A DNA stretch of 64,000 nt from Dolichospermum sp. DET69 (GTDB lineage Bacteria > Cyanobacteriota > Cyanobacteriia > Cyanobacteriales > Nostocaceae), in assembly GCA_017355425.1 (NCBI GenBank), contig CP070233.1, positions 1,901,501 through 1,965,500 of the forward strand, written 5' to 3'. Position numbers and translations under genes: made by a program. The notes beneath the pieces were generated by a model that was given only the letters and a program-made list of their open reading frames with translations, was not told the DNA's origin and made no database searches. Below are positions 1 to 64,000 of the stretch, piece after piece; the first letter of the stretch is position 1, and each line of letters begins with the position of its first letter.

Positions 1-711
1 AGCACTATCCAAAAGATAGATAATATTATTATTAGGAATCACACTATCCCAATCAAGATTTTGTGTTTGTAATTTTTGATAAATGCGGAAATCATCAAAT
101 TTAATTACATTTTTTCTACCCATACCCACAAAGAATTCCTCTTTTTTTTGTAGCAATTCTAAAACATTAGATATACCATCACCAACAACAAATAGAGGAA
201 TTCTTTGATAAGCAGTAATCACCTCATCACCCAATACAACAATTCTATAATCATGACCACTATAAAACTTTTCGACAATCAATCCTGATTTAATTTGGAA
301 GATTTTATGAGCCACATCATAATATTCTGCCTGATTATATACCTTAGTCACCAATGTGCCTTGACTAAGATTTAAGGGTTTAACAATCACAGGAAATCCC
401 ATTGATTGTGCATACTTAAATCCATCATCAATATTTCGAGGATGAGCTATTTTCGCACATAACTGATCAGTGAAAAATGTCTTTCCCTCTGTCACTCGAT
501 ATCCAAACTGCTTCAAGAAAAAATTACTATAGGCTTTATCTTTAGCTAATTCGGCTGAAGCAAATCCGTTAATATTCAATTTGGCATGACTAAAAACTGA
601 CTTTTTCCCATTTTTAAAAGTAATATGCCCCACAAATTCATATTCTGGTTCAACTAAAACTACAGCCCCAATTTGCAATGCTACTTTTTTGATGATTGAT
701 GTGATTGACAT
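1..711 (-). CDS. ATP-grasp domain protein (partial, runs off the window)
   Basis: This reading frame starts at an ATG at 711 and stays open to base 1, so its C-terminus lies outside the window. The 237 visible residues look like an ATP-grasp ligase. A lysine in a 'VIVKPLNLSQGT' nucleotide-binding strand and loop is followed by 'HDYRIVVLGDEVITAYQRIP' and 'VVGDG', a layout close to the ATP-grasp part of cyanophycin synthetase and glutathione-synthase-like enzymes. The family joins a carboxylate to an amine or thiol through an acyl-phosphate. The substrate cannot be told from this part. No neighbouring gene points to a pathway. I am fairly sure of the fold and unsure of the function. Confidence 0.7.
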   Translation of the reverse strand, partial: MSITSIIKKVALQIGAVVLVEPEYEFVGHITFKNGKKSVFSHAKLNINGFASAELAKDKAYSNFFLKQFGYRVTEGKTFFTDQLCAKIAHPRNIDDGFKYAQSMGFPVIVKPLNLSQGTLVTKVYNQAEYYDVAHKIFQIKSGLIVEKFYSGHDYRIVVLGDEVITAYQRIPLFVVGDGISNVLELLQKKEEFFVGMGRKNVIKFDDFRIYQKLQTQNLDWDSVIPNNNIIYLLDSA

Positions 712-873
712 TTTTTATTTTCTAAGATTCTCTCAAAATTACACGAAAAAGTATGGCAATATTCGGAAATATTTCCCAATCCTAAACCTCAAACCATTAA
801 AATTAGATATAGATTGTACAATCAATTTTTTCTTTTTATAGCAATCCCCAATAATTCTTGAAATAGTAAGTAT

Positions 874-1013
874 TGTAGGGTGGGCATTGCCCACCAGATG
901 TTAGTTGTGGTAGGCAATGGCTTATAGTCTCCACAAAAAAAAAGATCCAATCTTGTGGGATGGGCATCCTGCCCGTCCTGATATTATTAGCAGGCAAGAT
1001 GCCTGCTCCACAA
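874..1013. repeat. Dispersed palindromic repeats in a gene-free spacer
   Basis: Between the ATP-grasp gene and the next gene (712-1241) I see no credible coding sequence. The spacer holds a short palindrome (gtagggtgggcattgcccacc type, recurring near 7410) and a longer hairpin with gggcatcctgcccg and gcaggcaagatgcctgc arms flanked by tgtggg and ccaca. The same family recurs near 12.7, 51.0 and 62.5 kb. A short open frame on the minus strand (836-1048) is made of these repeats and is not a gene. Confidence 0.7.
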
Positions 1014-1241
1014 GAAAAGACAAGACTTTTACTTGTATTTTTAAGCATTGCTTTACTCAGTAAATACTCGTTTAAATCACATAAAACTAAACATTCTTAA
1101 AAGATAAGTTGTTGCACCAAGTATTGACAATTTTAAAAATATGTAATAACAAGGTGGCATCATCAATAAAAGACGCTAGTACATCTTCGGTTAAGAGACA
1201 TACTAACGACCTTCACTCAAGTTCATACGCATAAAATAATC

Positions 1242-1499
1242 ATGCCACAAAATACGGATTACAAAAATATCACTTCAGAAAATCAAGCGATACCTACGGT
1301 AACAGAAGATAACCCCTACAAAAAAAGGCTGAATGGTTGGGCTGTAGCCCGTGTAGTTACTGAACAGGAAAAAGTAATTGTTTCCCGGTTTCGCAGTCGT
1401 GCTGATGCCGAAGGCTATATTCAGCACATCCGTCAGATGATTCCCCATACTGTTTTTGAGCTTTTCTTTGATTGCCAACGGGAAGAAATTATCATGTAA
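1242..1499 (+). CDS. Small hypothetical protein, 85 aa
   Basis: An 85-residue frame begins at an ATG and ends at a TAA. I do not recognise a named family. The central part 'NGWAVARVVTEQEKVIVSRFRSRADAEGYIQHIRQMIP' has the look of a small alpha/beta fold, with a charged strand followed by an amphipathic helix. The composition is protein-like rather than repeat-like. It stands alone, with an A-rich purine repeat after its stop and the oligopeptidase gene convergent to it. I think it is a real cyanobacterial small protein of unknown role. Confidence 0.55.
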   Translation: MPQNTDYKNITSENQAIPTVTEDNPYKKRLNGWAVARVVTEQEKVIVSRFRSRADAEGYIQHIRQMIPHTVFELFFDCQREEIIM

Positions 1500-1582
1500 A
1501 TTTACAAAAGGCAAAAGGCAAAAGGCAAAATTCAAGATAAATATTCTCCTCACTCTTGCAATCCCTTGTCCCAATTGCTAAT

Positions 1583-3688
1583 TTACAAGGCAGCCAGTAG
1601 CCCATTATGCTTAAGTAAAGCCTTGGTACTGGGTTCTCGTCCCCGGAAGGTTTTAAAGACATCCATTGGATGCTGACTGCCACCTAGTGCTAATACCGTA
1701 TCTCGGTAACGTCTGCCAATAGCGTGAATTGCCACTTCATCTTCTAAGCCCGCTTCTTCAAAAGCAGCAAAAACATCAGCACTGAGAACTTCAGCCCACT
1801 TATAGCCATAGTATCCAGCGGCATAACCCCCTTCAAAAATATGACCAAAAGCACACAAAAACGCATCCTCAGCTAATGGTGATAACACAGTGGTTAATTT
1901 AGAAATCCGGTGTCGCACATCTGTCACAGTTTCCTGACTATTAGGGCAATAGCGATAGTGTAATTCCAAATCAACACTACTAAAATCTAGTTGCCGTAAC
2001 ATAGTTGAACCGCTCATATAATTACGTGCTGCCAACAATTTTTGGTAATAATGCTCCGGTAATGCTTCCCCTGTTTCATAATGTTTGGCCATACCAAACA
2101 AGGTCTGGCGGTCGTAGCACCAATTTTCCATAAACTGACTAGGTAATTCCACTGCATCCCATTCAACATTATTAGTACCTGCTGCCCCTAAATAATCCAC
2201 CTTAGTCAGCATATGATGTAAGCCATGTCCAAATTCATGGAACAATGTCTCAACCTCATCAAAAGCCATCAAACTAGGATGTCCGTCTACAGGGGGAGTT
2301 TGGTTACAAATCAAATAAGCTATAGGTAGGCGGACAGTTGTTAAACCATTTTCTGTGACTCTGCGACGGTGAATGCAAGCATCCATCCAAGCACCACCGC
2401 GTTTTTCTGCGGGACGACTGTAAGCATCTAAGTAAAAGTAGGCAATGGGTTCACCATATTTATCAGCAATTTGGAAATAACGCACATCCTCATGCCAAAT
2501 TGGGGCTTGGCCATCAGCAGATGTTACTTTCACACCAAAAAGCCTTTTCACTAGCCCAAATAGCCCATCTAGGACTTGAGGGAGGGGGAAATAGGGAAGT
2601 AGTTCCTCAGCGGTAAAGGCAAATTTTTCTTCCCGTTGACGTTCAGCCCAAAAGTTAATATCCCAATGTTGCAAATTTTCGGCTTCTGCGGCTCCCTTGG
2701 CTTTAGCAAAAGCTTTGAGTTGTTCTAAATCTTTGACAGCAGCATCATAACTAGCTTGACGGAGTTCTTCTAACAACTTTTCTACAGAGGGAACATCCTT
2801 GGCCATCTTACTAGCTAAACTCAGTTCAGCAAAAGTTTCAAAACCAATTAATTGAGCTAGTTCTTTTCTTAACTCTAAAATTCGTGTAATCAAAGGATTA
2901 TTGTCTAATTCCCCAGAAGATGCCCTGGTAATGTAAGCTTTATAGAGTTTTTCACGCAAATCCCTTCGGGTACTGTGCTGCATGAACGGAAAATAGCTAG
3001 GAAAATCTAAAGTAATATGCCAAGGTCCATGTTCTGGTGTGGCATTTTCTTCTCCAGCAGCACGAGCAACTTGGGCAGCAAGGCTCAATAAGCTACTTGG
3101 TAAGCCATCAACTTCATCCTGGATGGTGAGGATTAAAATAAAGCCTTTAGTCGCATCTAGAACGTGATTAGCAAACCTAGTTGCTAGTTCGGCTAATTCC
3201 ATCTGGATAGCATTAAAACGCTCTCTATCGTTTCCTTCTAACCCCACACCAGACAATTCTGCATCCCGAATTGCAGCTTTGATGATTCGCTGTTGGGCTG
3301 AATCTAAAGTTTCCCAGTTAGGACTATTACGAATTGTTTTAAAAGCATTATAAATGGGTTTGCTTTGACCCAGGATATTCATAAACTGAACTACTTGCGG
3401 CTGTACCTTTTCATAAGTAACCCGTAGTTCTGGACTATTTTTAACACCCATTAAATGATTCAATATCCCCCAACTCCAACTGAGTCTCTCTGTCAATTTT
3501 TCCAGAGGTTCTACTAAGCCACTCCAAGTAGGCTGTATATTTGCTTCTAAAGCAGCTAATTGCTTCTCCAGTTCGGCTAACAGATAATTAAAAGCTGGTT
3601 CGACCTGCTCCGGTTTAATATCCGCAAATTCGGGTAAACCAGAGCTTTGAAGTAGAGGATTCTGATAAATAGTAGCAGTTGCACGCAT
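1583..3688 (-). CDS. prlC: Oligopeptidase A-like M3 family metallopeptidase
   Basis: This 701-residue protein is a full-length M3 (thimet oligopeptidase-like) zinc peptidase, the usual size of oligopeptidase A. The zinc motif HEFGH lies at about residues 484-488 within 'VETLFHEFGHGLHHML', and the third ligand region follows at 'VEWDAVELPSQFMENW'. The N-terminal helical half begins 'NPLLQSSGLPEFADIKPEQVEPAF', typical of the family. The enzyme cleaves short peptides in the cytoplasm, for example degraded signal peptides and proteolysis products. There is no signal peptide. It is a single-gene unit. Confidence 0.95.
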   Translation of the reverse strand: MRATATIYQNPLLQSSGLPEFADIKPEQVEPAFNYLLAELEKQLAALEANIQPTWSGLVEPLEKLTERLSWSWGILNHLMGVKNSPELRVTYEKVQPQVVQFMNILGQSKPIYNAFKTIRNSPNWETLDSAQQRIIKAAIRDAELSGVGLEGNDRERFNAIQMELAELATRFANHVLDATKGFILILTIQDEVDGLPSSLLSLAAQVARAAGEENATPEHGPWHITLDFPSYFPFMQHSTRRDLREKLYKAYITRASSGELDNNPLITRILELRKELAQLIGFETFAELSLASKMAKDVPSVEKLLEELRQASYDAAVKDLEQLKAFAKAKGAAEAENLQHWDINFWAERQREEKFAFTAEELLPYFPLPQVLDGLFGLVKRLFGVKVTSADGQAPIWHEDVRYFQIADKYGEPIAYFYLDAYSRPAEKRGGAWMDACIHRRRVTENGLTTVRLPIAYLICNQTPPVDGHPSLMAFDEVETLFHEFGHGLHHMLTKVDYLGAAGTNNVEWDAVELPSQFMENWCYDRQTLFGMAKHYETGEALPEHYYQKLLAARNYMSGSTMLRQLDFSSVDLELHYRYCPNSQETVTDVRHRISKLTTVLSPLAEDAFLCAFGHIFEGGYAAGYYGYKWAEVLSADVFAAFEEAGLEDEVAIHAIGRRYRDTVLALGGSQHPMDVFKTFRGREPSTKALLKHNGLLAAL

Positions 3689-3786
3689 GATAGTGAGTTA
3701 ATAGCCGATAAATTAATTGGGAACAACGATTGATTTTTCTTTATATAAACCCGTCTAAGATGAAAACCATAGTTATTTAAAGTAGT

Positions 3787-3833
3787 GGGAGCATCTTGCT
3801 CCCTGTTGTTAGGTAGCGAGCAAGATGCTCGCA
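3787..3833. repeat. Short inverted repeat in the 3689-4222 spacer
   Basis: The spacer of about 530 bases upstream of the oligopeptidase and of the dienelactone hydrolase holds one clear repeat, a pair of arms 'gagcatcttgctc' and 'gagcaagatgctcgc'. A 'gcgtagcgtagtgtggcgtaaacc' type repeat follows near 4035. I see no coding potential in the rest. Confidence 0.5.
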
Positions 3834-4222
3834 TTACTTCAGGTTTCAAAATGGATGAGGTTTAGCTAATAACTTAGCGTTGCGGCAAAATTTCCCATTG
3901 CTAGAATGGCAATCTTGCTAAACAGAATACAGAAGTTAGGAGATTAGAATCAATTAAGTACATTTTTATACAATAAATGATTAAATCTATCTCTATTCCT
4001 ATACCAGTCATACAAAAAGTTGATTCTGATAGCGTAGCGTAGTGTGGCGTAAACCATACTCCTGCAACTTTTAACTACTGAATTCTTTTTTGATAGCCCA
4101 GGCATATCATCCAGAAGCTAAAAGCAGGATTGTAGCAATTATTTTCCAAATAATTACTTTTATTTTGTCGAATTTTATGGTGATAATTTACCATAATCAA
4201 TTTTCAATACTTAATTAAAGTT

Positions 4223-5011
4223 ATGAAATTCTTATTTTCTGTGTTGCTGACACCTGTGGTAATTTTGTTGAGTTCTACTCATGTATTAGCAGAAATTAGA
4301 ACTAAAACGATTGAGTACAAGCAAGGAAATACCATATTAGAAGGATACCTTGCTTATGATGATGCTATTAAGGTCAAGCGTCCTGGTGTATTAGTAGTTC
4401 ATGAATGGAATGGTTTACAATCCTATGCTAAAAAACGGACCGAACAGTTAGCCAAATTGGGATATGTGGCTTTTGCAGCGGATATTTATGGTCAAGGAAT
4501 TAGACCAAAAAACATCGAAGAAGCAGGCACACAAGCAACTATTTATCGTCAAGATCGAAAATTACTCCGTGAGCGAGCAAAAGCTGGGTTACAAGTTTTA
4601 CAAAATTATCCTTTGACTGACTCTAAACGCATTGCTGCTATTGGTTACTGCTTCGGCGGTGGTACAGTCTTAGAATTAGCTCGTAGTGGTGTCAACCTTG
4701 CGGGTGTAGTCAGTTTTCATGGCAATCTTGACACACCAGATTCTAACGATGCTAAAAATATTAAAGCTAAAGTATTAGTATTGCATGGCGCAGATGATCC
4801 CTTTGTCCCAGAAGGGCAAGTACAAGCTTTTGAAAGAGAAATGCGTCTAGGTAATGTCAACTGGCAATTAATATCTTACGGTGGTGCGCTTCATGCTTTC
4901 ACTAACCCAGAAGCCAAAAATAACCCCAAAGGAGCATTATATAACGCTAGTGCTGATCAACGTTCTTGGCAAGCTATGCGACAGTTTTTTGGAGAAATAT
5001 TTGGTAAATAG
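4223..5011 (+). CDS. Dienelactone hydrolase family protein, exported
   Basis: The 262-residue alpha/beta hydrolase starts with a signal-peptide-like segment (a lysine, then a hydrophobic stretch to about residue 22, ending in 'VLAEI'). The dienelactone hydrolase features are present: the nucleophile cysteine in 'GYCFGGG' near residue 142, the acid in 'HGADDPFVP' and the histidine in 'GGALHAFTNPEA'. Dienelactone hydrolases open lactone rings, but most members encoded outside aromatic-degradation clusters have unknown substrates. No aromatic catabolism genes are nearby. The signal peptide suggests a periplasmic location. Confidence 0.85.
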   Translation: MKFLFSVLLTPVVILLSSTHVLAEIRTKTIEYKQGNTILEGYLAYDDAIKVKRPGVLVVHEWNGLQSYAKKRTEQLAKLGYVAFAADIYGQGIRPKNIEEAGTQATIYRQDRKLLRERAKAGLQVLQNYPLTDSKRIAAIGYCFGGGTVLELARSGVNLAGVVSFHGNLDTPDSNDAKNIKAKVLVLHGADDPFVPEGQVQAFEREMRLGNVNWQLISYGGALHAFTNPEAKNNPKGALYNASADQRSWQAMRQFFGEIFGK

Positions 5012-5103
5012 TCATTAGTCATTGGTCATTGGTCATTAGTCATTGGTAACAATTCTTGCCTATTCTCTTTTATCCTTTGCCTGTTCCCTATTCTCTCAAA
5101 ATT

Positions 5104-5481
5104 ATGTCCAATCTTCCACCACTGAATACAGAAACAATTTGGGCAATCATTAACGATACAATTGATGATACTACTGTCAAGAAATTATTATGGTATCACT
5201 TAGGTTATCGTTATGATCCTATTACAGACACATGGACTAATAGTGAAGTAGCACCGACATGGAGAGATGAATATCCCCAACCACCGGATTTTATTGATTC
5301 TCGTCCAGCAATTATGAAATTAACTCGTTCTATTCCCCAAGAAAATAAACAACTACTCAAACAAAAGCTCGGTTTTAAAGGTTATAAAATTGGTGAATTT
5401 GGTCCTCGACAAACTCGCAGAGCCACATCAGCAAATTGGTTATTAAGTTATATGTTAATAACCACTGGCAAAATTGAGTAA
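5104..5481 (+). CDS. Conserved cyanobacterial protein, DUF1823-like
   Basis: A 125-residue protein. I place the start at the ATG at 5104 because the upstream in-frame extension to 5056 is made of the 'cctgttccctattctc' intergenic repeat. The sequence has a dense set of conserved-looking motifs ('LPPLNTETIWAIINDTID', 'WRDEYPQPPDFIDSRPA', 'KLGFKGYKIGEFGPRQTR') that match my memory of DUF1823, a family known from cyanobacteria and plants. Its function is not known. It follows the hydrolase gene on the same strand after a repeat-filled gap. Confidence 0.65.
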   Translation: MSNLPPLNTETIWAIINDTIDDTTVKKLLWYHLGYRYDPITDTWTNSEVAPTWRDEYPQPPDFIDSRPAIMKLTRSIPQENKQLLKQKLGFKGYKIGEFGPRQTRRATSANWLLSYMLITTGKIE

Positions 5482-5524
5482 AGTTGCTAAATATAGCAAT
5501 TATCCACAAATATCCCTGACTTCT

Positions 5525-5987
5525 CTAAGAGGATGTTTTAAAAGTTTTCAAGGTATAAATTAACCCCTCTTGTAAACCTCTCCCCCAAGCAGGGAGAGGC
5601 TTTGAAACCCCCCTTCCCTAGGAGGGCTACGGTGTACACACATCTCTAGACAGGATGCTAAACGTGATCCGATCCCCCTAAATCCCCCTTAAAAAGGGGG
5701 ACTTTGAAGAATTTAGCCCCCCTTTTTAAGGGGGGTTGGGGGGATCTAAACGTTGTGGGGCAACTCTAGAAGACTTGTGTGTACACCGTAGAATACATCG
5801 GGGGGATTAAGGGGGGTAATTTAACTTGTGTGTACACCGTAGGATGTGTTGGGGAGGGTTAGGGTGGAGTATAACTGTGATAAAAATTACAGAATAATCC
5901 TTTATGGCTAACGCCACGCTATGCCTGATGCCTCCGGCTCCCGCAGGGATACGGCACACTTCGTGAACGCTATCAAACACCCTCTAA
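5525..5987. repeat. MITE-like element with nested insertion, copy 1
   Basis: The left end reads CTAAGAGGATGTTTTAAAAG and the right end reads as its imperfect inverted copy (tcaaacaccctctaag). Copy 2 at 12111-12280 has the same first 80 or so bases and the same right end. This copy is longer because other repeats lie inside it (5627-5791 and a 'gccacgctatgcc' repeat near 5910-5960). No reading frame is present. It fills most of the gap between the DUF1823-like gene and the DAHP synthase. Confidence 0.6.
5627..5791. repeat. Palindromic repeat flanked by CTACGGTGTACACAC arms
   Basis: A 15-base arm CTACGGTGTACACAC at 5627-5641 is matched by its exact reverse complement at 5777-5791. Between them is a G-run and C-run palindrome (about 5671-5746) built from 'aatccccctt' and 'aaggggggtt' blocks, which would fold into a long hairpin. 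It looks like an independent repeat sitting inside the larger element. Half of the arm recurs near 8760. Confidence 0.6.
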
Positions 5988-6252
5988 GTAGTTAGGAATA
6001 TGAGCTTTTTATCTAAATTTCAGGATTAAATTCTGGTTTTATGTCTAAATGTTATGGAAATAGCCCGGACTTACCTTGTGTTTTTCGGCAAAACTGTGTA
6101 TATTAATATATTCCACCCTTGCATATAGTAATCTGATCTAATTTGTGCAACTTGTTTTTCAACTAAATACTTTAGGCTTAAAGAGAATAATAAACGTTGT
6201 CACAAATATTTTAGGATTACTACCGGATAACACAAGTCAAGAGATTTCTGCT

Positions 6253-7296
6253 ATGATCAACAAATTAATTAATACTAACATTAAGAGTTCCCACGTTTTG
6301 CTAACTCCTAATGAGGTAAAGGAAAAATTACCTTTAAATAAAACTGCTGAACATACAATTTTAAAATTCAGACAAGAAATAGAACATATTCTCGATTTTC
6401 AAGATCGGCGTAAATTCATTGTAGTTGGACCCTGTTCAATTCATGATCCTCAAGCAGCTATAGAATATGGACAAAAATTGCACGCTTTGGCAGAAAAAGT
6501 TCAGGATAAACTGCTGTTAATTATGCGGGTTTATTTTGAGAAACCGAGAACTACTGTTGGCTGGAAAGGATTAATTAATGATCCGGAAATGGATGATTCT
6601 TTTAACGTGGAAAAAGGAATATTAATTGCCAGAAACTTATTATTAAAGTTGACGGAATTAGGATTACCAACTGCTACAGAAGCACTTGATCCCATCATCC
6701 CTCAATATATCAGCGAATTGATATCTTGGTCAGCAATTGGCGCAAGAACAACTGAATCGCAAACACACCGAGAAATGGCTAGTGGCTTATCTATGCCGGT
6801 GGGATTTAAAAATGGCACTGACGGTAATATTCAAGTTGCTGTCAATGCCCTCAAATCAGCAAAAACACCTCATAATTTTCTAGGGATTAATCAGAAGGGA
6901 CAAGTGAGCGTATTTCAAACTAGGGGAAATGCTCATGGCCATGTAATTTTGCGTGGTGGAAATCAGCCTAATTTTGAGGCAGAGAACATTAAATTAGTGG
7001 AAGAACAATTAAAAACGGCTAACTTATCACCGAGAATAGTTGTTGATTGTAGTCATGGGAATACTAATAAAGATTACAGATTACAATCTATGGTGTTTGA
7101 AAATATTATTCAGCAAATAGTAGATGGTAATAGTTCCATTGTGGGAATGATGCTAGAATCCAATTTGTATGCAGGTAGTCAAGCGATTACAGGAAATCGT
7201 GAAGATTTAAAATATGGTGTTTCTGTAACTGATAAATGTATCAATTGGGAAGAAACAGAAAGAATTATTTTGGCTGCTCACGCTAAATTACAGTAA
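6253..7296 (+). CDS. 3-deoxy-7-phosphoheptulonate (DAHP) synthase, AroF/G/H type
   Basis: The enzyme condenses phosphoenolpyruvate and erythrose-4-phosphate in the first step of the shikimate pathway. It is a type I DAHP synthase of the AroFGH class: 'FIVVGPCSIHD', 'MRVYFEKPRTTVGWKGLINDP', 'GARTTESQTHREMASGL', 'VGFKNGTDG' and 'DCSHGN' are all present. I start it at the ATG at 6253 (347 residues, the normal length), because the extension back to 6145 adds 36 residues absent from the family. AroFGH enzymes are commonly feedback-inhibited by an aromatic amino acid. It is not in an operon with other aromatic genes here. Confidence 0.93.
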   Translation: MINKLINTNIKSSHVLLTPNEVKEKLPLNKTAEHTILKFRQEIEHILDFQDRRKFIVVGPCSIHDPQAAIEYGQKLHALAEKVQDKLLLIMRVYFEKPRTTVGWKGLINDPEMDDSFNVEKGILIARNLLLKLTELGLPTATEALDPIIPQYISELISWSAIGARTTESQTHREMASGLSMPVGFKNGTDGNIQVAVNALKSAKTPHNFLGINQKGQVSVFQTRGNAHGHVILRGGNQPNFEAENIKLVEEQLKTANLSPRIVVDCSHGNTNKDYRLQSMVFENIIQQIVDGNSSIVGMMLESNLYAGSQAITGNREDLKYGVSVTDKCINWEETERIILAAHAKLQ

Positions 7297-7496
7297 ATTT
7301 AATTTTACAGTAACCAAGATTTATACCCTGTTTCTGTCCAGTAGTTGTACTTCACATCAAAGCGCAACTACACATATATAACTAATATCTGATTTTTGAA
7401 ATATTACGTAGGGTGGGCATTGCCCACCATAATCATGATATTGTAGGAAATGCCTTAATATTTTTCAAATATCATTTCGTATTCTCTAAATATAAA

Positions 7497-7570
7497 TGGG
7501 ATTGGTGCGGATCGAACGCACGGCCTAGCGCTTAGGAGGCGCTCGCTCTATCCAACTGAGCTACAACCCC
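7497..7570 (-). tRNA. tRNA-Arg (anticodon CCT)
   Basis: On the minus strand the segment folds as a full cloverleaf: acceptor GGGGTTG with CAATCCC, D stem GCTC/GAGC, anticodon stem AGCGC/GCGCT around the loop CTCCTAA, and T arm GTGCG-TTCGATC-CGCAC. The anticodon CCT reads AGG arginine codons. The discriminator is A and no CCA is encoded. Confidence 0.97.
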
Positions 7571-7603
7571 AAAGATGACACAAATATCATAATAGCAGTA
7601 TTT

Positions 7604-9006
<1,403 letters not shown>

Positions 9007-9320
9007 AATTTTCATAATTAATAGTTCTTATGTACTAAATAAATACATTAGTTTTCTTGAGGTGTGACACTTGGGGGTGCGGAATATACGGTATTGATAT
9101 TTCAATACTTATATGTTAGATGTTTAATATACGAGTAAGTAAATATGTTGAAAACTTACGGAGAAGCTATGAAAAAAAAACGTATTGTAGTAAAGTAGAG
9201 TCATTCAATAATATTTGTGAAAGACACGGCTTGCTGTTTTGTAGTCGGATCTTAGATTGGTCAAATATTCTTCTCTGTTGTTCGGAGCTTACCCTAAGTA
9301 CACAGTAAAGATGTCACTGA

Positions 9321-9637
9321 CTCAACCCTAAAGGGATTGAGCTTGTAAAGAACAAACTTTACAACACAAGCAGCGACTAGCCCATTGAGACTAATCCTGA
9401 TACGCACTTCCGAATACTTCCCCAGTATGGCTTACGCCACGCTACGCTATCGGATTATCTGCAAGACTGTTTGTTAAGTCGTTGGTTAAAGACAAGACAT
9501 TTTGGATTAGTTGGGCGAGGGGACTTGAACGGGTTTGCTGGTTCCCGGGATTATATCCATTCAAAAATCAGCATTTAAATACCACAGTGAATAAATTCAC
9601 TCGTGTCGCTTCCCTCTCACCGGCTAAAGCCACTGAG
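9321..9637 (-). mobile_element. IS200/IS605-like non-autonomous remnant, no transposase
   Basis: The segment is bounded by a CTCAA...TTGAG hairpin at 9321-9341 and a CTCA...TGAG hairpin around GGCTAAAGCC at 9616-9637. Just inside the second is a perfect 7-bp-arm palindrome (AGTGAATAAATTCACT, 9586-9601) followed by CGTGTCGCTT. The same arrangement occurs at the ends of the tnpB element at 15.3-16.65 kb and near 48.97 kb. No tnpB or tnpA frame is inside. The strand is given by comparison with the tnpB copy. The exact ends are uncertain. Confidence 0.45.
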
Positions 9638-9710
9638 TTTCCCGCATACCGCGAGGTTTTATGAATTTATAAATTCGTGTTTTTACAACCAACCCTACTA
9701 AAAAATATTT

Positions 9711-11129
9711 ATGCTAGAGATAGGATTTGAGACTAACAGGGGTAGTATTCGGTTAGTAAAGCTCCCACGCTTCATCTCTCTATTTTTGATGATGGGAGAT
9801 GTTTTTGGTCTGTTTGTTTGCTTGGGAATTAGTTCTTATTGGACTTTCACTGATCCATTTACGGGATTTGATCTATTTGTATATGGATTTATACTACTGG
9901 TTCTAGTGGGAATGTATTTGTTAGATACATACCATCCAGAGAAAGAAATTGCAAGTATACAAGCTCCGACTCGCATTCTGATCAGCAGTTTAGTAGTTGC
10001 TATCATCACTTATGTGCTAATTTATCTATTGGGTAATTGGCAAGATGACTCAGTAAGAATGCGGAGTATACTGCTACCTAACTTAGGAATATTTACAATT
10101 TGGGCAATTATATTAAGAATTTTGGCATTTAACTGGTGGCGATCGCAGTGCCAGCAGAGTCGTTGGTTAATGTTAGGTGCCAGCAATCATGCCATAAAAT
10201 TTGCCCAAATGTTCTTAGGACACAACCCATTGGGGCGATTGATTATCCTGACTGAAACTGGTAACCATATCCCCGAATTGGCAGAAATCGAAGACCAAAT
10301 AAGTCATGAAGGATCCCTCAGTGACTTATCGTATTGGAGTAATCAACCTTTTTCGGGAGTGGTAGTAGGGACTCAAATAAGTCTCTCTGATAAACAAGTG
10401 CAGAGTCTAATGCAACTAAGACTAAAAGGGATTCCCGTTTACCGTCTACCCGATATTTGGGAAACCTTGTGCTATAAAGTTCCCTCCTCTCTACTTGAGG
10501 ATGAGTGGTTTGCTTTTAGTAGTGGCTTTAACTTGGTATTTTGTGGTAATAGTCTCAAAATAAAACGGGTTACAGATATAATCATCACTAGTTTATTGTT
10601 TGCGGTGGCATTGCCAATTATGATCCTTGTAGGATTGGTCATCAAGTTGGATAGTCCAGGACCAATTTTCTATAGTCAATTACGAACAGGATTGTATGGT
10701 AAACCATTTCGAGTTTACAAGTTTCGTTCCATGTATCAGGACGCTGAGAAGAGAGGCGCACAATGGGCAAGTCAACGTGATCCACGCATTACCAGGGTAG
10801 GATACTGGTTACGAGTTCTGCGAATTGATGAACTCCCCCAGATTTGGAATGTGCTATGTGGAGAAATGAGTCTGATTGGTCCTCGTCCAGAGAGGCCAGA
10901 GTTTGATATTAAGCTCAAAGAAGCAATTGCCTATTACGAAATGCGTTATTTAGTCAAACCAGGAATTACTGGTTGGGCGCAGGTGCTTTATGCCTATGGT
11001 GCTTCCGTTGAAGATGCCTACGAAAAGCTGGCTTACGACCTTTACTATATAAAGAACTATTCTTTATGGTTGGACATAGTGATAGTATTGAAAACCATCA
11101 GAGTTGTTTTATTAGGTAAAGGCAGATGA
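9711..11129 (+). CDS. Polyprenyl-phosphate sugar transferase (WbaP/EpsE-like priming enzyme)
   Basis: This 472-residue protein should start repeat-unit assembly by moving a sugar-1-phosphate onto undecaprenyl phosphate. The N-terminal half has about four membrane helices and a CoA-binding-like region. The C-terminal bacterial sugar transferase domain shows 'KRVTDIIITSLLFAVALP', 'DSPGPIFYSQLRTGLYGKPF', 'VYKFRSMYQDAE', 'LRIDELPQIWNVLCGEMSLIGPRPE' and 'KPGITGWAQV'. It is the first gene of the exopolysaccharide locus, and its stop overlaps the galE start by four bases (ATGA), so the two are co-translated. The donor sugar cannot be read from sequence. Confidence 0.92.
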   Translation: MLEIGFETNRGSIRLVKLPRFISLFLMMGDVFGLFVCLGISSYWTFTDPFTGFDLFVYGFILLVLVGMYLLDTYHPEKEIASIQAPTRILISSLVVAIITYVLIYLLGNWQDDSVRMRSILLPNLGIFTIWAIILRILAFNWWRSQCQQSRWLMLGASNHAIKFAQMFLGHNPLGRLIILTETGNHIPELAEIEDQISHEGSLSDLSYWSNQPFSGVVVGTQISLSDKQVQSLMQLRLKGIPVYRLPDIWETLCYKVPSSLLEDEWFAFSSGFNLVFCGNSLKIKRVTDIIITSLLFAVALPIMILVGLVIKLDSPGPIFYSQLRTGLYGKPFRVYKFRSMYQDAEKRGAQWASQRDPRITRVGYWLRVLRIDELPQIWNVLCGEMSLIGPRPERPEFDIKLKEAIAYYEMRYLVKPGITGWAQVLYAYGASVEDAYEKLAYDLYYIKNYSLWLDIVIVLKTIRVVLLGKGR

Positions 11130-12112
11130 ATCAAAAAGTCTTGGTAACCGGAGGTGCAGGCTATATTGGTTCCCACGTCGTCCGTCAATTAGGAGAGGCT
11201 GGTTATGATGTGGTTGTATATGACAATTGTTCTACAGGTGTAGCTCAATCTGTACTGTATGGTGAGCTAATAATTGGCGATTTGGGAGATATAGACCGCC
11301 TTTACCAAGTCTTTGGTAAACATCAATTTAGTGCAGTTCTGCACTTTGCAGCCAGCCTAGTTGTACCAGAATCCGTTGCCTATCCCCTCGATTACTACGC
11401 CAATAACACCCGCAATACCCTGAATTTACTTAGGTGCTGTAGTGTTATGGGCGTTAACCAATTAATATTTTCTAGTACAGCCGCGGTTTACGGCGAACCT
11501 CAAGAAAATCCCGTCACAGAGTTGACTCCCACTCTACCCATTAACCCCTACGGACGCTCCAAACTGATGAGCGAATGGATGATCCAAGACTATGGACTAG
11601 CATCTAGTTTCCGGTATGTAATTCTCCGCTATTTCAATGTAGCGGGAGCAGACCCCGGTGGTAGAATCGGACAAAACTCCAAGAATGCAACTCATTTAAT
11701 TGCCAATGCTTGTAATGCCGCACTGAAACGCCAATCAGAATTCAAGATTTTTGGCACTGATTTTGCCACTTCAGATGGTACAGGCATTCGAGACTATATT
11801 CATGTGGAAGACTTAGCCGCAGCCCATGTTGATGCGTTACGCTATCTGGAACTAGATGGAGACAGTCAAATTCTTAACTGTGGTTATGGAAAAGGTTATA
11901 GTGTTAGGCAAGTTGTGGAACGAGTCAAAGCAATTTCTGGGGTCAATTTTCCCGTAATAGAAGTAGAGCGTCGTCCTGGAGATCCAGCCTGTGTGACAGC
12001 TTATGCAGAAAAAATTAAACAGGTATTGAATTGGCAACCCAAGTATAATAACCTGGATAATATTATCTCCAGTTTTCTAGATTGGGAGAAAGGTAAGTTG
12101 TTAAAAAACTAA
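11126..12112 (+). CDS. galE: UDP-glucose 4-epimerase
   Basis: GalE interconverts UDP-glucose and UDP-galactose and would supply galactose for the polysaccharide. It is an extended short-chain dehydrogenase with the NAD-binding 'VTGGAGYIGSH' at residues 7-17, the serine region 'FSSTAAVYG', the catalytic 'YGRSK' near residue 142, and 'RDYIHVEDLAAAH'. At 328 residues it has normal length. The start overlaps the sugar transferase stop. Its own stop codon (12110-12112) lies at the edge of a MITE-like element, which may have displaced the original 3' end. Confidence 0.95.
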   Translation: MNQKVLVTGGAGYIGSHVVRQLGEAGYDVVVYDNCSTGVAQSVLYGELIIGDLGDIDRLYQVFGKHQFSAVLHFAASLVVPESVAYPLDYYANNTRNTLNLLRCCSVMGVNQLIFSSTAAVYGEPQENPVTELTPTLPINPYGRSKLMSEWMIQDYGLASSFRYVILRYFNVAGADPGGRIGQNSKNATHLIANACNAALKRQSEFKIFGTDFATSDGTGIRDYIHVEDLAAAHVDALRYLELDGDSQILNCGYGKGYSVRQVVERVKAISGVNFPVIEVERRPGDPACVTAYAEKIKQVLNWQPKYNNLDNIISSFLDWEKGKLLKN

Positions 12113-12280
12113 GAGGATGTTTTAAAAGTTTTCAAGGTATAAATTAACCCCTCTTGTAAACCTCTCTCCGCTTCGGGGAGAGGCTTTGAAACCCCCATTC
12201 CCTCGTAGGGAAGGGGGGCAGGGGGGTTAGGTTTTTGGAGATTATTGGTTTTATTTAATACTTTTCAAACACCCTCTAAG
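12111..12280. repeat. MITE-like element, copy 2
   Basis: A 170-base element with imperfect terminal inverted repeats: the left end CTAAGAGGATGTTTTAAAAG matches the reverse complement of the right end at about 18 of 21 positions. An internal hairpin 'cctctctccgcttcggggagagg' is present. It is the short form of the element at 5525-5987 and starts within the galE stop codon. Confidence 0.65.
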
Positions 12281-12285
12281 GATTT

Positions 12286-12660
12286 GTGAAAATTTTTAGT
12301 CATCAAAAGACAACTTTTGCTATGATGGTGGAAATTTATTCCCGTACGGGTTATGGATTTTACGTTACAGCGGTTTCCGTTTTTATGATGTACATCTTAG
12401 CCCCCTCATCGCTTGCGGGGAGGGGGTTGGGGGTGGGGTTCTTGTACCTCATAACACAAAGGAAGTGCTGTAAGTTGAAACTTAAGTTAAAAATACCTTA
12501 TCTGTTGGCTTCTACACCCGCCCAGAAATGAATTTCCGGGCTAATAGCCAAAGTTTACTAAAGTAAACTAAGGATTTGTGAGAATTTTTAGTAATCAAAA
12601 GACAACTTTTGCTATGAAACTGGGAATTCATTCCCGGACGGGCTATGGATTTGACGTTAG
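12286..12660. repeat. Two copies of an 80-base repeat family
   Basis: The segments 12286-12368 and 12577-12660 align closely ('tttttagtcatcaaaagaca', 'acttttgctatga', 'attcattcccggacgggcta', 'tggattttacgtta'). A third, inverted copy is at 32275-32375. Two short open frames (12286-12531, 12578-12778) are translations of this repeat and are not genes. Between them is a 'cgcttgcggggagggggttgg' hairpin. Confidence 0.6.
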
Positions 12661-12663
12661 GGA

Positions 12664-12838
12664 CTTCCAATTAAAAAAATACCCAAAAAGTTCTTGTAGT
12701 GCGGGCATCTTGCCCGCTAATCATCAAGGACGGGCATCTGCTCCCCTAATCATCAAGGACGGGCAGGATGCCCGCTAATCATCAAGGACGGGCAGGATGC
12801 CCATCCCACAAAATTGGGTAATTTATTTTTTGGTGTTC
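12664..12838. repeat. Cluster of 'cgggcaggatgcccg' hairpin repeats
   Basis: A dispersed hairpin repeat is present here with a small internal amplification, the unit 'ctaatcatcaaggacgggca' occurring three times in a row. The ends 'acttccaattaaaaaaatac' and 'cccatcccacaaaattggg' match the copies near 51 kb. The remaining 270 bases to the wzc start show no gene and probably contain its promoter. Confidence 0.65.
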
Positions 12839-13109
12839 CATTAAGTTGAAACTAATGAATAAATCCGTATTTCTACGCTCTTCGCATTCAAGGAATAGAG
12901 ATAAAATTAACCCCAAAACTTTCTTAGGTCAACTGATTTTTCGCTTAATTAATGTCTGATTTTACACTGCGAAGAGAATAACAGCTTATCGCTATTTAAG
13001 AAAAGTTAATTGCTAACAGCGTGAAATGATTGATTTTTGTTCAAACACCTGATCTACAATTTGTATAGCGCGTCAGTTCTATACTTAGGATATTTTATTA
13101 AATTAATTT

Positions 13110-15302
13110 ATGTCTATTAACCAAGAAGACCAAGATTCCTCTATTGATATCCAACAATACTGGCTGATATTCAAAAGACGTTGGCTGGTGTCATCAATTG
13201 TCTTTGCCTCCGTGTTCGGAATCACAGTCTTTGTTACTTATACAACAAAACCAGTCTACGAATCCGAAGGTAAGCTGGTTTTTACCAAAAAAGGTGTAGC
13301 TTCATCACTGACAACAAATATCTCCCAACAGATAGGATCACTAGGTGGACTGACAAACCTCAGCAACCCAGTAGATACCGAATCTGAGATCATCCGCTCC
13401 TACCCGATTATTATAAAAACTATTACCGCACTGAAGTTGACCAATGATGAAGGCGTACAGCTTCCCCCGGAGAATTTTCTTAAGAAACTGAAGCTAAAAA
13501 GCATCCGAGGAACAGATGTGTTACAGGTTAGTTACAGCAGTATCAATCCCCAGGAAGCAGCAAATGTGGTAAATTCTCTCATGAAATATTACCTGGAGAG
13601 TAATATTCTCAATAATCGCACCGAGGCTAGATCAGCGCGAGAATTTTTAGCCAAGCAATTGCCAGAGGTTGAGAGACAAGTTACGAAAGCAGAAATGAGC
13701 CTGCGGCGATTTAAAGAAAACAATCGGGTGGCAGTTTTGGATGTAGAAGCTACAACTGGTTTAGAATCTCTAGCAAAATTAGATCAAGCAATTATCGAGA
13801 GCCAAGGGGAATTAGCGGCGGCTTCTACTCGATCTGTAGCTTTGCAGTATGAAATGAAACTGGGTACGCAACAGGCAGTGGATCTCAGTACATTAAGTCA
13901 ATCCCCTGGTGTACAGCAGGTACTCACAGAATACCAAAAAACACAATACGATCTAGCTATAGCGCGAACACTTTATACAAATGATAATCCAAAAGTCGTT
14001 GATTTAATCATGAAAGAGGCATCTCTGAAAACCGTACTAAAAGAGCGAGTTGCCCAGACCGTTGGTAGTTCCGATGCCCTGTCTAAACAGAATTTGCAGA
14101 TAGGAGAACTCAAACAGTCGTTAACTGAAGCACTAGTTAAGTCAGAGGTAGAAAGGTTAGCACTAACAAATAAAATAGGGGAATTGCAGCGGGTATTTAT
14201 AGTTAATAGGAGACGTTTAGATAGCTTACCTCGACTGGAACAACAACAGCTACAGCTACAGCGACAGTTATCTGTAGCACAACTTACCTATCAAGAATTC
14301 TTGAAGCAATTCCAGTTAGTTGCCGTATTGGAGAATCAGAATGTTGGTAATGCGCGGATTATCTCCCAGGCTTTAGTTCCTGAGCGTCCCGTTTCTCCCA
14401 AAAAACCCCTCAACTTAGCACTAGGCGGATTTTTAGGCATCCTTTTGGGTGCAGGAACGGCGTTGCTGTTGGAATCCATGAATCAGGCTCTCAAAAATGT
14501 TGAAGAAGCCAATCGGCTGTTGGGCTTTCCTTTGCTGGGGATGATTCCCCTATATGGTGGGAAAAATCCGAAAAATCAGGAGGAAAGTCGGCGAGAGTTG
14601 CCCTTACTTGATAACATCTATTCACCAGTCAGTACATCCTTTGAAATGCTCCAGACTAACCTGGGATTCACCCTCTCTGACAAGGAATTGCGAGTAATTT
14701 TGGTAACTAGTTCAACAGCTGGAGAGGGTAAATCTTTTGTGGCAGCAAATTTGTCTCTAGCAGCGGCTCATGTAGGACGACGCGTGTTGTTAGTAGATGC
14801 TGATATGCGTCGTCCCCGTCAGCACCGCATTTGGGAAACACCCAATTTGTTGGGATTGAGCAATATTTTAGCTGGTCAGGCGCAGTTAAAAAATACTGTC
14901 CAGGAAGTATCCCCCCTGGTAGATCTGTTACCAGTCGGAAAAATTCCGCCTAACCCGGTGACACTTTTAGATTCCCAGCGCATGGCTGATTTGGTTGAAG
15001 AGGCAAGCAATAATTATGATTTTGTAATAATTGACACGCCCCCCTTGACTGCTGTTACTGACCCTCTAATTGTTGCCAAGTATGTGGATGGGTTATTGCT
15101 GGTTGTCCGTCCTGGCAAGGTGGAGTATTCAGCGATGAGGTCGGCTAAATCATTACTCAATCAGGCGAAAGTGCCTATTTTGGGAATGGCAGTAAATGGT
15201 ATTAGCGAGGAAAGTGGTTATGGTGGGTATTATTATTACAAAGGTTATTATGGAGACCAAGTAGAGAGTAAGGATCATCCTTCTGAAACTAATGTGCGTT
15301 GA
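13110..15302 (+). CDS. Polysaccharide co-polymerase and tyrosine autokinase, Wzc-like
   Basis: This 730-residue inner-membrane protein controls chain length and export of capsular or exopolysaccharide. In order it has a Wzz domain with the first membrane helix near residues 30-50, a long coiled-coil region (about 170-400, rich in 'LEQQQLQLQRQL' heptads), a second helix near 433-455, and a BY-kinase domain with Walker A 'STAGEGKS' near 532, Walker A-prime 'LLVDADMRRP' and 'IIDTPP' near 640. The tail is a tyrosine cluster 'GYGGYYYYKGYYGD', the usual autophosphorylation site. Its TGA stop lies exactly at the border of the adjacent insertion sequence, so the last residues may have been altered. 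Confidence 0.95.
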   Translation: MSINQEDQDSSIDIQQYWLIFKRRWLVSSIVFASVFGITVFVTYTTKPVYESEGKLVFTKKGVASSLTTNISQQIGSLGGLTNLSNPVDTESEIIRSYPIIIKTITALKLTNDEGVQLPPENFLKKLKLKSIRGTDVLQVSYSSINPQEAANVVNSLMKYYLESNILNNRTEARSAREFLAKQLPEVERQVTKAEMSLRRFKENNRVAVLDVEATTGLESLAKLDQAIIESQGELAAASTRSVALQYEMKLGTQQAVDLSTLSQSPGVQQVLTEYQKTQYDLAIARTLYTNDNPKVVDLIMKEASLKTVLKERVAQTVGSSDALSKQNLQIGELKQSLTEALVKSEVERLALTNKIGELQRVFIVNRRRLDSLPRLEQQQLQLQRQLSVAQLTYQEFLKQFQLVAVLENQNVGNARIISQALVPERPVSPKKPLNLALGGFLGILLGAGTALLLESMNQALKNVEEANRLLGFPLLGMIPLYGGKNPKNQEESRRELPLLDNIYSPVSTSFEMLQTNLGFTLSDKELRVILVTSSTAGEGKSFVAANLSLAAAHVGRRVLLVDADMRRPRQHRIWETPNLLGLSNILAGQAQLKNTVQEVSPLVDLLPVGKIPPNPVTLLDSQRMADLVEEASNNYDFVIIDTPPLTAVTDPLIVAKYVDGLLLVVRPGKVEYSAMRSAKSLLNQAKVPILGMAVNGISEESGYGGYYYYKGYYGDQVESKDHPSETNVR

Positions 15303-16652
15303 CACTCTCAGGGCTAAAGCCGCTGAGATTCTTTGATCAAAGACATGACTTGCTCGTCCAGGATTTCTCCAGCACAAGTAGAGGTCTTATCTCCCAAAGC
15401 ATTGCTCATGTCTAGCATGAAAGTGACCGTATCCCTACCGTACTCAATCCTCGACTTGTGGATATTTCTAGCTGCATTTTCATCTCTATCCATCACACAA
15501 CCGCATTTACAAATATGCGTTCTGGTGGATAGAGATTTTTTGACAATTTCACCACAGCCAGAGCATTCTTGGCTTGTATATTGCGGATTGACCGCTACTG
15601 TGACTCTCTTGAATACTTTCCCGAAATATTCAAGCCAGACACGAAACTGATACCAAGATGCGTCGTTGATAGACTTGGCTAGACAATGATTTTTCACCAT
15701 ATTTTTAATTCTCAAATCTTCGTAGGATATCAAGTCGTTTGACTGAACTACGCACCGTGCTAATTTCACAGCATGGTCTTTACGTTTCCTACTTATTTTG
15801 AGGTGGCGTTTACCTAAAATCTGTCTAGCTTTGCCTCTATTTTTTGAACCTTTGACTTTTCTGGAAACACGACGTTGTGAACGTTTAAGAATCCTTTCTC
15901 CAATACGCAGAAATTTAGGATTCTCAATCATCACACCATTGGAGTCAGTGTAGTATTCTTTCAAGCCTACATCTAATCCAACTGTATTTCCTGATGGAGT
16001 TATATCTTCTTGGCGATTAACATCAATGCAAAACTGACAATAATAGCCATCAGCCCGTTTAACTAGCCTAACTCGTTTAATTTGATTTATTTGATAAAAA
16101 TGCAAATCACGAGTCCCTTTGATCTTTAATCTACCAATACCTTTTTTATCAGTGAATGTGATAGATTTACGATCTTCTGAAAGCTTCCATCCTGATGTTT
16201 TGTATTCGACAGAACGGCAGTCTTTTTGAAACTGAGGATATCCCTTTAATCCAGGAATATTCTTTTTACAGTTATCGTAAAACCGAGAAATAGAAGACCA
16301 TGCTCGTTCGGCGCTGGCTTGTCGTGCCATTGAGTTAAGTTCATTAGCGAATGGAAAATTAGCCGCCAAAACAGCGCAATATTTCTGCAAGTCGTTTTTG
16401 CCCGTATCTTTTACGTCCATCCATAGCCGAATACAGCTATTCCGAACGAATTGAGCGGTGCGAATTGCATCATCTACTGCGCTAAATTGAACTGATTTCC
16501 CGTAAGTTTTGAACTCAAAAACTAGCATCGCTTTTACCTCCAACCTTATACTACTCTTCATGGTGTAAGATTGTCAAGATATTTAGCGGTACAAGATTTA
16601 AATAGGTTAAAACCTATCGTGTCGCTTATATCTCAGGGCTGAAGCCACTGAG
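15301..16652 (-). mobile_element. IS200/IS605-family element carrying tnpB only
   Basis: The element spans the tnpB gene, with CTCAG...CTGAG hairpins at both sides (15307-15327 and 16632-16652) and a further perfect palindrome ATAGGTTAAAACCTAT at 16602-16617 near its left end. There is no tnpA in the window, so movement would need a transposase in trans. The right end abuts the stop codon of wzc (TTGACACTCTC). Ends are estimated from the hairpins, and the left end may extend to about 16690, where GTTGAC recurs. Confidence 0.6.
15314..16528 (-). CDS. tnpB: RNA-guided nuclease TnpB (IS605 OrfB)
   Basis: TnpB is a RuvC-like nuclease guided by an omega RNA made from the element's right end. All three acidic residues are present: D186 in 'VGLDVGLKEY', E270 in 'LISYEDLRIKNM' and D349 in 'MDRDENAARN'. 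A zinc ribbon with cysteine pairs lies between the last two. I start at the ATG at 16528 (404 residues) because a clear Shine-Dalgarno GGAGGT precedes it. The upstream in-frame ATG at 16561 lacks one. The gene sits opposite to the exopolysaccharide genes, between wzc and the Uma2 gene, and appears intact. Confidence 0.92.
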   Translation of the reverse strand: MLVFEFKTYGKSVQFSAVDDAIRTAQFVRNSCIRLWMDVKDTGKNDLQKYCAVLAANFPFANELNSMARQASAERAWSSISRFYDNCKKNIPGLKGYPQFQKDCRSVEYKTSGWKLSEDRKSITFTDKKGIGRLKIKGTRDLHFYQINQIKRVRLVKRADGYYCQFCIDVNRQEDITPSGNTVGLDVGLKEYYTDSNGVMIENPKFLRIGERILKRSQRRVSRKVKGSKNRGKARQILGKRHLKISRKRKDHAVKLARCVVQSNDLISYEDLRIKNMVKNHCLAKSINDASWYQFRVWLEYFGKVFKRVTVAVNPQYTSQECSGCGEIVKKSLSTRTHICKCGCVMDRDENAARNIHKSRIEYGRDTVTFMLDMSNALGDKTSTCAGEILDEQVMSLIKESQRL

Positions 16653-16930
16653 CTTTACGCTTACCGGATACTTCTGTAAGAGTTGACTTTGTTCCCTGCT
16701 CATGCAACACTTAGTTAGATGAAAAGAAAGTTTGCACCATGCAACATTAATAAAATTAGCTGTGTTTTAGAAGTTGAGCTTTGATGGTCTTTTGATCTCA
16801 GTTCCTTCCTCGCAACCTGCTCGTAACTGGGAAGGCCAAAGTACGGGAAAGCTGTGTCTAATTATGGTGTAATCTTCGAAACAATCTCTGCGATCGCCAA
16901 CCAATAAGTACCTGGACAAATCATAAAGAT

Positions 16931-17491
16931 ATGACCATCAGTGCCGTAAAAGATATTACATTGGAAAAGTTCTTAATGATGCCGGAGACTAAGCCTGCGT
17001 CAGAGTTCTTGAATGGGGATATTATTCAAAAACCTATGCCGAAAGGAAGACACAGCCGACTGCAAGGGAAACTTAGCAGCGAAATTAATTTGGTGAGTGA
17101 ATCTGAAAAAATTGCCTATGCTTTTCCTGAACTCAGGTGTAGCTTTGGTAATCGCTCAATTGTTCCTGATATAGCAGTTTTCACATGGGAACATATTCCC
17201 TTCCTGGCAAATGGAGAAGTTCCAGACCGATTTGAACAGTCTCCAGATTGGGTAATTGAGATTCTTTCTCCTGAACAGAAATCAAATAAAGTGATTGGCA
17301 ATATCTTGCATTGTATGGAGCATGGGTGTAAATTAGGATGGTTTCTTGATCCTGATGATTTAAGTATTCTGGTATTTTTATGCGATCGCCAACCAATGCT
17401 GATGGAAAAAACTGATATTCTGCCTGTATTGGTAGGAGTAGATTTAAAATTAACTGTTGATGATGTATTTGGCTGGTTGAAAATGGCTTAA
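16931..17491 (+). CDS. Uma2 family (DUF820) putative endonuclease
   Basis: A 186-residue protein of the Uma2 family, which is greatly expanded in cyanobacteria and has a PD-(D/E)XK restriction-endonuclease-like fold. Visible signature parts are 'LEKFLMMPETKPASEFLNGDI', 'KGRHSRLQGKL', 'RSIVPDIAVFTWE', 'PDWVIEILSPEQKSNKV' and 'GCKLGWFLDPDD'. The aspartate and the Glu...Lys of the fold seem present. Biological roles of these proteins are not established. It lies between the IS element and the flippase and is probably a passenger in the polysaccharide locus. Confidence 0.88.
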   Translation: MTISAVKDITLEKFLMMPETKPASEFLNGDIIQKPMPKGRHSRLQGKLSSEINLVSESEKIAYAFPELRCSFGNRSIVPDIAVFTWEHIPFLANGEVPDRFEQSPDWVIEILSPEQKSNKVIGNILHCMEHGCKLGWFLDPDDLSILVFLCDRQPMLMEKTDILPVLVGVDLKLTVDDVFGWLKMA

Positions 17492-17583
17492 CTAAGCAAT
17501 ACCTTGGACAAAATAAGAGTCTTACTAAACTGGTGACAGTTTTCAGATATGCCAGGAAATATGCCCAAAATGAAAATTGGCTC

Positions 17584-18912
17584 ATGCTAGATAAATTCAA
17601 TCTTAATAAGAGGTTATCACTGCTCAAATCAAGTGATAAACTGAGGGGGATTATTGCGAATACAGGTTGGTTATTTGCTGACCGCATCCTTCGCATGGGT
17701 GTGGGGTTATTTGTGGGGGTTTGGGTCGCTCGCTACTTAGGAGTACAACAGTTTGGGGTTTTTAACTATGCTACTGCTTTTGTTGCCCTATTTAGTACCC
17801 TTTCTACCCTTGGTTTAAATGCCATAGTAGTCCGCTCTATTGTCCGTGAACCTGAAAAGAGATCCCAAATTTTAGGAACAGCTTTCTGGCTAAAATTGTT
17901 TGGTGGTATTGCTGCTTTAGTATTAGCTGTTAGCTCTATTATTGTGTTGCGTCATGATGACCAATTGACTATTTCCCTAGTAGCTATATTGTCATCTGTA
18001 GGGATTTTTCAGGCTTTTGACACTATTGACCTTTGGTTTCAGTCTCAGCTACAGTCAAAGTATACTGTCATTGCTAAAAATACCGCTTTTGTCATTACTG
18101 CTTTAGTTAAAGTAGCCTTGATCAGTTTTCATGCTCCATTAGTTGCTTTTGCTTGGTCGGGCTTAGGAGAGGTAATTTTAGGGGCGATCGGTTTGATCAT
18201 ATCCTACAGAGTTAGGGGTTATTCACCTTGGTTGTGGACTTGGAGTTCACCACTTGCTAAGACACTCCTAAAAGAAGGTTGGCCTTTGATTTTGTCTGGT
18301 TTAGCTATTATGGTTTATGTGAAAATTGACCAGATTATGCTTGGGCAGATGCTTGGAGATAAAGCAGTTGGTCTTTATTCAGCAGCCACTCGGATTTCTG
18401 AGGTTTGGTATTTTATCCCTACAACTATAGTTTCTTCAGTTGCGCCCGCGATTTATGCAGCAAAAAAAGAAGCAAGTGAAGCTATATACTATCGGCAGAT
18501 AAAACAATTGTTGCGGATATTGTCTCTACTTTCTGTGACTATTGCTGTACCCATGTCCTTTTTGTCTACTCCAATAATTACGATGCTATTTGGTAGCAGC
18601 TATGCCCTGGCAGGTACAATATTGGCTATTCATATTTGGGCTGCTTTGTTTGTATTCATGGGGGTTGGAGCATCCCCTTGGTTTATTGCTGAGGGGTTGA
18701 CTAAACTTCCTTTCCAAAGAACTTTACTGGGTGCAATTGCTAATGTTTTATTAAACCTGATTCTTATACCAATGTATGCTGGAGTTGGGGCTTCTATAGC
18801 TACTGTTATATCTTATGGAATTGGTTCAGTATTTGCTAATGCTATAGATTCAAGAACTAGGATAATATTTAATTTACAGATGAAATCACTTGTATTTTTT
18901 TGGCAAAAATAG
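17584..18912 (+). CDS. Oligosaccharide flippase, Wzx-like
   Basis: A polytopic membrane protein of the MATE/PST superfamily that moves lipid-linked repeat units across the inner membrane. It has about twelve hydrophobic helices. The opening 'NTGWLFADRILRMGVGLFVGVWVARYLGVQQFG' is typical of RfbX/Wzx proteins. I prefer the ATG at 17584 (442 residues). A GTG at 17533 in the same frame would add 17 residues, and neither has a strong ribosome binding site. Together with the polymerase gene at 24.4 kb it defines a Wzx/Wzy-dependent pathway. Confidence 0.88.
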   Translation: MLDKFNLNKRLSLLKSSDKLRGIIANTGWLFADRILRMGVGLFVGVWVARYLGVQQFGVFNYATAFVALFSTLSTLGLNAIVVRSIVREPEKRSQILGTAFWLKLFGGIAALVLAVSSIIVLRHDDQLTISLVAILSSVGIFQAFDTIDLWFQSQLQSKYTVIAKNTAFVITALVKVALISFHAPLVAFAWSGLGEVILGAIGLIISYRVRGYSPWLWTWSSPLAKTLLKEGWPLILSGLAIMVYVKIDQIMLGQMLGDKAVGLYSAATRISEVWYFIPTTIVSSVAPAIYAAKKEASEAIYYRQIKQLLRILSLLSVTIAVPMSFLSTPIITMLFGSSYALAGTILAIHIWAALFVFMGVGASPWFIAEGLTKLPFQRTLLGAIANVLLNLILIPMYAGVGASIATVISYGIGSVFANAIDSRTRIIFNLQMKSLVFFWQK

Positions 18913-18977
18913 GTTATAAATTTACTAGCAGATAGTAATTTTATATTGGTAATACATTTAATACGGATAAACACAGT

Positions 18978-19643
18978 ATGTACAACTATCAAGTAAGTTT
19001 AAAAGGCCTTTTCAGATTTGAATTGATAAGCTTATATGGAAGATTGTTTTTGAACTCAAAACCAAAATTGAACCTTTATGACAAAAATTTACTCAATTTG
19101 GGATCTGGAGGCAGCAAATTTGAGAGTTGGATAAACGCTGATTTTTTTTCTCTTGGGGTTAGAAATTTTTTCAAAAAAAATACTAGTAAACCTGATTGGA
19201 TGATGGATTTAAGATTTCCTCTTAATTGTGATGATGATGTCTGGGATGGAGTTTTTACAGAACATACTCTTGAGCATCTATATCCAGATCAGGCAATTAT
19301 CTTACTACAAGAATTATATAGGACAATGAAGCCTGGTGCTTGGCTCCGAGTAACAGTTCCTGATTTAAAAAAATATGTAGCTTATTATTCTGGTCAAAAA
19401 ATACACGAAAAATTTGATCGTTGGGAGACAGGATGTGATGCCATTAGAAGTTTAACTCAAGACTATTTTCATGTATCTCTTTGGGATAGTGAATTTCTAG
19501 GAAAATGTTTAAATGACTTGGGGTTTATCAATGTTAAACAAGTTTCTTTTAGGCAAGGAACTGATTTATCATTGTTGAATGATAAAGAGGAGAGAGCCTG
19601 GGAAACTTTGTATATGGAGGCTCAAAAGCCTATTGAATCTTGA
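18978..19643 (+). CDS. SAM-dependent methyltransferase, class I
   Basis: A 221-residue methyltransferase. The SAM-binding glycine motif is 'NLGSGGSKFESWINADF', and the motif 'WDGVFTEHTLEHLYPDQAIILLQELYRTMKPGAWLRVTVPD' is typical of small sugar or peptide methyltransferases in polysaccharide clusters. It could methylate a sugar of the repeat unit, which is inferred from position. It is cytoplasmic, with no membrane segment. The gene is more AT-rich than the flippase before it. Confidence 0.82.
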   Translation: MYNYQVSLKGLFRFELISLYGRLFLNSKPKLNLYDKNLLNLGSGGSKFESWINADFFSLGVRNFFKKNTSKPDWMMDLRFPLNCDDDVWDGVFTEHTLEHLYPDQAIILLQELYRTMKPGAWLRVTVPDLKKYVAYYSGQKIHEKFDRWETGCDAIRSLTQDYFHVSLWDSEFLGKCLNDLGFINVKQVSFRQGTDLSLLNDKEERAWETLYMEAQKPIES

Positions 19644-19666
19644 ATGAACTAGTGTAAGAAATAATT

Positions 19667-20572
19667 ATGAAAACTCCAGTTGCATTTATCATATTTAACC
19701 GTCCAGATACAACCAAAAGAGTATTTGAAGCCATTCGTGAGGCTAAACCTCCCAAACTTTTAGTTATTGCCGATGGACCGCGTGTAGACCGTCCAGGAGA
19801 AGCAGAAAATTGTGCTGCGGCTAGGGCGATTATTGAAGGCGTTGATTGGGAATGTGAGGTATTGACTAACTATTCAGACGTTAATTTAGGATGTGGTAAG
19901 CGCGTATCCACAGGTATAGACTGGGTGTTTGATCAGGTAGAAGAGGCTATTATTTTAGAGGATGATTGTCTACCAGATCCCAGTTTTTTTAAGTTTTGCG
20001 AATTAATGTTGGAGGAATATCGTCATGATCAAAGGATAATGAGCATTAGTGGAACTAATTTTTTAGGAACATGGAAATCCTCCATTCAAAGTTATTATTT
20101 TTCTTACTACGGTGGTATCTGGGGTTGGGCATCTTGGGCAAGAGCATGGCAATATTTTGACTATGAAATGAAATTATGGGAAGAAAGTGAAGTACACTGT
20201 CTTATGCGTGATATTTTGGGTAGTGAAAAAGAATATAAAAATAGAGAAAAAGTATTTTCGGAAACTTTTGAAGGTAAGAAAAATATTTGGGGTTATCAAT
20301 GGCATTTTGCTCGCTTGGTGCAGTCTGGTCTATCTATTGTTCCTACAGTAAATTTAATATCCAATCTAGGTTTTGGTGAAGATTCTACTAATACGAGAAA
20401 CAAAGACAGTGAAGTTTCTAATCTGAAAACACAGAATATGAAATTTCCACTAATTCATCCACAATATATGATGAGAGATGTTGCAGCAGACAAGCTTTAT
20501 TTTGAAAAAATGTATAATCCTAAAATACTCAAAAGAATTTTTAACAAAATCAGACAATTAATTGAAATTTAG
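19667..20572 (+). CDS. Glycosyltransferase, GT-A fold (GNT-I-like/family 2)
   Basis: A 301-residue GT-A type transferase. It starts 'TPVAFIIFNRPDTTKRVFEAIREAKPPKLLVIADGPR', has 'DVNLGCGKRVSTGIDWVF' and the metal-binding acidic motif 'AIILEDDCLPDPSFFKF', then 'ISGTNF' and 'GGIWGWASWARAW'. The same architecture is found in nucleotide-sugar transferases of surface polysaccharide clusters. The donor and acceptor are unknown. It follows the methyltransferase by 23 bases, so the two are probably one transcript. Confidence 0.85.
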   Translation: MKTPVAFIIFNRPDTTKRVFEAIREAKPPKLLVIADGPRVDRPGEAENCAAARAIIEGVDWECEVLTNYSDVNLGCGKRVSTGIDWVFDQVEEAIILEDDCLPDPSFFKFCELMLEEYRHDQRIMSISGTNFLGTWKSSIQSYYFSYYGGIWGWASWARAWQYFDYEMKLWEESEVHCLMRDILGSEKEYKNREKVFSETFEGKKNIWGYQWHFARLVQSGLSIVPTVNLISNLGFGEDSTNTRNKDSEVSNLKTQNMKFPLIHPQYMMRDVAADKLYFEKMYNPKILKRIFNKIRQLIEI

Positions 20573-20610
20573 GCATTAAATAATTGAAGTAGGCATTCAC
20601 TAGAGATATA

Positions 20611-22980
20611 ATGAAATTAATTGATTCTATTTACAGCTTTTATCTGACAACAAGACCCAAACCGTGGAAATTACAAAAACCTGTAGTTATCCAATTTCCA
20701 GTTAATGATATTTGTAATTGTAGATGTCAAATGTGTAATATTTGGCAGCAAAAATTTGATTACCAAATTACTCCATCTGAACTAGAAAAAGCTTTATCGA
20801 ATCCGCTTTTTTCTGAAGTCAAAACCATAGGAGTTAATGGTGGAGAACCTACCCTCCGTAAGGATCTTGCCGAACTTGTAGATATCCTATTCCGAAAGCT
20901 GCCAAAATTATCAAATATTAGTTTAATTACGAACTCACTTAACAGCAGCCAAGTAATAGAACGTATTACTGAAATTGGTCAAGTCATCAAATCTCATAAC
21001 GGATTTCTAGATGTTATGGTATCTTTAGATGGAGTTGGTGAAGTACACGATAGAGTAAGAGGTCGCAAAGGTAATTTTGAAAATGCGGTCAAAGTAATTG
21101 ACTTTATTCAACATAATGAATTAGTTTCCAGTTGCAGGTTAGGTTGTACTGTAATTAAAGAAAATATTTATGGTGTTGATGACTTGTTAGAATTTGCACT
21201 CAGCAAAGATATATATATAAAATATAGGCTAGGTATACCACATCAGCGCCTTTATTCAAAAAATGTTGTTGAGCCTTTTGATCTGACTTTTGAGGAAAAG
21301 TACCATTTCGCTATTTTTCTGGAGAATTTGATTAGGTTTTATGAAAAGTCTGAGAGTCAGGTCTTTTTCTACCAATCTTTAATCGGCCAACTGATATATC
21401 AAAAAGCTCGTTCTGCTGGATGTACTTGGCAGCATAAAGGTGCTACTCTCTCTGCGAGAGGTGAACTGTTGTACTGTGCCGTTGAAAGTAAAACATTAGG
21501 ATCAGCTGTTTCTGAAGATGCGGAAAGACTCTATTTTGATAATAGTCAACATTTAGCAGAGATAGTAAAAACTAAATGTGATACTTGCGCTCATGATTAT
21601 GTTGGCTTGCCTCCTACCAAAGTTTTACTGAAAAAGTATTCAAAAAAGATTTTAAAAAAGGTCGGTATTTCCAACCAAAAAATTAAGCTTATAAAGGTTT
21701 TAAAACCATTACTTTCATTAATACAGAAATCAAGATTTTCTAAAAGAATGGTTACGTTTGGAATAAATCCATCGAACCTTCGTCAACCTATACCTGCACT
21801 TCAATTTCCAGCTAATTCTAATAAGAAGCGTAAAGTCTTAATTTGTGGTTGGTATGGGACCGAAACCTTAGGTGATAAGGCAATTCTTGGAGGTGTTATC
21901 AACGCTTTATATGTTTCTTTGGAAACAATGGAACTGCATTTAGCGTCATTAGAGCCTTATATTTGCCAGATGACAATCCAGCAAATGCCTGAACTGGAAG
22001 GATGTGGATTGCACTCTATCCCAGAAGCCATACAAATTGCCAGTTCAATGGATTTAGTGGTGTTTGGTGGTGGTCCTTTAATGGCTCTACAACAACTTGC
22101 TGATATGCTTGCAATCTTTCAGCAAGCAGTAGAAGCAAAAGTTCCTACATTGATTGCAGGATGTGGTGTGGGTCCTTTGGGCGATTCCTATTACAATGAC
22201 GCGATAAAGTATCTGCTTTTACAAGCTTCTCACCGAATTTATCGTGATCAGAAGTCTAAAGAGATTGCTCAGACGTTAGGTGTGGATACAACTTCAGACC
22301 AGGTTGCAGAAGATCCTGCGTTTACATGGCTACGAAGTTGTATATCTGATGAAGATAGATATCACACAGATGTTTTAAAACATAAAACCTTATTATTGGG
22401 TTTGAGAGATTGGCCATACAGTGAATACGCTCATAATTTAAGTCAATCTGAATCTGAACTTTTAAAGAGCAGGTTTGAAGGAGAGGTAATCAAAGCATTA
22501 GAGCAATTAGTTGAGAAGTATCCCAACCTAAAGATAATTCCCTTTCCAATGTGTACCAATCATATCGGTAATGATGATAGATGGTTCTACCGTAGGTTGT
22601 TTAGAAATGCAAATAAAATACATGATTCTTTAGATCTAACTTATTTAGGAGCAGAAATAAGTCCTGTAGAAGCAGTAAATGTCTTTAAGTCGGCTTCTAT
22701 TGCTCTGACGATGAGATTTCACTCCCTTGTTTTCGCCTTATCCTCCTCTATACCTACAGTAGCAATAGACTATACTCTAGGACGGGGGAAAGTTAAATCT
22801 CTGGCAGAAAAATATCAAATTCCATATATGAGCTTAGACTCAATAAATGCTGAATTTATAATTGACTCCCTTTCTGATCTTTTAGATAAAGAACCTTGTC
22901 AACCTCACAATTCGCGGACAACCCAACCTCTTAAATTTACAAATGCAGTTACTAAATTTATCAAATCTTTAGAGCCATGA
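20611..22980 (+). CDS. Radical SAM domain fused to polysaccharide pyruvyl transferase
   Basis: A 789-residue two-domain protein. Residues 1 to about 350 form a radical SAM enzyme: the cluster motif CxxxCxxC at C35, C39 and C42 ('DICNCRCQMC'), 'GVNGGEPTLRKDL' near 85, and a C-terminal cysteine set ('AGCTWQHKGA', 'LLYCAVES', 'CDTCAHDY') like a SPASM or twitch auxiliary cluster. Residues about 400-789 form a polysaccharide pyruvyl transferase domain ('VLICGWYGTETLGDKAILGG', 'FGGGPLM', 'GVGPLG', 'LTMRFHSLVFALSSSIP'), which normally adds ketal pyruvate from phosphoenolpyruvate to sugars. The reading frame is continuous through the linker. Its stop overlaps the next start (ATGA). What the radical SAM half modifies is unknown. 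Confidence 0.88.
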   Translation: MKLIDSIYSFYLTTRPKPWKLQKPVVIQFPVNDICNCRCQMCNIWQQKFDYQITPSELEKALSNPLFSEVKTIGVNGGEPTLRKDLAELVDILFRKLPKLSNISLITNSLNSSQVIERITEIGQVIKSHNGFLDVMVSLDGVGEVHDRVRGRKGNFENAVKVIDFIQHNELVSSCRLGCTVIKENIYGVDDLLEFALSKDIYIKYRLGIPHQRLYSKNVVEPFDLTFEEKYHFAIFLENLIRFYEKSESQVFFYQSLIGQLIYQKARSAGCTWQHKGATLSARGELLYCAVESKTLGSAVSEDAERLYFDNSQHLAEIVKTKCDTCAHDYVGLPPTKVLLKKYSKKILKKVGISNQKIKLIKVLKPLLSLIQKSRFSKRMVTFGINPSNLRQPIPALQFPANSNKKRKVLICGWYGTETLGDKAILGGVINALYVSLETMELHLASLEPYICQMTIQQMPELEGCGLHSIPEAIQIASSMDLVVFGGGPLMALQQLADMLAIFQQAVEAKVPTLIAGCGVGPLGDSYYNDAIKYLLLQASHRIYRDQKSKEIAQTLGVDTTSDQVAEDPAFTWLRSCISDEDRYHTDVLKHKTLLLGLRDWPYSEYAHNLSQSESELLKSRFEGEVIKALEQLVEKYPNLKIIPFPMCTNHIGNDDRWFYRRLFRNANKIHDSLDLTYLGAEISPVEAVNVFKSASIALTMRFHSLVFALSSSIPTVAIDYTLGRGKVKSLAEKYQIPYMSLDSINAEFIIDSLSDLLDKEPCQPHNSRTTQPLKFTNAVTKFIKSLEP

Positions 22981-24230
22981 TTAAACCCCTGCTAATTAGC
23001 ACTAGTGACATTAATGGAGGTGCTGCTCGTGCCACTTATCGTTTACATCGAGGCTTACAAGATATTGGTATATCCTCTCAAATGCTTGTACAAAACAAGC
23101 AAAGTGATGATTATACAGTAATTAGCTCAGAAGGAAAACTAGGTAAAGGTATTAGCAAATTAAAACCTACTCTCGATAGTCTACCACTACAACTGTATAC
23201 CCAGCGCGATAATAAATCAGTATTTTCACTTCAATGGCTACCTGATGAATTAGCCACAAAAGTGGCTCAAATCAATCCTGACATCATTAATTTACATTGG
23301 ATTAATCGTGGATATCTAAATATAGAGACTATCACTAGTTTCAAAAAAACCATTGTCTTGACTCTACATGATATGTGGGTATTTACTGGAGGGTGTCACT
23401 ACAGTGGAGATTGCATAAATTATATAAACTCCTGTGGTACTTGTCCTCAACTGCACAGCAATAGGGAAAAAGACTTATCACGCTGGGTATGGCAACGTAA
23501 AGCAAAGGCATGGAAAAACTTAAATTTAACTATAGTTACTCCAAGCCATTGGCTGGCTAAATGTGCCGCCTCTAGCTCTCTACTAAAAGATGTAAAAATT
23601 GAAGTTATTCCTAATGGAATTAATCCAGAACAGTATAAACCCATTAAAAAATCTGTAGCACGCTCCATTTTAGGTTTACCTGAAGATAAGCAACTGATTC
23701 TATTTGGAGCTATGAGTGCAACAAGTGATCCCAGAAAAGGTTTTAATTTACTACAATCAACTTTACAAAAGCTTAGTCAATCTGGGTGGGGAGAGCAAGT
23801 AGAATTGGTTGTATTTGGATCTTCTCAACCTAAAAACCCTACTGAACTTGGCTTCAAATCACATTATTTAGGTAGATTAAATGATGATATTTCCCTCTCC
23901 TTAGTTTATGCAGCAGCGGATGTATTTATTGCTCCTTCTTTGCAAGATAATTTACCAAACACAGTTATGGAGTCTTTAGCTTGTGGTACTCCTTGCGTAG
24001 CTTTTGATATTGGCGGTATGTCTGATATGATAGAACATCAACAAAATGGCTATTTGGCTAGACCTTTTGATATAGATGACTTAGCTAAAGGAATTGCTTG
24101 GGTATTGGACGATGAGGAAAGATTAAGGAAGTTAGGCGTTAATAGTCGTGAAAAAGTTGAGAATAACTTTACTTTAGAAATACAAGCTAAGAATTATTTA
24201 TCAATATATAAAGACGTTTATAAAACATAA
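22977..24230 (+). CDS. Glycosyltransferase family 4
   Basis: A 417-residue GT-B transferase. The N-terminal domain has 'ISTSDINGGAARATYRLHRGL' and a cysteine-rich insertion after 'LHDMWVFTGGCHYSGDC' ('CGTCPQL'), and the C-terminal nucleotide-sugar domain ends in 'SLQDNLPNTVMESLACGTPCVAFDIGGMSDMI', with the EX7E-type motif. The cysteine insertion is shared with the gene at 26781-27998. It is translationally coupled to the fusion gene upstream. The sugar is unknown. Confidence 0.9.
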   Translation: MIKPLLISTSDINGGAARATYRLHRGLQDIGISSQMLVQNKQSDDYTVISSEGKLGKGISKLKPTLDSLPLQLYTQRDNKSVFSLQWLPDELATKVAQINPDIINLHWINRGYLNIETITSFKKTIVLTLHDMWVFTGGCHYSGDCINYINSCGTCPQLHSNREKDLSRWVWQRKAKAWKNLNLTIVTPSHWLAKCAASSSLLKDVKIEVIPNGINPEQYKPIKKSVARSILGLPEDKQLILFGAMSATSDPRKGFNLLQSTLQKLSQSGWGEQVELVVFGSSQPKNPTELGFKSHYLGRLNDDISLSLVYAAADVFIAPSLQDNLPNTVMESLACGTPCVAFDIGGMSDMIEHQQNGYLARPFDIDDLAKGIAWVLDDEERLRKLGVNSREKVENNFTLEIQAKNYLSIYKDVYKT

Positions 24231-24364
24231 CAGTATCATGGCAATTGCAATGCGCGATCTAAAGTTATGTTTTCCCAATATTTTGCTAAGATACTTCTTT
24301 AAGTGTTCATCAACGGACTATAGTTATTTGAACAGAAAATTTAATTTACTCAGAGAAAGAAAAA

Positions 24365-25657
24365 ATGCAAATCACGAGTATAAAAGCCAAAGATAAATTA
24401 AAGTTTGTGGTTTTATGCCTTAATTTATTTATCATCGGTTTAGCGATACCTACAATATCTACTTTATTCTTCCTGCTTCTTCCTCTAATTCTGAAGTTTT
24501 TTGGCTATTTAAGAATTCCGAAATATCTACTTAAATCCACAAGTATTTCAATATCAATAGTATCATTGATCCTATTTGTTGTAGTCAACTATTATCAAGT
24601 TTACTCTTATGGACTCGACTCTGAAAAAGGTGCTGGGAGGTTTATTATAGAAATAGTTACAATTATTTTACTTTTTTTGATGGGTGTTTGTTTAGACTTC
24701 AAAAAAATGCCGTTTTTTCCCTCTAATATTGTTTCATTAAACTTATCCTTATTTAGTGGCGGCATTATTTGGGTTTTCTTAAGCGTAGCTCAATACAATA
24801 GATGGAATTTTTCACTTATAGGCATTGAGATCGCAAATAGGTCAGTAGCAACTTTTTGGAAAGGTGACGATTTAGTCAACGGACCATCTTTAGATATTTT
24901 CTCTTATTTGGGTTTATCATTAGCAGGATTACTTATTTCTAGAGCATCATTTAGTCCTTTTATTGGAAAATTTAGAAAATCAATCTTTTTTATTGTTATA
25001 TTGATACTGGTATTGATGAGTGGTTACTCATCTATTTCCTTAGGAGCAAGGACACCGATTGTAGTTTTCTTAATTTCGGTTTTTGCTACTTTCATATTTA
25101 CCATTTCTTTAAAAAAGGGTTTTCAAATATCAAGGTGGATAATGATATTTTTTCTCTCCTCTATAGGTGTTATATTGTTCTTACTACGTGATGTATTAAT
25201 TGAAACTATATTGCCATTAATCAACAGTTTATTGGAATTAGGTATCGGTAGTAGATTAGCATCTGAAGGACTAGAAACATCTAGATATGAAACTTGGCTA
25301 CTAGTTATAAATCAAATGTTTGATTTTCCTTGGGGAGGTAGGGCTATGATTATAAGGTCAAGTTATGCTCACAATATATGGTTAGATCAGATGTATGATG
25401 CAGGTATATTAGCTATGCTTTTGCTCTTGACATTTCATCTTGTTCAGATTCCAATTCTTCTCCGATTCTTTCGATTAAAGCTGCCGAAAATAATCCATGT
25501 ATTTGTTTTATGCACTTTGATTGCATTTTTGGCTGCATTTTTACAGGCTCCAGTTATACAGGCTAATAGTGTTTATTTTGCTATGTCTTGTTTTTTCTTT
25601 GGCTCAGTGGCAAGATTTACAGATGAATATAAATTTAATTACAACCATATAAAATAA
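24365..25657 (+). CDS. O-antigen ligase/polymerase-like membrane protein (Wzy-like)
   Basis: A 430-residue protein with ten or more hydrophobic helices. The signature region of the O-antigen ligase/polymerase family is visible: 'ETSRYETWLLVINQMFDFPWGG', then 'SYAHNIWLDQMYDAGILAML'. It should join flipped repeat units into polymer in the periplasm. This makes the locus functionally complete together with Wzx and Wzc. The gene is AT-rich like the surrounding transferases. Confidence 0.85.
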   Translation: MQITSIKAKDKLKFVVLCLNLFIIGLAIPTISTLFFLLLPLILKFFGYLRIPKYLLKSTSISISIVSLILFVVVNYYQVYSYGLDSEKGAGRFIIEIVTIILLFLMGVCLDFKKMPFFPSNIVSLNLSLFSGGIIWVFLSVAQYNRWNFSLIGIEIANRSVATFWKGDDLVNGPSLDIFSYLGLSLAGLLISRASFSPFIGKFRKSIFFIVILILVLMSGYSSISLGARTPIVVFLISVFATFIFTISLKKGFQISRWIMIFFLSSIGVILFLLRDVLIETILPLINSLLELGIGSRLASEGLETSRYETWLLVINQMFDFPWGGRAMIIRSSYAHNIWLDQMYDAGILAMLLLLTFHLVQIPILLRFFRLKLPKIIHVFVLCTLIAFLAAFLQAPVIQANSVYFAMSCFFFGSVARFTDEYKFNYNHIK

Positions 25658-25770
25658 AGGTAAGTATTCGGGTCTAAAATAGAGACTTGAAACGTGATAC
25701 CATCAGGTATGATGAATATTTTTGTTATTATTAGCTGCCATTCGTTAAATAATAAAGGAATTTAAATAAG

Positions 25771-26622
25771 ATGATAAAATCACACTCAGAACCTTCTTTT
25801 TCTGTCATAATAGCAGTCTATAATAATGTACAATACTTACAACGTTGTATTGATAGTTTTATAGCTCAAAGTTATGGAAACAAAGAATTAATAATTATTG
25901 ACGGTCAATCTACAGATGGAACAGTTGATATTATACGTAACAACTCCACTAAGATTGCATATTGGGAATCTGAACCAGATAGGGGAATCTATCACGCTTT
26001 TAATAAAGGAGTATCTCATGCTACTGCTGAATGGATTATTTTTTTGGGAGCGGATGATTATTTTTATAATTCTGATGTTCTAAATAACGTTGCTAAAAAA
26101 TTAGTTTTAAATAGTTCTAGCGTGCGCTTAGTATATGGTAGAGTAGCTATGGTTTCTGATAAAAATGAAGTTTTACAAATCATGAATAAATCATGGGAAA
26201 AGTCAAAGCATAATTTTCTTCAGGTTTTCAATATAAATCATCAAGGTGTATTCCATCACCATTGTCTGTTTAAGGACAAAGGATTGTTTGATGAATCATT
26301 TAGATTGGCTGGTGATTACGAATTGTTACTACGAGAGCTAAAAGATAACGATGCCTATTTTTTAGATGGCGATATTATCGCATATGTCCAGATTGGAGGA
26401 GTCAGCACTTCACCAGAAAATTACCTGAAAGTATACAAGGAGTTTTACAGAGCAAGGAGTAAAAATGCCGTCAAGGGTATTCCATATAGACTGATGTTTT
26501 CGTTTTTAACTGCCTACATAAGGCTGATGATGATCAAAATTCTTGGTAACAATATTACTAATAATATAACCGATTTCTATCGTAAACTAGGTGGTCAACT
26601 CCCGCTATGGACTAAGCTCTAA
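25771..26622 (+). CDS. Glycosyltransferase family 2
   Basis: A 283-residue GT-A enzyme of family 2. It opens 'PSFSVIIAVYNNVQYLQRCIDSFIAQSYGNKELIIIDGQSTDGT', followed by 'WESEPDRGIYHAFNKGVSHA' and the metal-binding 'FLGADDYF'. The C-terminal part has 'FHHHCLFKDKGLFDESFRLAGDYELLLREL'. It matches family members that transfer sugars onto lipid-linked oligosaccharides. A frame at 25898-26083 inside it is a shadow. Confidence 0.92.
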   Translation: MIKSHSEPSFSVIIAVYNNVQYLQRCIDSFIAQSYGNKELIIIDGQSTDGTVDIIRNNSTKIAYWESEPDRGIYHAFNKGVSHATAEWIIFLGADDYFYNSDVLNNVAKKLVLNSSSVRLVYGRVAMVSDKNEVLQIMNKSWEKSKHNFLQVFNINHQGVFHHHCLFKDKGLFDESFRLAGDYELLLRELKDNDAYFLDGDIIAYVQIGGVSTSPENYLKVYKEFYRARSKNAVKGIPYRLMFSFLTAYIRLMMIKILGNNITNNITDFYRKLGGQLPLWTKL

Positions 26623-26780
26623 AAATTATATATTTACACATTTCAGTAAGTTATTTAAAATCATTGAAGATTTAAACATAAAACATGAATATTTAAGCCA
26701 AAAATGGCAAGGCTTTAATGCTCATACTTCCAATTGACTAATTTTAAATCATCCATTATCAGTTAAAAAAAATTTACCAC

Positions 26781-27998
26781 ATGAAAATCTTACATCTTCA
26801 TACACATACCACCGACGGAGGAGCAGCACGATCTGGTAGGAGTATTCATCTAAGACTTCCTCAATATGGTTTTTCTTCAAAATTTTATGCAGGTAGTGGA
26901 ATTTCAGATAGCTCCAATAATATTGAAACACTAGGAGTCTCGCGCTGGCAATTTATGGCCAATGTACTGATTTATCGTCTTAGTAGTCTTGAAGCTCCTC
27001 TAAATATTAATCAATGGTTAAAAGTTTTACCAACATTATTAAATTGGTCTGATGTTATTCATTTACATAATGTTCATGGTTATTATATGCCAAAGGAAAT
27101 TTTAGAAAAAGTTTTAGAAAAACCTGTTGTTTGGACAATACATGATGAATGGATTATGAGTGGAAGATGTACTTTTTCTGGAAGTTGCCAAGGTTATCAG
27201 CAAGGCTGTCATTCTTGTCCCCATCTAGATAAATATCCTAGCACTTTAGTAGATAGAGCTAAACAAAATTTTATTTATCGTCATGATCTCATAACAAAAT
27301 CGAAAGCAATTTTAGTATCTCCCTCTAATATCCTCCGCGAAAAACTAATTCACGCAGGTTTTTCATCTGAAAGAATTCAAGTTATTCCTGATCCAACAGA
27401 ATTTCAACAGTTTTATCCCCCCGAAGAACGTCAGGATATTAAACAAGAATTGAAGTTGCCTGATAATAAAATTATTGTGCTTTTTGTGGCTAATGTAATT
27501 GGATCTTATCGGAAGGGATTTGATGTTCTGGAGTCAGCTTTACATCAACTTCCTAACCCTGATGACTTTATGTTGATCATGATTGGAAAATACAATCAAA
27601 AAATTCAACAAAAAGTAAATAATTTGCCCATGGAAGTAAGATTACTTGGAACAATTGATAGTCGTACAGAGATTAATCGCTATTATGCGGCTAGTGATGT
27701 TTTAGTTGTGCCTTCCCGTGAAGAATCTTTTGGATTAGTTACTACAGAAGCCTTGTCTCAAGGTTGTCAAGTTATCTGTTCTGATATTCCTGTATTTAGA
27801 GAAGTAACTGATGGAAAAGCTGTCTTCTTTCCTGTAGGGGATGCAGAACAACTTGCTTCGCAATTGAATAAATTCTTGAATCAAAAGGAAAAATATAAAA
27901 TTTCAGATTTAGCTATTAATCAAATTCGAGAAAAATTTTCTTTTGAAAAGATAATGAACTCTTATATAGACGCATATTATCTGGCATTTAAGAAATGA
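26781..27998 (+). CDS. Glycosyltransferase family 4
   Basis: A 405-residue GT-B transferase, a paralogue of the gene at 22977-24230. It has 'LHTHTTDGGAARSGRSIHLRL', 'TIHDEWIMSGRCTFSGSC' with the same cysteine insertion ('GCHSCPHL'), and a C-terminal 'VPSREESFGLVTTEALSQGCQVICSDIPVFREV'. The repeated presence of this subtype suggests successive additions of related sugars. Its start is at an ATG shortly after the gene-free spacer 26623-26780. Confidence 0.9.
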   Translation: MKILHLHTHTTDGGAARSGRSIHLRLPQYGFSSKFYAGSGISDSSNNIETLGVSRWQFMANVLIYRLSSLEAPLNINQWLKVLPTLLNWSDVIHLHNVHGYYMPKEILEKVLEKPVVWTIHDEWIMSGRCTFSGSCQGYQQGCHSCPHLDKYPSTLVDRAKQNFIYRHDLITKSKAILVSPSNILREKLIHAGFSSERIQVIPDPTEFQQFYPPEERQDIKQELKLPDNKIIVLFVANVIGSYRKGFDVLESALHQLPNPDDFMLIMIGKYNQKIQQKVNNLPMEVRLLGTIDSRTEINRYYAASDVLVVPSREESFGLVTTEALSQGCQVICSDIPVFREVTDGKAVFFPVGDAEQLASQLNKFLNQKEKYKISDLAINQIREKFSFEKIMNSYIDAYYLAFKK

Positions 27999-28072
27999 GA
28001 ATAAGTTCTTAAATCAAAAAATATACTTATTAAGATTTGTTGTACACTATTTAAATGTGTTGAGGTTACATA

Positions 28073-29134
28073 ATGTCTATAAAAACTTTCGTAGTTGTTG
28101 CTGGCTACTGGTCAACTAATATTGGAAATAGTTTTTTCCAATTAGGCGCAGAGTTTATGCTCCGTCAAGCCTTTCCAAATGATCGGGTTGTATTGTTGAG
28201 TGATCAACCAGGATACTGGGATGTTAATATTGGGAATCCTCCTAATTCACTAGATTACTTAGCTCATATTGACATGGATTATCTTGTGATTCAAGGTCCA
28301 TATTTACGTCCTGAATATCCAAAAATCTGGGAACAAACCTTGCGGAAACTAAAGGAACGAGGAATCAAAATAATTGTTCTCAGTGCAGGTATGATGGATT
28401 ATTCTCAGAAAATGCAAGAACAAGCAAGAGAATGGCTAACTGAAATACCGCCTTATGTATTTATTACTAGAGATACTGAAACTTATAAATTTTTTGGTGA
28501 TTTGGCCACTCATGCAATGGATGGTGTTGATGTTGCAACTTTTGTTTCAGACCTCCATCATCCATTATCAACAACTTTACCACCGTACATAATTTTTAAT
28601 TTTGACCAAATTCCAGAACCTACAGTTGCCATAGATAATGGTACAACTGTTAAAAAGAATGAAGAAGTAATTCAGTTGAACAACCTGGCATTGAAGTTTC
28701 GCTTTGCAAGTCGTGAGTTAAATCTGGCTCGTCGATATAAATTTTACCTTTTCCTTCGTTCTTTACTTCCTATGAGACCTTCTCTACAAGAGTCCATAGC
28801 AGATCACATTATTGTTCGTACTGACCATCGCTTCAATCCCATGTTGCTACAAAAATCTTATGCCGCTCCCAACTCCTTTACTTCAGATATCCCGCATACA
28901 TACCTTAACTTGTATGCTAATACAGAAGCAACATTTTCAAATAGAGTTCATGCTTGCGTAGCAACTTTGGCTTATGGCAAACCAGCAAAACTTTTTTCAA
29001 ACTCACCTAGAGCATATCTACTTGATCGATTAGGCGCGGTCAATATCCGCAAAGAATTGATAAAAATTGATACTGCATGGTTAAAGCAGGAGAAATCAGC
29101 AATGATTGACTTTTTGCGCCAGGTTGTCAACTGA
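28073..29134 (+). CDS. Polysaccharide pyruvyl transferase family protein
   Basis: A 353-residue protein with the family fold: 'TFVVVAGYWSTNIGNSFFQLGAEFMLRQAF' at the N-terminus, 'IQGPYLRPEYPKIWEQ', 'VLSAGMMDYSQ', and the C-terminal 'ATFSNRVHACVATLAYGKPAKLFSNSPRAYLLDRLG'. The family ketalises sugars with pyruvate, giving acidic polysaccharide. This is the second such domain in the locus, after the radical SAM fusion, which supports an acidic, pyruvylated product. That is inference from content. Confidence 0.83.
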   Translation: MSIKTFVVVAGYWSTNIGNSFFQLGAEFMLRQAFPNDRVVLLSDQPGYWDVNIGNPPNSLDYLAHIDMDYLVIQGPYLRPEYPKIWEQTLRKLKERGIKIIVLSAGMMDYSQKMQEQAREWLTEIPPYVFITRDTETYKFFGDLATHAMDGVDVATFVSDLHHPLSTTLPPYIIFNFDQIPEPTVAIDNGTTVKKNEEVIQLNNLALKFRFASRELNLARRYKFYLFLRSLLPMRPSLQESIADHIIVRTDHRFNPMLLQKSYAAPNSFTSDIPHTYLNLYANTEATFSNRVHACVATLAYGKPAKLFSNSPRAYLLDRLGAVNIRKELIKIDTAWLKQEKSAMIDFLRQVVN

Positions 29135-29437
29135 ATAGAGTAAAAATGGGGTTACTTTTTTAATGCTCTGCGACCCTTTGTGTATTCTGAACACCTCAAA
29201 CCAATTACGGTTTGTCCTACCCGAGTTGGAGGATTTTCGCTACTCGTCCAGCCTACTTAGGGAACGAATCCGCCCTTAGACCTTCAACCCGTTTTTATTC
29301 ATTCCCTTGGTTGATTGTTAGTTACCTTATGTGTAGCCAATCAAACTAACGGACTGATTACCGTCATTCAGCTAACAACGAACCGTACATCAGTCTTCAA
29401 TCGTATCTCTGCTTTAATTATTTGAAAAATTAAATCA
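29135..29437. other. Gene-free 300-base segment, structured-looking, unidentified
   Basis: Between two polysaccharide genes lies a stretch with a base composition richer in G and C than its surroundings and several short complementary blocks ('gtttgattggct' and 'agccaatcaaac' types; 'aaccaattacggtttg'). No protein frame and no transposase ends that I can define are present. It might be the remnant of a mobile element end or a structured RNA. I cannot decide from reading alone. Confidence 0.35.
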
Positions 29438-30622
29438 ATGAAGCAAATTTCTATCCTTACGCAATACTTTTATCCTAGCAATGCTGCCACAGCCCAGTTA
29501 ATGACTGACCTTGCAAAGGGACTGTCTGAGCATAATTATAACTTAAACATATTTACTGGTACTAAATCTAATTTAGATGTACCTGATTTCTTAACTCAAG
29601 TCGAAATAATTCGTGCTTTTTCTCCCATCAAATCCAGCACCAGTATTTTCAGCAAAATCAGTAGTTCGATATTTTTTCTGCTTGGTGCTGTTGGCTATGT
29701 AATGTTTAATTTATCAAGCAATACCCCACTTCTAATTGCTTCTAATCCACCCTATGTAGGTATTCTAGGAATATTATTCAATATTGTCCGTCGTGGTAAA
29801 TATTATTTTCTCCTCCAAGATATTTTTCCAGAGTCAGCAGTAATGTCTGAAATTATAAAGCAAAATAGTATTTTATATCAGTTCTTCAGTAAGCTAATTT
29901 ATTTAACTTATAAATATTCTGAATATATAATTGTCCTTAGCACCTCAATGCAGGAATTTTTAGAGAGAAAATATCCTGATTTAAAACCCAAGATTAAAGT
30001 AATTGAAAATTGGGCAATTGAAGATATTCCGGTTGTCAGCAAACCAGAAAATAATTTTGCTCAACAGCATGAACTTGATGAAATCTTTACAGTTTTATAT
30101 TCAGGTAATCTGGGGAGACTACATGATATTGAAACCATTACTGAAGCAGCTAAAATACTTAAAGATGAGCCTATTAAATTCGTCTTTATTGGTGACGGAG
30201 CAAAAACTAAAATTGTCAAACAAGTAATTGAAAATTATCAGCTAAAAAACATTCTCCTATTACCCTACCAACCTAGAGAATTACTTCCTCTATCATTAAC
30301 AGCCTGCGATATTTCGTTAGTTAGTCTTATCCCTGGTGCTGAGTCAATTGTTGCACCATCTAAACTCTATGGAATGCTGGCCGCAGGACGGGGGATTATA
30401 TCTATATCTGTACGCAATTCATATATAGATAAGCTATTAACTAATTCTGGTTGTGGGGTTAATGTTCCTCCTGATAATCCTCAACAGCTTGCTGATATAA
30501 TTCGTCAATTAGCACGTGACAACCAAAGAGTTAACTCAATGGGGGAAATAGCACGTCAATTGTATGAAACTAGATATACATTCAAGAGGGCGCTTGAAGA
30601 GTATGAAAAGCTACTTTTTTAA
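29438..30622 (+). CDS. Glycosyltransferase family 4, WbuB-like
   Basis: A 394-residue GT-B transferase that opens 'QISILTQYFYPSNAATAQLMTDLAKGL', with 'LLIASNPPYVGILG', 'YFLLQDIFPESAVMSEI', 'IVLSTSMQEFL', and a C-terminal donor domain 'VLYSGNLGRLHDIETI', 'SLIPGAESIVAPSKLYGMLAAGRGI'. This resembles WbuB and related deoxy-aminosugar transferases, so the donor could be such a sugar. That assignment is by resemblance only. It is the last gene of the polysaccharide locus. A frame at 30003-30227 is a shadow. Confidence 0.88.
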   Translation: MKQISILTQYFYPSNAATAQLMTDLAKGLSEHNYNLNIFTGTKSNLDVPDFLTQVEIIRAFSPIKSSTSIFSKISSSIFFLLGAVGYVMFNLSSNTPLLIASNPPYVGILGILFNIVRRGKYYFLLQDIFPESAVMSEIIKQNSILYQFFSKLIYLTYKYSEYIIVLSTSMQEFLERKYPDLKPKIKVIENWAIEDIPVVSKPENNFAQQHELDEIFTVLYSGNLGRLHDIETITEAAKILKDEPIKFVFIGDGAKTKIVKQVIENYQLKNILLLPYQPRELLPLSLTACDISLVSLIPGAESIVAPSKLYGMLAAGRGIISISVRNSYIDKLLTNSGCGVNVPPDNPQQLADIIRQLARDNQRVNSMGEIARQLYETRYTFKRALEEYEKLLF

Positions 30623-30676
30623 CCTTAAAATCCCAAAATTTGTTCGTTCATTCGTAGTCCCTAGTTTCGTCGTATT

Positions 30677-30829
30677 ATGTATTCTTGTTTAATCCTAGAA
30701 ATAAAACGTCAAAAACCGAAAGCAGACACGACAGAATTAGAAAGAGAGATAGATGAGATAGTGTATAAATTGTATGGGTTAACAGAAGAGGAGATTAAGA
30801 TAATTCAGGATAGTGTAAAACAGAAATAG
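30677..30829 (+). pseudogene. C-terminal tail of an Eco57I/PglX-type restriction-modification methylase
   Basis: A 50-codon frame encodes 'TTELEREIDEIVYKLYGL' followed by 'TEEEIKIIQDSVKQK' and a stop. This is the recognisable last segment of large adenine methylases of the Eco57I, type ISP and PglX kind. The body of the gene is missing upstream, where the polysaccharide gene ends only 55 bases before. It marks a deletion or recombination border between the polysaccharide locus and the accessory region. Confidence 0.6.
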
Positions 30830-30876
30830 CTGGCGATCGCTATAATAAAACTAGACTAATTAACTTGTAACTTATC

Positions 30877-31098
30877 ATGGAAAACATTACCATTCAAGTT
30901 GACCCAGAAATTGCCAAAGCGTACCGAGAAGCAGAACCAGAAAAACAGCAAAAAATCCAAATATTTCTCAACATAATGCTGCAAAAAGCAGTCAGTCAAA
31001 AACCACTCTTAGATATCATGGAGGAAGCGAGTCAACAAGCCGTTGCTAACGGAATGACCCCAGAAATTTTAGAATCTATTCTCAAGGATGAAAACTAA
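30877..31098 (+). CDS. Putative antitoxin, 73 aa, partner of the truncated PIN gene
   Basis: A 73-residue protein 'MENITIQVDPEIAKAYREAEPEKQQKI' and so on, with the short helix-rich layout of PIN-associated antitoxins in cyanobacteria. Its stop overlaps the ATG (31088) of a PIN-domain frame by 11 bases, the usual organisation of a toxin-antitoxin operon. A HIP1-like gcgatcgc lies just upstream. The toxin gene is truncated, so this is now probably an orphan antitoxin. Confidence 0.65.
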   Translation: MENITIQVDPEIAKAYREAEPEKQQKIQIFLNIMLQKAVSQKPLLDIMEEASQQAVANGMTPEILESILKDEN

Positions 31099-31207
31099 CC
31101 GTATCGTAATTGATACAAATGTAATTGTCAGTGCATTAATCTTCTCTAAATCTACCAAGGACAATAGTAGCGAACTGCTTGCAGCAGAGCTTCGCTATCG
31201 CTTTTGA
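31088..31207 (+). pseudogene. Truncated PIN-domain toxin (COG1569-like)
   Basis: The frame begins 'MKTNRIVIDTNVIVSALIFS', the first strand and catalytic aspartate of a PIN ribonuclease of the COG1569 kind. After 25 or so residues it runs into a dispersed repeat ('gcttgcagcagagcttcgct' type) and stops at 31207. The remaining three catalytic acidic residues are missing. The toxin cannot be active. Confidence 0.7.
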
Positions 31208-31211
31208 CCTC

Positions 31212-31658
31212 CTAATCTGAAATTCTCATTCCCTGTGCTTGCATCTCATCTAAAACATCCTTAACACTAGCCAACACACCCCGCCGCTTTGCCAATAATA
31301 AAACCCCCACAGTCCCAATTAAAGGCAATTTTCGAGCCATAGCCACTTTCCGGGCTGCCTTTTCATCAATTAACAACTCAGATGCACCAATCTCCTCCGC
31401 TAAAGCAATAGCTTCTGACTCTCCTAAATCTAACTTAAATGACTGTTGTAACTCCTTAACCACCTGCTGATTATCTACTGTTGCAACCTCTAACCAAGAC
31501 AAATTCTGTACAAGTTTCGCGGCTGGATGCTCACCTACTTGCAATTCATCAAATACCCCCTGGGTAATCGTGACTTTACCAAAAAGTTTCGGCAATAAAT
31601 AAAGATGATTCACCTTTGCTAACTCACTAATTGGCGTTGTATCAGAAACGATAATCAT
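31212..31658 (-). CDS. DUF3368 PIN-like toxin
   Basis: A 148-residue protein of the DUF3368 family, PIN-like nucleases paired with UPF0175 antitoxins. The N-terminal 'IIVSDTTPISELAKVNHLYLLPKLFG', the middle 'LDLGESEAIALAEE' and 'LLIDEKAARKVA', and the C-terminal 'PLIGTVGVLLLAKRRGVL' carry the conserved acidic positions. The gene looks intact. The antitoxin frame just upstream on the same strand has a stop codon, so how the toxin is tolerated is unclear. Confidence 0.85.
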   Translation of the reverse strand: MIIVSDTTPISELAKVNHLYLLPKLFGKVTITQGVFDELQVGEHPAAKLVQNLSWLEVATVDNQQVVKELQQSFKLDLGESEAIALAEEIGASELLIDEKAARKVAMARKLPLIGTVGVLLLAKRRGVLASVKDVLDEMQAQGMRISD

Positions 31659-31943
31659 TTAAGAAATCTGCTGATTTAAAATTAACTCTGCTTGTTCCAC
31701 TTCTTGACGTAATTCCTCTAAAGTCTGGGAATCGTCAAAAAGAGAAATCCCCCATTTTTTCATCATTTCTATTACCTCCAAACGAGAAATGGCAAGAATT
31801 TTACCCGCCCGTCCACTGCTAATTTATCCTACCTCTAATAGTGTCATTACATAACCTTCCTTCGCTTTTTGTAAAGCCTTTTTTCTCACTTCATCCGAAA
31901 GCTGAATACTTTCTAACTGCTCATCTAAAATTACTAACGACAT
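31659..31943 (-). pseudogene. UPF0175 antitoxin with an in-frame stop
   Basis: Read from the ATG at 31943, the frame gives 39 residues up to 'KEGYVMTLLEVG', then TAA at 31824-31826, then continues in the same frame with 'ISSGRAGKILAISRLEVIEMM' and 'KKWGISLFDDSQTLEELRQEVEQ' to a stop two bases before the DUF3368 start. In UPF0175 proteins the motif is 'GKISSGKAAELAGISR', so a lysine codon AAA appears to have become TAA. The second half holds the DNA-binding helix and could be made only from an internal start. Confidence 0.75.
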
Positions 31944-32274
31944 TACCAAAATATCCTAACGCTACATTTTTATTTTAACTGATTATATCCCCATAAACCG
32001 TTGGGGTGCGGCTTGTAGTTAGTCCTGTAAGGTATAAGTTCCTTACCAAGCTAGAAATATTTGACTATATTTTTAGCAGGAAGTGGTAAGTAAGTGAGCG
32101 GAAAAAAACCGAAATATGTAACGAAAAGTAAAGTTGCCCAAAACCTGTTCCCTGTTCCCTGTTCCCTTGTCATAACGACAATTTTTAACGCCAACCTACT
32201 TAGGATGAAAATGTTATAATCAAAATGGCTTGATTGTTTGATTCTAAACCTAGGGGTTTAGCACTGCTCATTGG

Positions 32275-32375
32275 TGTCAACTTAACGTAAAACCCATAAC
32301 CCGACTGGGAATGAATTCCCAGTCTTATAGCAGAAGTCATCTGAAGATGACTAAAAGAACTAGAAAATTTTTGAA
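32275..32375. repeat. Inverted third copy of the 12.3-kb repeat family
   Basis: The reverse complement of this segment reads 'ttttagtcatcttcagatga', 'cttctgctataagactggga', 'attcattcccagtcgggtta' and 'tgggttttacgtta', matching the two copies at 12286-12660. The rest of the 31944-32595 spacer holds 'ccctgttccctgttccc' runs (about 32145-32170) and 'gcgatcgc' and 'gcgatagcgaagcgc' repeats. No gene is visible in it. Confidence 0.6.
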
Positions 32376-32595
32376 TTGGTAAAAGTTTAGATCTCAGCCG
32401 TGTTTAGTATAACACGAAAATTGCTTGAGTACGGCAGTTTGGTGAAAAGCGATCGCGTAAGCACCGCTGCAAGCACTTTGCTACACTCGTTTGTGCGATT
32501 TTTGCAAGAGCGATAGCGAAGCGCACCGAAGATATGGCTATGAGATAAAATAGAATCAATCAAGTATTTTGTCTTTCTATAAAAACGAGGTAAAC

Positions 32596-32856
32596 ATGAC
32601 TTATTTAGAACTACATCAAAAAGTTGAACAACAGATATCCCAACTAGCACCAGAACAGCTTTCCTTAGTTAGTGATTTTATCGACTCTATTCAGGAAAAA
32701 AGCACCGTAAATCAACGCCCATTACGTCGTATTTCTCCCATTAAGCGAGGTAAAAAAGCAGGTGATTTACTACATTATACTGGAACTTGGCATGGTGATG
32801 ATTTGGAAGATTGTCTGCGTTTAGTTGAAGAAACTCGTTCTCAAACGCAGTTTTAA
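32596..32856 (+). CDS. Putative antitoxin of a PIN pair, 86 aa
   Basis: I start this at the ATG at 32596, preceded by the ribosome binding site 'cgaggtaaac'. The product begins 'MTYLELHQKVEQQISQLAPEQLSLVSDFIDSIQEK', the form of DUF2281-like antitoxins common in cyanobacteria, and ends in a charged toxin-binding tail. The PIN gene follows 11 bases after its stop. Since that toxin frame is interrupted, the antitoxin may now be without a partner. Confidence 0.72.
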   Translation: MTYLELHQKVEQQISQLAPEQLSLVSDFIDSIQEKSTVNQRPLRRISPIKRGKKAGDLLHYTGTWHGDDLEDCLRLVEETRSQTQF

Positions 32857-32867
32857 TTTTTGTCACT

Positions 32868-33314
32868 ATGTCTTATTTGCTCGATACTAATCACTGTAGC
32901 TACATTATTAATGGTAATCCTCAAGTTACCGATACCTTAAAATTTTGCTCGTCTGTTACCATTGGCGTTAGCATTATCACTTATGCAGAACTACTATATA
33001 TGACAGAAAAATCAGCACTAAAATCTTAAAATTTAGGTGCAGTTCAGGTTTTTTTGTCCGACGTTGATTTATATTTTATTGATGAAGAAACTGCCATTAT
33101 TTACAGTCGTCTAAAATCATCGGTTTTTAATTATTTTGCTCCCCAAGAGAAAAGCAAACGTCGTAATTTTAGCATTGAAAATTTGGGATTTAGCGATCAT
33201 GATCTTTGGATAGCAGCAACAGCAATTCAACACAATCTCACTCTCGTTTCTGCTGATAGCGATTTTAGGCGTATTCATCAAGTACAGCCTTTTCCCTTGG
33301 AATCATGGGTGTAA
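32868..33314 (+). pseudogene. PIN-domain (VapC-like) toxin with an in-frame stop
   Basis: From the ATG at 32868 the frame reads 'MSYLLDTNHCSYIINGNP' and 'GVSIITYAELLYMTEKSALKS', then TAA at 33027-33029, then continues in frame with 'NLGAVQVFLSDVDLYF' and 'FSDHDLWIAATAIQHNLTLVSADSDF' to 33314. All four PIN acidic residues are present across the two parts. The stop probably arose from a CAA glutamine codon by one base change. The full product would be 148 residues, the normal VapC/FitB size. Confidence 0.8.
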
Positions 33315-33379
33315 ATTCACTCCATTTTAAAAACAGCTTGAAGAAAATGAGCGATCGCGTCAGTGCTGCTGCAAGAGGT

Positions 33380-33748
33380 CTATTGAAATCTCGCTAACAA
33401 CTGCTCACGAGATAAACTAGACAACTGCAACAGCAAAGTAGTATATTCGTGAGATGTTAAATTTAATACAGGCTGAACAACTGCCGCTAATTGCTCGTCT
33501 ATAAAACCAAATCGCGCTAAAAGCAGGTTTTCTACTATTTGCCGTCTTTCCTGTTCCTTACCTATTTCCTTACCTATTTCCTTGCCGATCTCCTTACCGC
33601 GCTCTAAACCACGAAGTTCCGTTATCCGTTCCCACTCTAAATAAGCTGGTGTTAAATTCATTATTAGTTCCCTATCTTCAACATCAATCTCATTGCTTAT
33701 TTCCATAGTAATCTTCCAAGTCCCTAACAACTTTAACAATTTTGCGTA
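33380..33748 (-). pseudogene. Rpn/DUF4351-type protein, 3' half, split by an insertion sequence
   Basis: This minus-strand segment encodes 'YAKLLKLLGTWKITMEISNE', 'DVEDRELIMNLTPAYLEWE', a 'GKEIGKEIGKEIGKE' stretch and a DUF4351-type C-terminus ('LLLARFGFIDEQLAAVVQPV', 'SLSREQLLARF'). The open frame beyond 33748 up to 33877 is insertion-sequence DNA and not native. The missing 5' half is at 37971-38177. Putting the halves together restores a continuous frame (about 191 residues) of the Rpn recombination-promoting nuclease/transposase-like group, still lacking its N-terminal PD-(D/E)XK part. Confidence 0.75.
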
Positions 33749-33876
33749 ATTCCCCACCCTCAATGTACTCATAGGGTGGGGATGTAAGCAAGTCAAAAAC
33801 GAAACGTTCTTAAAATGTTTTTTACTGCAAGTAAAAGAGTTTTGAGGACAGTTGAGTTTTTGACAAAATATTAGCA

Positions 33877-34083
33877 TTAGTTCGCAAGTAAATTATCTAT
33901 TATCTGACGCAACCATTCACCATAACTTTGGCTTGGGTCTTTTATTGCCGATATCCTTTCGGCGACTTCTTTATCTATCGTTAGCCCAATCCGAATTTTA
34001 CTCTCTCTATATCTAGCATTATACTTGTTCACTTTGTCTTTGTTTCTCTGTTGCCATTCAGTTTGTGTTCTTGGTTTTTTCAT
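33877..34083 (-). CDS. Ribbon-helix-helix-like small protein inside the tnpB element
   Basis: A 68-residue basic protein: 'KPRTQTEWQQRNKDKVNKYNARYRESKIRIGLTIDKEVAERISAI' and 'SYGEWLRQIIDNLL'. The strand 'IRIGLTIDKEVAERI' followed by two helices is the layout of ribbon-helix-helix DNA-binding proteins. It lies between the element's left hairpin and tnpB, divergent from tnpB with a 72-base intergenic region. That position suggests it could repress the shared promoter region. It ends exactly where the open frame of the disrupted host gene begins, but it is element DNA. Confidence 0.65.
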   Translation of the reverse strand: MKKPRTQTEWQQRNKDKVNKYNARYRESKIRIGLTIDKEVAERISAIKDPSQSYGEWLRQIIDNLLAN

Positions 34084-34155
34084 GAGTTGACATATCTATG
34101 TGACTAGATATATAATAGTATTTAGAATAAACAAAAACAAGGGGTAAAAACATCA

Positions 34156-35001
34156 ATGGCGTTACGTAGAGCAACTTTCAGGCTATATCCCAATAGACAA
34201 GTCAATGAAATGTTGCACTATCACCGCAAACTTCATAAGGACTTATATAATGCCGCTGTATCTAATCGCATTACTTCATATAAAAAGTTTGGTAAATCTG
34301 TTTCTTACTTCGAGCAGCAGAATTGTTTACCGGACTTCAAAGAAGTTTGGATAGAATATAAAACAATTAATTCTCAAGCATTACAAGCCACATTGAAACG
34401 GGTTGATTTTGCTTTTCAAAGGTTTTTTAAGGGACAAGCATTGTACCCTAGATTCAAGTCAATTCGTCATTATTCCGGTTGGACTTATCCATCTTTTACG
34501 GGCTGGAAAGCTCATAGTACAGGGGATAATGGCTATTTAGAATTATCAAAGATTGGTCAAATCCAGATGCGAGGTAAAGCTAGACTTTGGGGGCATCCTA
34601 AAGCTTTAGATATCGTTTACCGCAATGGTAAATGGTATGCTTCCATCGTCTTGGAGATTGATGATACTTTGTTAAAGAATAGTCGCAAAACTGATAATGG
34701 GATTATTGCAATTGACTTAGGTTGCAACGATGCAATCGCATGGACAAATGGTGAAGAAAATGGGTTAGTCCGGGCGCCTCGGTTTTTCCGAAAAGCAGAA
34801 CAAAAAAATAAACAATTGGGTAAAGCTAAACGTCGTAAACGTTCTCCCAATTTCCAGAAAAAAGTCAAGGCTTCTAGAAGGTGGAATAAAACGCAGAAAT
34901 TAGTTAGTAGACTTTCGAGAAAAGTTGCTAACCAAAGACAAAACTTTGTTCACCAGGAAACTACACGAATAATCAGCGGTAATAGCACGGTAGTTACTGA
35001 A
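34156..35001 (+). CDS. tnpB: TnpB, exon 1 (residues 1-282)
   Basis: This encodes the N-terminal wedge and REC-like part and the first RuvC segment of TnpB ('MALRRATFRLYPNRQVNEML' and so on), including the first catalytic aspartate D187 in 'IIAIDLGCNDAIAW'. The last codon before the intron is GAA (34999-35001), the RuvC glutamate E282 in 'VVTE'. Unspliced translation would add five residues ('VRIVG') and stop at 35019, giving a dead fragment. Joining to 37479-37961 restores 'VVTEKLEVKNM' in frame and a 442-residue protein. Confidence 0.9.
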
Positions 35002-35607
35002 GTGCGAATCGTTGGCTAGAAACTAAAAACCCGTAAGGGTTTTGGAGGATTAGCCGCAAGGTACAAAACCTTGACAACTGAATGACCATGTAGGTGAGAG
35101 CCATTATCCTAGAACCCCTCAAACCCTACCCCGTAGGTGCAACGGTGAAAGCATCACCCCCAGGTTCGAGACTAGCCATCAAAGCCTGAAGCGGGGTGAA
35201 AAGGTGTTATTACTGACAGCCTAAGTTGGTAAGCATCGAGCAAAGTACCCATGAGTAAAGCCTAGGCTTGAAGATGCGATTGAATCGTCGTGACTACCAA
35301 CCAGCGAAATAAGGCTAAAGGCGCTGGAGTCAAAAGACACAGGATAAGGAGTTGGCAATGTTCGGTTTGACCAATTTGCACTTCCAATAAACCCGGCGAA
35401 TAGCATCACTCTAAAGGTACACAGCATGGTCATTCGGAACGAGATAACCTCTCGCTTGCTCTCAGGTGATCGAATACCTGAGTAGGTGCTAACCGTATGC
35501 AACGAGAAGGTGAGATTAAATCAAAAGCGAATGTCTGGGGTAATGCCCAGAATATGCTGACAGATTTACGGTGATTTGGATGATAAAGTCCCAAGTAGTG
35601 AGTATAT

Positions 35608-37317
35608 ATGTCTAATACACAGTCTCAACAACTGATGGTGGAATGGCACTCTATTAACTGGCGCAAGCTAGAACGTAGCGTGTATAAGCTCCAAAAGAGA
35701 ATTTATCAAGCCTCCGCCCGTGGTGATGTAAAAGCATATCGCAGACTCCAAAAGACGCTGATGAAGTCATGGTCAGCAAGAGCTTTAGCGGTTCGTAGAG
35801 TCACCCAGGATAACCAAGGGAAAAAGACGGCTGGTGTAGATGGCGTTAAATCGCTGACTCCAAAACAGCGTCTAGAACTCACTGGAAATCTAAACCTGGG
35901 GTCAAAGGTCAGTCCAACTAGACGGGTATGGATTCCTAAGCCTGGAACGGAAGAGAAACGACCTTTGGGAATACCTACAATGAAAGACCGAGCCTTGCAA
36001 GCACTTGTCAAACTGGTATTAGAGCCAGAATGGGAAGCGCGATTTGAGCCTAACTCTTATGGGTTCAGAGCCGGACGCTCATGCCATGATGCAATAGGGG
36101 CAATATTTAACGCTATCAACGGGAAACCAAAATATGTTCTCGATGCCGATATTGCCAAATGTTTTGACCGCATCAACCAGGAAAAACTGCTAATAAAATT
36201 GAATACATCCCCCACCATCCGCAGACAAATTCGCGCATGGTTAAAAGCGGGAGTGATGGACGGTAAGCAGTTGTTTCCAACATCTGAGGGTACGCCACAG
36301 GGCGGGGTAATTTCCCCATTACTGGCAAATATTGCCCTCCACGGGATGGAAGAACGGATTAAGCAATATACAGAAACGCTGGAAGGAAGGAAGCAGCATA
36401 ATTATCAAAGCCTCAGCTTAATCAGATATGCCGATGACTTTGTTATTCTCCACAAAGACATAACCGTTGTCCAAAGATGCAAAGAGATAATCTCTGAATG
36501 GTTACAAGGCATGGGTTTGGAATTAAAGCCTAGTAAAACGAGACTTACTCACACCCTCCATCAGTATGAGCAAGAAAAACCAGGGTTCGACTTCCTTGGT
36601 TTTACGATACAACAATTTCCAGTAGGAAAGTATCACTCGAAGCAGGGCTTTAAAACAATCATCACCCCAAGCAAGCAGAAGCAAAAGGTACACTACGACC
36701 AAATCGCCAGTGTTATTGAAGCTCATAAGGCAGCACCGCAAGCGGCGCTAATCAGCCGTTTAAACCCAATAATTAGGGGATGGGCAAATTACTACGCGAC
36801 TGTGGTAAGTAAGGTGACTTACTCAGATATTGACCACCTTATTTACCAAAAGTTAAACGCTTGGGCAAAACACCGTCACCCCAAAAAGAACGGGAAATGG
36901 GTGTCAAAAAGGTATTGGCAATCCATAGACGGTGATAACTGGGTATTCGCAACCAGGAAGGAAGGTTCAACCTCACTTCGGTTACTAAATCATGCCGACA
37001 CGCCAATAGTGCGTCATGTGAAAGTCAAAGGCGAATCGTCACCATACGACGGAAATCTGGTTTACTGGAGTACAAGAATGGGTAATAACCCAGAAATGCC
37101 AACCAGAGTATCAAAACTCCTGAAAAAGCAAAAAGGGAAATGTACCCACTGTGAAATGTTTTTCCGTGAAGACGATGTAATGGAAGTTGACCATATCATC
37201 CCAAAATCAAAAGGTGGAAAGGATGAGTATAAAAATCTTCAACTTTTACACAGACATTGCCACGATACAAAGACAGCCAATAATGGCAGTCCTGGCACAA
37301 AAATCCGGCTGCAATAG
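35608..37317 (+). CDS. ltrA: Group II intron reverse transcriptase/maturase with HNH endonuclease
   Basis: A 569-residue LtrA-like protein that helps its intron splice and move. It has the N-terminal RT0 region, 'TAGVDGVKSLTPKQR', 'RRVWIPKPGTEEKRPLGIPTMKDRALQALV', the active site YADD at residues 274-277 ('LIRYADDFVILH'), a maturase X domain ('LISRLNPIIRGWANYY'), and a C-terminal HNH nuclease with cysteine pairs (CTHC near 512, 'EVDHIIPKSKGGKDEYKNL' and 'LLHRHCHD'). All parts look intact, so the intron may still be mobile. A C-terminal shadow frame (37187-37384) is ignored. Confidence 0.96.
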   Translation: MSNTQSQQLMVEWHSINWRKLERSVYKLQKRIYQASARGDVKAYRRLQKTLMKSWSARALAVRRVTQDNQGKKTAGVDGVKSLTPKQRLELTGNLNLGSKVSPTRRVWIPKPGTEEKRPLGIPTMKDRALQALVKLVLEPEWEARFEPNSYGFRAGRSCHDAIGAIFNAINGKPKYVLDADIAKCFDRINQEKLLIKLNTSPTIRRQIRAWLKAGVMDGKQLFPTSEGTPQGGVISPLLANIALHGMEERIKQYTETLEGRKQHNYQSLSLIRYADDFVILHKDITVVQRCKEIISEWLQGMGLELKPSKTRLTHTLHQYEQEKPGFDFLGFTIQQFPVGKYHSKQGFKTIITPSKQKQKVHYDQIASVIEAHKAAPQAALISRLNPIIRGWANYYATVVSKVTYSDIDHLIYQKLNAWAKHRHPKKNGKWVSKRYWQSIDGDNWVFATRKEGSTSLRLLNHADTPIVRHVKVKGESSPYDGNLVYWSTRMGNNPEMPTRVSKLLKKQKGKCTHCEMFFREDDVMEVDHIIPKSKGGKDEYKNLQLLHRHCHDTKTANNGSPGTKIRLQ

Positions 37318-37403
37318 TGCCGAGCCTAAGCCCACCAGAAAACTTGAAAAAGTCGAAGGAAAATGGGTAATGAGGTGTGCATGACAAGCACCAAATCATT
37401 GAG

Positions 37404-37437
37404 GAGCCGTGTGAAGGGAAACTTTCATGCACGGTTT
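37404..37437 (+). ncRNA. Group II intron domain V
   Basis: The 34 bases form the catalytic domain V hairpin: GAGCCGTGTG on the 5' side, a GAAA-type tetraloop in 'AAGGGAAACTTT', and CATGCACGGTTT on the 3' side, with the AGC-type catalytic triad near the base. Domain VI ('GAAGACCAACGGGGTTGGTG' and onward) follows to 37478 and should hold the branch-point A. Confidence 0.9.
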
Positions 37438-37478
37438 TGAAGACCAACGGGGTTGGTGACAACCTCGTTGAGTTTAAT

Positions 37479-37961
37479 AAATTAGAAGTCAAAAACATGA
37501 GTGCCAAAGCCAAAAAAGGTAAACGTAAAAAGCAAAAAGCTGGGTTGAATAAATCAATTCTTGATGTAGGAATGGGGATGATAAAGTCCGCTCTAAAAGC
37601 GAAATTATCAGACATTGGTGGCTTGTTTGTAGAAGTACCTACTAGCAAGGTGAAACCATCTCAAACCTGTCCAAAATGTGGACATCAAGAGAAAAAAACT
37701 TTAGACCAACGAACTCACGTTTGCAATAACTGCGGGTATACCCAACAGCGCGATATCGCCGCCGCAGAAGTCATGCTACTTTGGCACTCAAATAATCTAC
37801 AGGGGTTAGGAACTAGCCTCTCAGACGTAGATGATTCTAGCTCTACTTCAAACACTAGCAAACGCAAGAATGCTGGAAGTATGAAGCAACTAGGTCGTGT
37901 GAAACGTCAAAAATCTCAACTTACTGATGGGGATGTAGAAACCCCATCTTCAACGAAGTAA
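37479..37961 (+). CDS. tnpB: TnpB, exon 2 (residues 283-442)
   Basis: The frame resumes with 'KLEVKNMSAKAKKGKRKKQK' and 'AGLNKSILDVGMGM', then the zinc ribbon 'CPKCGHQEKKTLDQRTHVCNNCG', and the third RuvC aspartate D374 in 'QQRDIAAAEVM'. The upstream open extension to 37377 is intron domain V/VI sequence and is not part of tnpB. The 3' end overlaps the right-end hairpin, where an omega RNA is expected. With exon 1 the nuclease has all three catalytic acids. Confidence 0.9.
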   Translation, partial: KLEVKNMSAKAKKGKRKKQKAGLNKSILDVGMGMIKSALKAKLSDIGGLFVEVPTSKVKPSQTCPKCGHQEKKTLDQRTHVCNNCGYTQQRDIAAAEVMLLWHSNNLQGLGTSLSDVDDSSSTSNTSKRKNAGSMKQLGRVKRQKSQLTDGDVETPSSTK

Positions 37962-37970
37962 GATGGGGTA

Positions 37971-38177
37971 GTTCATAATAGTATAGCGTTTGCTATCATC
38001 TTCGGGTAAAGCAATTACTTCATTAATTGCAGCTTGTTGAATTATTCCTTTACCTAAAATCCTCAACCAGAGAGTTTCTGGAGTATTCGCTAACTTATCA
38101 ATGGCAATTACTCCAGTCAGCAGTAATTGTGACGGAAAGTAAATACCTGGCAACCAGTTTTCATCCTCAGTGGCCAT
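37971..38177 (-). pseudogene. Rpn/DUF4351-type protein, 5' half
   Basis: From an ATG at 38177 this encodes 'ENWLPGIYFPSQLLLTGVI', 'AIDKLANTPETLWLRILGKG', 'QQAAINEVIALPEDDSKRY' and 'TIMN', the middle section of Rpn-family proteins ('PETLWLRLLGRGKVQ...AI.E..ALP..DP.R'). The frame joins that of 33380-33748 once the insertion sequence is removed. The family's N-terminal nuclease domain is not present upstream (an in-frame stop lies 18 bases before the ATG), so the gene was probably already a remnant before the insertion. Confidence 0.75.
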
Positions 38178-38272
38178 AAATTTATCCGAAATCAGTTAAT
38201 TTGTAGAATTCAAACTTTGGTAAAGGGTGAACCCCTTGCAGCAGCGCTTACGCTATCCTCACAGGAATTATA

Positions 38273-38577
38273 AGGGATTTTTAAAATATTCAATGCAGTA
38301 GCGATCGCTTTTGACCTTTGGATTTAATGTAGGGGTAGCGCCCCCGTGCCTACCCTGATTTATGGGCAACCACAGGGGGTTTGCCCCTACAAAATTAATT
38401 GGTTTAGGGATTTTTAAAATATTCAATGCAGTAGCGATCGCTTTTGACCTTTGGATTTAATGTAGGGGTAGCGCCCCCGTGGCTACCCTGATTTATGGGC
38501 AACCACAGGGGGTTTGCCCCTACAAAATTAATTGGTTTAGGGATTTTTAAAATATTCAATGCAGTAGCGATCGCTCA
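38273..38577. repeat. 133-bp tandem duplication, 2.3 copies
   Basis: The unit starts 'agggatttttaaaatattca' and contains 'gcagtagcgatcgc' and a palindrome of 'taggggtagcgcccccg' and 'cagggggtttgcccct'. Copies start at 38273, 38406 and 38539, so the period is exactly 133, with the third copy breaking off after gcgatcgc. One base differs between the first two copies (ccgtgcc against ccgtggc), so the duplication is recent. The rest of 38178-38801 shows only short repeats and no gene. Confidence 0.9.
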
Positions 38578-38801
38578 CCATAGATGTAAAATTAGTAACT
38601 GTATTCGTAGATATGCCATCAAACCGCAATTGGTGATTGGGAACACCAAACGTGCATTAATCTTCTCTAAAACCAGCCTAATCTATAATAATATTAATAT
38701 TAATCATGGCGATCGCTTTGGTTGTTCAAAATTTTGCAAAAGTTCATTGCCCCATCGTGTTTAGTGTATTTTAGAGAAAGTATTAGAATAAGTTAAATTT
38801 T

Positions 38802-39128
38802 ATGGCTGCCAAGCATTTAAGCACTCAGTTTCTAAATGAAATTACTAACCGACTGGTGAGCGCGCTCGAACCAGAACAGATTTTTTTGTTCGGCTCTTAT
38901 GCTTACGGTGAACCGACTGAGGATAGCGATATTGATTTATTGGTGATTATCTCAAAATCAGATGAACCACGCTATCGTCGAGCGCGTCAGGCATATAAAG
39001 CTTTGCGTGGTATTGGTATTCCAAAAGATATTCTGGTGATGACCCGCTCAGAAGTTGAACTCAAGGCTAGTGTAGCCAACTCACTAGTCAATCAAGTAAT
39101 ACATCAGGGTAAACTCCTGTATGGATAA
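38802..39128 (+). CDS. mntA: MNT-type nucleotidyltransferase antitoxin
   Basis: A 108-residue minimal nucleotidyltransferase with the catalytic signature 'FLFGSYAYGEPTEDSDIDLLVI' (GS, then DxD). In MNT-HEPN modules this protein adds AMP to the HEPN toxin and so neutralises it. It overlaps the next gene by eight bases, which fits a co-translated pair. The gene starts at an ATG 40 or so bases after the repeat zone. Confidence 0.88.
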   Translation: MAAKHLSTQFLNEITNRLVSALEPEQIFLFGSYAYGEPTEDSDIDLLVIISKSDEPRYRRARQAYKALRGIGIPKDILVMTRSEVELKASVANSLVNQVIHQGKLLYG

Positions 39129-39531
39129 CGCAAAATTTGCAGAAACTAGACAGTGGTTAATCAAGAGCCAGCGAGATTTAAAGGCTGGGTATGTGTTACT
39201 TAATAATGAAGAATCTCTGTTGGATGCTGTTGTTTACCATTGTCAACAGGCTGCCGAAAAAGCATTAAAGGCTTATTTGACATATCAAGAGCAGGTAGTC
39301 AAAAAAACCCATGATTTGGATGTTTTGTTAGATATCTGTTCATTGTTTGAACCTGGGTTTCATGATTTAAAAGATATAGCGGACACTTTGACCCCTTATG
39401 CAACAGAATTTCGATATCCAGGGGATGTAATTGAGCCGGAAAGATCCGAAGCTGAGGAGGCATTGGAGATGGCTACTTTAGTTATAGACTTCGTTATTCA
39501 AAAATTGCCAAGTGAATTTGACCGTGAGTAA
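39121..39531 (+). CDS. hepT: HEPN domain toxin
   Basis: A 136-residue all-helical HEPN protein. The family pattern is clear in 'ETRQWLIKSQRDLKAGYVLL', 'DAVVYHCQQAAEKALKAYLTYQ' and 'VVKKTHDLDVLLDIC'. HEPN toxins are RNases that act as dimers. This type carries the helix-2 'CQQAAEKALKA' signature, and 'KKTHDL' may be the equivalent of the RX4-6H site. The strength of the active site is uncertain. It forms a toxin-antitoxin module with the preceding gene. Confidence 0.85.
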   Translation: MDNAKFAETRQWLIKSQRDLKAGYVLLNNEESLLDAVVYHCQQAAEKALKAYLTYQEQVVKKTHDLDVLLDICSLFEPGFHDLKDIADTLTPYATEFRYPGDVIEPERSEAEEALEMATLVIDFVIQKLPSEFDRE

Positions 39532-39638
39532 GATACTTCTGGTATTATTATATCGTGGCAAGTAGCAGATTAAGTATGGATCATAGTTATCTGAAAACCT
39601 AATCCAACAAATTTATCAAGCTTTAGCAGATAATCCTA

Positions 39639-39914
39639 TCAGCTAACTACTGTTGTTGCAACAAGGGTTAAATGAATTTGAGGTTTATATTTAGCTAATG
39701 TCGGGTCAAAGCGTTCAAATGCAATATCTGATTCTATCTGTTTCGCTTTAGCCTCAGCAAGCTTGCGATTTTCTGATGTATCTGACATTCCCAAAGTGAG
39801 ATACTTTTGTTTCCCCCCAAATAAGTGACATGGTAAACGCAGTTTGAGTCTGTCTTGGAACGTTTCGACACCGACTGAACCTTGAGATGCTTTCTGTTCC
39901 ACCTTCATTACCAT
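39639..39914 (-). pseudogene. N-terminal fragment of a tyrosine-type integrase
   Basis: The 91 residues 'QGSVGVETFQDRLKLRLPCHLFGGKQKYLTLGMSDT' and 'NRKLAEAKAKQIESDIAFERFDPTLAKY' match the arm-type DNA-binding domain (DUF3596-like) found at the N-terminus of phage and island integrases. The core-binding and catalytic domains are missing. The fragment lies 165 bases from the 3' end of tRNA-Phe, the classic attachment site for such integrases, so it probably marks an old integrated island. Confidence 0.75.
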
Positions 39915-40078
39915 ATTCCTTCCGTCCTTTTGACTATCATTTCTCCTCTGCTCTGTATCATCATAGTCAATTCATAGTCAACCCCAAAAATACAAAAACT
40001 CCCGCTATAAATTTACTTAATTCCAGCAGGAGTTATCAAAATACCTTGATTAACAAGGATTTTAGCTATTCTAATTAA

Positions 40079-40151
40079 TGCCAGGAACGAGACTTGAACT
40101 CGTGACACGTGGATTTTCAGTCCACTGCTCTACCAACTGAGCTATCCCGGC
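40079..40151 (-). tRNA. tRNA-Phe (anticodon GAA)
   Basis: On the minus strand the cloverleaf has acceptor GCCGGGA with TCCTGGC, D arm GCTC/GAGC, anticodon stem GTGGA/TCCAC around the loop CTGAAAA, and T arm ACGAG-TTCAAGT-CTCGT. The anticodon GAA is phenylalanine. The discriminator is A and no CCA is encoded. Its 3' end faces the integrase fragment. Confidence 0.97.
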
Positions 40152-40228
40152 AGGGGGGGTTTTCTTCACCACCGATATTGAATTTAGCATAGGAAAAAAG
40201 ATAAGTCAAGGGGTTATCTAAAATAATT

Positions 40229-41062
40229 TTAGCTAACCTTTATTGTCAACTTCACCCAGCTAAACACAGCCACAAATACCAGAAACTGCACAAAAACAAT
40301 ACTCGGTCCAGAAGCCAGGTTAAACAACCCAGAAACCATCATTCCCGCGATACTACTAATAGAACCAACAACCACTGATAGAATCAGAAAGCTGCTGAAA
40401 TGGTGACTCATGAGTTTGGCTGTAGCAGCCGGAATTACCAAAAACGCATTTACCAATAAAACACCCACAGCTTTAATCGCTACAGCAACCGCGAGGGATA
40501 GCAAAACTACAAACCCATAGCGATATAATTGCACAGGTATGCCTTGCACTTGAGCAACATCAGGATTAAGAGTTAATAAAATCTGTTGTGGCAGAGTTGA
40601 TAATAAAAAAACGCTACTACCCACAAGTACCAACAGCGTCAAAATTAAATCTGTGTTATCTATAGCCAAAATATCGCCAAATAGCACCCCCATTAAGTTA
40701 CCGCGATATCCTTTAATAAAACTGGTGAGAATGACACCGATTGCTAACGCCCCTGATAGGACTATACTGAGAACGCTGTCACTAGCTAAATCAGTTTTAT
40801 CAATTAGGTAAAGAACAACAACCCCAAAGATTAAAGTAAAAGGGAGTAACATCCAAGTAGGATTAGTGTTGAGTAGCACGCCTAACGCCACACCTACCAA
40901 GGCTGCATGACCAACCGCATGACTAAAAAAAGATAACTGACGTAAAGTGACAAAACTGCCTAGTAAACCGCCCAATATCCCCATTAATACAGCACCCATA
41001 ATGGCACGCTGCATAAAAGGAAATTGCAATAAATTCACTAAGTCATGATAGTTAATGGTCAT
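40229..41062 (-). CDS. znuB: Zinc/manganese ABC transporter permease (ZnuB-like)
   Basis: A 277-residue permease of the ABC-3 family with about eight membrane helices ('FMQRAIMGAVLMGILGGLLGSFVTLRQLSFFSHAVGHAALVGVALG', 'AVGVLLVNAFLVIPAATAKL'). It forms the membrane channel for the metal delivered by the lipoprotein ZnuA and is powered by ZnuC. It is third in the operon, 115 bases after znuC. That gap holds a short gaa-rich microsatellite. Zinc rather than manganese is favoured by the histidine-rich ZnuA and the Zur-like boxes. Confidence 0.92.
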   Translation of the reverse strand: MTINYHDLVNLLQFPFMQRAIMGAVLMGILGGLLGSFVTLRQLSFFSHAVGHAALVGVALGVLLNTNPTWMLLPFTLIFGVVVLYLIDKTDLASDSVLSIVLSGALAIGVILTSFIKGYRGNLMGVLFGDILAIDNTDLILTLLVLVGSSVFLLSTLPQQILLTLNPDVAQVQGIPVQLYRYGFVVLLSLAVAVAIKAVGVLLVNAFLVIPAATAKLMSHHFSSFLILSVVVGSISSIAGMMVSGLFNLASGPSIVFVQFLVFVAVFSWVKLTIKVS

Positions 41063-41177
41063 ATAAGAGGAGTCACCGAGTCAGGAGAAGAAGAAGAAGA
41101 AGAAAGAAAAAGTAAAAATTCCCTGATACTTAATTTATTTCATCCATTTTTGATTCTAAATTCTAAATTCTAAATTT

Positions 41178-41969
41178 TTAATGATGATGTTCGTAGCGAG
41201 TAAAACCTGGTCCATAGGTAGCGAGAAGATTTTGTGGGGAAAGGGCTATTTCCGGTTTACCAGAACAAACAAGAGTTTGATTCAGACAGATGACGCGATC
41301 GCAATGACGGCTTACCATATCAATATCATGGGAAACTTGCAACACTGTCCAATTCTCTTCTCGTTTTAATTCATTTAATAAAGCATAAAAATCTGTTGTC
41401 CCTTGGACATCTACCCCAGCAAAAGCTTCATCCAATACTAACAATTTTCGTGGTGTTACTAAACAGTAAGCTAACAATACCCGCTTCAATTGACCACCAC
41501 TAAGAGTCCCAATAGCCTGATTTCGCAAGCGATAAGCATCAGTCCGGTGTAAAGCTGCGGTGACTGCTGCTGATGTTTCCCGTTTTTGTTGCCAAAATTT
41601 CGGAAAAGATGAGAAAAATGAATGTTTCTTATTACCTATTCCTAAAGCAACTAACTCACTTACCGAAATCGGAAAACTGCGATCAAAAATAAAGTTTTGT
41701 GGCATATATCCCAACTGGTTACGCAAACTTCCTAATCGGTCAATTGGCCGACCAAAAACTGCAATTGTTCCCGCACTTCGGGGAATTAAATCTAAAATAG
41801 CTTTGATTAAGGTACTTTTCCCAGCCCCATTAGGACCGACTATGGCTGTATCTGTCCCCGGTAATAATTCAAAAGAAACATCTCGCACAGCTAAATAGGT
41901 ATTTTGGTAGACTGTTAACCCGGAAACTTTTAATACTGGTAATGTAATTTCTGCTTGTTCGTCATTCAT
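41178..41969 (-). CDS. znuC: Zinc ABC transporter ATP-binding protein (ZnuC-like)
   Basis: A 263-residue ATPase with Walker A 'GPNGAGKST', Q-loop 'YMPQNFIFDRSFPI', signature 'TLSGGQLKRVLLA', Walker B 'LLVLDEAFAGVD' and the switch histidine 'VSHDID'. It supplies energy to ZnuB. The gene starts 37 bases after the znuA stop, in one operon. The C-terminus ends in histidines ('YEHHH'). Confidence 0.93.
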   Translation of the reverse strand: MNDEQAEITLPVLKVSGLTVYQNTYLAVRDVSFELLPGTDTAIVGPNGAGKSTLIKAILDLIPRSAGTIAVFGRPIDRLGSLRNQLGYMPQNFIFDRSFPISVSELVALGIGNKKHSFFSSFPKFWQQKRETSAAVTAALHRTDAYRLRNQAIGTLSGGQLKRVLLAYCLVTPRKLLVLDEAFAGVDVQGTTDFYALLNELKREENWTVLQVSHDIDMVSRHCDRVICLNQTLVCSGKPEIALSPQNLLATYGPGFTRYEHHH

Positions 41970-42006
41970 GGAAGTTAGGATTTGAATTATATTTCTTAAT
42001 TTTGAA

Positions 42007-42990
42007 TTACTTACACCCGGTGGCTAACGTCTCTAAATTAGTTTTCATTGCTTTAAAATAATACTGTGGATTGGTATCACCAGTTTCTAAAGAATCCAAA
42101 GTCTGCACAGTTAACCCCAAATCCTGAGAAATACTTGTTAGTAATTTGTTGTCTAACCCCGGTTCGCTAAATAAGGCTTTAACTTTGTATTTTTTAACTG
42201 TATTTATCACTTTTTGCACATCCGTGGGTGAAAGTTGCTTTTCAGGAATTTCTACCACAGCTACTTGTTTGAGTTGATAACGTTTGGCAAGATAGGGAAA
42301 AGCATCATGAAAAGTGATAAAGGTGCAGTTGGGTGTTTGTTTAAGAGTTTGTTCAAATTCCTTATTTAAATTATCTAATTCCTGAATATATACCGCTGCA
42401 TTAGCTTGATAATTGACTTTATTTTTGGGATCTGCGGTAATTAAACCATTGCGAATATTAATGATTTGCTGTTTTGCTAAAACTGGATCTAACCAAACAT
42501 GGGGATTACCAGATGAGTGATTATGATCATGTTCTCCTGTTGCTGTTGTATCTCTCGGGGAACTTTTATTAATCGCTTGAATACCTTGACTAGCATCAAT
42601 TTCTATTAATTGAGAATTCTCGGCATTTTTAATGGTATCTGTGAGAAATTCCTCCAACCCTAAACCATTTTTTATTAATATACTGGCTGTAGCGATCGCT
42701 TTGACATTAGTTGGTGTCCCTTGATATTCGTGTATTTCCGTACCAGGCTTAACTAAAATCTCCACATCTGCTACATCTCCAGCTACCGCTTTAGTAAACA
42801 AATAAACTGGTAAAAATGTTGTAACTACTTTGGTTTTTGGTAACTTTTGTGCTGGTGTTTGTTCTATTTTGACAACTTCACTACTATTACTATTATTACA
42901 TCCATAAACTGCTGACAACATGATTAAGGTCATCAGCGGTAAGAAATTTCTTTTTTTTCTATCTGTTTGGATTTTCTTAGGGCTTTTCAC
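42007..42990 (-). CDS. znuA: Zinc-binding lipoprotein ZnuA
   Basis: The periplasmic solute-binding protein of the zinc transporter. I place the start at a GTG at 42990, giving a basic n-region, a hydrophobic stretch and the lipobox 'LSAVYGC'. The longer open frame to 43140 contains the Zur-like palindrome and has no signal features. Metal ligands and the family layout are visible: 'EIHEYQGTPTNVKAI', the short histidine-rich loop 'GEHDHNHSSGNPHVWLDP', 'FITFHDAFPYLAKRY' and 'LFSEPGLDNKLL'. It is the first gene of the znuA-znuC-znuB operon. The exact start remains uncertain. Confidence 0.88.
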   Translation of the reverse strand: MKSPKKIQTDRKKRNFLPLMTLIMLSAVYGCNNSNSSEVVKIEQTPAQKLPKTKVVTTFLPVYLFTKAVAGDVADVEILVKPGTEIHEYQGTPTNVKAIATASILIKNGLGLEEFLTDTIKNAENSQLIEIDASQGIQAINKSSPRDTTATGEHDHNHSSGNPHVWLDPVLAKQQIINIRNGLITADPKNKVNYQANAAVYIQELDNLNKEFEQTLKQTPNCTFITFHDAFPYLAKRYQLKQVAVVEIPEKQLSPTDVQKVINTVKKYKVKALFSEPGLDNKLLTSISQDLGLTVQTLDSLETGDTNPQYYFKAMKTNLETLATGCK

Positions 42991-43036
42991 TGTTTCTGGT
43001 TGACTATAAAACTTAATTGTGACTATATTATCATAA

Positions 43037-43051
43037 TGAGATTCATTCTCA
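43037..43051. promoter_or_regulatory. Zur-box-like palindrome upstream of znuA
   Basis: TGAGATTCATTCTCA is a 7-1-7 near-palindrome of the Fur-superfamily type, and the TGATAAT-N-ATTATCA form is the usual Zur pattern in cyanobacteria. It lies about 46 bases before the proposed znuA start, in position for a repressor site overlapping the promoter. Confidence 0.55.
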
Positions 43052-43198
43052 TACAAGTTACAAAAAAATGCTACTGTATCTAAAATTACAGAATGTTTTG
43101 GGATTTCAGATAATACTGTCGTATACTTAGATATTACCAAGTCATAAAGATCTCTTAACTTTTCATTGCAAGAAACGTACTTAGAACTGCTAGTATGT

Positions 43199-43213
43199 TG
43201 ATAATAATTATTA
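43199..43213. promoter_or_regulatory. Zur-box-like palindrome upstream of the porin gene
   Basis: TGATAATAATTATTA matches TGATAATNATTATCA except for one base. It lies 57 bases before the porin ATG and about 210 bases before the znuA start, in the divergent intergenic region. Zinc-dependent control of the porin is inferred from this site and the neighbours. Confidence 0.6.
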
Positions 43214-43270
43214 ATAGCTGTACTAAATAAAGTATGGCATGAGCAACTTTAAACACGGGTGTGAGGAAAA

Positions 43271-44836
43271 ATGCAAAAATTGCGGACATCTCTAATTACC
43301 AGTTCAACCATTATCAGTGCCATACTGTCTATAACTTCTGGTGCATGGGCAGAAACAGTACCAGCAAATAATTCAGAACAACAAGTTAATAATAATAGTC
43401 AAGAAGAGATAGTATCTCAAGTTACCTCCGTATCTCAGTTATCCGATGTCCAACCTAATGATTGGGCGTTTCAGGCTTTGCAATCATTGGTAGAACGCTA
43501 TGGATGTATTGCAGGTTATCCTAATGGGACTTATCGGGGTAATCGGGCGTTATCACGATATGAGTTTGCAGCCGGTTTAAATGCCTGTTTAGATCGAGTC
43601 AATGAATTAATTGCTACTGCTACTGCTGATTTGACGACAAAACAAGATTTAGCCACAATCCAAAAATTGCAAGCGGAATTTTCCGCAGAATTAGCCACCT
43701 TACGGGGGCGTGTAGATGCAGTAGAAGCCAAAACTGCTGAGTTAGAAGCCAATCAATTTTCTACTACCACTAAGTTGCAAGGGCAAGTTGTTGCAGTTGT
43801 TAGTGATGTTTTATCAAACAAACAAGTTAATGGTACGGACATTACTGGTAAAAATACCACTTTAGGCTCAAGGGCGCGAATTGAACTGGTCAGCAGTTTT
43901 ACTGGAAAAGATACACTTTTTACCAGAATCCAGGCTAATAATATTCTTAGCCCTGGCATTAATACCTCAGAGGGAAACTTGTTTTTTGCTGGTACTACTG
44001 GTAATACCACCGCTGCTATTGATGCTTTATTCTATGCTTTCCCTGTTGGTAAAAATACTCAGGTAAAACTAATTGCTAATGCTGGTGCAGCAGACGATGT
44101 TACCAGTACAGTCAACCTGTTTGATGGTGATGGTGCATTTGGGGCTGTGTCTACTTTCGGCACAAGAAACCCGATTTATGGACAATTAGGTGATAAGGGT
44201 ATAGCCATTAACCATCAGTTTGGTGATAAATTAGCCCTCAGTTTAGGTTATTTGAGTGGTACTGCTAATAACCCCACTCCTGGCAATGGTTTGTTTGATG
44301 GGAGTTACGGGGCTTTAGCGCAATTAACTGTTAAACCAAGCGATCGCATTTCTCTGGGTTTAACCTACATCAATTCTTATAAACAACCACTACTCACAGG
44401 TAGTAATAACGCCACATCTACCTTTGATGGTGAAGCTTTTTCTAGTAATTCTTACGGTGTCCAAGCATCATTGGGTATTAGTCAGAAATTTGTGCTAGGT
44501 GGTTGGGCTGGCTATACCAATAGTAAAGTTTTGACAGGGACAAAGGGAGACGTAGATACTTTTAACTATGCTGTTACTCTTGGTTTCCCAGACTTGGGTA
44601 AAAAAGGGAATTTAGCTGGTGTGATAGTTGGTATGGAACCAAAAGTCACAAGTTCTAGTTTTGCTGGAGTTACGAAAGATCCAAATACCTCTTATCACAT
44701 TGAGGGATTTTATCAATATAAACTCAGCGACAATATCACCCTAACTCCTGCTGTGATTTGGCTAACAGCCCCAGATCACAATGATACCAATGATAATGTA
44801 GTGATTGGCGCTTTAAGAACTACTTTCAGTTTCTAA
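43271..44836 (+). CDS. SLH-domain OprB-type outer membrane porin
   Basis: A 521-residue outer-membrane protein. A signal peptide ends near 'GAWAETVPA'. An SLH domain follows ('SQLSDVQPNDWAFQALQSLVERYGCIAGYPNGTYRGNRALSRYEFAAGL') that would bind peptidoglycan or its polymer, then a short coiled coil ('LQAEFSAELATLRGRVDAVEAKTAELEA') and a beta-barrel region of the OprB/iron-uptake-porin type ending in a C-terminal phenylalanine ('LRTTFSF'). It is divergent from znuA with a Zur-like box before it, so it may pass zinc through the outer membrane. The substrate is inferred. Confidence 0.9.
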   Translation: MQKLRTSLITSSTIISAILSITSGAWAETVPANNSEQQVNNNSQEEIVSQVTSVSQLSDVQPNDWAFQALQSLVERYGCIAGYPNGTYRGNRALSRYEFAAGLNACLDRVNELIATATADLTTKQDLATIQKLQAEFSAELATLRGRVDAVEAKTAELEANQFSTTTKLQGQVVAVVSDVLSNKQVNGTDITGKNTTLGSRARIELVSSFTGKDTLFTRIQANNILSPGINTSEGNLFFAGTTGNTTAAIDALFYAFPVGKNTQVKLIANAGAADDVTSTVNLFDGDGAFGAVSTFGTRNPIYGQLGDKGIAINHQFGDKLALSLGYLSGTANNPTPGNGLFDGSYGALAQLTVKPSDRISLGLTYINSYKQPLLTGSNNATSTFDGEAFSSNSYGVQASLGISQKFVLGGWAGYTNSKVLTGTKGDVDTFNYAVTLGFPDLGKKGNLAGVIVGMEPKVTSSSFAGVTKDPNTSYHIEGFYQYKLSDNITLTPAVIWLTAPDHNDTNDNVVIGALRTTFSF

Positions 44837-44840
44837 TCAA

Positions 44841-45936
44841 AGCAATCAAATAAATCTCACAAATCATAGTTCAGATGTTTCTGTTCCCCTTGGGAAAAGA
44901 TGTCTGAACTGTGATTTTTATGATGAGTGTGATTAACGTGATTTTGTCATAGCAATCAAATAAATCTCACAAATCATAGTTCAGATGTTTCTGTTCTTTT
45001 TGAGGAAAAATGTCTGAACTGTGATTTTTATGATGAGTGTGATTAACGTGATTTTGTCATAGCAATCAAATAAATCTCACAAATCATAGTTCAGATGTTT
45101 CTGTTCTTTTTGAGGAAAAATGTCTGAACTGTGATTTTTATGATGAGTGTGATTAACGTGATTTTGTCATAGCAATCAAATAAATCTCACAAATCATAGT
45201 TCAGATGTTTCTGTTCTTTTTGGGGAAAAATGTCTGAACTGTGATTTTTATGATGAGTGTGATTAACGTGATTTTGTCATAGCAATCAAATAAATCACAC
45301 AAATCATAGTTCAGATGTTTCTGTTCTTTTTGAGGAAAAATGTCTGAACTGTGATTTTTATGATGAGTGTGATTAACGTGATTTTGTCATAGCAATCAAA
45401 TAAATCTCACAAATCATAGTTCAGATGTTTCTGTTCTTTTTGAGGAAAAATGTCTGAACTGTGATTTTTATGATGAATGTGATTAACGTGATTTTGTCAT
45501 AGCAATCAAATAAATCTCACAAATCATAGTTCAGATGTTTCTGTTCTTTTTGAGGAAAAATGTCTGAACTGTGATTTTTATGATGAATGTGATTAACGTG
45601 ATTTTGTCATAGCAATCAAATAAATCTCACAAATCATAGTTCAGATGTTTCTGTTCTTTTTGGGGAAAAATGTCTGAACTGTGATTTTTATGATGAGTGT
45701 GATTAACGTGATTTTGTCATAGCAATCAAATAAATCTCACAAATCATAGTTCAGATGTTTCTGTTCTTTTTGAGGAAAAATGTCTGAACTGTGATTTTTA
45801 TGATGAGTGTGATTAACGTGATTTTGTCATAGCAATCAAATAAATCTCACAAATCATAGTTCAGATGTTTCTGTTCTTTTTGGGGAAAAATGTCTGAACT
45901 GTGATTTTTATGATGAGTGTGATTAACGTGATTTTG
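44841..45936. repeat. Ten tandem copies of a 110-bp hairpin-bearing unit
   Basis: Units start at 44841, 44951, 45061, 45171, 45281, 45391, 45501, 45611, 45721 and 45831. The period is exactly 110 and the last copy lacks four bases. Units 2-10 are almost identical, and unit 1 differs in its loop. Each contains a 15-bp stem (AAATCATAGTTCAGA with TCTGAACTGTGATTT, one G-T pair) followed by a T run. The period is not a multiple of three and stops occur in all frames, so it is not coding. Unit spacing and internal hairpins exclude CRISPR. Confidence 0.97.
44861..44919 (+). terminator. Putative intrinsic terminator of the porin gene (first array unit)
   Basis: The stem of repeat unit 1 begins 24 bases after the porin stop and is followed by GATTTTTATG. 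This is the form of a rho-independent terminator, though the stem is long and AT-rich at its base. The inner loop of this unit also pairs (TTCCC with GGGAA). I suggest this is the parental unit that was amplified into the array. Confidence 0.5.
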
Positions 45937-45947
45937 AAAATGACAAC

Positions 45948-45979
45948 AAAAAGACCAGCCCCTCCCACAGGGCTGGCCT
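45948..45979 (-). terminator. Rho-independent terminator for the RqcH-like gene
   Basis: On the minus strand GGCCAGCCC pairs with GGGCTGGTC and is followed by TTTTTG. It lies 190 bases after the stop of the NFACT gene. The other side is T-poor on the plus strand but has A-runs, so action in both directions is possible. Confidence 0.7.
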
Positions 45980-46169
45980 ATAAAAAAACGTTGTTCGAGT
46001 TATCTTCTCAGTAGAGTCAAAACCAAATTGCGCGTTCCCAAAATTCAACGGGCAACTTTTATTAACAAGATTGTAACAGCCAGTACAGTTTTTTCATAAA
46101 AATATCTCAAAAAATATCTGCCCTTGGGTGAATAGGTTTTCTATTCTAGGGAAGATGATAGACTGACAA

Positions 46170-47915
46170 CTAACTAATAATTGGGCGCAGGCCCTGCGCC
46201 CCTACGTGTGGTTTTCCCCAAATAATAGTTTCATGTTTATAAATTACAAGTCCTGGTTTTGCTCCTTTGGGTTTATAAACGTGCTTGAGTTGGGTGTAAA
46301 CTACTGGTACTTGATCACTTTGACGGGCGCGACTGAAATAAGCAGCTAGATTAGCAGTAAATTGTAAATCGGCTTCTTCGGCAACTGTACCGGGTTCTAG
46401 ACGCAGTAGAACATGACTCCCCGGAATTTCTTGGGCGTGAAACCACAAATCATAGTCTCCAGCGACGCGGAATGTTAATTGATCATTTTGGATATTGTTG
46501 CGACCAATGAGGACTTCAAAGCCGCTAGGACTACGGTAACGATGAAAATTAGTGCCGGGGGTGTCATTGCTACTACGACTGCGATATCCTGGATCTTCTA
46601 GATATTTTTGCCCAATAAGTTCATCTCGGATTTCTTCTAGGGCCTGTAAATCTTCTGGATTTTGGTATTTGTCTATCTGAGAGATTGTCGCTTCTACTTG
46701 TTCGAGATAGTCAATTTCGGCTTGGACTGCAAATAGTAGGGGTTCGACAGCTCCACGGGCGCGTTTTAGCTTTTGGTTCTGTTTGTAAAGCTTTTGGGCA
46801 TTTTGGACGGCGTTTTTATCTGGTAAAAGAGCGATCGCAATTGGCTGTTCAGTTTCAAAATCTGGTAAACTAATTTCCTGCATTCCTGGTTTCCAGTGTT
46901 GCAGGTTAGCCATTAATAAATCAGCTTTTTGACGATATTCCTCAGCTTGATCTGATTGTTGCAAGCGATCGCTAAAAGTTTTCCTTTTGACGCGTAACTT
47001 AGTTAAAATATTTAACAATTTCTGACTTAACTGATGACGCAGTTGCACAAATACCTGTTCATTCAGTTGGTCAGTATAGTAACGGTAAAGTAACTCTTGA
47101 ATATTCTTGGTTGGTGCGATTCCACCCCAACCCATAACTGTATATCCATTTTCTGTCCAAGCAGGTTGAAATTTACCAACATCTAAAGCTTGTAACCATT
47201 CTTGCCAGCGTTGAAATAAACTTTGCCAATTCTGGGGAGTAAGTGCATCTGTGTTGGTATCTGATGCAATATTGGCCGCGAAAAGCATGGTATCTAGCAA
47301 AGCCGAACTTAAACCACTATAACTTTTAAGTAACTGGCGTTTAATTCCCCCAGGGACTAAACTTACTCTTTCTTGCCAGCGTTCAAGAGATTCGCTTAAA
47401 TTGGGGATTTTCCCTGGGAGTTTCGGTGGTGTTTCATAATTTTGTCCGGTTTGAATGGGACGAACGCTAGATTGTTGCTGACTAACTTGATGGGCAGCGG
47501 TGATAATTTCATTACTAGCATCAGTTAAAATTACATTACTATATTTGCCCATCACTTCCGCATAAACGTGATAAAGAGCATCCTCTCCAGGACGACGGGC
47601 AAATTGTAAATCAATAACCCGTTCCCAAGGGGAAATAGCCTCAATTCCCACTAAAGCCAACCCACCTAATTGATGTCTCAACTGTTGACTAAAAGTAAAA
47701 GTATCGGGGGCGCGTGGTGGTGGTTCACTAATACAAATATGTGCGGCTTGGGGATGCCAGGAAATATCCAGCCAAACCCGTTGATTTAAGGTTCGTAAGG
47801 CAATAGCAATGGTAAAGCGATCGCGTTGATATACTTGTTCTATGCGTGCAGGTAACCAATTTGCGCGGATTTCGCCACAAGCGGCGGTTAAAGCGGTAAA
47901 GTCCAGGGGTTGCAA
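46170..47915 (-). CDS. rqcH: NFACT family ribosome quality control protein (RqcH/Rqc2-like)
   Basis: A 581-residue protein with the NFACT-N domain ('MQPLDFTALTAACGEIRANWLPARIEQVYQ'), two helix-hairpin-helix and coiled-coil regions in the middle, and the C-terminal NFACT-R domain ('YRSPSGFEVLIGRNNIQNDQLTF', 'DYDLWFHAQEIPGSHVLLRL'). RqcH binds stalled 50S subunits and adds alanine tails to nascent chains. In cyanobacteria it was long annotated as fibronectin-binding protein. The last residues ('GAQGLRPIIS') come from a gggcgcaggccctgcgccc repeat that forms the 3' end of the gene. Confidence 0.92.
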   Translation of the reverse strand: MQPLDFTALTAACGEIRANWLPARIEQVYQRDRFTIAIALRTLNQRVWLDISWHPQAAHICISEPPPRAPDTFTFSQQLRHQLGGLALVGIEAISPWERVIDLQFARRPGEDALYHVYAEVMGKYSNVILTDASNEIITAAHQVSQQQSSVRPIQTGQNYETPPKLPGKIPNLSESLERWQERVSLVPGGIKRQLLKSYSGLSSALLDTMLFAANIASDTNTDALTPQNWQSLFQRWQEWLQALDVGKFQPAWTENGYTVMGWGGIAPTKNIQELLYRYYTDQLNEQVFVQLRHQLSQKLLNILTKLRVKRKTFSDRLQQSDQAEEYRQKADLLMANLQHWKPGMQEISLPDFETEQPIAIALLPDKNAVQNAQKLYKQNQKLKRARGAVEPLLFAVQAEIDYLEQVEATISQIDKYQNPEDLQALEEIRDELIGQKYLEDPGYRSRSSNDTPGTNFHRYRSPSGFEVLIGRNNIQNDQLTFRVAGDYDLWFHAQEIPGSHVLLRLEPGTVAEEADLQFTANLAAYFSRARQSDQVPVVYTQLKHVYKPKGAKPGLVIYKHETIIWGKPHVGAQGLRPIIS

Positions 47916-48079
47916 AACAATTACCCCTTTTTGGCTATAAAATTACTTTCTTTAGTATTTTCCTGGTTCATTAAATAAATATTTTTGGGGTTCTTCTTTA
48001 TATGTTCCCTGATTTCAGATAAAAATTTTGGATTTTGCATCTTTAATCCAAAATCCAAAATTTAAAATCTAAAATTCGG

Positions 48080-48376
48080 TTATCCTTGCCATGGTGAAGG
48101 GATAGGTGTAGTAGAAATCACCTTTTCGGCCATTAATCTTACAGCACTTCTTCCACAACTGGGACATTCCACCTCTAAATACTGTGAAGATGATACATCT
48201 ACCTCACATAATATCCCTTGTTTGCAGTGCCAACACTCACAAATCACCCTGCATACTGGTTCGTTGCAGTCAAGGATCTTGACGTGCTGAAAATTTTGGG
48301 ATTCGCTTTCTTGTTTCCTGGGTTTCGGGAATTTTTTGATTTCTTGAACTTCCATCATTTTACCGTCTAACTGCAA
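48080..48376 (-). CDS. Small protein with a zinc-ribbon-like cysteine set
   Basis: A 98-residue protein (perhaps starting at the second Met pair, 48358). It has 'CNEPVCRVICECWHCKQGILCEVDV' and 'VECPSCGRSAVRLMAEKV'; the CxxC pairs 'CWHC' and 'CPSC' suggest a zinc ribbon. I do not recognise the family. It lies alone, upstream of a mobile-element remnant. Confidence 0.55.
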   Translation of the reverse strand: MQLDGKMMEVQEIKKFPKPRKQESESQNFQHVKILDCNEPVCRVICECWHCKQGILCEVDVSSSQYLEVECPSCGRSAVRLMAEKVISTTPIPSPWQG

Positions 48377-48425
48377 GTATGTTTAGAGCTTACTTGATGC
48401 TTTCCTATCTTACAACTATGCACTA

Positions 48426-48990
48426 TTGACACTCTCAGGGAAGACAGCCATTGAGATTCTACTGACAGAATTAGATTAAGAGTTTAGTTTAATCTAATCT
48501 CGCTGCGACCGCCAAACGCCGCCTAGACGCTCAAAACAACTGCCAATCAAGGTGTTGAGATTGCGCTTACTTTTATTGTTTTTGTGAATCCATCACTAAG
48601 CCAAGACTTGGTACGCTCCACACTCTGCCATTACTCGCTCTTTCAAGTCATACTGCCGTTAGGGCTTGAACCTAACCGTTGTTTCTTATGAGCCGGGATT
48701 TCTCCGTACTAGGATGCTTCAACACATAGATGTTTTTTGTTCTTACTCACAATTTAATTTTCAGAGGGAACAGGGAATAGGCACACCGGAACAGGAAAAA
48801 CTCATGTTTAAAAACATGAGATTGAAATAATGACACTGTTTTTTTTCGGGCTACGCATCTTAAAAAACATCTTTTTTTTGACTGAAGCTCTAAACTGGTG
48901 CAAATGAGTGTTTCTTATTTCCAGTTAAGAGTTCCCTGTTCCCTTCTATTGTAACATACAACAGGGATTAAAATCCCTCGTGTCGCTTAT
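48426..48990 (-). mobile_element. IS200/IS605-like remnant without transposase
   Basis: The left border TTGACACTCTCAGGG equals the border of the tnpB element at 15.3 kb, with a CTCA...TGAG hairpin at 48434-48455. At the right lies the perfect palindrome AGGGATTAAAATCCCT (48965-48980) followed by CGTGTCGCTT, as at 16602 and 9586. The interior of about 300 bases is not protein coding, has several inverted blocks ('agattaagag', 'gtttaatctaatct'), and could be an omega-RNA-like or satellite sequence. A second repeat (48760-48955) lies within it. Confidence 0.5.
48760..48955. repeat. 196-base dispersed repeat, copy 1
   Basis: Starts 'ttcagagggaacaggga' and ends 'ccctgttcccttctattg'. The interior has 'aactcatgtttaaaaacatg' hairpins, 'gacactgttttttttcgggc' and 'tacgcatct'. 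The copy at 58473-58665 is about 90 percent identical by eye. The outer parts are inverted 'gaacaggga' and 'tccctgttc' blocks, so it resembles a non-autonomous mobile repeat. Confidence 0.75.
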
Positions 48991-49031
48991 TCTTACTTTT
49001 TGCCTCTTGTCTATTTCCTGTTGCTTGTTTC

Positions 49032-50300
49032 CTATTTACTAACCAATGCAGGTTGTCTGACAGACTGCTGCAACAGTTGGGTATATAGCTCATCTAGCTG
49101 ACTAGCTACACCATTCCAGCTAAATTTATTGATAACACGACTTTTAGCAGCTTTCCCCAATTTTTGCTGCCATGCAGGATGACTGAGAATTTTATCAATA
49201 GCATGATTAAAAGCCGGGACATCTTGCGGCGGTACTAATAAACCAGTTTCTTCATTGACAACGGTAAATTGCAGCCCACCGACATCACTAGCCACAACAG
49301 GTGTACCACAGACCATAGCCTCAATTGCTACTAATCCAAAGGGTTCGTAGTGACTGGGAACAACACAAACATCAGCAGCGGCATAATAAGCTGGTAATAT
49401 CTCTCGACTCAGACAACCAGGAAAGGACGTGCATTCACTCATCCCTAATTCGTTGACAATTGCCTCAATGCGATCGCGCTCTTGACCATCACTATTTCCA
49501 GGTGTACAACCACCACCAATAATCAACTGCAATTGTTTTGATTCATAAAACTTAGATTCACCCATTGCCCTTACTAAGGTTTCTATGCCTTTACGAGGGT
49601 CAAATCTCCCCACATATAACACCACTTTAGCTTCTGGATCAATTCCTAAAGTAGCTCTTGCGGCTTGTTTTTCCACTGAACCAAATTGTTGAATATCTGT
49701 CCCACAGGGAATAATATCAATTTTACCTTTCTGGGAAACAAGCGATCGCATATGTTCCTGTTCTTGGGGACTGGTAGCAACAATTCTTTCTGCTGTTTCT
49801 AATACTTCTTTTTCTACTATTAAACGTTGACTTGCTACCAGAGGAATATTTTCTATGGTGTTGTATTTGATCACTCCTAAAGAATGGTAGGTATGAACCT
49901 GTTTAGTTCCTTGTCTAATATTTAATTCCATTCCTACCCAACCAGATAACCAATAGTTAGTATGAACTAAATCATATTTAATCCCGGCTTCTTTTTGGAA
50001 TTTAATTAACTGATCTACAAATTCTGGCAAATGCTTAAAGCCCTGATCTCTTGGCACAAATTCCACAGGACCTGCTGTTAAACGAATAGTCCGACAATTA
50101 GAGTTATGTTGAACTATCGTTTCTTGATCAGCACTAACTTTCCGACTAAACATATCCACTTGCCATCCTAGCTGTGCTAGGGATTCACCCACTTGGCGGA
50201 CATAAACATTTTGTCCTCCTGCTTCTTCTCTGCCTATTTCAATTGCTGGATCACCGTGAACTGAAATTAAAGCAATCTGTTTTTTAGTGGTAGCTTTCAT
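49032..50300 (-). CDS. Glycosyltransferase family 4, sucrose-phosphate-synthase-like
   Basis: A 422-residue GT-B enzyme. 'ISVHGDPAIEIGREEAGGQNVYVRQVGESL' is the N-terminal glucosyl-acceptor region found in sucrose synthase and sucrose-phosphate synthases, and 'FDPRKGIETLVRAM' and 'PSHYEPFGLVAIEAMVCGTPVVASDVGG' (EX7E) form the UDP- or ADP-glucose site. Its size agrees with the minimal SPS of filamentous cyanobacteria, which lacks the phosphatase-like extension. Sucrose is a compatible solute and a carbon carrier to heterocysts in such organisms. Another acceptor in this subfamily cannot be excluded. Confidence 0.72.
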   Translation of the reverse strand: MKATTKKQIALISVHGDPAIEIGREEAGGQNVYVRQVGESLAQLGWQVDMFSRKVSADQETIVQHNSNCRTIRLTAGPVEFVPRDQGFKHLPEFVDQLIKFQKEAGIKYDLVHTNYWLSGWVGMELNIRQGTKQVHTYHSLGVIKYNTIENIPLVASQRLIVEKEVLETAERIVATSPQEQEHMRSLVSQKGKIDIIPCGTDIQQFGSVEKQAARATLGIDPEAKVVLYVGRFDPRKGIETLVRAMGESKFYESKQLQLIIGGGCTPGNSDGQERDRIEAIVNELGMSECTSFPGCLSREILPAYYAAADVCVVPSHYEPFGLVAIEAMVCGTPVVASDVGGLQFTVVNEETGLLVPPQDVPAFNHAIDKILSHPAWQQKLGKAAKSRVINKFSWNGVASQLDELYTQLLQQSVRQPALVSK

Positions 50301-50966
50301 AGATTTGTTATGTTCCTGATTTTAACAAGATAGAAGGGAGGTTTCAACTTGCACTTATTAAACTGAAATCTGTGTTTTTTGAGGGAACTTTGAATAATTA
50401 ATATTTATTCTATTTTAATTATTGCCAAAATATTGGTTATTTTCCCCCACGTTCTATATTTATACTTAATACCTTTGATAGATATTTTTATCTATCTTTT
50501 TATATGGACAAGCGAATATTATCTATCATGATATATTAGTTAATCAATGATAAAACCTATCTGAAGTAGCAACGCCACATCTTAAGTTAGATATTTACAG
50601 TTCATTATTTACAAAGTTCAAGCAATCAAAATAATTTTCATTAAAGTAAACACACCAAAATTAAATTGCCGAAAATATCACCTTAATTGCCGTCATTTTC
50701 AAAAGCACTGATCTAATAAAGATAAGTGTATTGGCTTATACTATTCCTACATTGTCAGAATTTTTGTTAATTTAGATACAGTTTTAGCAAAAAATCACAA
50801 ATTTCGTGTAATTACACTGTCAAACCTCAAAAATTGCCAAAATAAATAGTGCAGATAACCTTATATGGCTACCTGCACTGTCTGTTGATCCTATTGAGAA
50901 AGAAATTTCTACACGCTGATGCCGATACACAATAAGCTTTAAGAATTACTCTCAAAACAAATTGAT
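50301..50966. other. Gene-free AT-rich upstream region
   Basis: I see no credible gene in this stretch of 660 bases. It is AT-rich with no strong repeats, and would hold the promoter region of the SPS-like gene. Two very short frames near 50.9 kb are not protein-like. Confidence 0.6.
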
Positions 50967-51250
50967 TAAGAGACTTCCAATTAAAAAAATATCCCAAATT
51001 TTCTTGTGGTGCGGGCATCTTGCCCGCTAATAATACAAGGACGGGCAAGATGCCCATCCCACAAAATTGGATAATCTTTTTTGTGGAGTTCTCTAAGAGA
51101 CTTCCAATTAAAAAAATATCCCAAATTTCTTGTGGTGCGGGCCGAAAAGTCCCCTAATAATACAAGGAAGGACCAGATGCCCATCCCACAATATTGGATA
51201 GCGTAGAACTAGCGCTACTGCAAGCAGGTCATCTTTTTTGTGTAGTTCTC
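50967..51250. repeat. Two tandem copies of a 127-base hairpin repeat, one with an insert
   Basis: Copy 1 (50967-51093) and copy 2 (51094-51250) both begin 'taagagacttccaattaaaa' and end 'gttctctaa', with gggcatcttgcccg and cgggcaagatgccc hairpins. Copy 2 has a 30-base insertion ('gcgtagaactagcgctactg' then 'caagcaggtc') between ggata and atcttttt. Overlapping short frames on the minus strand are translations of the repeat. Confidence 0.85.
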
Positions 51251-51262
51251 TAAACAGATAAT

Positions 51263-51805
51263 TTAGTTGGTAGTTTGTGCAGCCAACATCTGTTTTAGCT
51301 TTTCTAAATCCGCTGCCCAACGTGGATCTGGACGAAAAGCTTCGTTATCAACGCTAGTAGCAGTCTCACGCGCACCACCACCGCTACCACGGCGAGATTT
51401 TTTGTTTCTATCCCGATCTCGATCCCGATCTCGACGGCCGCCTTCTTTGCTACCAGCAGGAACAGGAGAACTACTACCGCTACTACCTTGGATTACTGGT
51501 TTGGGGACTGGTGGTTGTTGTTGTTGTTGTTGTTCGTCACCTTCCTCACCTTTAGTCCGTGGTAAAGCCTTTTCTAGCTTGATGGGTGTATCTTTGAACA
51601 TTTGACCATTATATTTTTCAATAATTTGATCTGCTTGTTCGTCATTATTCACCGTTAAAAAACCAAAACCACGGCATTTGCCTGTTTTACGGTCTTTAAT
51701 TAGTTTAGTGGTGACAGCATCGCCTTCTTCTGCAAACACAGCTTGCAAATCTTGACGATCTATTTCTTCCTTGGGCAAATTTCCTATATATAGGCGAATG
51801 GACAT
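51263..51805 (-). CDS. RRM-type RNA-binding protein with long basic tail
   Basis: A 180-residue protein. Residues 1-85 are a single RNA recognition motif with RNP2 'RLYIGNL' and RNP1 'KCRGFGFLTV'. Cyanobacterial Rbp proteins are often about 100 residues with a glycine-rich tail, whereas here the tail is longer: a QQQQQQ run, serine/glycine segments, a 'RRDRDRDRDRNKKSRRG' basic-acidic repeat and a conserved-looking end ('FRPDPRWAADLEKLKQML'). It is likely cytoplasmic and involved in mRNA localisation or cold response, as known for the family. Confidence 0.9.
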   Translation of the reverse strand: MSIRLYIGNLPKEEIDRQDLQAVFAEEGDAVTTKLIKDRKTGKCRGFGFLTVNNDEQADQIIEKYNGQMFKDTPIKLEKALPRTKGEEGDEQQQQQQPPVPKPVIQGSSGSSSPVPAGSKEGGRRDRDRDRDRNKKSRRGSGGGARETATSVDNEAFRPDPRWAADLEKLKQMLAAQTTN

Positions 51806-52257
51806 GGACTATACCTCTAGATTGGGATTAAACAGGGCAAGACAAAAACAATCAATTGGCTTTGGTTTTTGAATAAATACTATGGACTAAAACTGCCACA
51901 AACCAATTTCTGCAATCCGATATTGTAGCGTGGCTTAAGCCATGCTATCAACTTATAGAATACAGTTTTTTGTTGGGATCAAGCTTATTTGGCACGAAAG
52001 CGCGTATGCACCCGTGGCCTAATATGACTTTAATTTTAGAAATTGTTAATTTAATAGCCAACTATCCACCACAGTAAATTCATTCTTGTCAATTCTTGCC
52101 CGCAGAACAAAATACCATTGCTTAACATTATCATGGTACTTTCCACGTAGCTAGTTCAGCAGAAACTTTTCCGCTCATAGCCAATAGTATTATCTAATCG
52201 TAACATAAAACACATTTTTAAAGCAAGAGGCAAAAAGCATAGAGAAGATGATTTTTC
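51806..52257. other. Gene-free region upstream of the RRM gene
   Basis: About 450 bases without a credible gene. It probably carries the promoter and a leader for the RRM gene. A dispersed 'gcgtggcttaagccatgcta' palindrome is seen near 51930. I see no defined structure otherwise. Confidence 0.5.
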
Positions 52258-54384
52258 CTACTGACCAGTGAGCATAATATAAGCACCCCATGCTTGGGCA
52301 ACAACTGCGATGACAGTAGACCAAATAGGATGAGGGCTATTAATTTTTTTGCCACTTTGAGTTTCTAGGGTTTGGATATCAATCCAAGGACTTGCCCCCC
52401 GTCGTAACCAACCTGTAACTGTGATTTGTCTGCCAATCAAGTCTTGAGGATTGAATGACTTTCCTAACCAGGGAATATGATGTAATTTCATTAAACCTTG
52501 GCTAGTTTGTAGAATTAGGTCTTGCGCTAAACAATTACCAATTCCAGGACGGCCTAACAGTTTACCAGTAAAACAGACTCTAATGCTATCAATTGGTAAA
52601 ATAGCGGGATCTGCCAATAGGTTGGTGAAGTTTTCGTTTTTTTGAACATTAACAGGCGTAATATCGGGAAATAAAGCATTTATCCGCATGACTGTACCAA
52701 TGCTAAAGCCGATCAACATACAACCTGTAACAAAAGACCAATTGTCATAAATCCACTTCAAGTTTAACAAATGTAAGCTGTATGCTGTTTGCCAAATTAA
52801 CCAAATCAGACTAGCAAACACAACACCAAGGGGGATTCCCAACCAAGGAGCAATTTGTAAACAAAAGGCTTGGGGCTTAATCAGAATGGGTTGTGGTGGA
52901 TTTGTTTGATATAATTCACTGTCTAAATGCCAATGGCGAGCTATTTGACAAAGATGTTCGATGCGATCGCCCATTGCCGGATGACAACTGTTGATGGTAA
53001 ACCATTGGCGGTAGGGATGAAAATTTTCCCACTTGAAAAATGATTCAAAAGGTAGATGTCCGGCGGCACTGCCTAGAACTATGCTGTGTTGATATGCAAC
53101 AGGGGCGAGAAGATTCAGGCTTTCTAACTGCCAACAGGTTTGTTCTTTGAGTCCGACATCATGAGCTACACCAATGGATATTTTTAGTAAGGCGCGAATT
53201 AATCCATTGGGATTACCAGTGATTTCGGCAGACAGGCGATCGCTATGGTAAAGCCGCAATCGGGAGTTAAGCAAGGCTGTACCCGTGAACAGACACCAAC
53301 TCATATAGCTAATGGCTGCTAAAACTGTAGCAGGCCAAAGCCAAATTTTACTTTGATGTTGATTTCCCCAAACTGATATTTGCTGGTATATTCCATAGAA
53401 TGGCATTGTCACCAGTAAAACTAGGGACATCACCCCAAAATCCCAACGACCCAATTGCCCTAAAGATAAAGCATAGATGGCAGCTATTTCATCATCTGCC
53501 AGTTGTTGTAATAAACCTTGACTAACAGTGATTCTGGCTGTGCGGGGTAGGTTGCCATAACTGATGATCATGGGGGCAGAAATTGGTAAGATTCTTAGTT
53601 GGGGGGTTGGCCAGTGCTGCTGTTGACAGGCGCGTTGTAATACCCTTAATGTTTCTCGGCTGTAGGAATTTAATTTCTCTTTGGTTAACTCTTCTTGACC
53701 AGAAAATCTTGTTAGTACCCAGTCGAGTAACCAAGGGGAGAATACCATCAAGATGATAAATAGTCCTAAAAGTAAGTTACTAGGATCACGATATAATATC
53801 TGGATGGGTTCTAAGTATGGCAGTTGATATAAAATTTGATTAATTGAAACCAGTACCAATTTTAGCAGCTCTCGTCCCATCCAAAACAGTGCTATGAATG
53901 TGAAGATGGCAAGTAGTCGGGAAGGGATAATATTCGGCTTGCGGAGGGGTTGCCAGACTTTAGCACGCCTAGCATTTCGCCAATATATACTAACGGGTTT
54001 GATATTGGTGTCACCATCAGCACCAACATAAGCGGTTTGTGGCTGTTGTTGGGCAGGATTTGAACTGGTAACAAGTTGAGTATTAGTTTTGCGGGATTTT
54101 TTCTGCTGGTTTTTGCGTTTATGCAGGTGTTCAAGAGCAAGTATTGCCCACTCTTGAACTCGAGGATTACTATTAGCAATTAGATTTTGGCACAGAGCGA
54201 TCGCCTTAGAGACTTCACCAGTGCGGGCATAGGACATAACTAACCCCACTTGTGCCTGTAAACAAATCTTTTTTTCGCTTTGTTCTTTGGCCAGTGGTTC
54301 CAGGTTAGCGATCGCTGTATAGTAATTCCCCTGCTTGAGGGCAGCTAAACCAGCCTCTAAACATGATTCAGCGTGGGAAGGCAT
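52258..54384 (-). CDS. M48-peptidase-like membrane protein with degenerate active site
   Basis: A 708-residue protein (ATG at 54384; the longer frame would start at a TTG). The N-terminus has TPR-like helices ('CLEAGLAALKQGNYYTAIANLEPLAKEQ'). Then come two membrane helices, an M48 (HtpX/Oma1-like) domain, further helices and a C-terminal beta-rich domain ('SIRVCFTGKLLGRPGIGNCLAQDLIL'). Where the HExxH motif should be, the sequence is 'LADDEIAAIYALSLGQLGRWD': H, E and H are replaced by L306, S307 and Q310. The third ligand site ('RLYHSDRLSAEITGNPNG') also lacks its glutamate. It cannot bind zinc in the normal way and is probably a pseudopeptidase. Confidence 0.75.
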   Translation of the reverse strand: MPSHAESCLEAGLAALKQGNYYTAIANLEPLAKEQSEKKICLQAQVGLVMSYARTGEVSKAIALCQNLIANSNPRVQEWAILALEHLHKRKNQQKKSRKTNTQLVTSSNPAQQQPQTAYVGADGDTNIKPVSIYWRNARRAKVWQPLRKPNIIPSRLLAIFTFIALFWMGRELLKLVLVSINQILYQLPYLEPIQILYRDPSNLLLGLFIILMVFSPWLLDWVLTRFSGQEELTKEKLNSYSRETLRVLQRACQQQHWPTPQLRILPISAPMIISYGNLPRTARITVSQGLLQQLADDEIAAIYALSLGQLGRWDFGVMSLVLLVTMPFYGIYQQISVWGNQHQSKIWLWPATVLAAISYMSWCLFTGTALLNSRLRLYHSDRLSAEITGNPNGLIRALLKISIGVAHDVGLKEQTCWQLESLNLLAPVAYQHSIVLGSAAGHLPFESFFKWENFHPYRQWFTINSCHPAMGDRIEHLCQIARHWHLDSELYQTNPPQPILIKPQAFCLQIAPWLGIPLGVVFASLIWLIWQTAYSLHLLNLKWIYDNWSFVTGCMLIGFSIGTVMRINALFPDITPVNVQKNENFTNLLADPAILPIDSIRVCFTGKLLGRPGIGNCLAQDLILQTSQGLMKLHHIPWLGKSFNPQDLIGRQITVTGWLRRGASPWIDIQTLETQSGKKINSPHPIWSTVIAVVAQAWGAYIMLTGQ

Positions 54385-54530
54385 ACAATTTTTGGTACTC
54401 CAATCTGTTTTGGGTGACAAGTAGCACTAAATTGAGATGCCCTGATAATGGGAAGGAGTCAGGAAGAAGGAGTTAATGAACCACGTTCGCGCAAGCGTCC
54501 CGTCAGGGATAGGAACGAAGAACACGAAGG

Positions 54531-54615
54531 AAGAAGAAGAAAGAAGAAGAAAGAAGAAGAAAGAAGAAGAAAGAAGAAGAAAGAAGAAGAAAGAAGAAGA
54601 AAGAAGAAGAAAGAA
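54531..54615. repeat. Decameric purine microsatellite (AAGAAGAAGA)n
   Basis: Eight exact copies of AAGAAGAAGA and a partial ninth lie in the gap between the pseudopeptidase and RF3 genes. It is long enough to slip in replication. Lysine- and arginine-rich frames through it are artefacts. A shorter gaa-rich run is found near 41082-41107, between znuC and znuB. Confidence 0.95.
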
Positions 54616-54648
54616 ATTTTCTTTCTGTTCCGGTGTTCCCTGTTTGTT

Positions 54649-56277
54649 CTAATTTTCAACTGGTTGTTGGTTGGAAAAGACGGGAGCGGTAGCACTTAAT
54701 TTTAATTCTGGATGATCACCTTCTAACTGTTGACAATTCCATTCATTGCGGAATAATAATACTGGTCGTCCCATGCTATCTTTAACAGTAGTAGTATTAA
54801 ATAAACGTCCTACCTGTTTTAGTGCTTCCCAACCACCTTCAACCCAACGGGCAACACTGTAGGGTAATGAATCGAGAATAGTTTCTACACCATACTCATT
54901 TTGTAAGCGGAACTGTACGACCTCAAATTGCAACTGACCAACCGCTGCTAAAATTGGATCACGCTTGGCTTCATCAACTGAGTACATAATTTGTACAGCA
55001 CCTTCTTCTCGTAATTCAGAAACACCTTTTTGAAACTGTTTAAATTTTGAAGGGTTGGGATTTCTCAACGTAGCAAATAGTTCAGGGGAAAAATAGGGAA
55101 TTCCCTCATACTCTAATTTTTGCCCTGTATAAATTGTATCGCCAATTGCGAAAACACCTGGATTATTTAAACCAATTACGTCTCCTGGATACGCGACATC
55201 AATAGATTCCCTTTCTTGGGCAAATAGTTTTTGTGGACGAGATAGACGGACAACTTTGCCAGTTCGAGCATGATTTACTGTCATATCTTTTTCAAACTTG
55301 CCTGTGCAGACCCGGACAAAAGCTATTCTGTCTCGGTGTTTCGGATCCATGTTCGCTTGCAGTTTGAAAATAAATCCTGTAAATTCTGGATAGGTAGGAG
55401 GAACGTCACCGACGCTGCTACTATGTATACCTGGTTTGAGGGCAAAGTTTAGGAAGTTGTTGAGGAATAATTCCACCCCGAAGTTTGTCATGGCACTGCC
55501 AAAGAAAACTGGGGTCATTTTACCTGCGTGTACTAAGTCTAAATCTAGTTCTGGACAAACTCCTTCTAAGAGTTCTAACTCATCTTTAAGTTGATGGTAG
55601 AGTCCTTTTTCTATTAAGGTCTCAATTTGACTATCGCCTATATTAAGGATAGTTTCCTTTGCTTCTTTACTACCATGAGAACTCCGCTCAAATAAATGAA
55701 CTTGCTGCTGTTGTCGGTCAAATACGCCTTTAAAGCGATCGCCCATGCCAATAGGCCAATTCACAGCATAAGTCTGTAATCCTAATTCTTTCTCAATCTC
55801 ATCCAACAATTCTATCGGTTCTCTGCCGGGACGGTCGAGTTTATTCACAAAGGTAAAAATCGGGATACCCCGCATTTTACATACTTCAAATAGTTTCCGG
55901 GTTTGGGGTTCTAAACCTTTAGCCGCATCTATCAGCATAACTGCATTATCGGCTGCGGCCAAAGTTCGATAGGTGTCTTCACTAAAATCTTGGTGTCCAG
56001 GAGTGTCGAGTAAATTAATTTGACAATTGCGGTAGGCAAATTGTAACACCGTTGAAGTTACGGAAATTCCCCGTTGTTGTTCCATTGCCATCCAGTCAGA
56101 AGTTACTTTTCGCTGGTCTCTACGGGCTTTTACTGCTCCCGCTTCGTGAATAGCACCCCCGTATAATAATAGTTTTTCTGTTAGTGTAGTTTTACCAGCA
56201 TCAGGGTGAGAAATAATCGCAAAGTTGCGACGTTGTTCTACCGCTTGACCTAGTTCTGCTTGCAGTTCAATGGACAT
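54649..56277 (-). CDS. prfC: Peptide chain release factor 3
   Basis: A 542-residue translational GTPase that recycles RF1 and RF2 after peptide release. G-domain motifs: '[20 protein letters not shown]' (G1), '[14 protein letters not shown]' (G2), '[18 protein letters not shown]' (G3) and '[19 protein letters not shown]' (G4). The later domains match RF3 ('[18 protein letters not shown]', '[14 protein letters not shown]'). Length is normal. It is a single gene with the microsatellite after its stop. Confidence 0.96.
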
Positions 56278-56779
56278 ATTTGTAATTTGTTTTTTTCTAA
56301 CTTAATTAAATGTAATCTTTTTCAGGACTGGCAAACAAAGTCGTAAATTCTATTAATTCTTACTCTGATTTAATCTTAATATGGCTTACGCCTCACCACG
56401 CTATCAGGAAATTATGGATGAGGTAGTTGACAAATCCCAAACTTTTTACTATTATAACAGTATAGTGAAAATCTGTGCGCCCATATATATAGGGACTGAA
56501 GTTTTCCAAAAGCATTCGTCTCTATTTAATAAATATAACGCTGGGTAAAATAAAATATTTAGAATAATAGAACGCAGATGAACACAGATAAAGATGTTTC
56601 AAAGTCTTTTAATATCTGCGTGTTAGTTGCTGTATGACAAAAAATATCAAAGATAGCCGTTTCCTGCAACAGTGATATAAAATGGAGTTTTGCATACAAT
56701 GTTTTTAGAGTTGTTGAAAGTTCACAACTGCAAATACTGTGTAAACAAAAACTTAATTTATTCTATACATTTCAATTCC
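56278..56779. other. Gene-free spacer between prfC and the DUF1361 gene
   Basis: Roughly 500 bases without a credible gene. It includes a 'atggcttacgcctcaccacg' dispersed repeat near 56382 and AT-rich sequence that should hold promoters for the two divergent genes. Confidence 0.5.
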
Positions 56780-57433
56780 ATGAAAGCAGAAGTGATTGAA
56801 TTAATAACAACGGTTTTACAAGTTTTACAAGTGAATATGCGGTGGATGACTTGGAATCTATTTCTGGCTTTTATCCCTTTGGCTTTGAGTGTTTGGCTGT
56901 TTCGCAGTAAACGCGGAGGTTCATGGGTTTGGTGGCTAGGATTTCTGAGTTTCTATGCTTTTTTACCAAATGCACCTTATTTATTAACTGATGTTATTCA
57001 TTTGATAGATGATATTCGCCGAGTTCAGTCAGTATGGATGATTACATTAGTCTTATTTCCTGTTTATATTGTCGTCATTTTTGGCGGATTTGAAGCTTAT
57101 GTCATATCTTTAATAAATTTGGGTTACTATTTACATCGAAATGGTAAAAGTAAATGGATTTTTCCTGTTGAGTTGATAACTCATGCTCTTTCTGCTGTTG
57201 GTATTTATTGGGGCAGATTTTTGCGGTTTAATAGTTGGGATTTTATTACTCAACCAGATGCCATAATCACTAAAGGTGTAGAGGAAATACTTGGTAAACA
57301 GCCGTTGGTAATTATTGCTATTACTTTTGTAATTCTTTGGGGCTTATATTGGTTTATGAAACGAATTACTTTAGCTTTTGTTCATAAGGGTGTTACTTCA
57401 CAAAATGATCACCATATTCACAATATTAACTAA
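56780..57433 (+). CDS. DUF1361 membrane protein
   Basis: A 217-residue integral membrane protein with about six helices. The motif 'NMRWMTWNLFLAFIPLALSVWLF', followed by 'LPNAPYLLTDVIHLIDDIR', is the signature of DUF1361. The family has no assigned function. I choose the ATG at 56780 because upstream starts (TTG 56690, ATG 56699) add residues not seen in the family, although a GGAG lies before 56699. Confidence 0.8.
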   Translation: MKAEVIELITTVLQVLQVNMRWMTWNLFLAFIPLALSVWLFRSKRGGSWVWWLGFLSFYAFLPNAPYLLTDVIHLIDDIRRVQSVWMITLVLFPVYIVVIFGGFEAYVISLINLGYYLHRNGKSKWIFPVELITHALSAVGIYWGRFLRFNSWDFITQPDAIITKGVEEILGKQPLVIIAITFVILWGLYWFMKRITLAFVHKGVTSQNDHHIHNIN

Positions 57434-57448
57434 TGACATAATAAAATT

Positions 57449-57483
57449 AATATCCCTCGCTTCTTAAAGAAGTCGGGGATATC
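57449..57483. terminator. Hairpin between DUF1361 and tlyA genes, possible terminator
   Basis: ATATCCCTCGCTTCTT pairs with AAGAAGTCGGGGATAT, with a small bulge. It belongs to a common cyanobacterial hairpin repeat and may end transcription of the DUF1361 gene. The T-run after it is weak. Confidence 0.4.
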
Positions 57484-57543
57484 AACAAAAAATTTCATAT
57501 TCACGATTTAGAATAAGAAAGTACAAATAAACAACTATAAAAA

Positions 57544-58368
57544 GTGAAATTAGTTAAACAGCGACTAGACACATTATTAGTAGATTTAGGTTTATCTCCC
57601 TCCCGTCAGCAAGCACAACGACTAATTCAAGCTGGAGAAGTAACTGTCAATCAACATAAGGTTGATAAAGTCGGAACTGAAGTGGATATTACCGCCAAAA
57701 TCCAAGTTAAAGAACGTCCTCCTTTTGTTTCTCGTGGTGGTGAAAAACTGGCTAAGGCTTTAGAATTTTTTGCGATTTCTGTAGCTGGACGCATTTGTTT
57801 AGACGGGGGAATTTCGACAGGTGGTTTTACTGATTGTTTATTACAAGCTGGCGCAAAACAAGTTTATGGTGTAGATGTTGGCTATGGACAAGTTGACTGG
57901 AAAATCAGAAATGATGAACGGGTAATTTTAAAAGAACGCACGAATTTACGTCAATTACAACCAGAAGAATTATATGCTGAAAATGCCATACTTCCTGATT
58001 TAATAGTTGTGGATGTTTCGTTTATTTCCCTAACTAAAATTTTGCCCGCTGTATGGCAATTAACACAAGCTCCCAGAGAGGCTGTATTGCTAGTAAAACC
58101 ACAATTTGAGGTTGGCAGGTCTCGGATAGGGAAAAAAGGTGTTGTCCGCGATCCTCGTGACCAAGCTGATGCAATTTTTAATGTTATGAAAGGGGCGTTA
58201 GAGTTGGGATGGAAATATCAGGGTTTAACTTGGTCGCCCATAACTGGACCGGCGGGAAATATTGAATATCTTTTATGGTTGGGAATGGAAAGTGAAATCA
58301 TACCGCCAACTTTAGCAGCAATTCAAGAAATTACTAAACAAGTAATTCAGGAGTTTGGGAAAAAATGA
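57544..58368 (+). CDS. tlyA: TlyA family rRNA methyltransferase
   Basis: A 274-residue protein with an N-terminal S4 RNA-binding domain ('KQRLDTLLVDLGLSPSRQQAQRLIQAGEVTVN') and an FtsJ-like methyltransferase domain ('FVSRGGEKLAKALEFF', 'CLDGGISTGGFTDCLLQAGA', 'DLIVVDVSFISLTKILP', 'LVKPQFEVG'). TlyA 2'-O-methylates cytidines in 16S and 23S rRNA; older annotations call it hemolysin A. The start is a GTG at 57544. It is a monocistronic gene with a helix-turn-helix fragment just after it. Confidence 0.94.
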   Translation: MKLVKQRLDTLLVDLGLSPSRQQAQRLIQAGEVTVNQHKVDKVGTEVDITAKIQVKERPPFVSRGGEKLAKALEFFAISVAGRICLDGGISTGGFTDCLLQAGAKQVYGVDVGYGQVDWKIRNDERVILKERTNLRQLQPEELYAENAILPDLIVVDVSFISLTKILPAVWQLTQAPREAVLLVKPQFEVGRSRIGKKGVVRDPRDQADAIFNVMKGALELGWKYQGLTWSPITGPAGNIEYLLWLGMESEIIPPTLAAIQEITKQVIQEFGKK

Positions 58369-58378
58369 TGAGTAATCA

Positions 58379-58465
58379 ACTCAATTAGCTGAAAAGTTGC
58401 AAATTAAACAACCTGCTATTTCTAGATTAGAGAATAGAATTGAAAATAACGGCAAAATTCCCTGA
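58379..58465 (+). pseudogene. Fragment of an XRE-type helix-turn-helix antitoxin
   Basis: The frame gives 'TQLAEKLQIKQPAISRLENR' and a stop at 58463-58465, with no start codon in frame. It is the recognition helix-turn-helix core of HigA/XRE-like antitoxins ('LAEKLGVSQPAISRLE'). The partner toxin is absent. It marks the edge of another small accessory region, and a mobile repeat begins within ten bases of it. Confidence 0.6.
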
Positions 58466-58472
58466 TGTAGAA

Positions 58473-58665
58473 TTCAGAGGGAACAGGGAACGGGCAACTT
58501 TCTAACAGGAAAAACTCATGTTTAAAAACATGAGATTGAAATAATGACACTGTTTTTTTCGGGCTACGCATCTTGTAAAAACATCTTTTTTTTGACTGAG
58601 CTTTAAACTGGTGCAAATGAGTGTTTCTTATCTGTTCCCTGTTCCCTGTTCCCTTCTTTTGTAAC
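58473..58665. repeat. 196-base dispersed repeat, copy 2
   Basis: The same element as at 48760-48955, in the same orientation, with a few substitutions and extra 'ccctgtt' units at its right end. It lies directly after the helix-turn-helix fragment and before the vapB-like gene. Confidence 0.75.
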
Positions 58666-58797
58666 AATTACTAATTTTGAAAATTTGGCAATGGAGATTG
58701 ATAAATAGGGGTCAAAAATAAAGCGAAAGCTAAGATGTTTTAGCTATGAGAGTTTTGCTAAAATGTAAATGGCTATAAAACAAGGAAATATTCAACT

Positions 58798-59070
58798 ATG
58801 ACACTTGCTAATTTATCAATTCCTCAACAATATACACTTGATATTGAACCAGAAGGACGTTTGACTTTACCTAAAGAAATCCAAACCATGCTGAATTTAG
58901 AATCAGGAGATAGATTAATTTTAACTCTTGAAGATAATGGCAAACTTCAATTAATCAGCCTCAAACAACAAGTTAAAAAATTAAGAGGTTTATTAAAATA
59001 TAAATCACCTGATAGAAACTTGGTAGATGAACTTATCCAGGAACGGAGACAGGAGTATTTAAGTGAATAA
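58798..59070 (+). CDS. AbrB/MazE-type antitoxin (VapB-like)
   Basis: A 90-residue protein with a SpoVT-AbrB DNA-binding domain ('YTLDIEPEGRLTLPKEIQTMLNLESGDRLILTLEDNGKLQLISL') and a charged C-terminal tail ('LVDELIQERRQEYLSE') that would wrap the toxin. It overlaps the PIN gene by eight bases, the usual operon form with autoregulation by the antitoxin. Confidence 0.88.
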   Translation: MTLANLSIPQQYTLDIEPEGRLTLPKEIQTMLNLESGDRLILTLEDNGKLQLISLKQQVKKLRGLLKYKSPDRNLVDELIQERRQEYLSE

Positions 59071-59464
59071 ATCTGTGTTAGATGCTTCTGCCTTTTTAGC
59101 TTATCTTAGAGATGAAACCGGGGCGGAAATTGTAGAAAATGCGTTGATTGATGGGTGCTATATCAGTATTATTAATTGGGTAGAGGTATTGTCAAAAGTT
59201 GTTGATTTAGGAGAATCACCAGAGGAAATTATTAAACGATTGAGAGATGAAGGATTATTAGAAAATAGTCTAGAAATTATTGCTTGTAATGAGGAAGATG
59301 CTATAACTATAGCTAAATTTCGACCTTTAACCAAAAGTGCAGGATTATCATTAGGAGATCGTGCTTGTCTTGCTTTAGGTAAACGCCTGAATTTACCTGT
59401 ATTAACAGCAGATAAAGTTTGGAGTAGTTTATCTCTGGGAATTACAATTAATTTAATTCGTTAA
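59063..59464 (+). CDS. PIN-domain ribonuclease toxin (VapC-like)
   Basis: A 133-residue PIN protein with the conserved acids: D7 in 'SVLDASAFLAYL', E41 in 'NWVEVLSKV', an aspartate in 'LSLGDRACLAL' and one in 'PVLTADKVW'. VapC toxins cleave RNA and stop growth until bound by antitoxin. The frame is intact, in contrast to the two broken PIN genes near 31 and 33 kb. Its last four bases overlap the end of a convergent antitoxin-like gene. Confidence 0.9.
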   Translation: MNKSVLDASAFLAYLRDETGAEIVENALIDGCYISIINWVEVLSKVVDLGESPEEIIKRLRDEGLLENSLEIIACNEEDAITIAKFRPLTKSAGLSLGDRACLALGKRLNLPVLTADKVWSSLSLGITINLIR

Positions 59465-59664
59465 CGCTCAAACTCATTTATACTTTCGGTAAATTTCGCT
59501 AACGCTTCTGCTGCTAATGCTTCCAACTTACCATCTGCAATATCACGTTCTATCTGCTCATCCCAAAGTTCATAATCTAGGTTTAAAAACCATTGTCTCA
59601 GTTTCTCAAAATCATGAGATGGAAGTGAGAGAATTGCAGTTTCAATTTGTTCAAGCTGTGACAT
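59461..59664 (-). CDS. Antitoxin-like small protein without adjacent toxin
   Basis: A 67-residue acidic protein 'MSQLEQIETAILSLPSHDFEKLRQWFLNLDYELWDEQIERD' and so on. This form is common as the antitoxin of RelE/ParE-type toxins in cyanobacteria. Its normal downstream partner would lie on the minus strand below 59461, where the vapC gene ends instead. The partner has probably been replaced or lost. Confidence 0.7.
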   Translation of the reverse strand: MSQLEQIETAILSLPSHDFEKLRQWFLNLDYELWDEQIERDIADGKLEALAAEALAKFTESINEFER

Positions 59665-59673
59665 AAATAGTTT

Positions 59674-59880
59674 TTACCTCTTTATTCTTGAGAAAATTAT
59701 AGCTTTATTTTGTCCTAGAGTTCTGAATTGATTCAGTGATAGCATACAGCGCGACCTAGGAATCGCTTTATCTAGGGTGTTTTCTATATGGCGGAGTTTA
59801 CGGCGGTCTGTCAGGTTTTCCCAGGAGCGAGTTTGAGAGCTTTGTTTGCGCTTCGGTTTGGTCAGTGTTTTGGTAGCCAT
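59674..59880 (-). CDS. Small basic hypothetical protein, 68 aa
   Basis: A 68-residue basic protein that begins 'MATKTLTKPKRKQSSQTRSWENLTDRRKLRHIENTL'. I do not recognise it. It precedes the antitoxin-like gene by nine bases on the same strand and may share its transcript. The last 20 residues look less protein-like, so a frameshifted remnant is possible. Confidence 0.4.
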   Translation of the reverse strand: MATKTLTKPKRKQSSQTRSWENLTDRRKLRHIENTLDKAIPRSRCMLSLNQFRTLGQNKAIIFSRIKR

Positions 59881-60398
59881 TATGTACTCAACTCTGATTG
59901 CCTTAGAATTAAGCTAACAAGGCTTTGTATGAATTGACATAGACCTATTTGCTATTTATTTATTGTCCAGTTGGCTATTAATGTTTGATCAGTCTTTTGG
60001 TAGCTAAAAATTTGTATAAAATACTGCATTGAGTTTTTACTTGTACTTACACTCAGCCTTGCAGTATGCATGAGATATATCAGCGTGGTTCATTTACCTG
60101 AAAATAACTGTAATATGAGTTTTAAAGCACATTTAATTGCAAAAAGGCTGGAAACTTTTTTGATCAGCTGGTAGTTTATCATGAAGTATTGACTGCGAAT
60201 ATCGCCAGTTTGGTCTTTCTTTGGGCTTAATTTTTGTTTAAGTCCGATTAAGATGATAGACTTACAATACCTTCGCCAAAATCCTAAAACCCTATTGATA
60301 TCGTAACGATTTTATTGGCTTTCAGACCTATATTTTATTTGGCAAATTGGCGAAGATATTGATTTATACAGTAAGTCCTATGCTCTTTTTTCCCAGTT
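59881..60398. other. Gene-free spacer upstream of the pentapeptide protein
   Basis: About 520 bases, AT-rich, without a credible gene or obvious repeat. The last part should hold the promoter of the pentapeptide-repeat gene. Confidence 0.5.
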
Positions 60399-62399
60399 AT
60401 GCACAAAAAACCATATAAAAATCTTCGAGGTTGCTCTTTCAAAGATAAAGACTTGGCTGGAGCAGATTTTAGCGATGCAGATATTAGAGGAGCAGATTTT
60501 AGTGGTGCTAACCTTCAAGGTGCTAACTTCACAAATGCTCAAGCTGGACTGCAAAAACGTTGGGCTATTTTTCTGGTCATTGTTTCGTTGCTACTATCTG
60601 GATTATCAGGATCAATAGCGGGTCAAGCCGGTTACATAGCTGCACAAGGATTTAATGCCTTTCAATCCAGTAATCAAATTGCTGGATGGGCTGTCATAGC
60701 GGCACTTTTCACTTTCTCTTTACTCACTATTGGCTATGGAATACAAGCGGGTTTAGGAGTTATAGCTGTAGCTTTTGTTGTAACTGGAATCCTTGCTGTA
60801 ATTAATATCGCACCTATAATCGTATTTGGAACAGCAGCTTCCATTGGAATCGGATCTGTGGCTGCATCTGGTGCCGGAGCCTTTGCTATAGCGAGTGCAG
60901 GAATCTTCAGCTTGACTGGAGCTATTGTCGGATCTGTTGCGGGAGTTATAGCAGGAATTTTAATTGTAGATGGAGCTAAAGTCTTCACAGCAGCTTTTAC
61001 TTTTGCCGGAGTAGTAGTGTTACTTAGTTTTTATATTAGTTACCAGGCGATGAAAGGAAACGAAAAGCACATTATTATTCGGAACATCGCTATTGCTTTT
61101 AGTGCTTTTGGTGGTACAAGTTTTCGCAAAGCTAATTTAACTGACGCTAACTTTACAGGAGCATCACTCAAAGGTACAGACTTTAGAAACGCTAATGTGG
61201 TTCGTACGTGCTTCTATAACGCTCAAATGCTAGACCGTATTCGTCCTGGTTCAACTTACCTTCAAAAGGCACAATTGCGTCATTTGTTGGTTACTAGACT
61301 TGGACAGAACAAAAATTTTGATCATCAAGACTTACGAGGAGTGAACTTACAGGAAGCTAATTTAGAAAATGCTAGTTTTATTGATGTAGATTTCTATCAA
61401 GCTAATTTATCAAATGCTAATTTATCAAGAAGTATACTTGTACGCACAAATTTTGAAAGAGCTAATTTAAGAGGTGCTTGCTTAACTGGAAGTTGTATCC
61501 AAGATTGGATACTTACTAAAGGCACTAATCTTGAAGGAATTGTTTGTGACTATGTTTATTTGAAATGGGTTGATGGCGATAAACGTGACCCAATGCCCCA
61601 TAGAGGTAACTTTAAAAAAGGTGGTTTTATTCTTTTTGCTAAGTATATTCTAGATACAATTGATATTTACCATAATAAAGATATTAATCCTCGATTAGCT
61701 CTAACAGTTTTGAAAAAGATGTCTAAAGATTATGATGAAACTTTAGATATTGTAGCTGTAGGAAAAAGAGGAGATAAAGTTTTTATTAAAGTTAAACTTT
61801 CTGAAACTGTTGATTCCCAGAAATTTAAAGAAGATTACTTGTCCAGATATGATGATGGTTTAATATTGATTTCATCTTCCTCCACATCGTTACCATCAGT
61901 AGATGAGCTTCTCGAAAACAGACTGGCAGAAATTGCTTCTAATAACACAGATAAAATTCCATATGTTAATGTAACATATATAGAATATATCAACACTCCC
62001 CAGGACTTAATTATTCAAGGAGAAGTAACGGTGGAAAATATTGAAACGAGAGGAGACACTATTCGCCAAAGTGGAAGCTTTGGTATTGGTGTTAATAAAG
62101 GTACAGTTAATACAGAAAAATTAGCTGGAACTATTAATGAAGCTAACCAACAGAATTTAGCAGAAGCTGCAAAAGAAATCCAGAATTTGCTCAAGCAATT
62201 GAAAGAAACTAATCCCACTGAAACTAGTACAGTAATTGCAGCTAAAGCTGCTGATGAGATCAGGAATAATTCAACTTTGAAAGCACGGGTAATTAGTGCG
62301 CTCAAGTCTGGAGGTAAGGAAGCATTTAAAGAAGCGGTTGATAATCCACTAGTTAACGTTTTGGTAGCAATTATTGAGGGTTGGCAAGAAGCTGAGTAA
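60399..62399 (+). CDS. Pentapeptide-repeat membrane protein with C-terminal effector-like domain
   Basis: A 666-residue protein in four parts. Residues 1-50 are pentapeptide repeats (A[DN]F/L type: 'LAGADFSDADIRGADFSGANLQGANF'). Residues about 52-230 hold a long series of hydrophobic, glycine- and alanine-rich helices resembling a pore. Residues about 235-385 hold more pentapeptide repeats ('ANLTDANFTGASLKGTDFRNANVV'). The C-terminal part is soluble and ends in 'NLAEAAKEIQNLLKQL', 'SALKSGGKEAFKEAVDNPLV' and 'NVLVAIIEGWQEAE', a tail I have seen on other cyanobacterial multidomain signalling and conflict proteins. Its function is unknown. It stands alone. Confidence 0.75.
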   Translation: MHKKPYKNLRGCSFKDKDLAGADFSDADIRGADFSGANLQGANFTNAQAGLQKRWAIFLVIVSLLLSGLSGSIAGQAGYIAAQGFNAFQSSNQIAGWAVIAALFTFSLLTIGYGIQAGLGVIAVAFVVTGILAVINIAPIIVFGTAASIGIGSVAASGAGAFAIASAGIFSLTGAIVGSVAGVIAGILIVDGAKVFTAAFTFAGVVVLLSFYISYQAMKGNEKHIIIRNIAIAFSAFGGTSFRKANLTDANFTGASLKGTDFRNANVVRTCFYNAQMLDRIRPGSTYLQKAQLRHLLVTRLGQNKNFDHQDLRGVNLQEANLENASFIDVDFYQANLSNANLSRSILVRTNFERANLRGACLTGSCIQDWILTKGTNLEGIVCDYVYLKWVDGDKRDPMPHRGNFKKGGFILFAKYILDTIDIYHNKDINPRLALTVLKKMSKDYDETLDIVAVGKRGDKVFIKVKLSETVDSQKFKEDYLSRYDDGLILISSSSTSLPSVDELLENRLAEIASNNTDKIPYVNVTYIEYINTPQDLIIQGEVTVENIETRGDTIRQSGSFGIGVNKGTVNTEKLAGTINEANQQNLAEAAKEIQNLLKQLKETNPTETSTVIAAKAADEIRNNSTLKARVISALKSGGKEAFKEAVDNPLVNVLVAIIEGWQEAE

Positions 62400-62497
62400 A
62401 CTGCGATGATGTAAATGGACTCAAGCCTGGATAAGTATAATTTTCTGCAAAAATTTGGCAAAATCTCATCCTGCCTCAGTTTCAAAACTTGCACATA

Positions 62498-62572
62498 AAA
62501 AATATCCAAAAAATTCTTGTAGTGCGGGCATCTTGCCCACTAATCATCAAGGATGGGCAGGATATCCATCTT
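62498..62572. repeat. Dispersed hairpin repeat, diverged copy
   Basis: A further copy of the 'ttcttgtagtgcgggcatct' hairpin family (12.7 and 51.0 kb), with substitutions that weaken the stem ('ggatgggcaggatatcc'). No gene is seen in 62400-62692. Confidence 0.7.
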
Positions 62573-62692
62573 CAATGTACGGTTATAGCAACCGCCAATT
62601 TTTTTTTAACTCTTATTCTATGCAACTTCATATTAATTTTTTATCATAATAATTTTGTTTAATTGAGATATGTAAAACCAAAATTGATTAGC

Positions 62693-63235
62693 TTATACCG
62701 ACATCTTCTCAACCAAAACCTGATTCATAATTTGCTGTTTCAAGGAAGCCGCCGCAACTGAAGCAATCATTTCCCAATCTTTTTCTGTCAATATTACCCC
62801 AAGCAGTTCGCGCAATACCTGATGATTAGAAATAAACTCCTCACCAAAAAGTTCATCCCTCTGCAACACAGCTTGAATATGTTCTTTAACAGTAGGTGTA
62901 GGTATCCTGAATCTTTCCAGCAACTTCTCTCTGGCGGTAGCAGATGCTATAGAAGTGGCAGTTCCTAAATTCCAATCTTTGAGTAACAAACGCACTTCTC
63001 GATTCAACGAAATCCGCAAAGTTTTTAAACGATAAAACAATTCGGGATTAAGTAACAGTTGATCAAAACCAGAACCCCAATCTAAACCAGCACCAATATT
63101 ACCCCCTACTTCTTCCTCAGCTTGGATACTTTTTCTCAACCATTCTTCATTAAGTAATAAATCCATCGGGGTTGCTAAATACGCATTTACAAGAGTGCTA
63201 TCCTCAACACGAATTAGCTGAACTTGCAGTTGCAC
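62693..63235 (-). CDS. Hypothetical protein, 180 aa
   Basis: A 180-residue soluble protein without recognised domain. It begins 'MQLQVQLIRVEDSTLVNAYLATPMDLLLNEEWLRKSIQAEE', has a short glycine-rich piece ('GGNIGAGLDWGSGFD'), and a helical C-terminal half ('FRIPTPTVKEHIQAVLQRDELFGEEF'). Composition and codon use are gene-like. I cannot propose a role. Confidence 0.65.
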   Translation of the reverse strand: MQLQVQLIRVEDSTLVNAYLATPMDLLLNEEWLRKSIQAEEEVGGNIGAGLDWGSGFDQLLLNPELFYRLKTLRISLNREVRLLLKDWNLGTATSIASATAREKLLERFRIPTPTVKEHIQAVLQRDELFGEEFISNHQVLRELLGVILTEKDWEMIASVAAASLKQQIMNQVLVEKMSV

Positions 63236-63394
63236 TCGTTACTCCTTATTGGTGAAAATGACTGTGGTAACAAACTAAAATAGTATCATTAATATAGGAC
63301 TCCAGTTTGATTGCTGATAGCGTTCACGTAGTGTGCCGAAGGCATAGCGTGGCGTTAGCCATATTTTCCTGCGTAGGAAGGCAAGAGGATTTGA

Positions 63395-63556
63395 CCCGGA
63401 TTTCTCACAAGTCCTGGCTAAAACTGCTCAACCCCAACCCCCACTGGACTTTCGGCTGATTGTGTAAAATGACAGACTATTTTTTCTGCCCTTCTCTGGA
63501 ACGCTTATCTGGCAGGCTTATAAGCCATTTTTGAAAATCGTGGTGAGAAATCCGGG
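63395..63556. mobile_element. 162-bp MITE with 14-bp terminal inverted repeats and TTGA duplication
   Basis: CCCGGATTTCTCAC at 63395-63408 is matched perfectly by GTGAGAAATCCGGG at 63543-63556. Both sides are flanked by TTGA (63391-63394 and 63557-63560), which looks like a 4-bp target duplication. The interior has no reading frame. A 4-bp duplication fits elements driven by transposases such as the IS701 group, but I cannot name the parent. It lies in the 63236-63689 spacer, which has no gene. Confidence 0.75.
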
Positions 63557-63689
63557 TTGAGAATATGAAGGTGTACCGAGTTTTGTATGGCTACGCCACG
63601 CAAGCTATCAAAAATCAAATAGGAGTCCTATATTTAAATAAGAGAAGTTTATCTTATTTCTTTAAAATGAGAATTGCTGCCGATCTAAA

Positions 63690-63950
63690 TTAAAGATCGT
63701 AAATCAAACACTCCAAAGCGTCTGGATACATTTCACAGTAGTCTTCTAAGGCTGTTTTGCGGTGTTTTGCTTGTTTTTGATGGGCTTTTTCTGCTTGCAA
63801 TTCTTCGACAATATCCCATGCTACTGCACAATTGGCGGAATTATTGCCATTTTCTGTACAGGTTGTCCGCGCTTCTGTAATAGCTTCAAGAATTGCTTCT
63901 TCAATGGGTTTTTTACCATTGATAACTTCGTTTAGGGATACCATGATCAT
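63690..63950 (-). CDS. cp12: CP12 Calvin cycle regulatory protein
   Basis: An 86-residue protein with the CP12 pattern: N-terminal cysteine pair C31 and C41 in 'ARTTCTENGNNSANCAVAWDIVEEL', and the C-terminal pair C72 and C81 in 'LEDYCEMYPDALECLIYD'. CP12 is an intrinsically disordered linker that, when oxidised, binds GAPDH and phosphoribulokinase and switches the Calvin cycle off in the dark. The ATG at 63950 follows a clear AGAGGT ribosome site. It is a single gene. Confidence 0.94.
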   Translation of the reverse strand: MIMVSLNEVINGKKPIEEAILEAITEARTTCTENGNNSANCAVAWDIVEELQAEKAHQKQAKHRKTALEDYCEMYPDALECLIYDL

Positions 63951-64000
63951 GTTACCTCTGTTGAGGAAAATAAAGGTTAATTAGGAATTTTAAGGATTGC

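Follow-up and report, generated by a model that had tools for sequence, protein, structure and literature searches.

The window analysed here, a 64,000-nt stretch of contig CP070233.1 of Dolichospermum sp. DET69, contains a tnpB-only insertion sequence (IS) copy in which an intron with its own reading frame separates two tnpB exons. The features are as follows:

33732..37976, + strand: tnpB-only IS copy with intron, ~1768 nt without it
34156..35001, + strand: tnpB exon 1 (Pfam OrfB_IS605), ending with the RuvC-II Glu codon, V-V-T-E
34989..34993, + strand: IBS2, GGTAG, exon -13 to -9, by covariation with intron position 293
34996..35001, + strand: IBS1, ACTGAA, exon -6 to -1, containing the catalytic Glu codon, by covariation
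35002..37478, + strand: group II intron, 2477 nt, ends GTGCG...TTTAAT, from intron-less copies and RF00029
35294..35298, + strand: EBS2, CTACC, by covariation scan of alignment columns
35361..35366, + strand: EBS1, TTCGGT, by covariation scan and permutation test
35608..37317, + strand: intron-encoded protein ORF with RVT_N, RVT_1, GIIM maturase and HNH endonuclease domains
37403..37438, + strand: intron domain 5, from the RF00029 match and the fold, a hairpin with a 2-nt bulge
37441..37475, + strand: intron domain 6, from the fold, with a bulged A at 37471
37479..37961, + strand: tnpB exon 2, zinc ribbon and RuvC-III (Pfam Cas12f1-like_TNB), starting K-L-E-V-K-N-M

The first-pass annotation, which placed an intron at 34996-37490, was right about its presence but not about its borders, which took in exon bases; the true span is 35002-37478. 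Each of the seven full-length IS copies without an intron that were found in the genus (87-99% identical, from 4 of 16 genomes) has the exons joined exactly at the insertion point, as seen base by base for 4 of the 7 and from contiguous BLAST pieces for all 7. Besides this intron-less site in relatives, the element has the other hallmarks of a mobile group II intron, namely a GUGYG 5' end and an AY 3' end, domain 5, domain 6 with a bulged A, encoded reverse transcriptase, maturase and endonuclease domains, and EBS1-IBS1 and EBS2-IBS2 pairing deduced from covariation. Positions 37402-37478 match the Rfam group II intron family RF00029 (54 bits versus a gathering score of 40), the fold of domains 5 and 6 has a z-score of -6.6, and the bulged A is the eighth base counted from the intron 3' end. 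The intron presumably belongs to the CL (chloroplast-like) class. Introns of the CL type are abundant in Cyanobacteriota, according to an excerpt of PMC8919778. An IStron was also considered and rejected: both of the two Rfam matches over the element are to group II intron families, with no group I intron among them.

The IS starts with TTTAAC in 7 of 9 copies compared (the window copy counted), and its right end, GGGGTAGTTCAT, is common to all nine. The second intron-bearing copy in the genome (survey locus L010) is 99.67% identical to window positions 33730-37977 (4248 nt), with different flanks.

When L158, an intron-less orthologue, was aligned with TnpB of the ISDra2 type (8h1j), the Glu of the window fell on the E of 'GTEHLKPDNM' in RuvC-II, and the RuvC-I and RuvC-III D residues were also found to be kept. 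We take the catalytic residues of ISDra2 TnpB to be D191, E278 and D361. The RuvC D/E/D residues and the zinc ribbon expected of TnpB are present in the L158 alignment, in the two exons of the window and in the joined protein. Together, the intron-less copies and this alignment uphold the earlier placement: tnpB is confirmed to be split by a group II intron of 2477 nt immediately behind the codon of its catalytic RuvC-II Glu. In the unspliced reading frame, V-R-I-V-G is followed by a stop at 35017-35019, five codons into the intron and ahead of both the zinc ribbon and the last of the three catalytic residues, so that unspliced mRNA yields a truncated TnpB, as had been predicted. The dN/dS values of spliced TnpB versus eight other copies (0.10-0.36) show purifying selection on the joined tnpB gene.

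Guide pairing and the target word

TTCGGT at 35361-35366, proposed in the first-pass annotation as EBS1 for the exon ACTGAA, was recovered by an alignment-wide covariation scan, which gives both EBS1 and EBS2, and by a permutation test. In the latter, for which the loop motif was present in 70 of 194 rows, 49 of 61 distinct EBS1 loops match their own exon at no fewer than 5 of 6 positions, whereas 1000 permutations gave 4.0 such loops on average and 11 at most. For introns at RuvC-III, the EBS1 scan gave a weaker signal (mean 4.11 versus 3.33 when permuted, permuted maximum 3.80; 21 rows, some not in tnpB).

The same intron, identical in sequence, is also found in an unrelated DDE transposase gene (L001/L011), presumably of the IS4 type, where the IBS1 match is perfect and the insertion follows the same 11-nt word as in tnpB, GGTAGAAACCGAA. 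Since the identical intron occupies an unrelated transposase, what it targets is a DNA word of 11 nt and not 'tnpB', and a tnpB-specific intron is ruled out. Insertion into unrelated sequence lacking the Glu-codon motif had been named beforehand as an observation that would contradict a homing site at this codon; the DDE host is unrelated indeed, but its exon before the intron still ends in a T-E codon pair. For an intron-less site of the L001 host, no close relative was found among the 16 genomes of the genus, own genome included. The word GGTAGNNACYGAA occurs five times in the host genome (three occupied, two empty) versus four occurrences of the reversed control, and is thus not enriched there. 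When the two IS copies are compared, 4 of 2477 positions differ in the intron versus 10 of 1771 in the surrounding IS (Fisher p 0.03), which hints that each IS copy may have received its intron separately.

Insertions of related introns at RuvC codons

Among the matches listed, 194 junctions of the intron family were surveyed. For 23 of these the junction itself aligned to tnpB, and 18 of the 23 fell well within the gene; L018, L042, the first L041 junction, L106 and L127 are left out of the 18, lying at most six residues from the gene end or beyond it. Eleven of the 18 internal junctions are located 0-6 codons after the catalytic residue of RuvC-I, II or III, and the other seven are away from catalytic residues; 2 of 6 iscB insertions are at RuvC-I, and 165 of the 194 junctions are aligned to neither tnpB nor iscB (all among the matches listed). 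Close relatives of the window intron sit at many unrelated sites. The binomial p is 1.1e-5 for 11/18 versus 63 of 415 codons and 4e-4 for 8/14, with the window omitted and repeats collapsed, the position window having been chosen after the data were seen and the sample being non-random, drawn by similarity and pattern searches that required the exact intron start pattern.

The occupied sites comprise all three RuvC motifs (I, II and III) in other tnpB genes, as well as RuvC-I in iscB, in several intron lineages, and a tree of 108 intron proteins requires at least eight switches between sites in RuvC motifs (those of tnpB and iscB, counting L088) and sites elsewhere. The exon motifs ahead of the intron take the form D-x-G-x-K/E at RuvC-I, E at RuvC-II and D-x-N-A-A-x at RuvC-III. 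An order-wide search added 67 junctions, pre-selected for [AG]A[AG] ahead of the intron, 13 of which align within the RuvC-III motif of tnpB. With 53 TNB-domain matches in the host genome (51 above the cut-off), tnpB is abundant, and abundance alone raises the hit rate.

The Glu codon used in the window was not seen to be occupied elsewhere: once the two IS copies of this genome are set aside, none of the TnpB-aligned junctions in either set (194 and 67) falls on it. L088 is in RuvC-II too, yet six codons further on, and was placed by a 25-aa motif only. The RuvC-II site of the window was therefore rejected as a common site, and the 'general homing site' proposed earlier holds for conserved tnpB active-site codons as recurrent sites of the intron family but is not supported for this particular codon.

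Pfam searches of the 3' exons confirmed the host genes of L038, L045, L046, L048, L099 and L107, with further support from non-self tblastn. For the 5' exons of L038, L048, L099, L237, L262, L216, L217, L088 and L034, Pfam gave no family because these exons end before the domain begins; none was given for L205 either. Searches with tblastn against TnpB placed L038, L048, L099, L237, L216 and L217. The queries were built in part from L038, L041, L045, L046, L048, L077, L085 and L065, whose own matches are circular; therefore, 3' exons were checked by Pfam and non-self tblastn, or Pfam was relied on. The non-self match of L262 is weak (25%, E 5e-4) and lies away from the junction, and both L262 and L088 are left out of the count of 11.

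Origin of the insertion and its relation to known systems

Very probably, a retrohoming intron of the HNH type inserted via EBS/IBS pairing into an IS-borne tnpB, with active-site codons as constant targets, and splices itself out. Such an intron would enter the DNA by base pairing, EBS2 (CTACC) and EBS1 (TTCGGT) together reading GGTAG-NN-ACYGAA, that is, V-V-T-E in tnpB, catalytic Glu included, as the covarying pairings indicate. With the help of its maturase, the intron would then excise itself from the mRNA, making intact TnpB possible. The landing in the active site would follow from the constancy of these codons, unequalled by any other DNA in a very abundant gene family: a short matching guide would meet many targets, and the host element could not easily mutate away. 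Related introns, to judge from their observed positions, seem to have done likewise at RuvC-I, II and III in further tnpB genes and, in iscB, at RuvC-I. The IS would serve the intron as vehicle and new target, and the dependence of TnpB output on splicing would be a by-product.

Alternatively, the short EBS word might be present in this tnpB by luck, its active-site position being meaningless. Consistent with this, the same intron follows the same word in the DDE transposase, close relatives occupy many unrelated sites, the exact tnpB site is seen only in copies of this genome and the word is not enriched; we nevertheless regard pure chance as somewhat unlikely, given that, among the matches listed, 11 of 18 internal tnpB insertions from several lineages lie 0-6 codons past a catalytic residue and 2 of 6 iscB insertions lie at RuvC-I. 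Nor does it seem likely that the intron reached its two tnpB sites only by IS transposition, without retrohoming: both are whole, nearly identical IS copies in different flanks, but a third, identical intron copy resides in an unrelated gene, and divergence is lower in the intron than in the IS around it.

It is still harder to credit that inefficient or conditional splicing holds the TnpB nuclease low, to the gain of the intron, the IS or the host. The early stop in unspliced mRNA would suit such a switch, for which there is a published precedent in RmInt1, reported in an excerpt of PMC4238363 to splice poorly in the ISRm2011-2 transposase of Sinorhizobium meliloti and so to limit the host IS; likewise, an excerpt of PMC4801052 describes how a homing endonuclease gene was put under Mg/Co-responsive control by means of a group II intron. 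However, the same anatomy is expected of any intron in any gene, and this one is identical in an unrelated transposase. Furthermore, the L010 intron has its own maturase broken by a stop codon, which suggests drift or splicing in trans and not tuned control.

Transposase genes interrupted by group II introns, and conserved IS sites occupied by introns, are already known. RmInt1 itself is not known to carry an endonuclease domain. The comparisons that follow draw on excerpts of the cited papers. As at our locus, the RmInt1/ISRm2011-2 pair combines a mobile group II intron with an IS transposase gene, and an intact protein requires splicing because of stops within the intron; by contrast, RmInt1 is of class D/IIB3, its host encodes a transposase instead of a RuvC nuclease of the TnpB type, and the excerpt gives no description of insertion at catalytic codons as found here (PMC4238363). 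Thermosynechococcus elongatus introns are likewise cyanobacterial, and their EBS families make use of a conserved site either in an element of the IS200 family or in another intron (F4 in ISEL1, F3 in other introns), but they are thermophilic and mostly ORF-less (Mohr et al. 2010, PMC2882425). In IStrons, for which IS605-type elements are named, a group I intron is fused with an IS into one chimeric unit, whereas here a group II intron lies inside the tnpB frame (PMC4227781). The I-CthI gene with its nested group IIA1 intron resembles our case in that a group II intron splits a nuclease gene and splicing gates the nuclease, but it involves a fungal mitochondrion, an ORF-less intron and a homing endonuclease (PMC4801052). 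Repeated use of tnpB/iscB RuvC catalytic codons by several intron lineages was not found in print among the matches listed from open-licence PMC.

Related introns apparently settled repeatedly in tnpB active-site codons because their RNA guides read those codons. We lean, if only slightly, towards the broader view that guides for tnpB/iscB RuvC codons have evolved several times in cyanobacterial group II introns, these codons being near escape-proof, multi-copy homing sites travelling with the IS. Two RNA-guided mobile systems would here be in direct contact, the ribozyme guide pairing with the active-site codons of a nuclease that can be intact only if the intron splices, and EBS/IBS sets in which nature follows a protein motif would provide a readily testable system. 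If this view is true, one RNA-guided mobile element, the intron, would be specialised on the catalytic motif of another, TnpB/IscB.

The intron in tnpB and its intron-less counterparts

The group II intron interrupts the tnpB gene of an IS copy with ends at ~33732 and ~37976 of the window, and the following features could be recognized in this region.

Features of the intron and its host gene in the window
35002-37478: group II intron, 2477 nt, from GTGCG to TTTAAT
35608-37317: ORF of the intron-encoded protein (IEP), with RVT_N, RVT_1, GIIM and HNH domains; frame open
37402-37478: group II intron 3' end (Rfam), with D5 and D6 fold; bulged A of D6 at 37471
Upstream of the intron: tnpB exon 1, OrfB_IS605 domain
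Downstream of the intron: tnpB exon 2, TNB domain (zinc-ribbon/RuvC-III)
33877-34083, minus strand: 68-aa ORF, divergent, adjoining tnpB within the IS
37377-37961: stop-free frame from intron domains 5/6 into exon 2, in the tnpB frame

Exon 1 ends in V-V-T-E. The orthologue L158, which lacks the intron and is 99% identical to exon 1, could be aligned across residues 7-378 with ISDra2-type TnpB, the catalytic residues of which we take to be D191/E278/D361. In this alignment, the RuvC-II Glu is matched by the final residue of exon 1, and both Asp residues, those of RuvC-I and RuvC-III, are also conserved. A search with exon 1 across 16 genomes of the genus yielded seven full-length IS copies beyond the host genome (four genomes, 87-99% identity; shorter or 70% identical matches were left out). 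The intron is absent from all seven, the exons being joined at the insertion point with no footprint, as read base by base in four copies (L158, L161, L166 and L170) and from contiguous BLAST pieces in all seven. The alignment and the joined copies bear out the claim of the first-pass annotation that the insertion lies exactly after the RuvC-II Glu codon. The host genome has two copies of the IS, each with the intron. The right IS end, GGGGTAGTTCAT, is common to all nine copies, and a left end starting with TTTAAC to seven of them.

The intron would be spliced out of the tnpB mRNA. The spliced TnpB frame is intact and, given dN/dS values of 0.10-0.36 against the eight other copies, looks to be under selection for function; because seven of these eight lack the intron, a large part of the TnpB divergence may be older than the intron. 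Reading of the unspliced mRNA would add V-R-I-V-G before a stop at 35017-35019. Given the stop-free frame at 37377-37961, such an mRNA could in principle also yield a C-terminal zinc-ribbon/RuvC-III fragment.

Exon recognition and intron copies in the host genome

We scanned the columns of 60 aligned intron 5' regions for complementarity to their own exon, relative to the mean over exchanged rows, and obtained two clear signals. Intron position 360 pairs with exon positions -6 to -1 (EBS1, window 35361-35366) and position 293 with -13 to -9 (EBS2, window 35294-35298). Among distinct EBS1 loops, 49 of 61 score at least 5 of 6, whereas 1000 shuffles gave 4.0 such loops on average and never more than 11; the loop motif is present in 70 of 194 rows. 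Since scan and permutation agree on 35361-35366, the assignment of EBS1 initially proposed from the sequence alone holds.

The genome contains three full intron copies, in the window (L002), in L001 and in the second IS copy (L003/L010). The first two introns are identical, and the third differs from them at 4 of 2477 positions; in the latter (L010:3998-6474), a stop shortens the IEP frame to 206 aa, so that this copy would depend on maturase supplied in trans by the window and L001 introns. The host gene in L001 encodes a DDE_Tnp_1 transposase, with the intron directly after GGTAGAAACCGAA. The IBS1 match is perfect in this transposase and includes one G-U pair in tnpB, where the recognized word encodes V-V-T-E. 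The target word GGTAGNNACYGAA is not enriched in the host genome, since its five occurrences, three of them occupied sites, are about as many as the four of a reversed control pattern. A fourth, 5'-truncated copy (L012:4966-6581; 92% identical over intron positions 871-2475) lies directly downstream of an iscB gene (3625-4926) and is followed by another tnpB, the frame of which resumes, by extrapolation, ~5 codons past the RuvC-I Asp. The intron presumably spreads by retrohoming.

Intron positions across the family

Related loci were collected by IEP similarity (80 loci out of at least 566 matches), by DNA similarity in 386 genomes of the phylum (loci among the matches listed) and by the intron start pattern in 192 genomes of the family, 109 with a match (30 loci and 94 regions among the matches listed, one region being an intron-less IS copy). 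The exact start pattern defined 194 distinct 5' junctions, a non-random sample. In tblastn searches with 11 TnpB/IscB queries, some derived from the surveyed loci themselves, 29 junctions were at or adjoining tnpB/iscB, including 23 for tnpB; host calls were supported by Pfam on 3' exons, Pfam on 5' exons and non-self tblastn. Five tnpB junctions lie beyond the gene end or within six residues of it, and 18 well inside the gene, 11 of these with a catalytic residue 0-6 codons before the junction.

Positions of the 18 internal tnpB insertions
RuvC-I, +4 or +6 codons: L038, L043, L045, L046, L048, L099, L237
RuvC-II, 0 codons: window
RuvC-III, about +6 codons: L041, L111, L115
Elsewhere in the gene (n=7): L040, L077, L085, L107, L128, L216, L217

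Two loci with the motif, L262 (RuvC-I) and L088 (RuvC-II, +6), stand outside the count of 11, and two of six iscB junctions are at RuvC-I (L065, L204). With a window of ±10 codons (63 of 415) set post hoc, the binomial p is 1.1e-5 for 11/18, 9e-5 for 9/15 with repeats collapsed and 4e-4 for 8/14 with our window also excluded. Exact insertion and EBS/IBS pairing are shown for the window intron, and a recurrent position across the family. The expectation that other tnpB introns share the exon border stands for catalytic-codon positions in general, not for the RuvC-II codon itself, which among the 18 is occupied only in the IS of the window.

A tree of 108 IEPs requires at least eight changes between RuvC-motif sites (tnpB, iscB, L088) and other sites, a count blind to gain versus loss, from a quick method that left 25 of 98 inner branches open and was applied without L237, L262 and the L041 RuvC-III intron. 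One intron (L043, L045, L046; 0-1 differences in 2498 nt) occupies three separate tnpB genes within a single genome, that of Scytonema sp. NIES-4073, and the iscB RuvC-I intron of L065 groups with the tnpB RuvC-I introns of L038 and L048 (support 91). At the level of the order, 388 genomes were searched for introns preceded by [AG]A[AG]; the matches, in 48 genomes and covered here by 30 loci and 40 regions, added 67 junctions. Within this pre-selected set, 16 match TnpB and 13 of the 16 fall in the RuvC-III motif D-x-N-A-A-x|, which points to a second, specialized intron group, with a weaker EBS1 signal.

Other host genes and the choice of target

Related introns also occupy other conserved motifs. 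In four genomes (L030, L044, L067, L068; 5' junctions near 3416), they interrupt P-loop codons, GVEGCGK|T, of what is by motif presumably a thymidylate kinase-like gene, likely an essential host that needs splicing. A sublineage (L050, L052, L056, L061, L227, L242, L246) resides at GFRPG|-type codons of putative group II intron RT genes, which we take from the motif to belong to other introns (twintrons). The motif GGPPCQGF| also hosts family members, and four introns (L139, L208, L222, L270) directly follow WLWVGG, in a ribonucleotide reductase alpha domain according to Pfam for L139 and to the same motif for the others.

The general ideas of an intron limiting its host IS and of conserved IS sites as targets are already in the literature. 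Poor splicing of RmInt1 is reported to limit its host IS (PMC4238363), T. elongatus introns target conserved positions within an IS200-family element and within other introns (PMC2882425), and many bacterial introns have other mobile DNA around them (PMC4424553). Among the top-ranked papers of the open-licence PMC literature, none was found to describe a group II intron at the RuvC codons of a tnpB gene.

The active-site position would have been chosen for its constant codons and many copies. Because other conserved host motifs are occupied as well, conserved active-site DNA may be a general target of the intron family, and tnpB/iscB would then be a frequent instance, favoured by the large number of such genes; the host genome contains 53 TNB-domain matches (51 above the cut-off).
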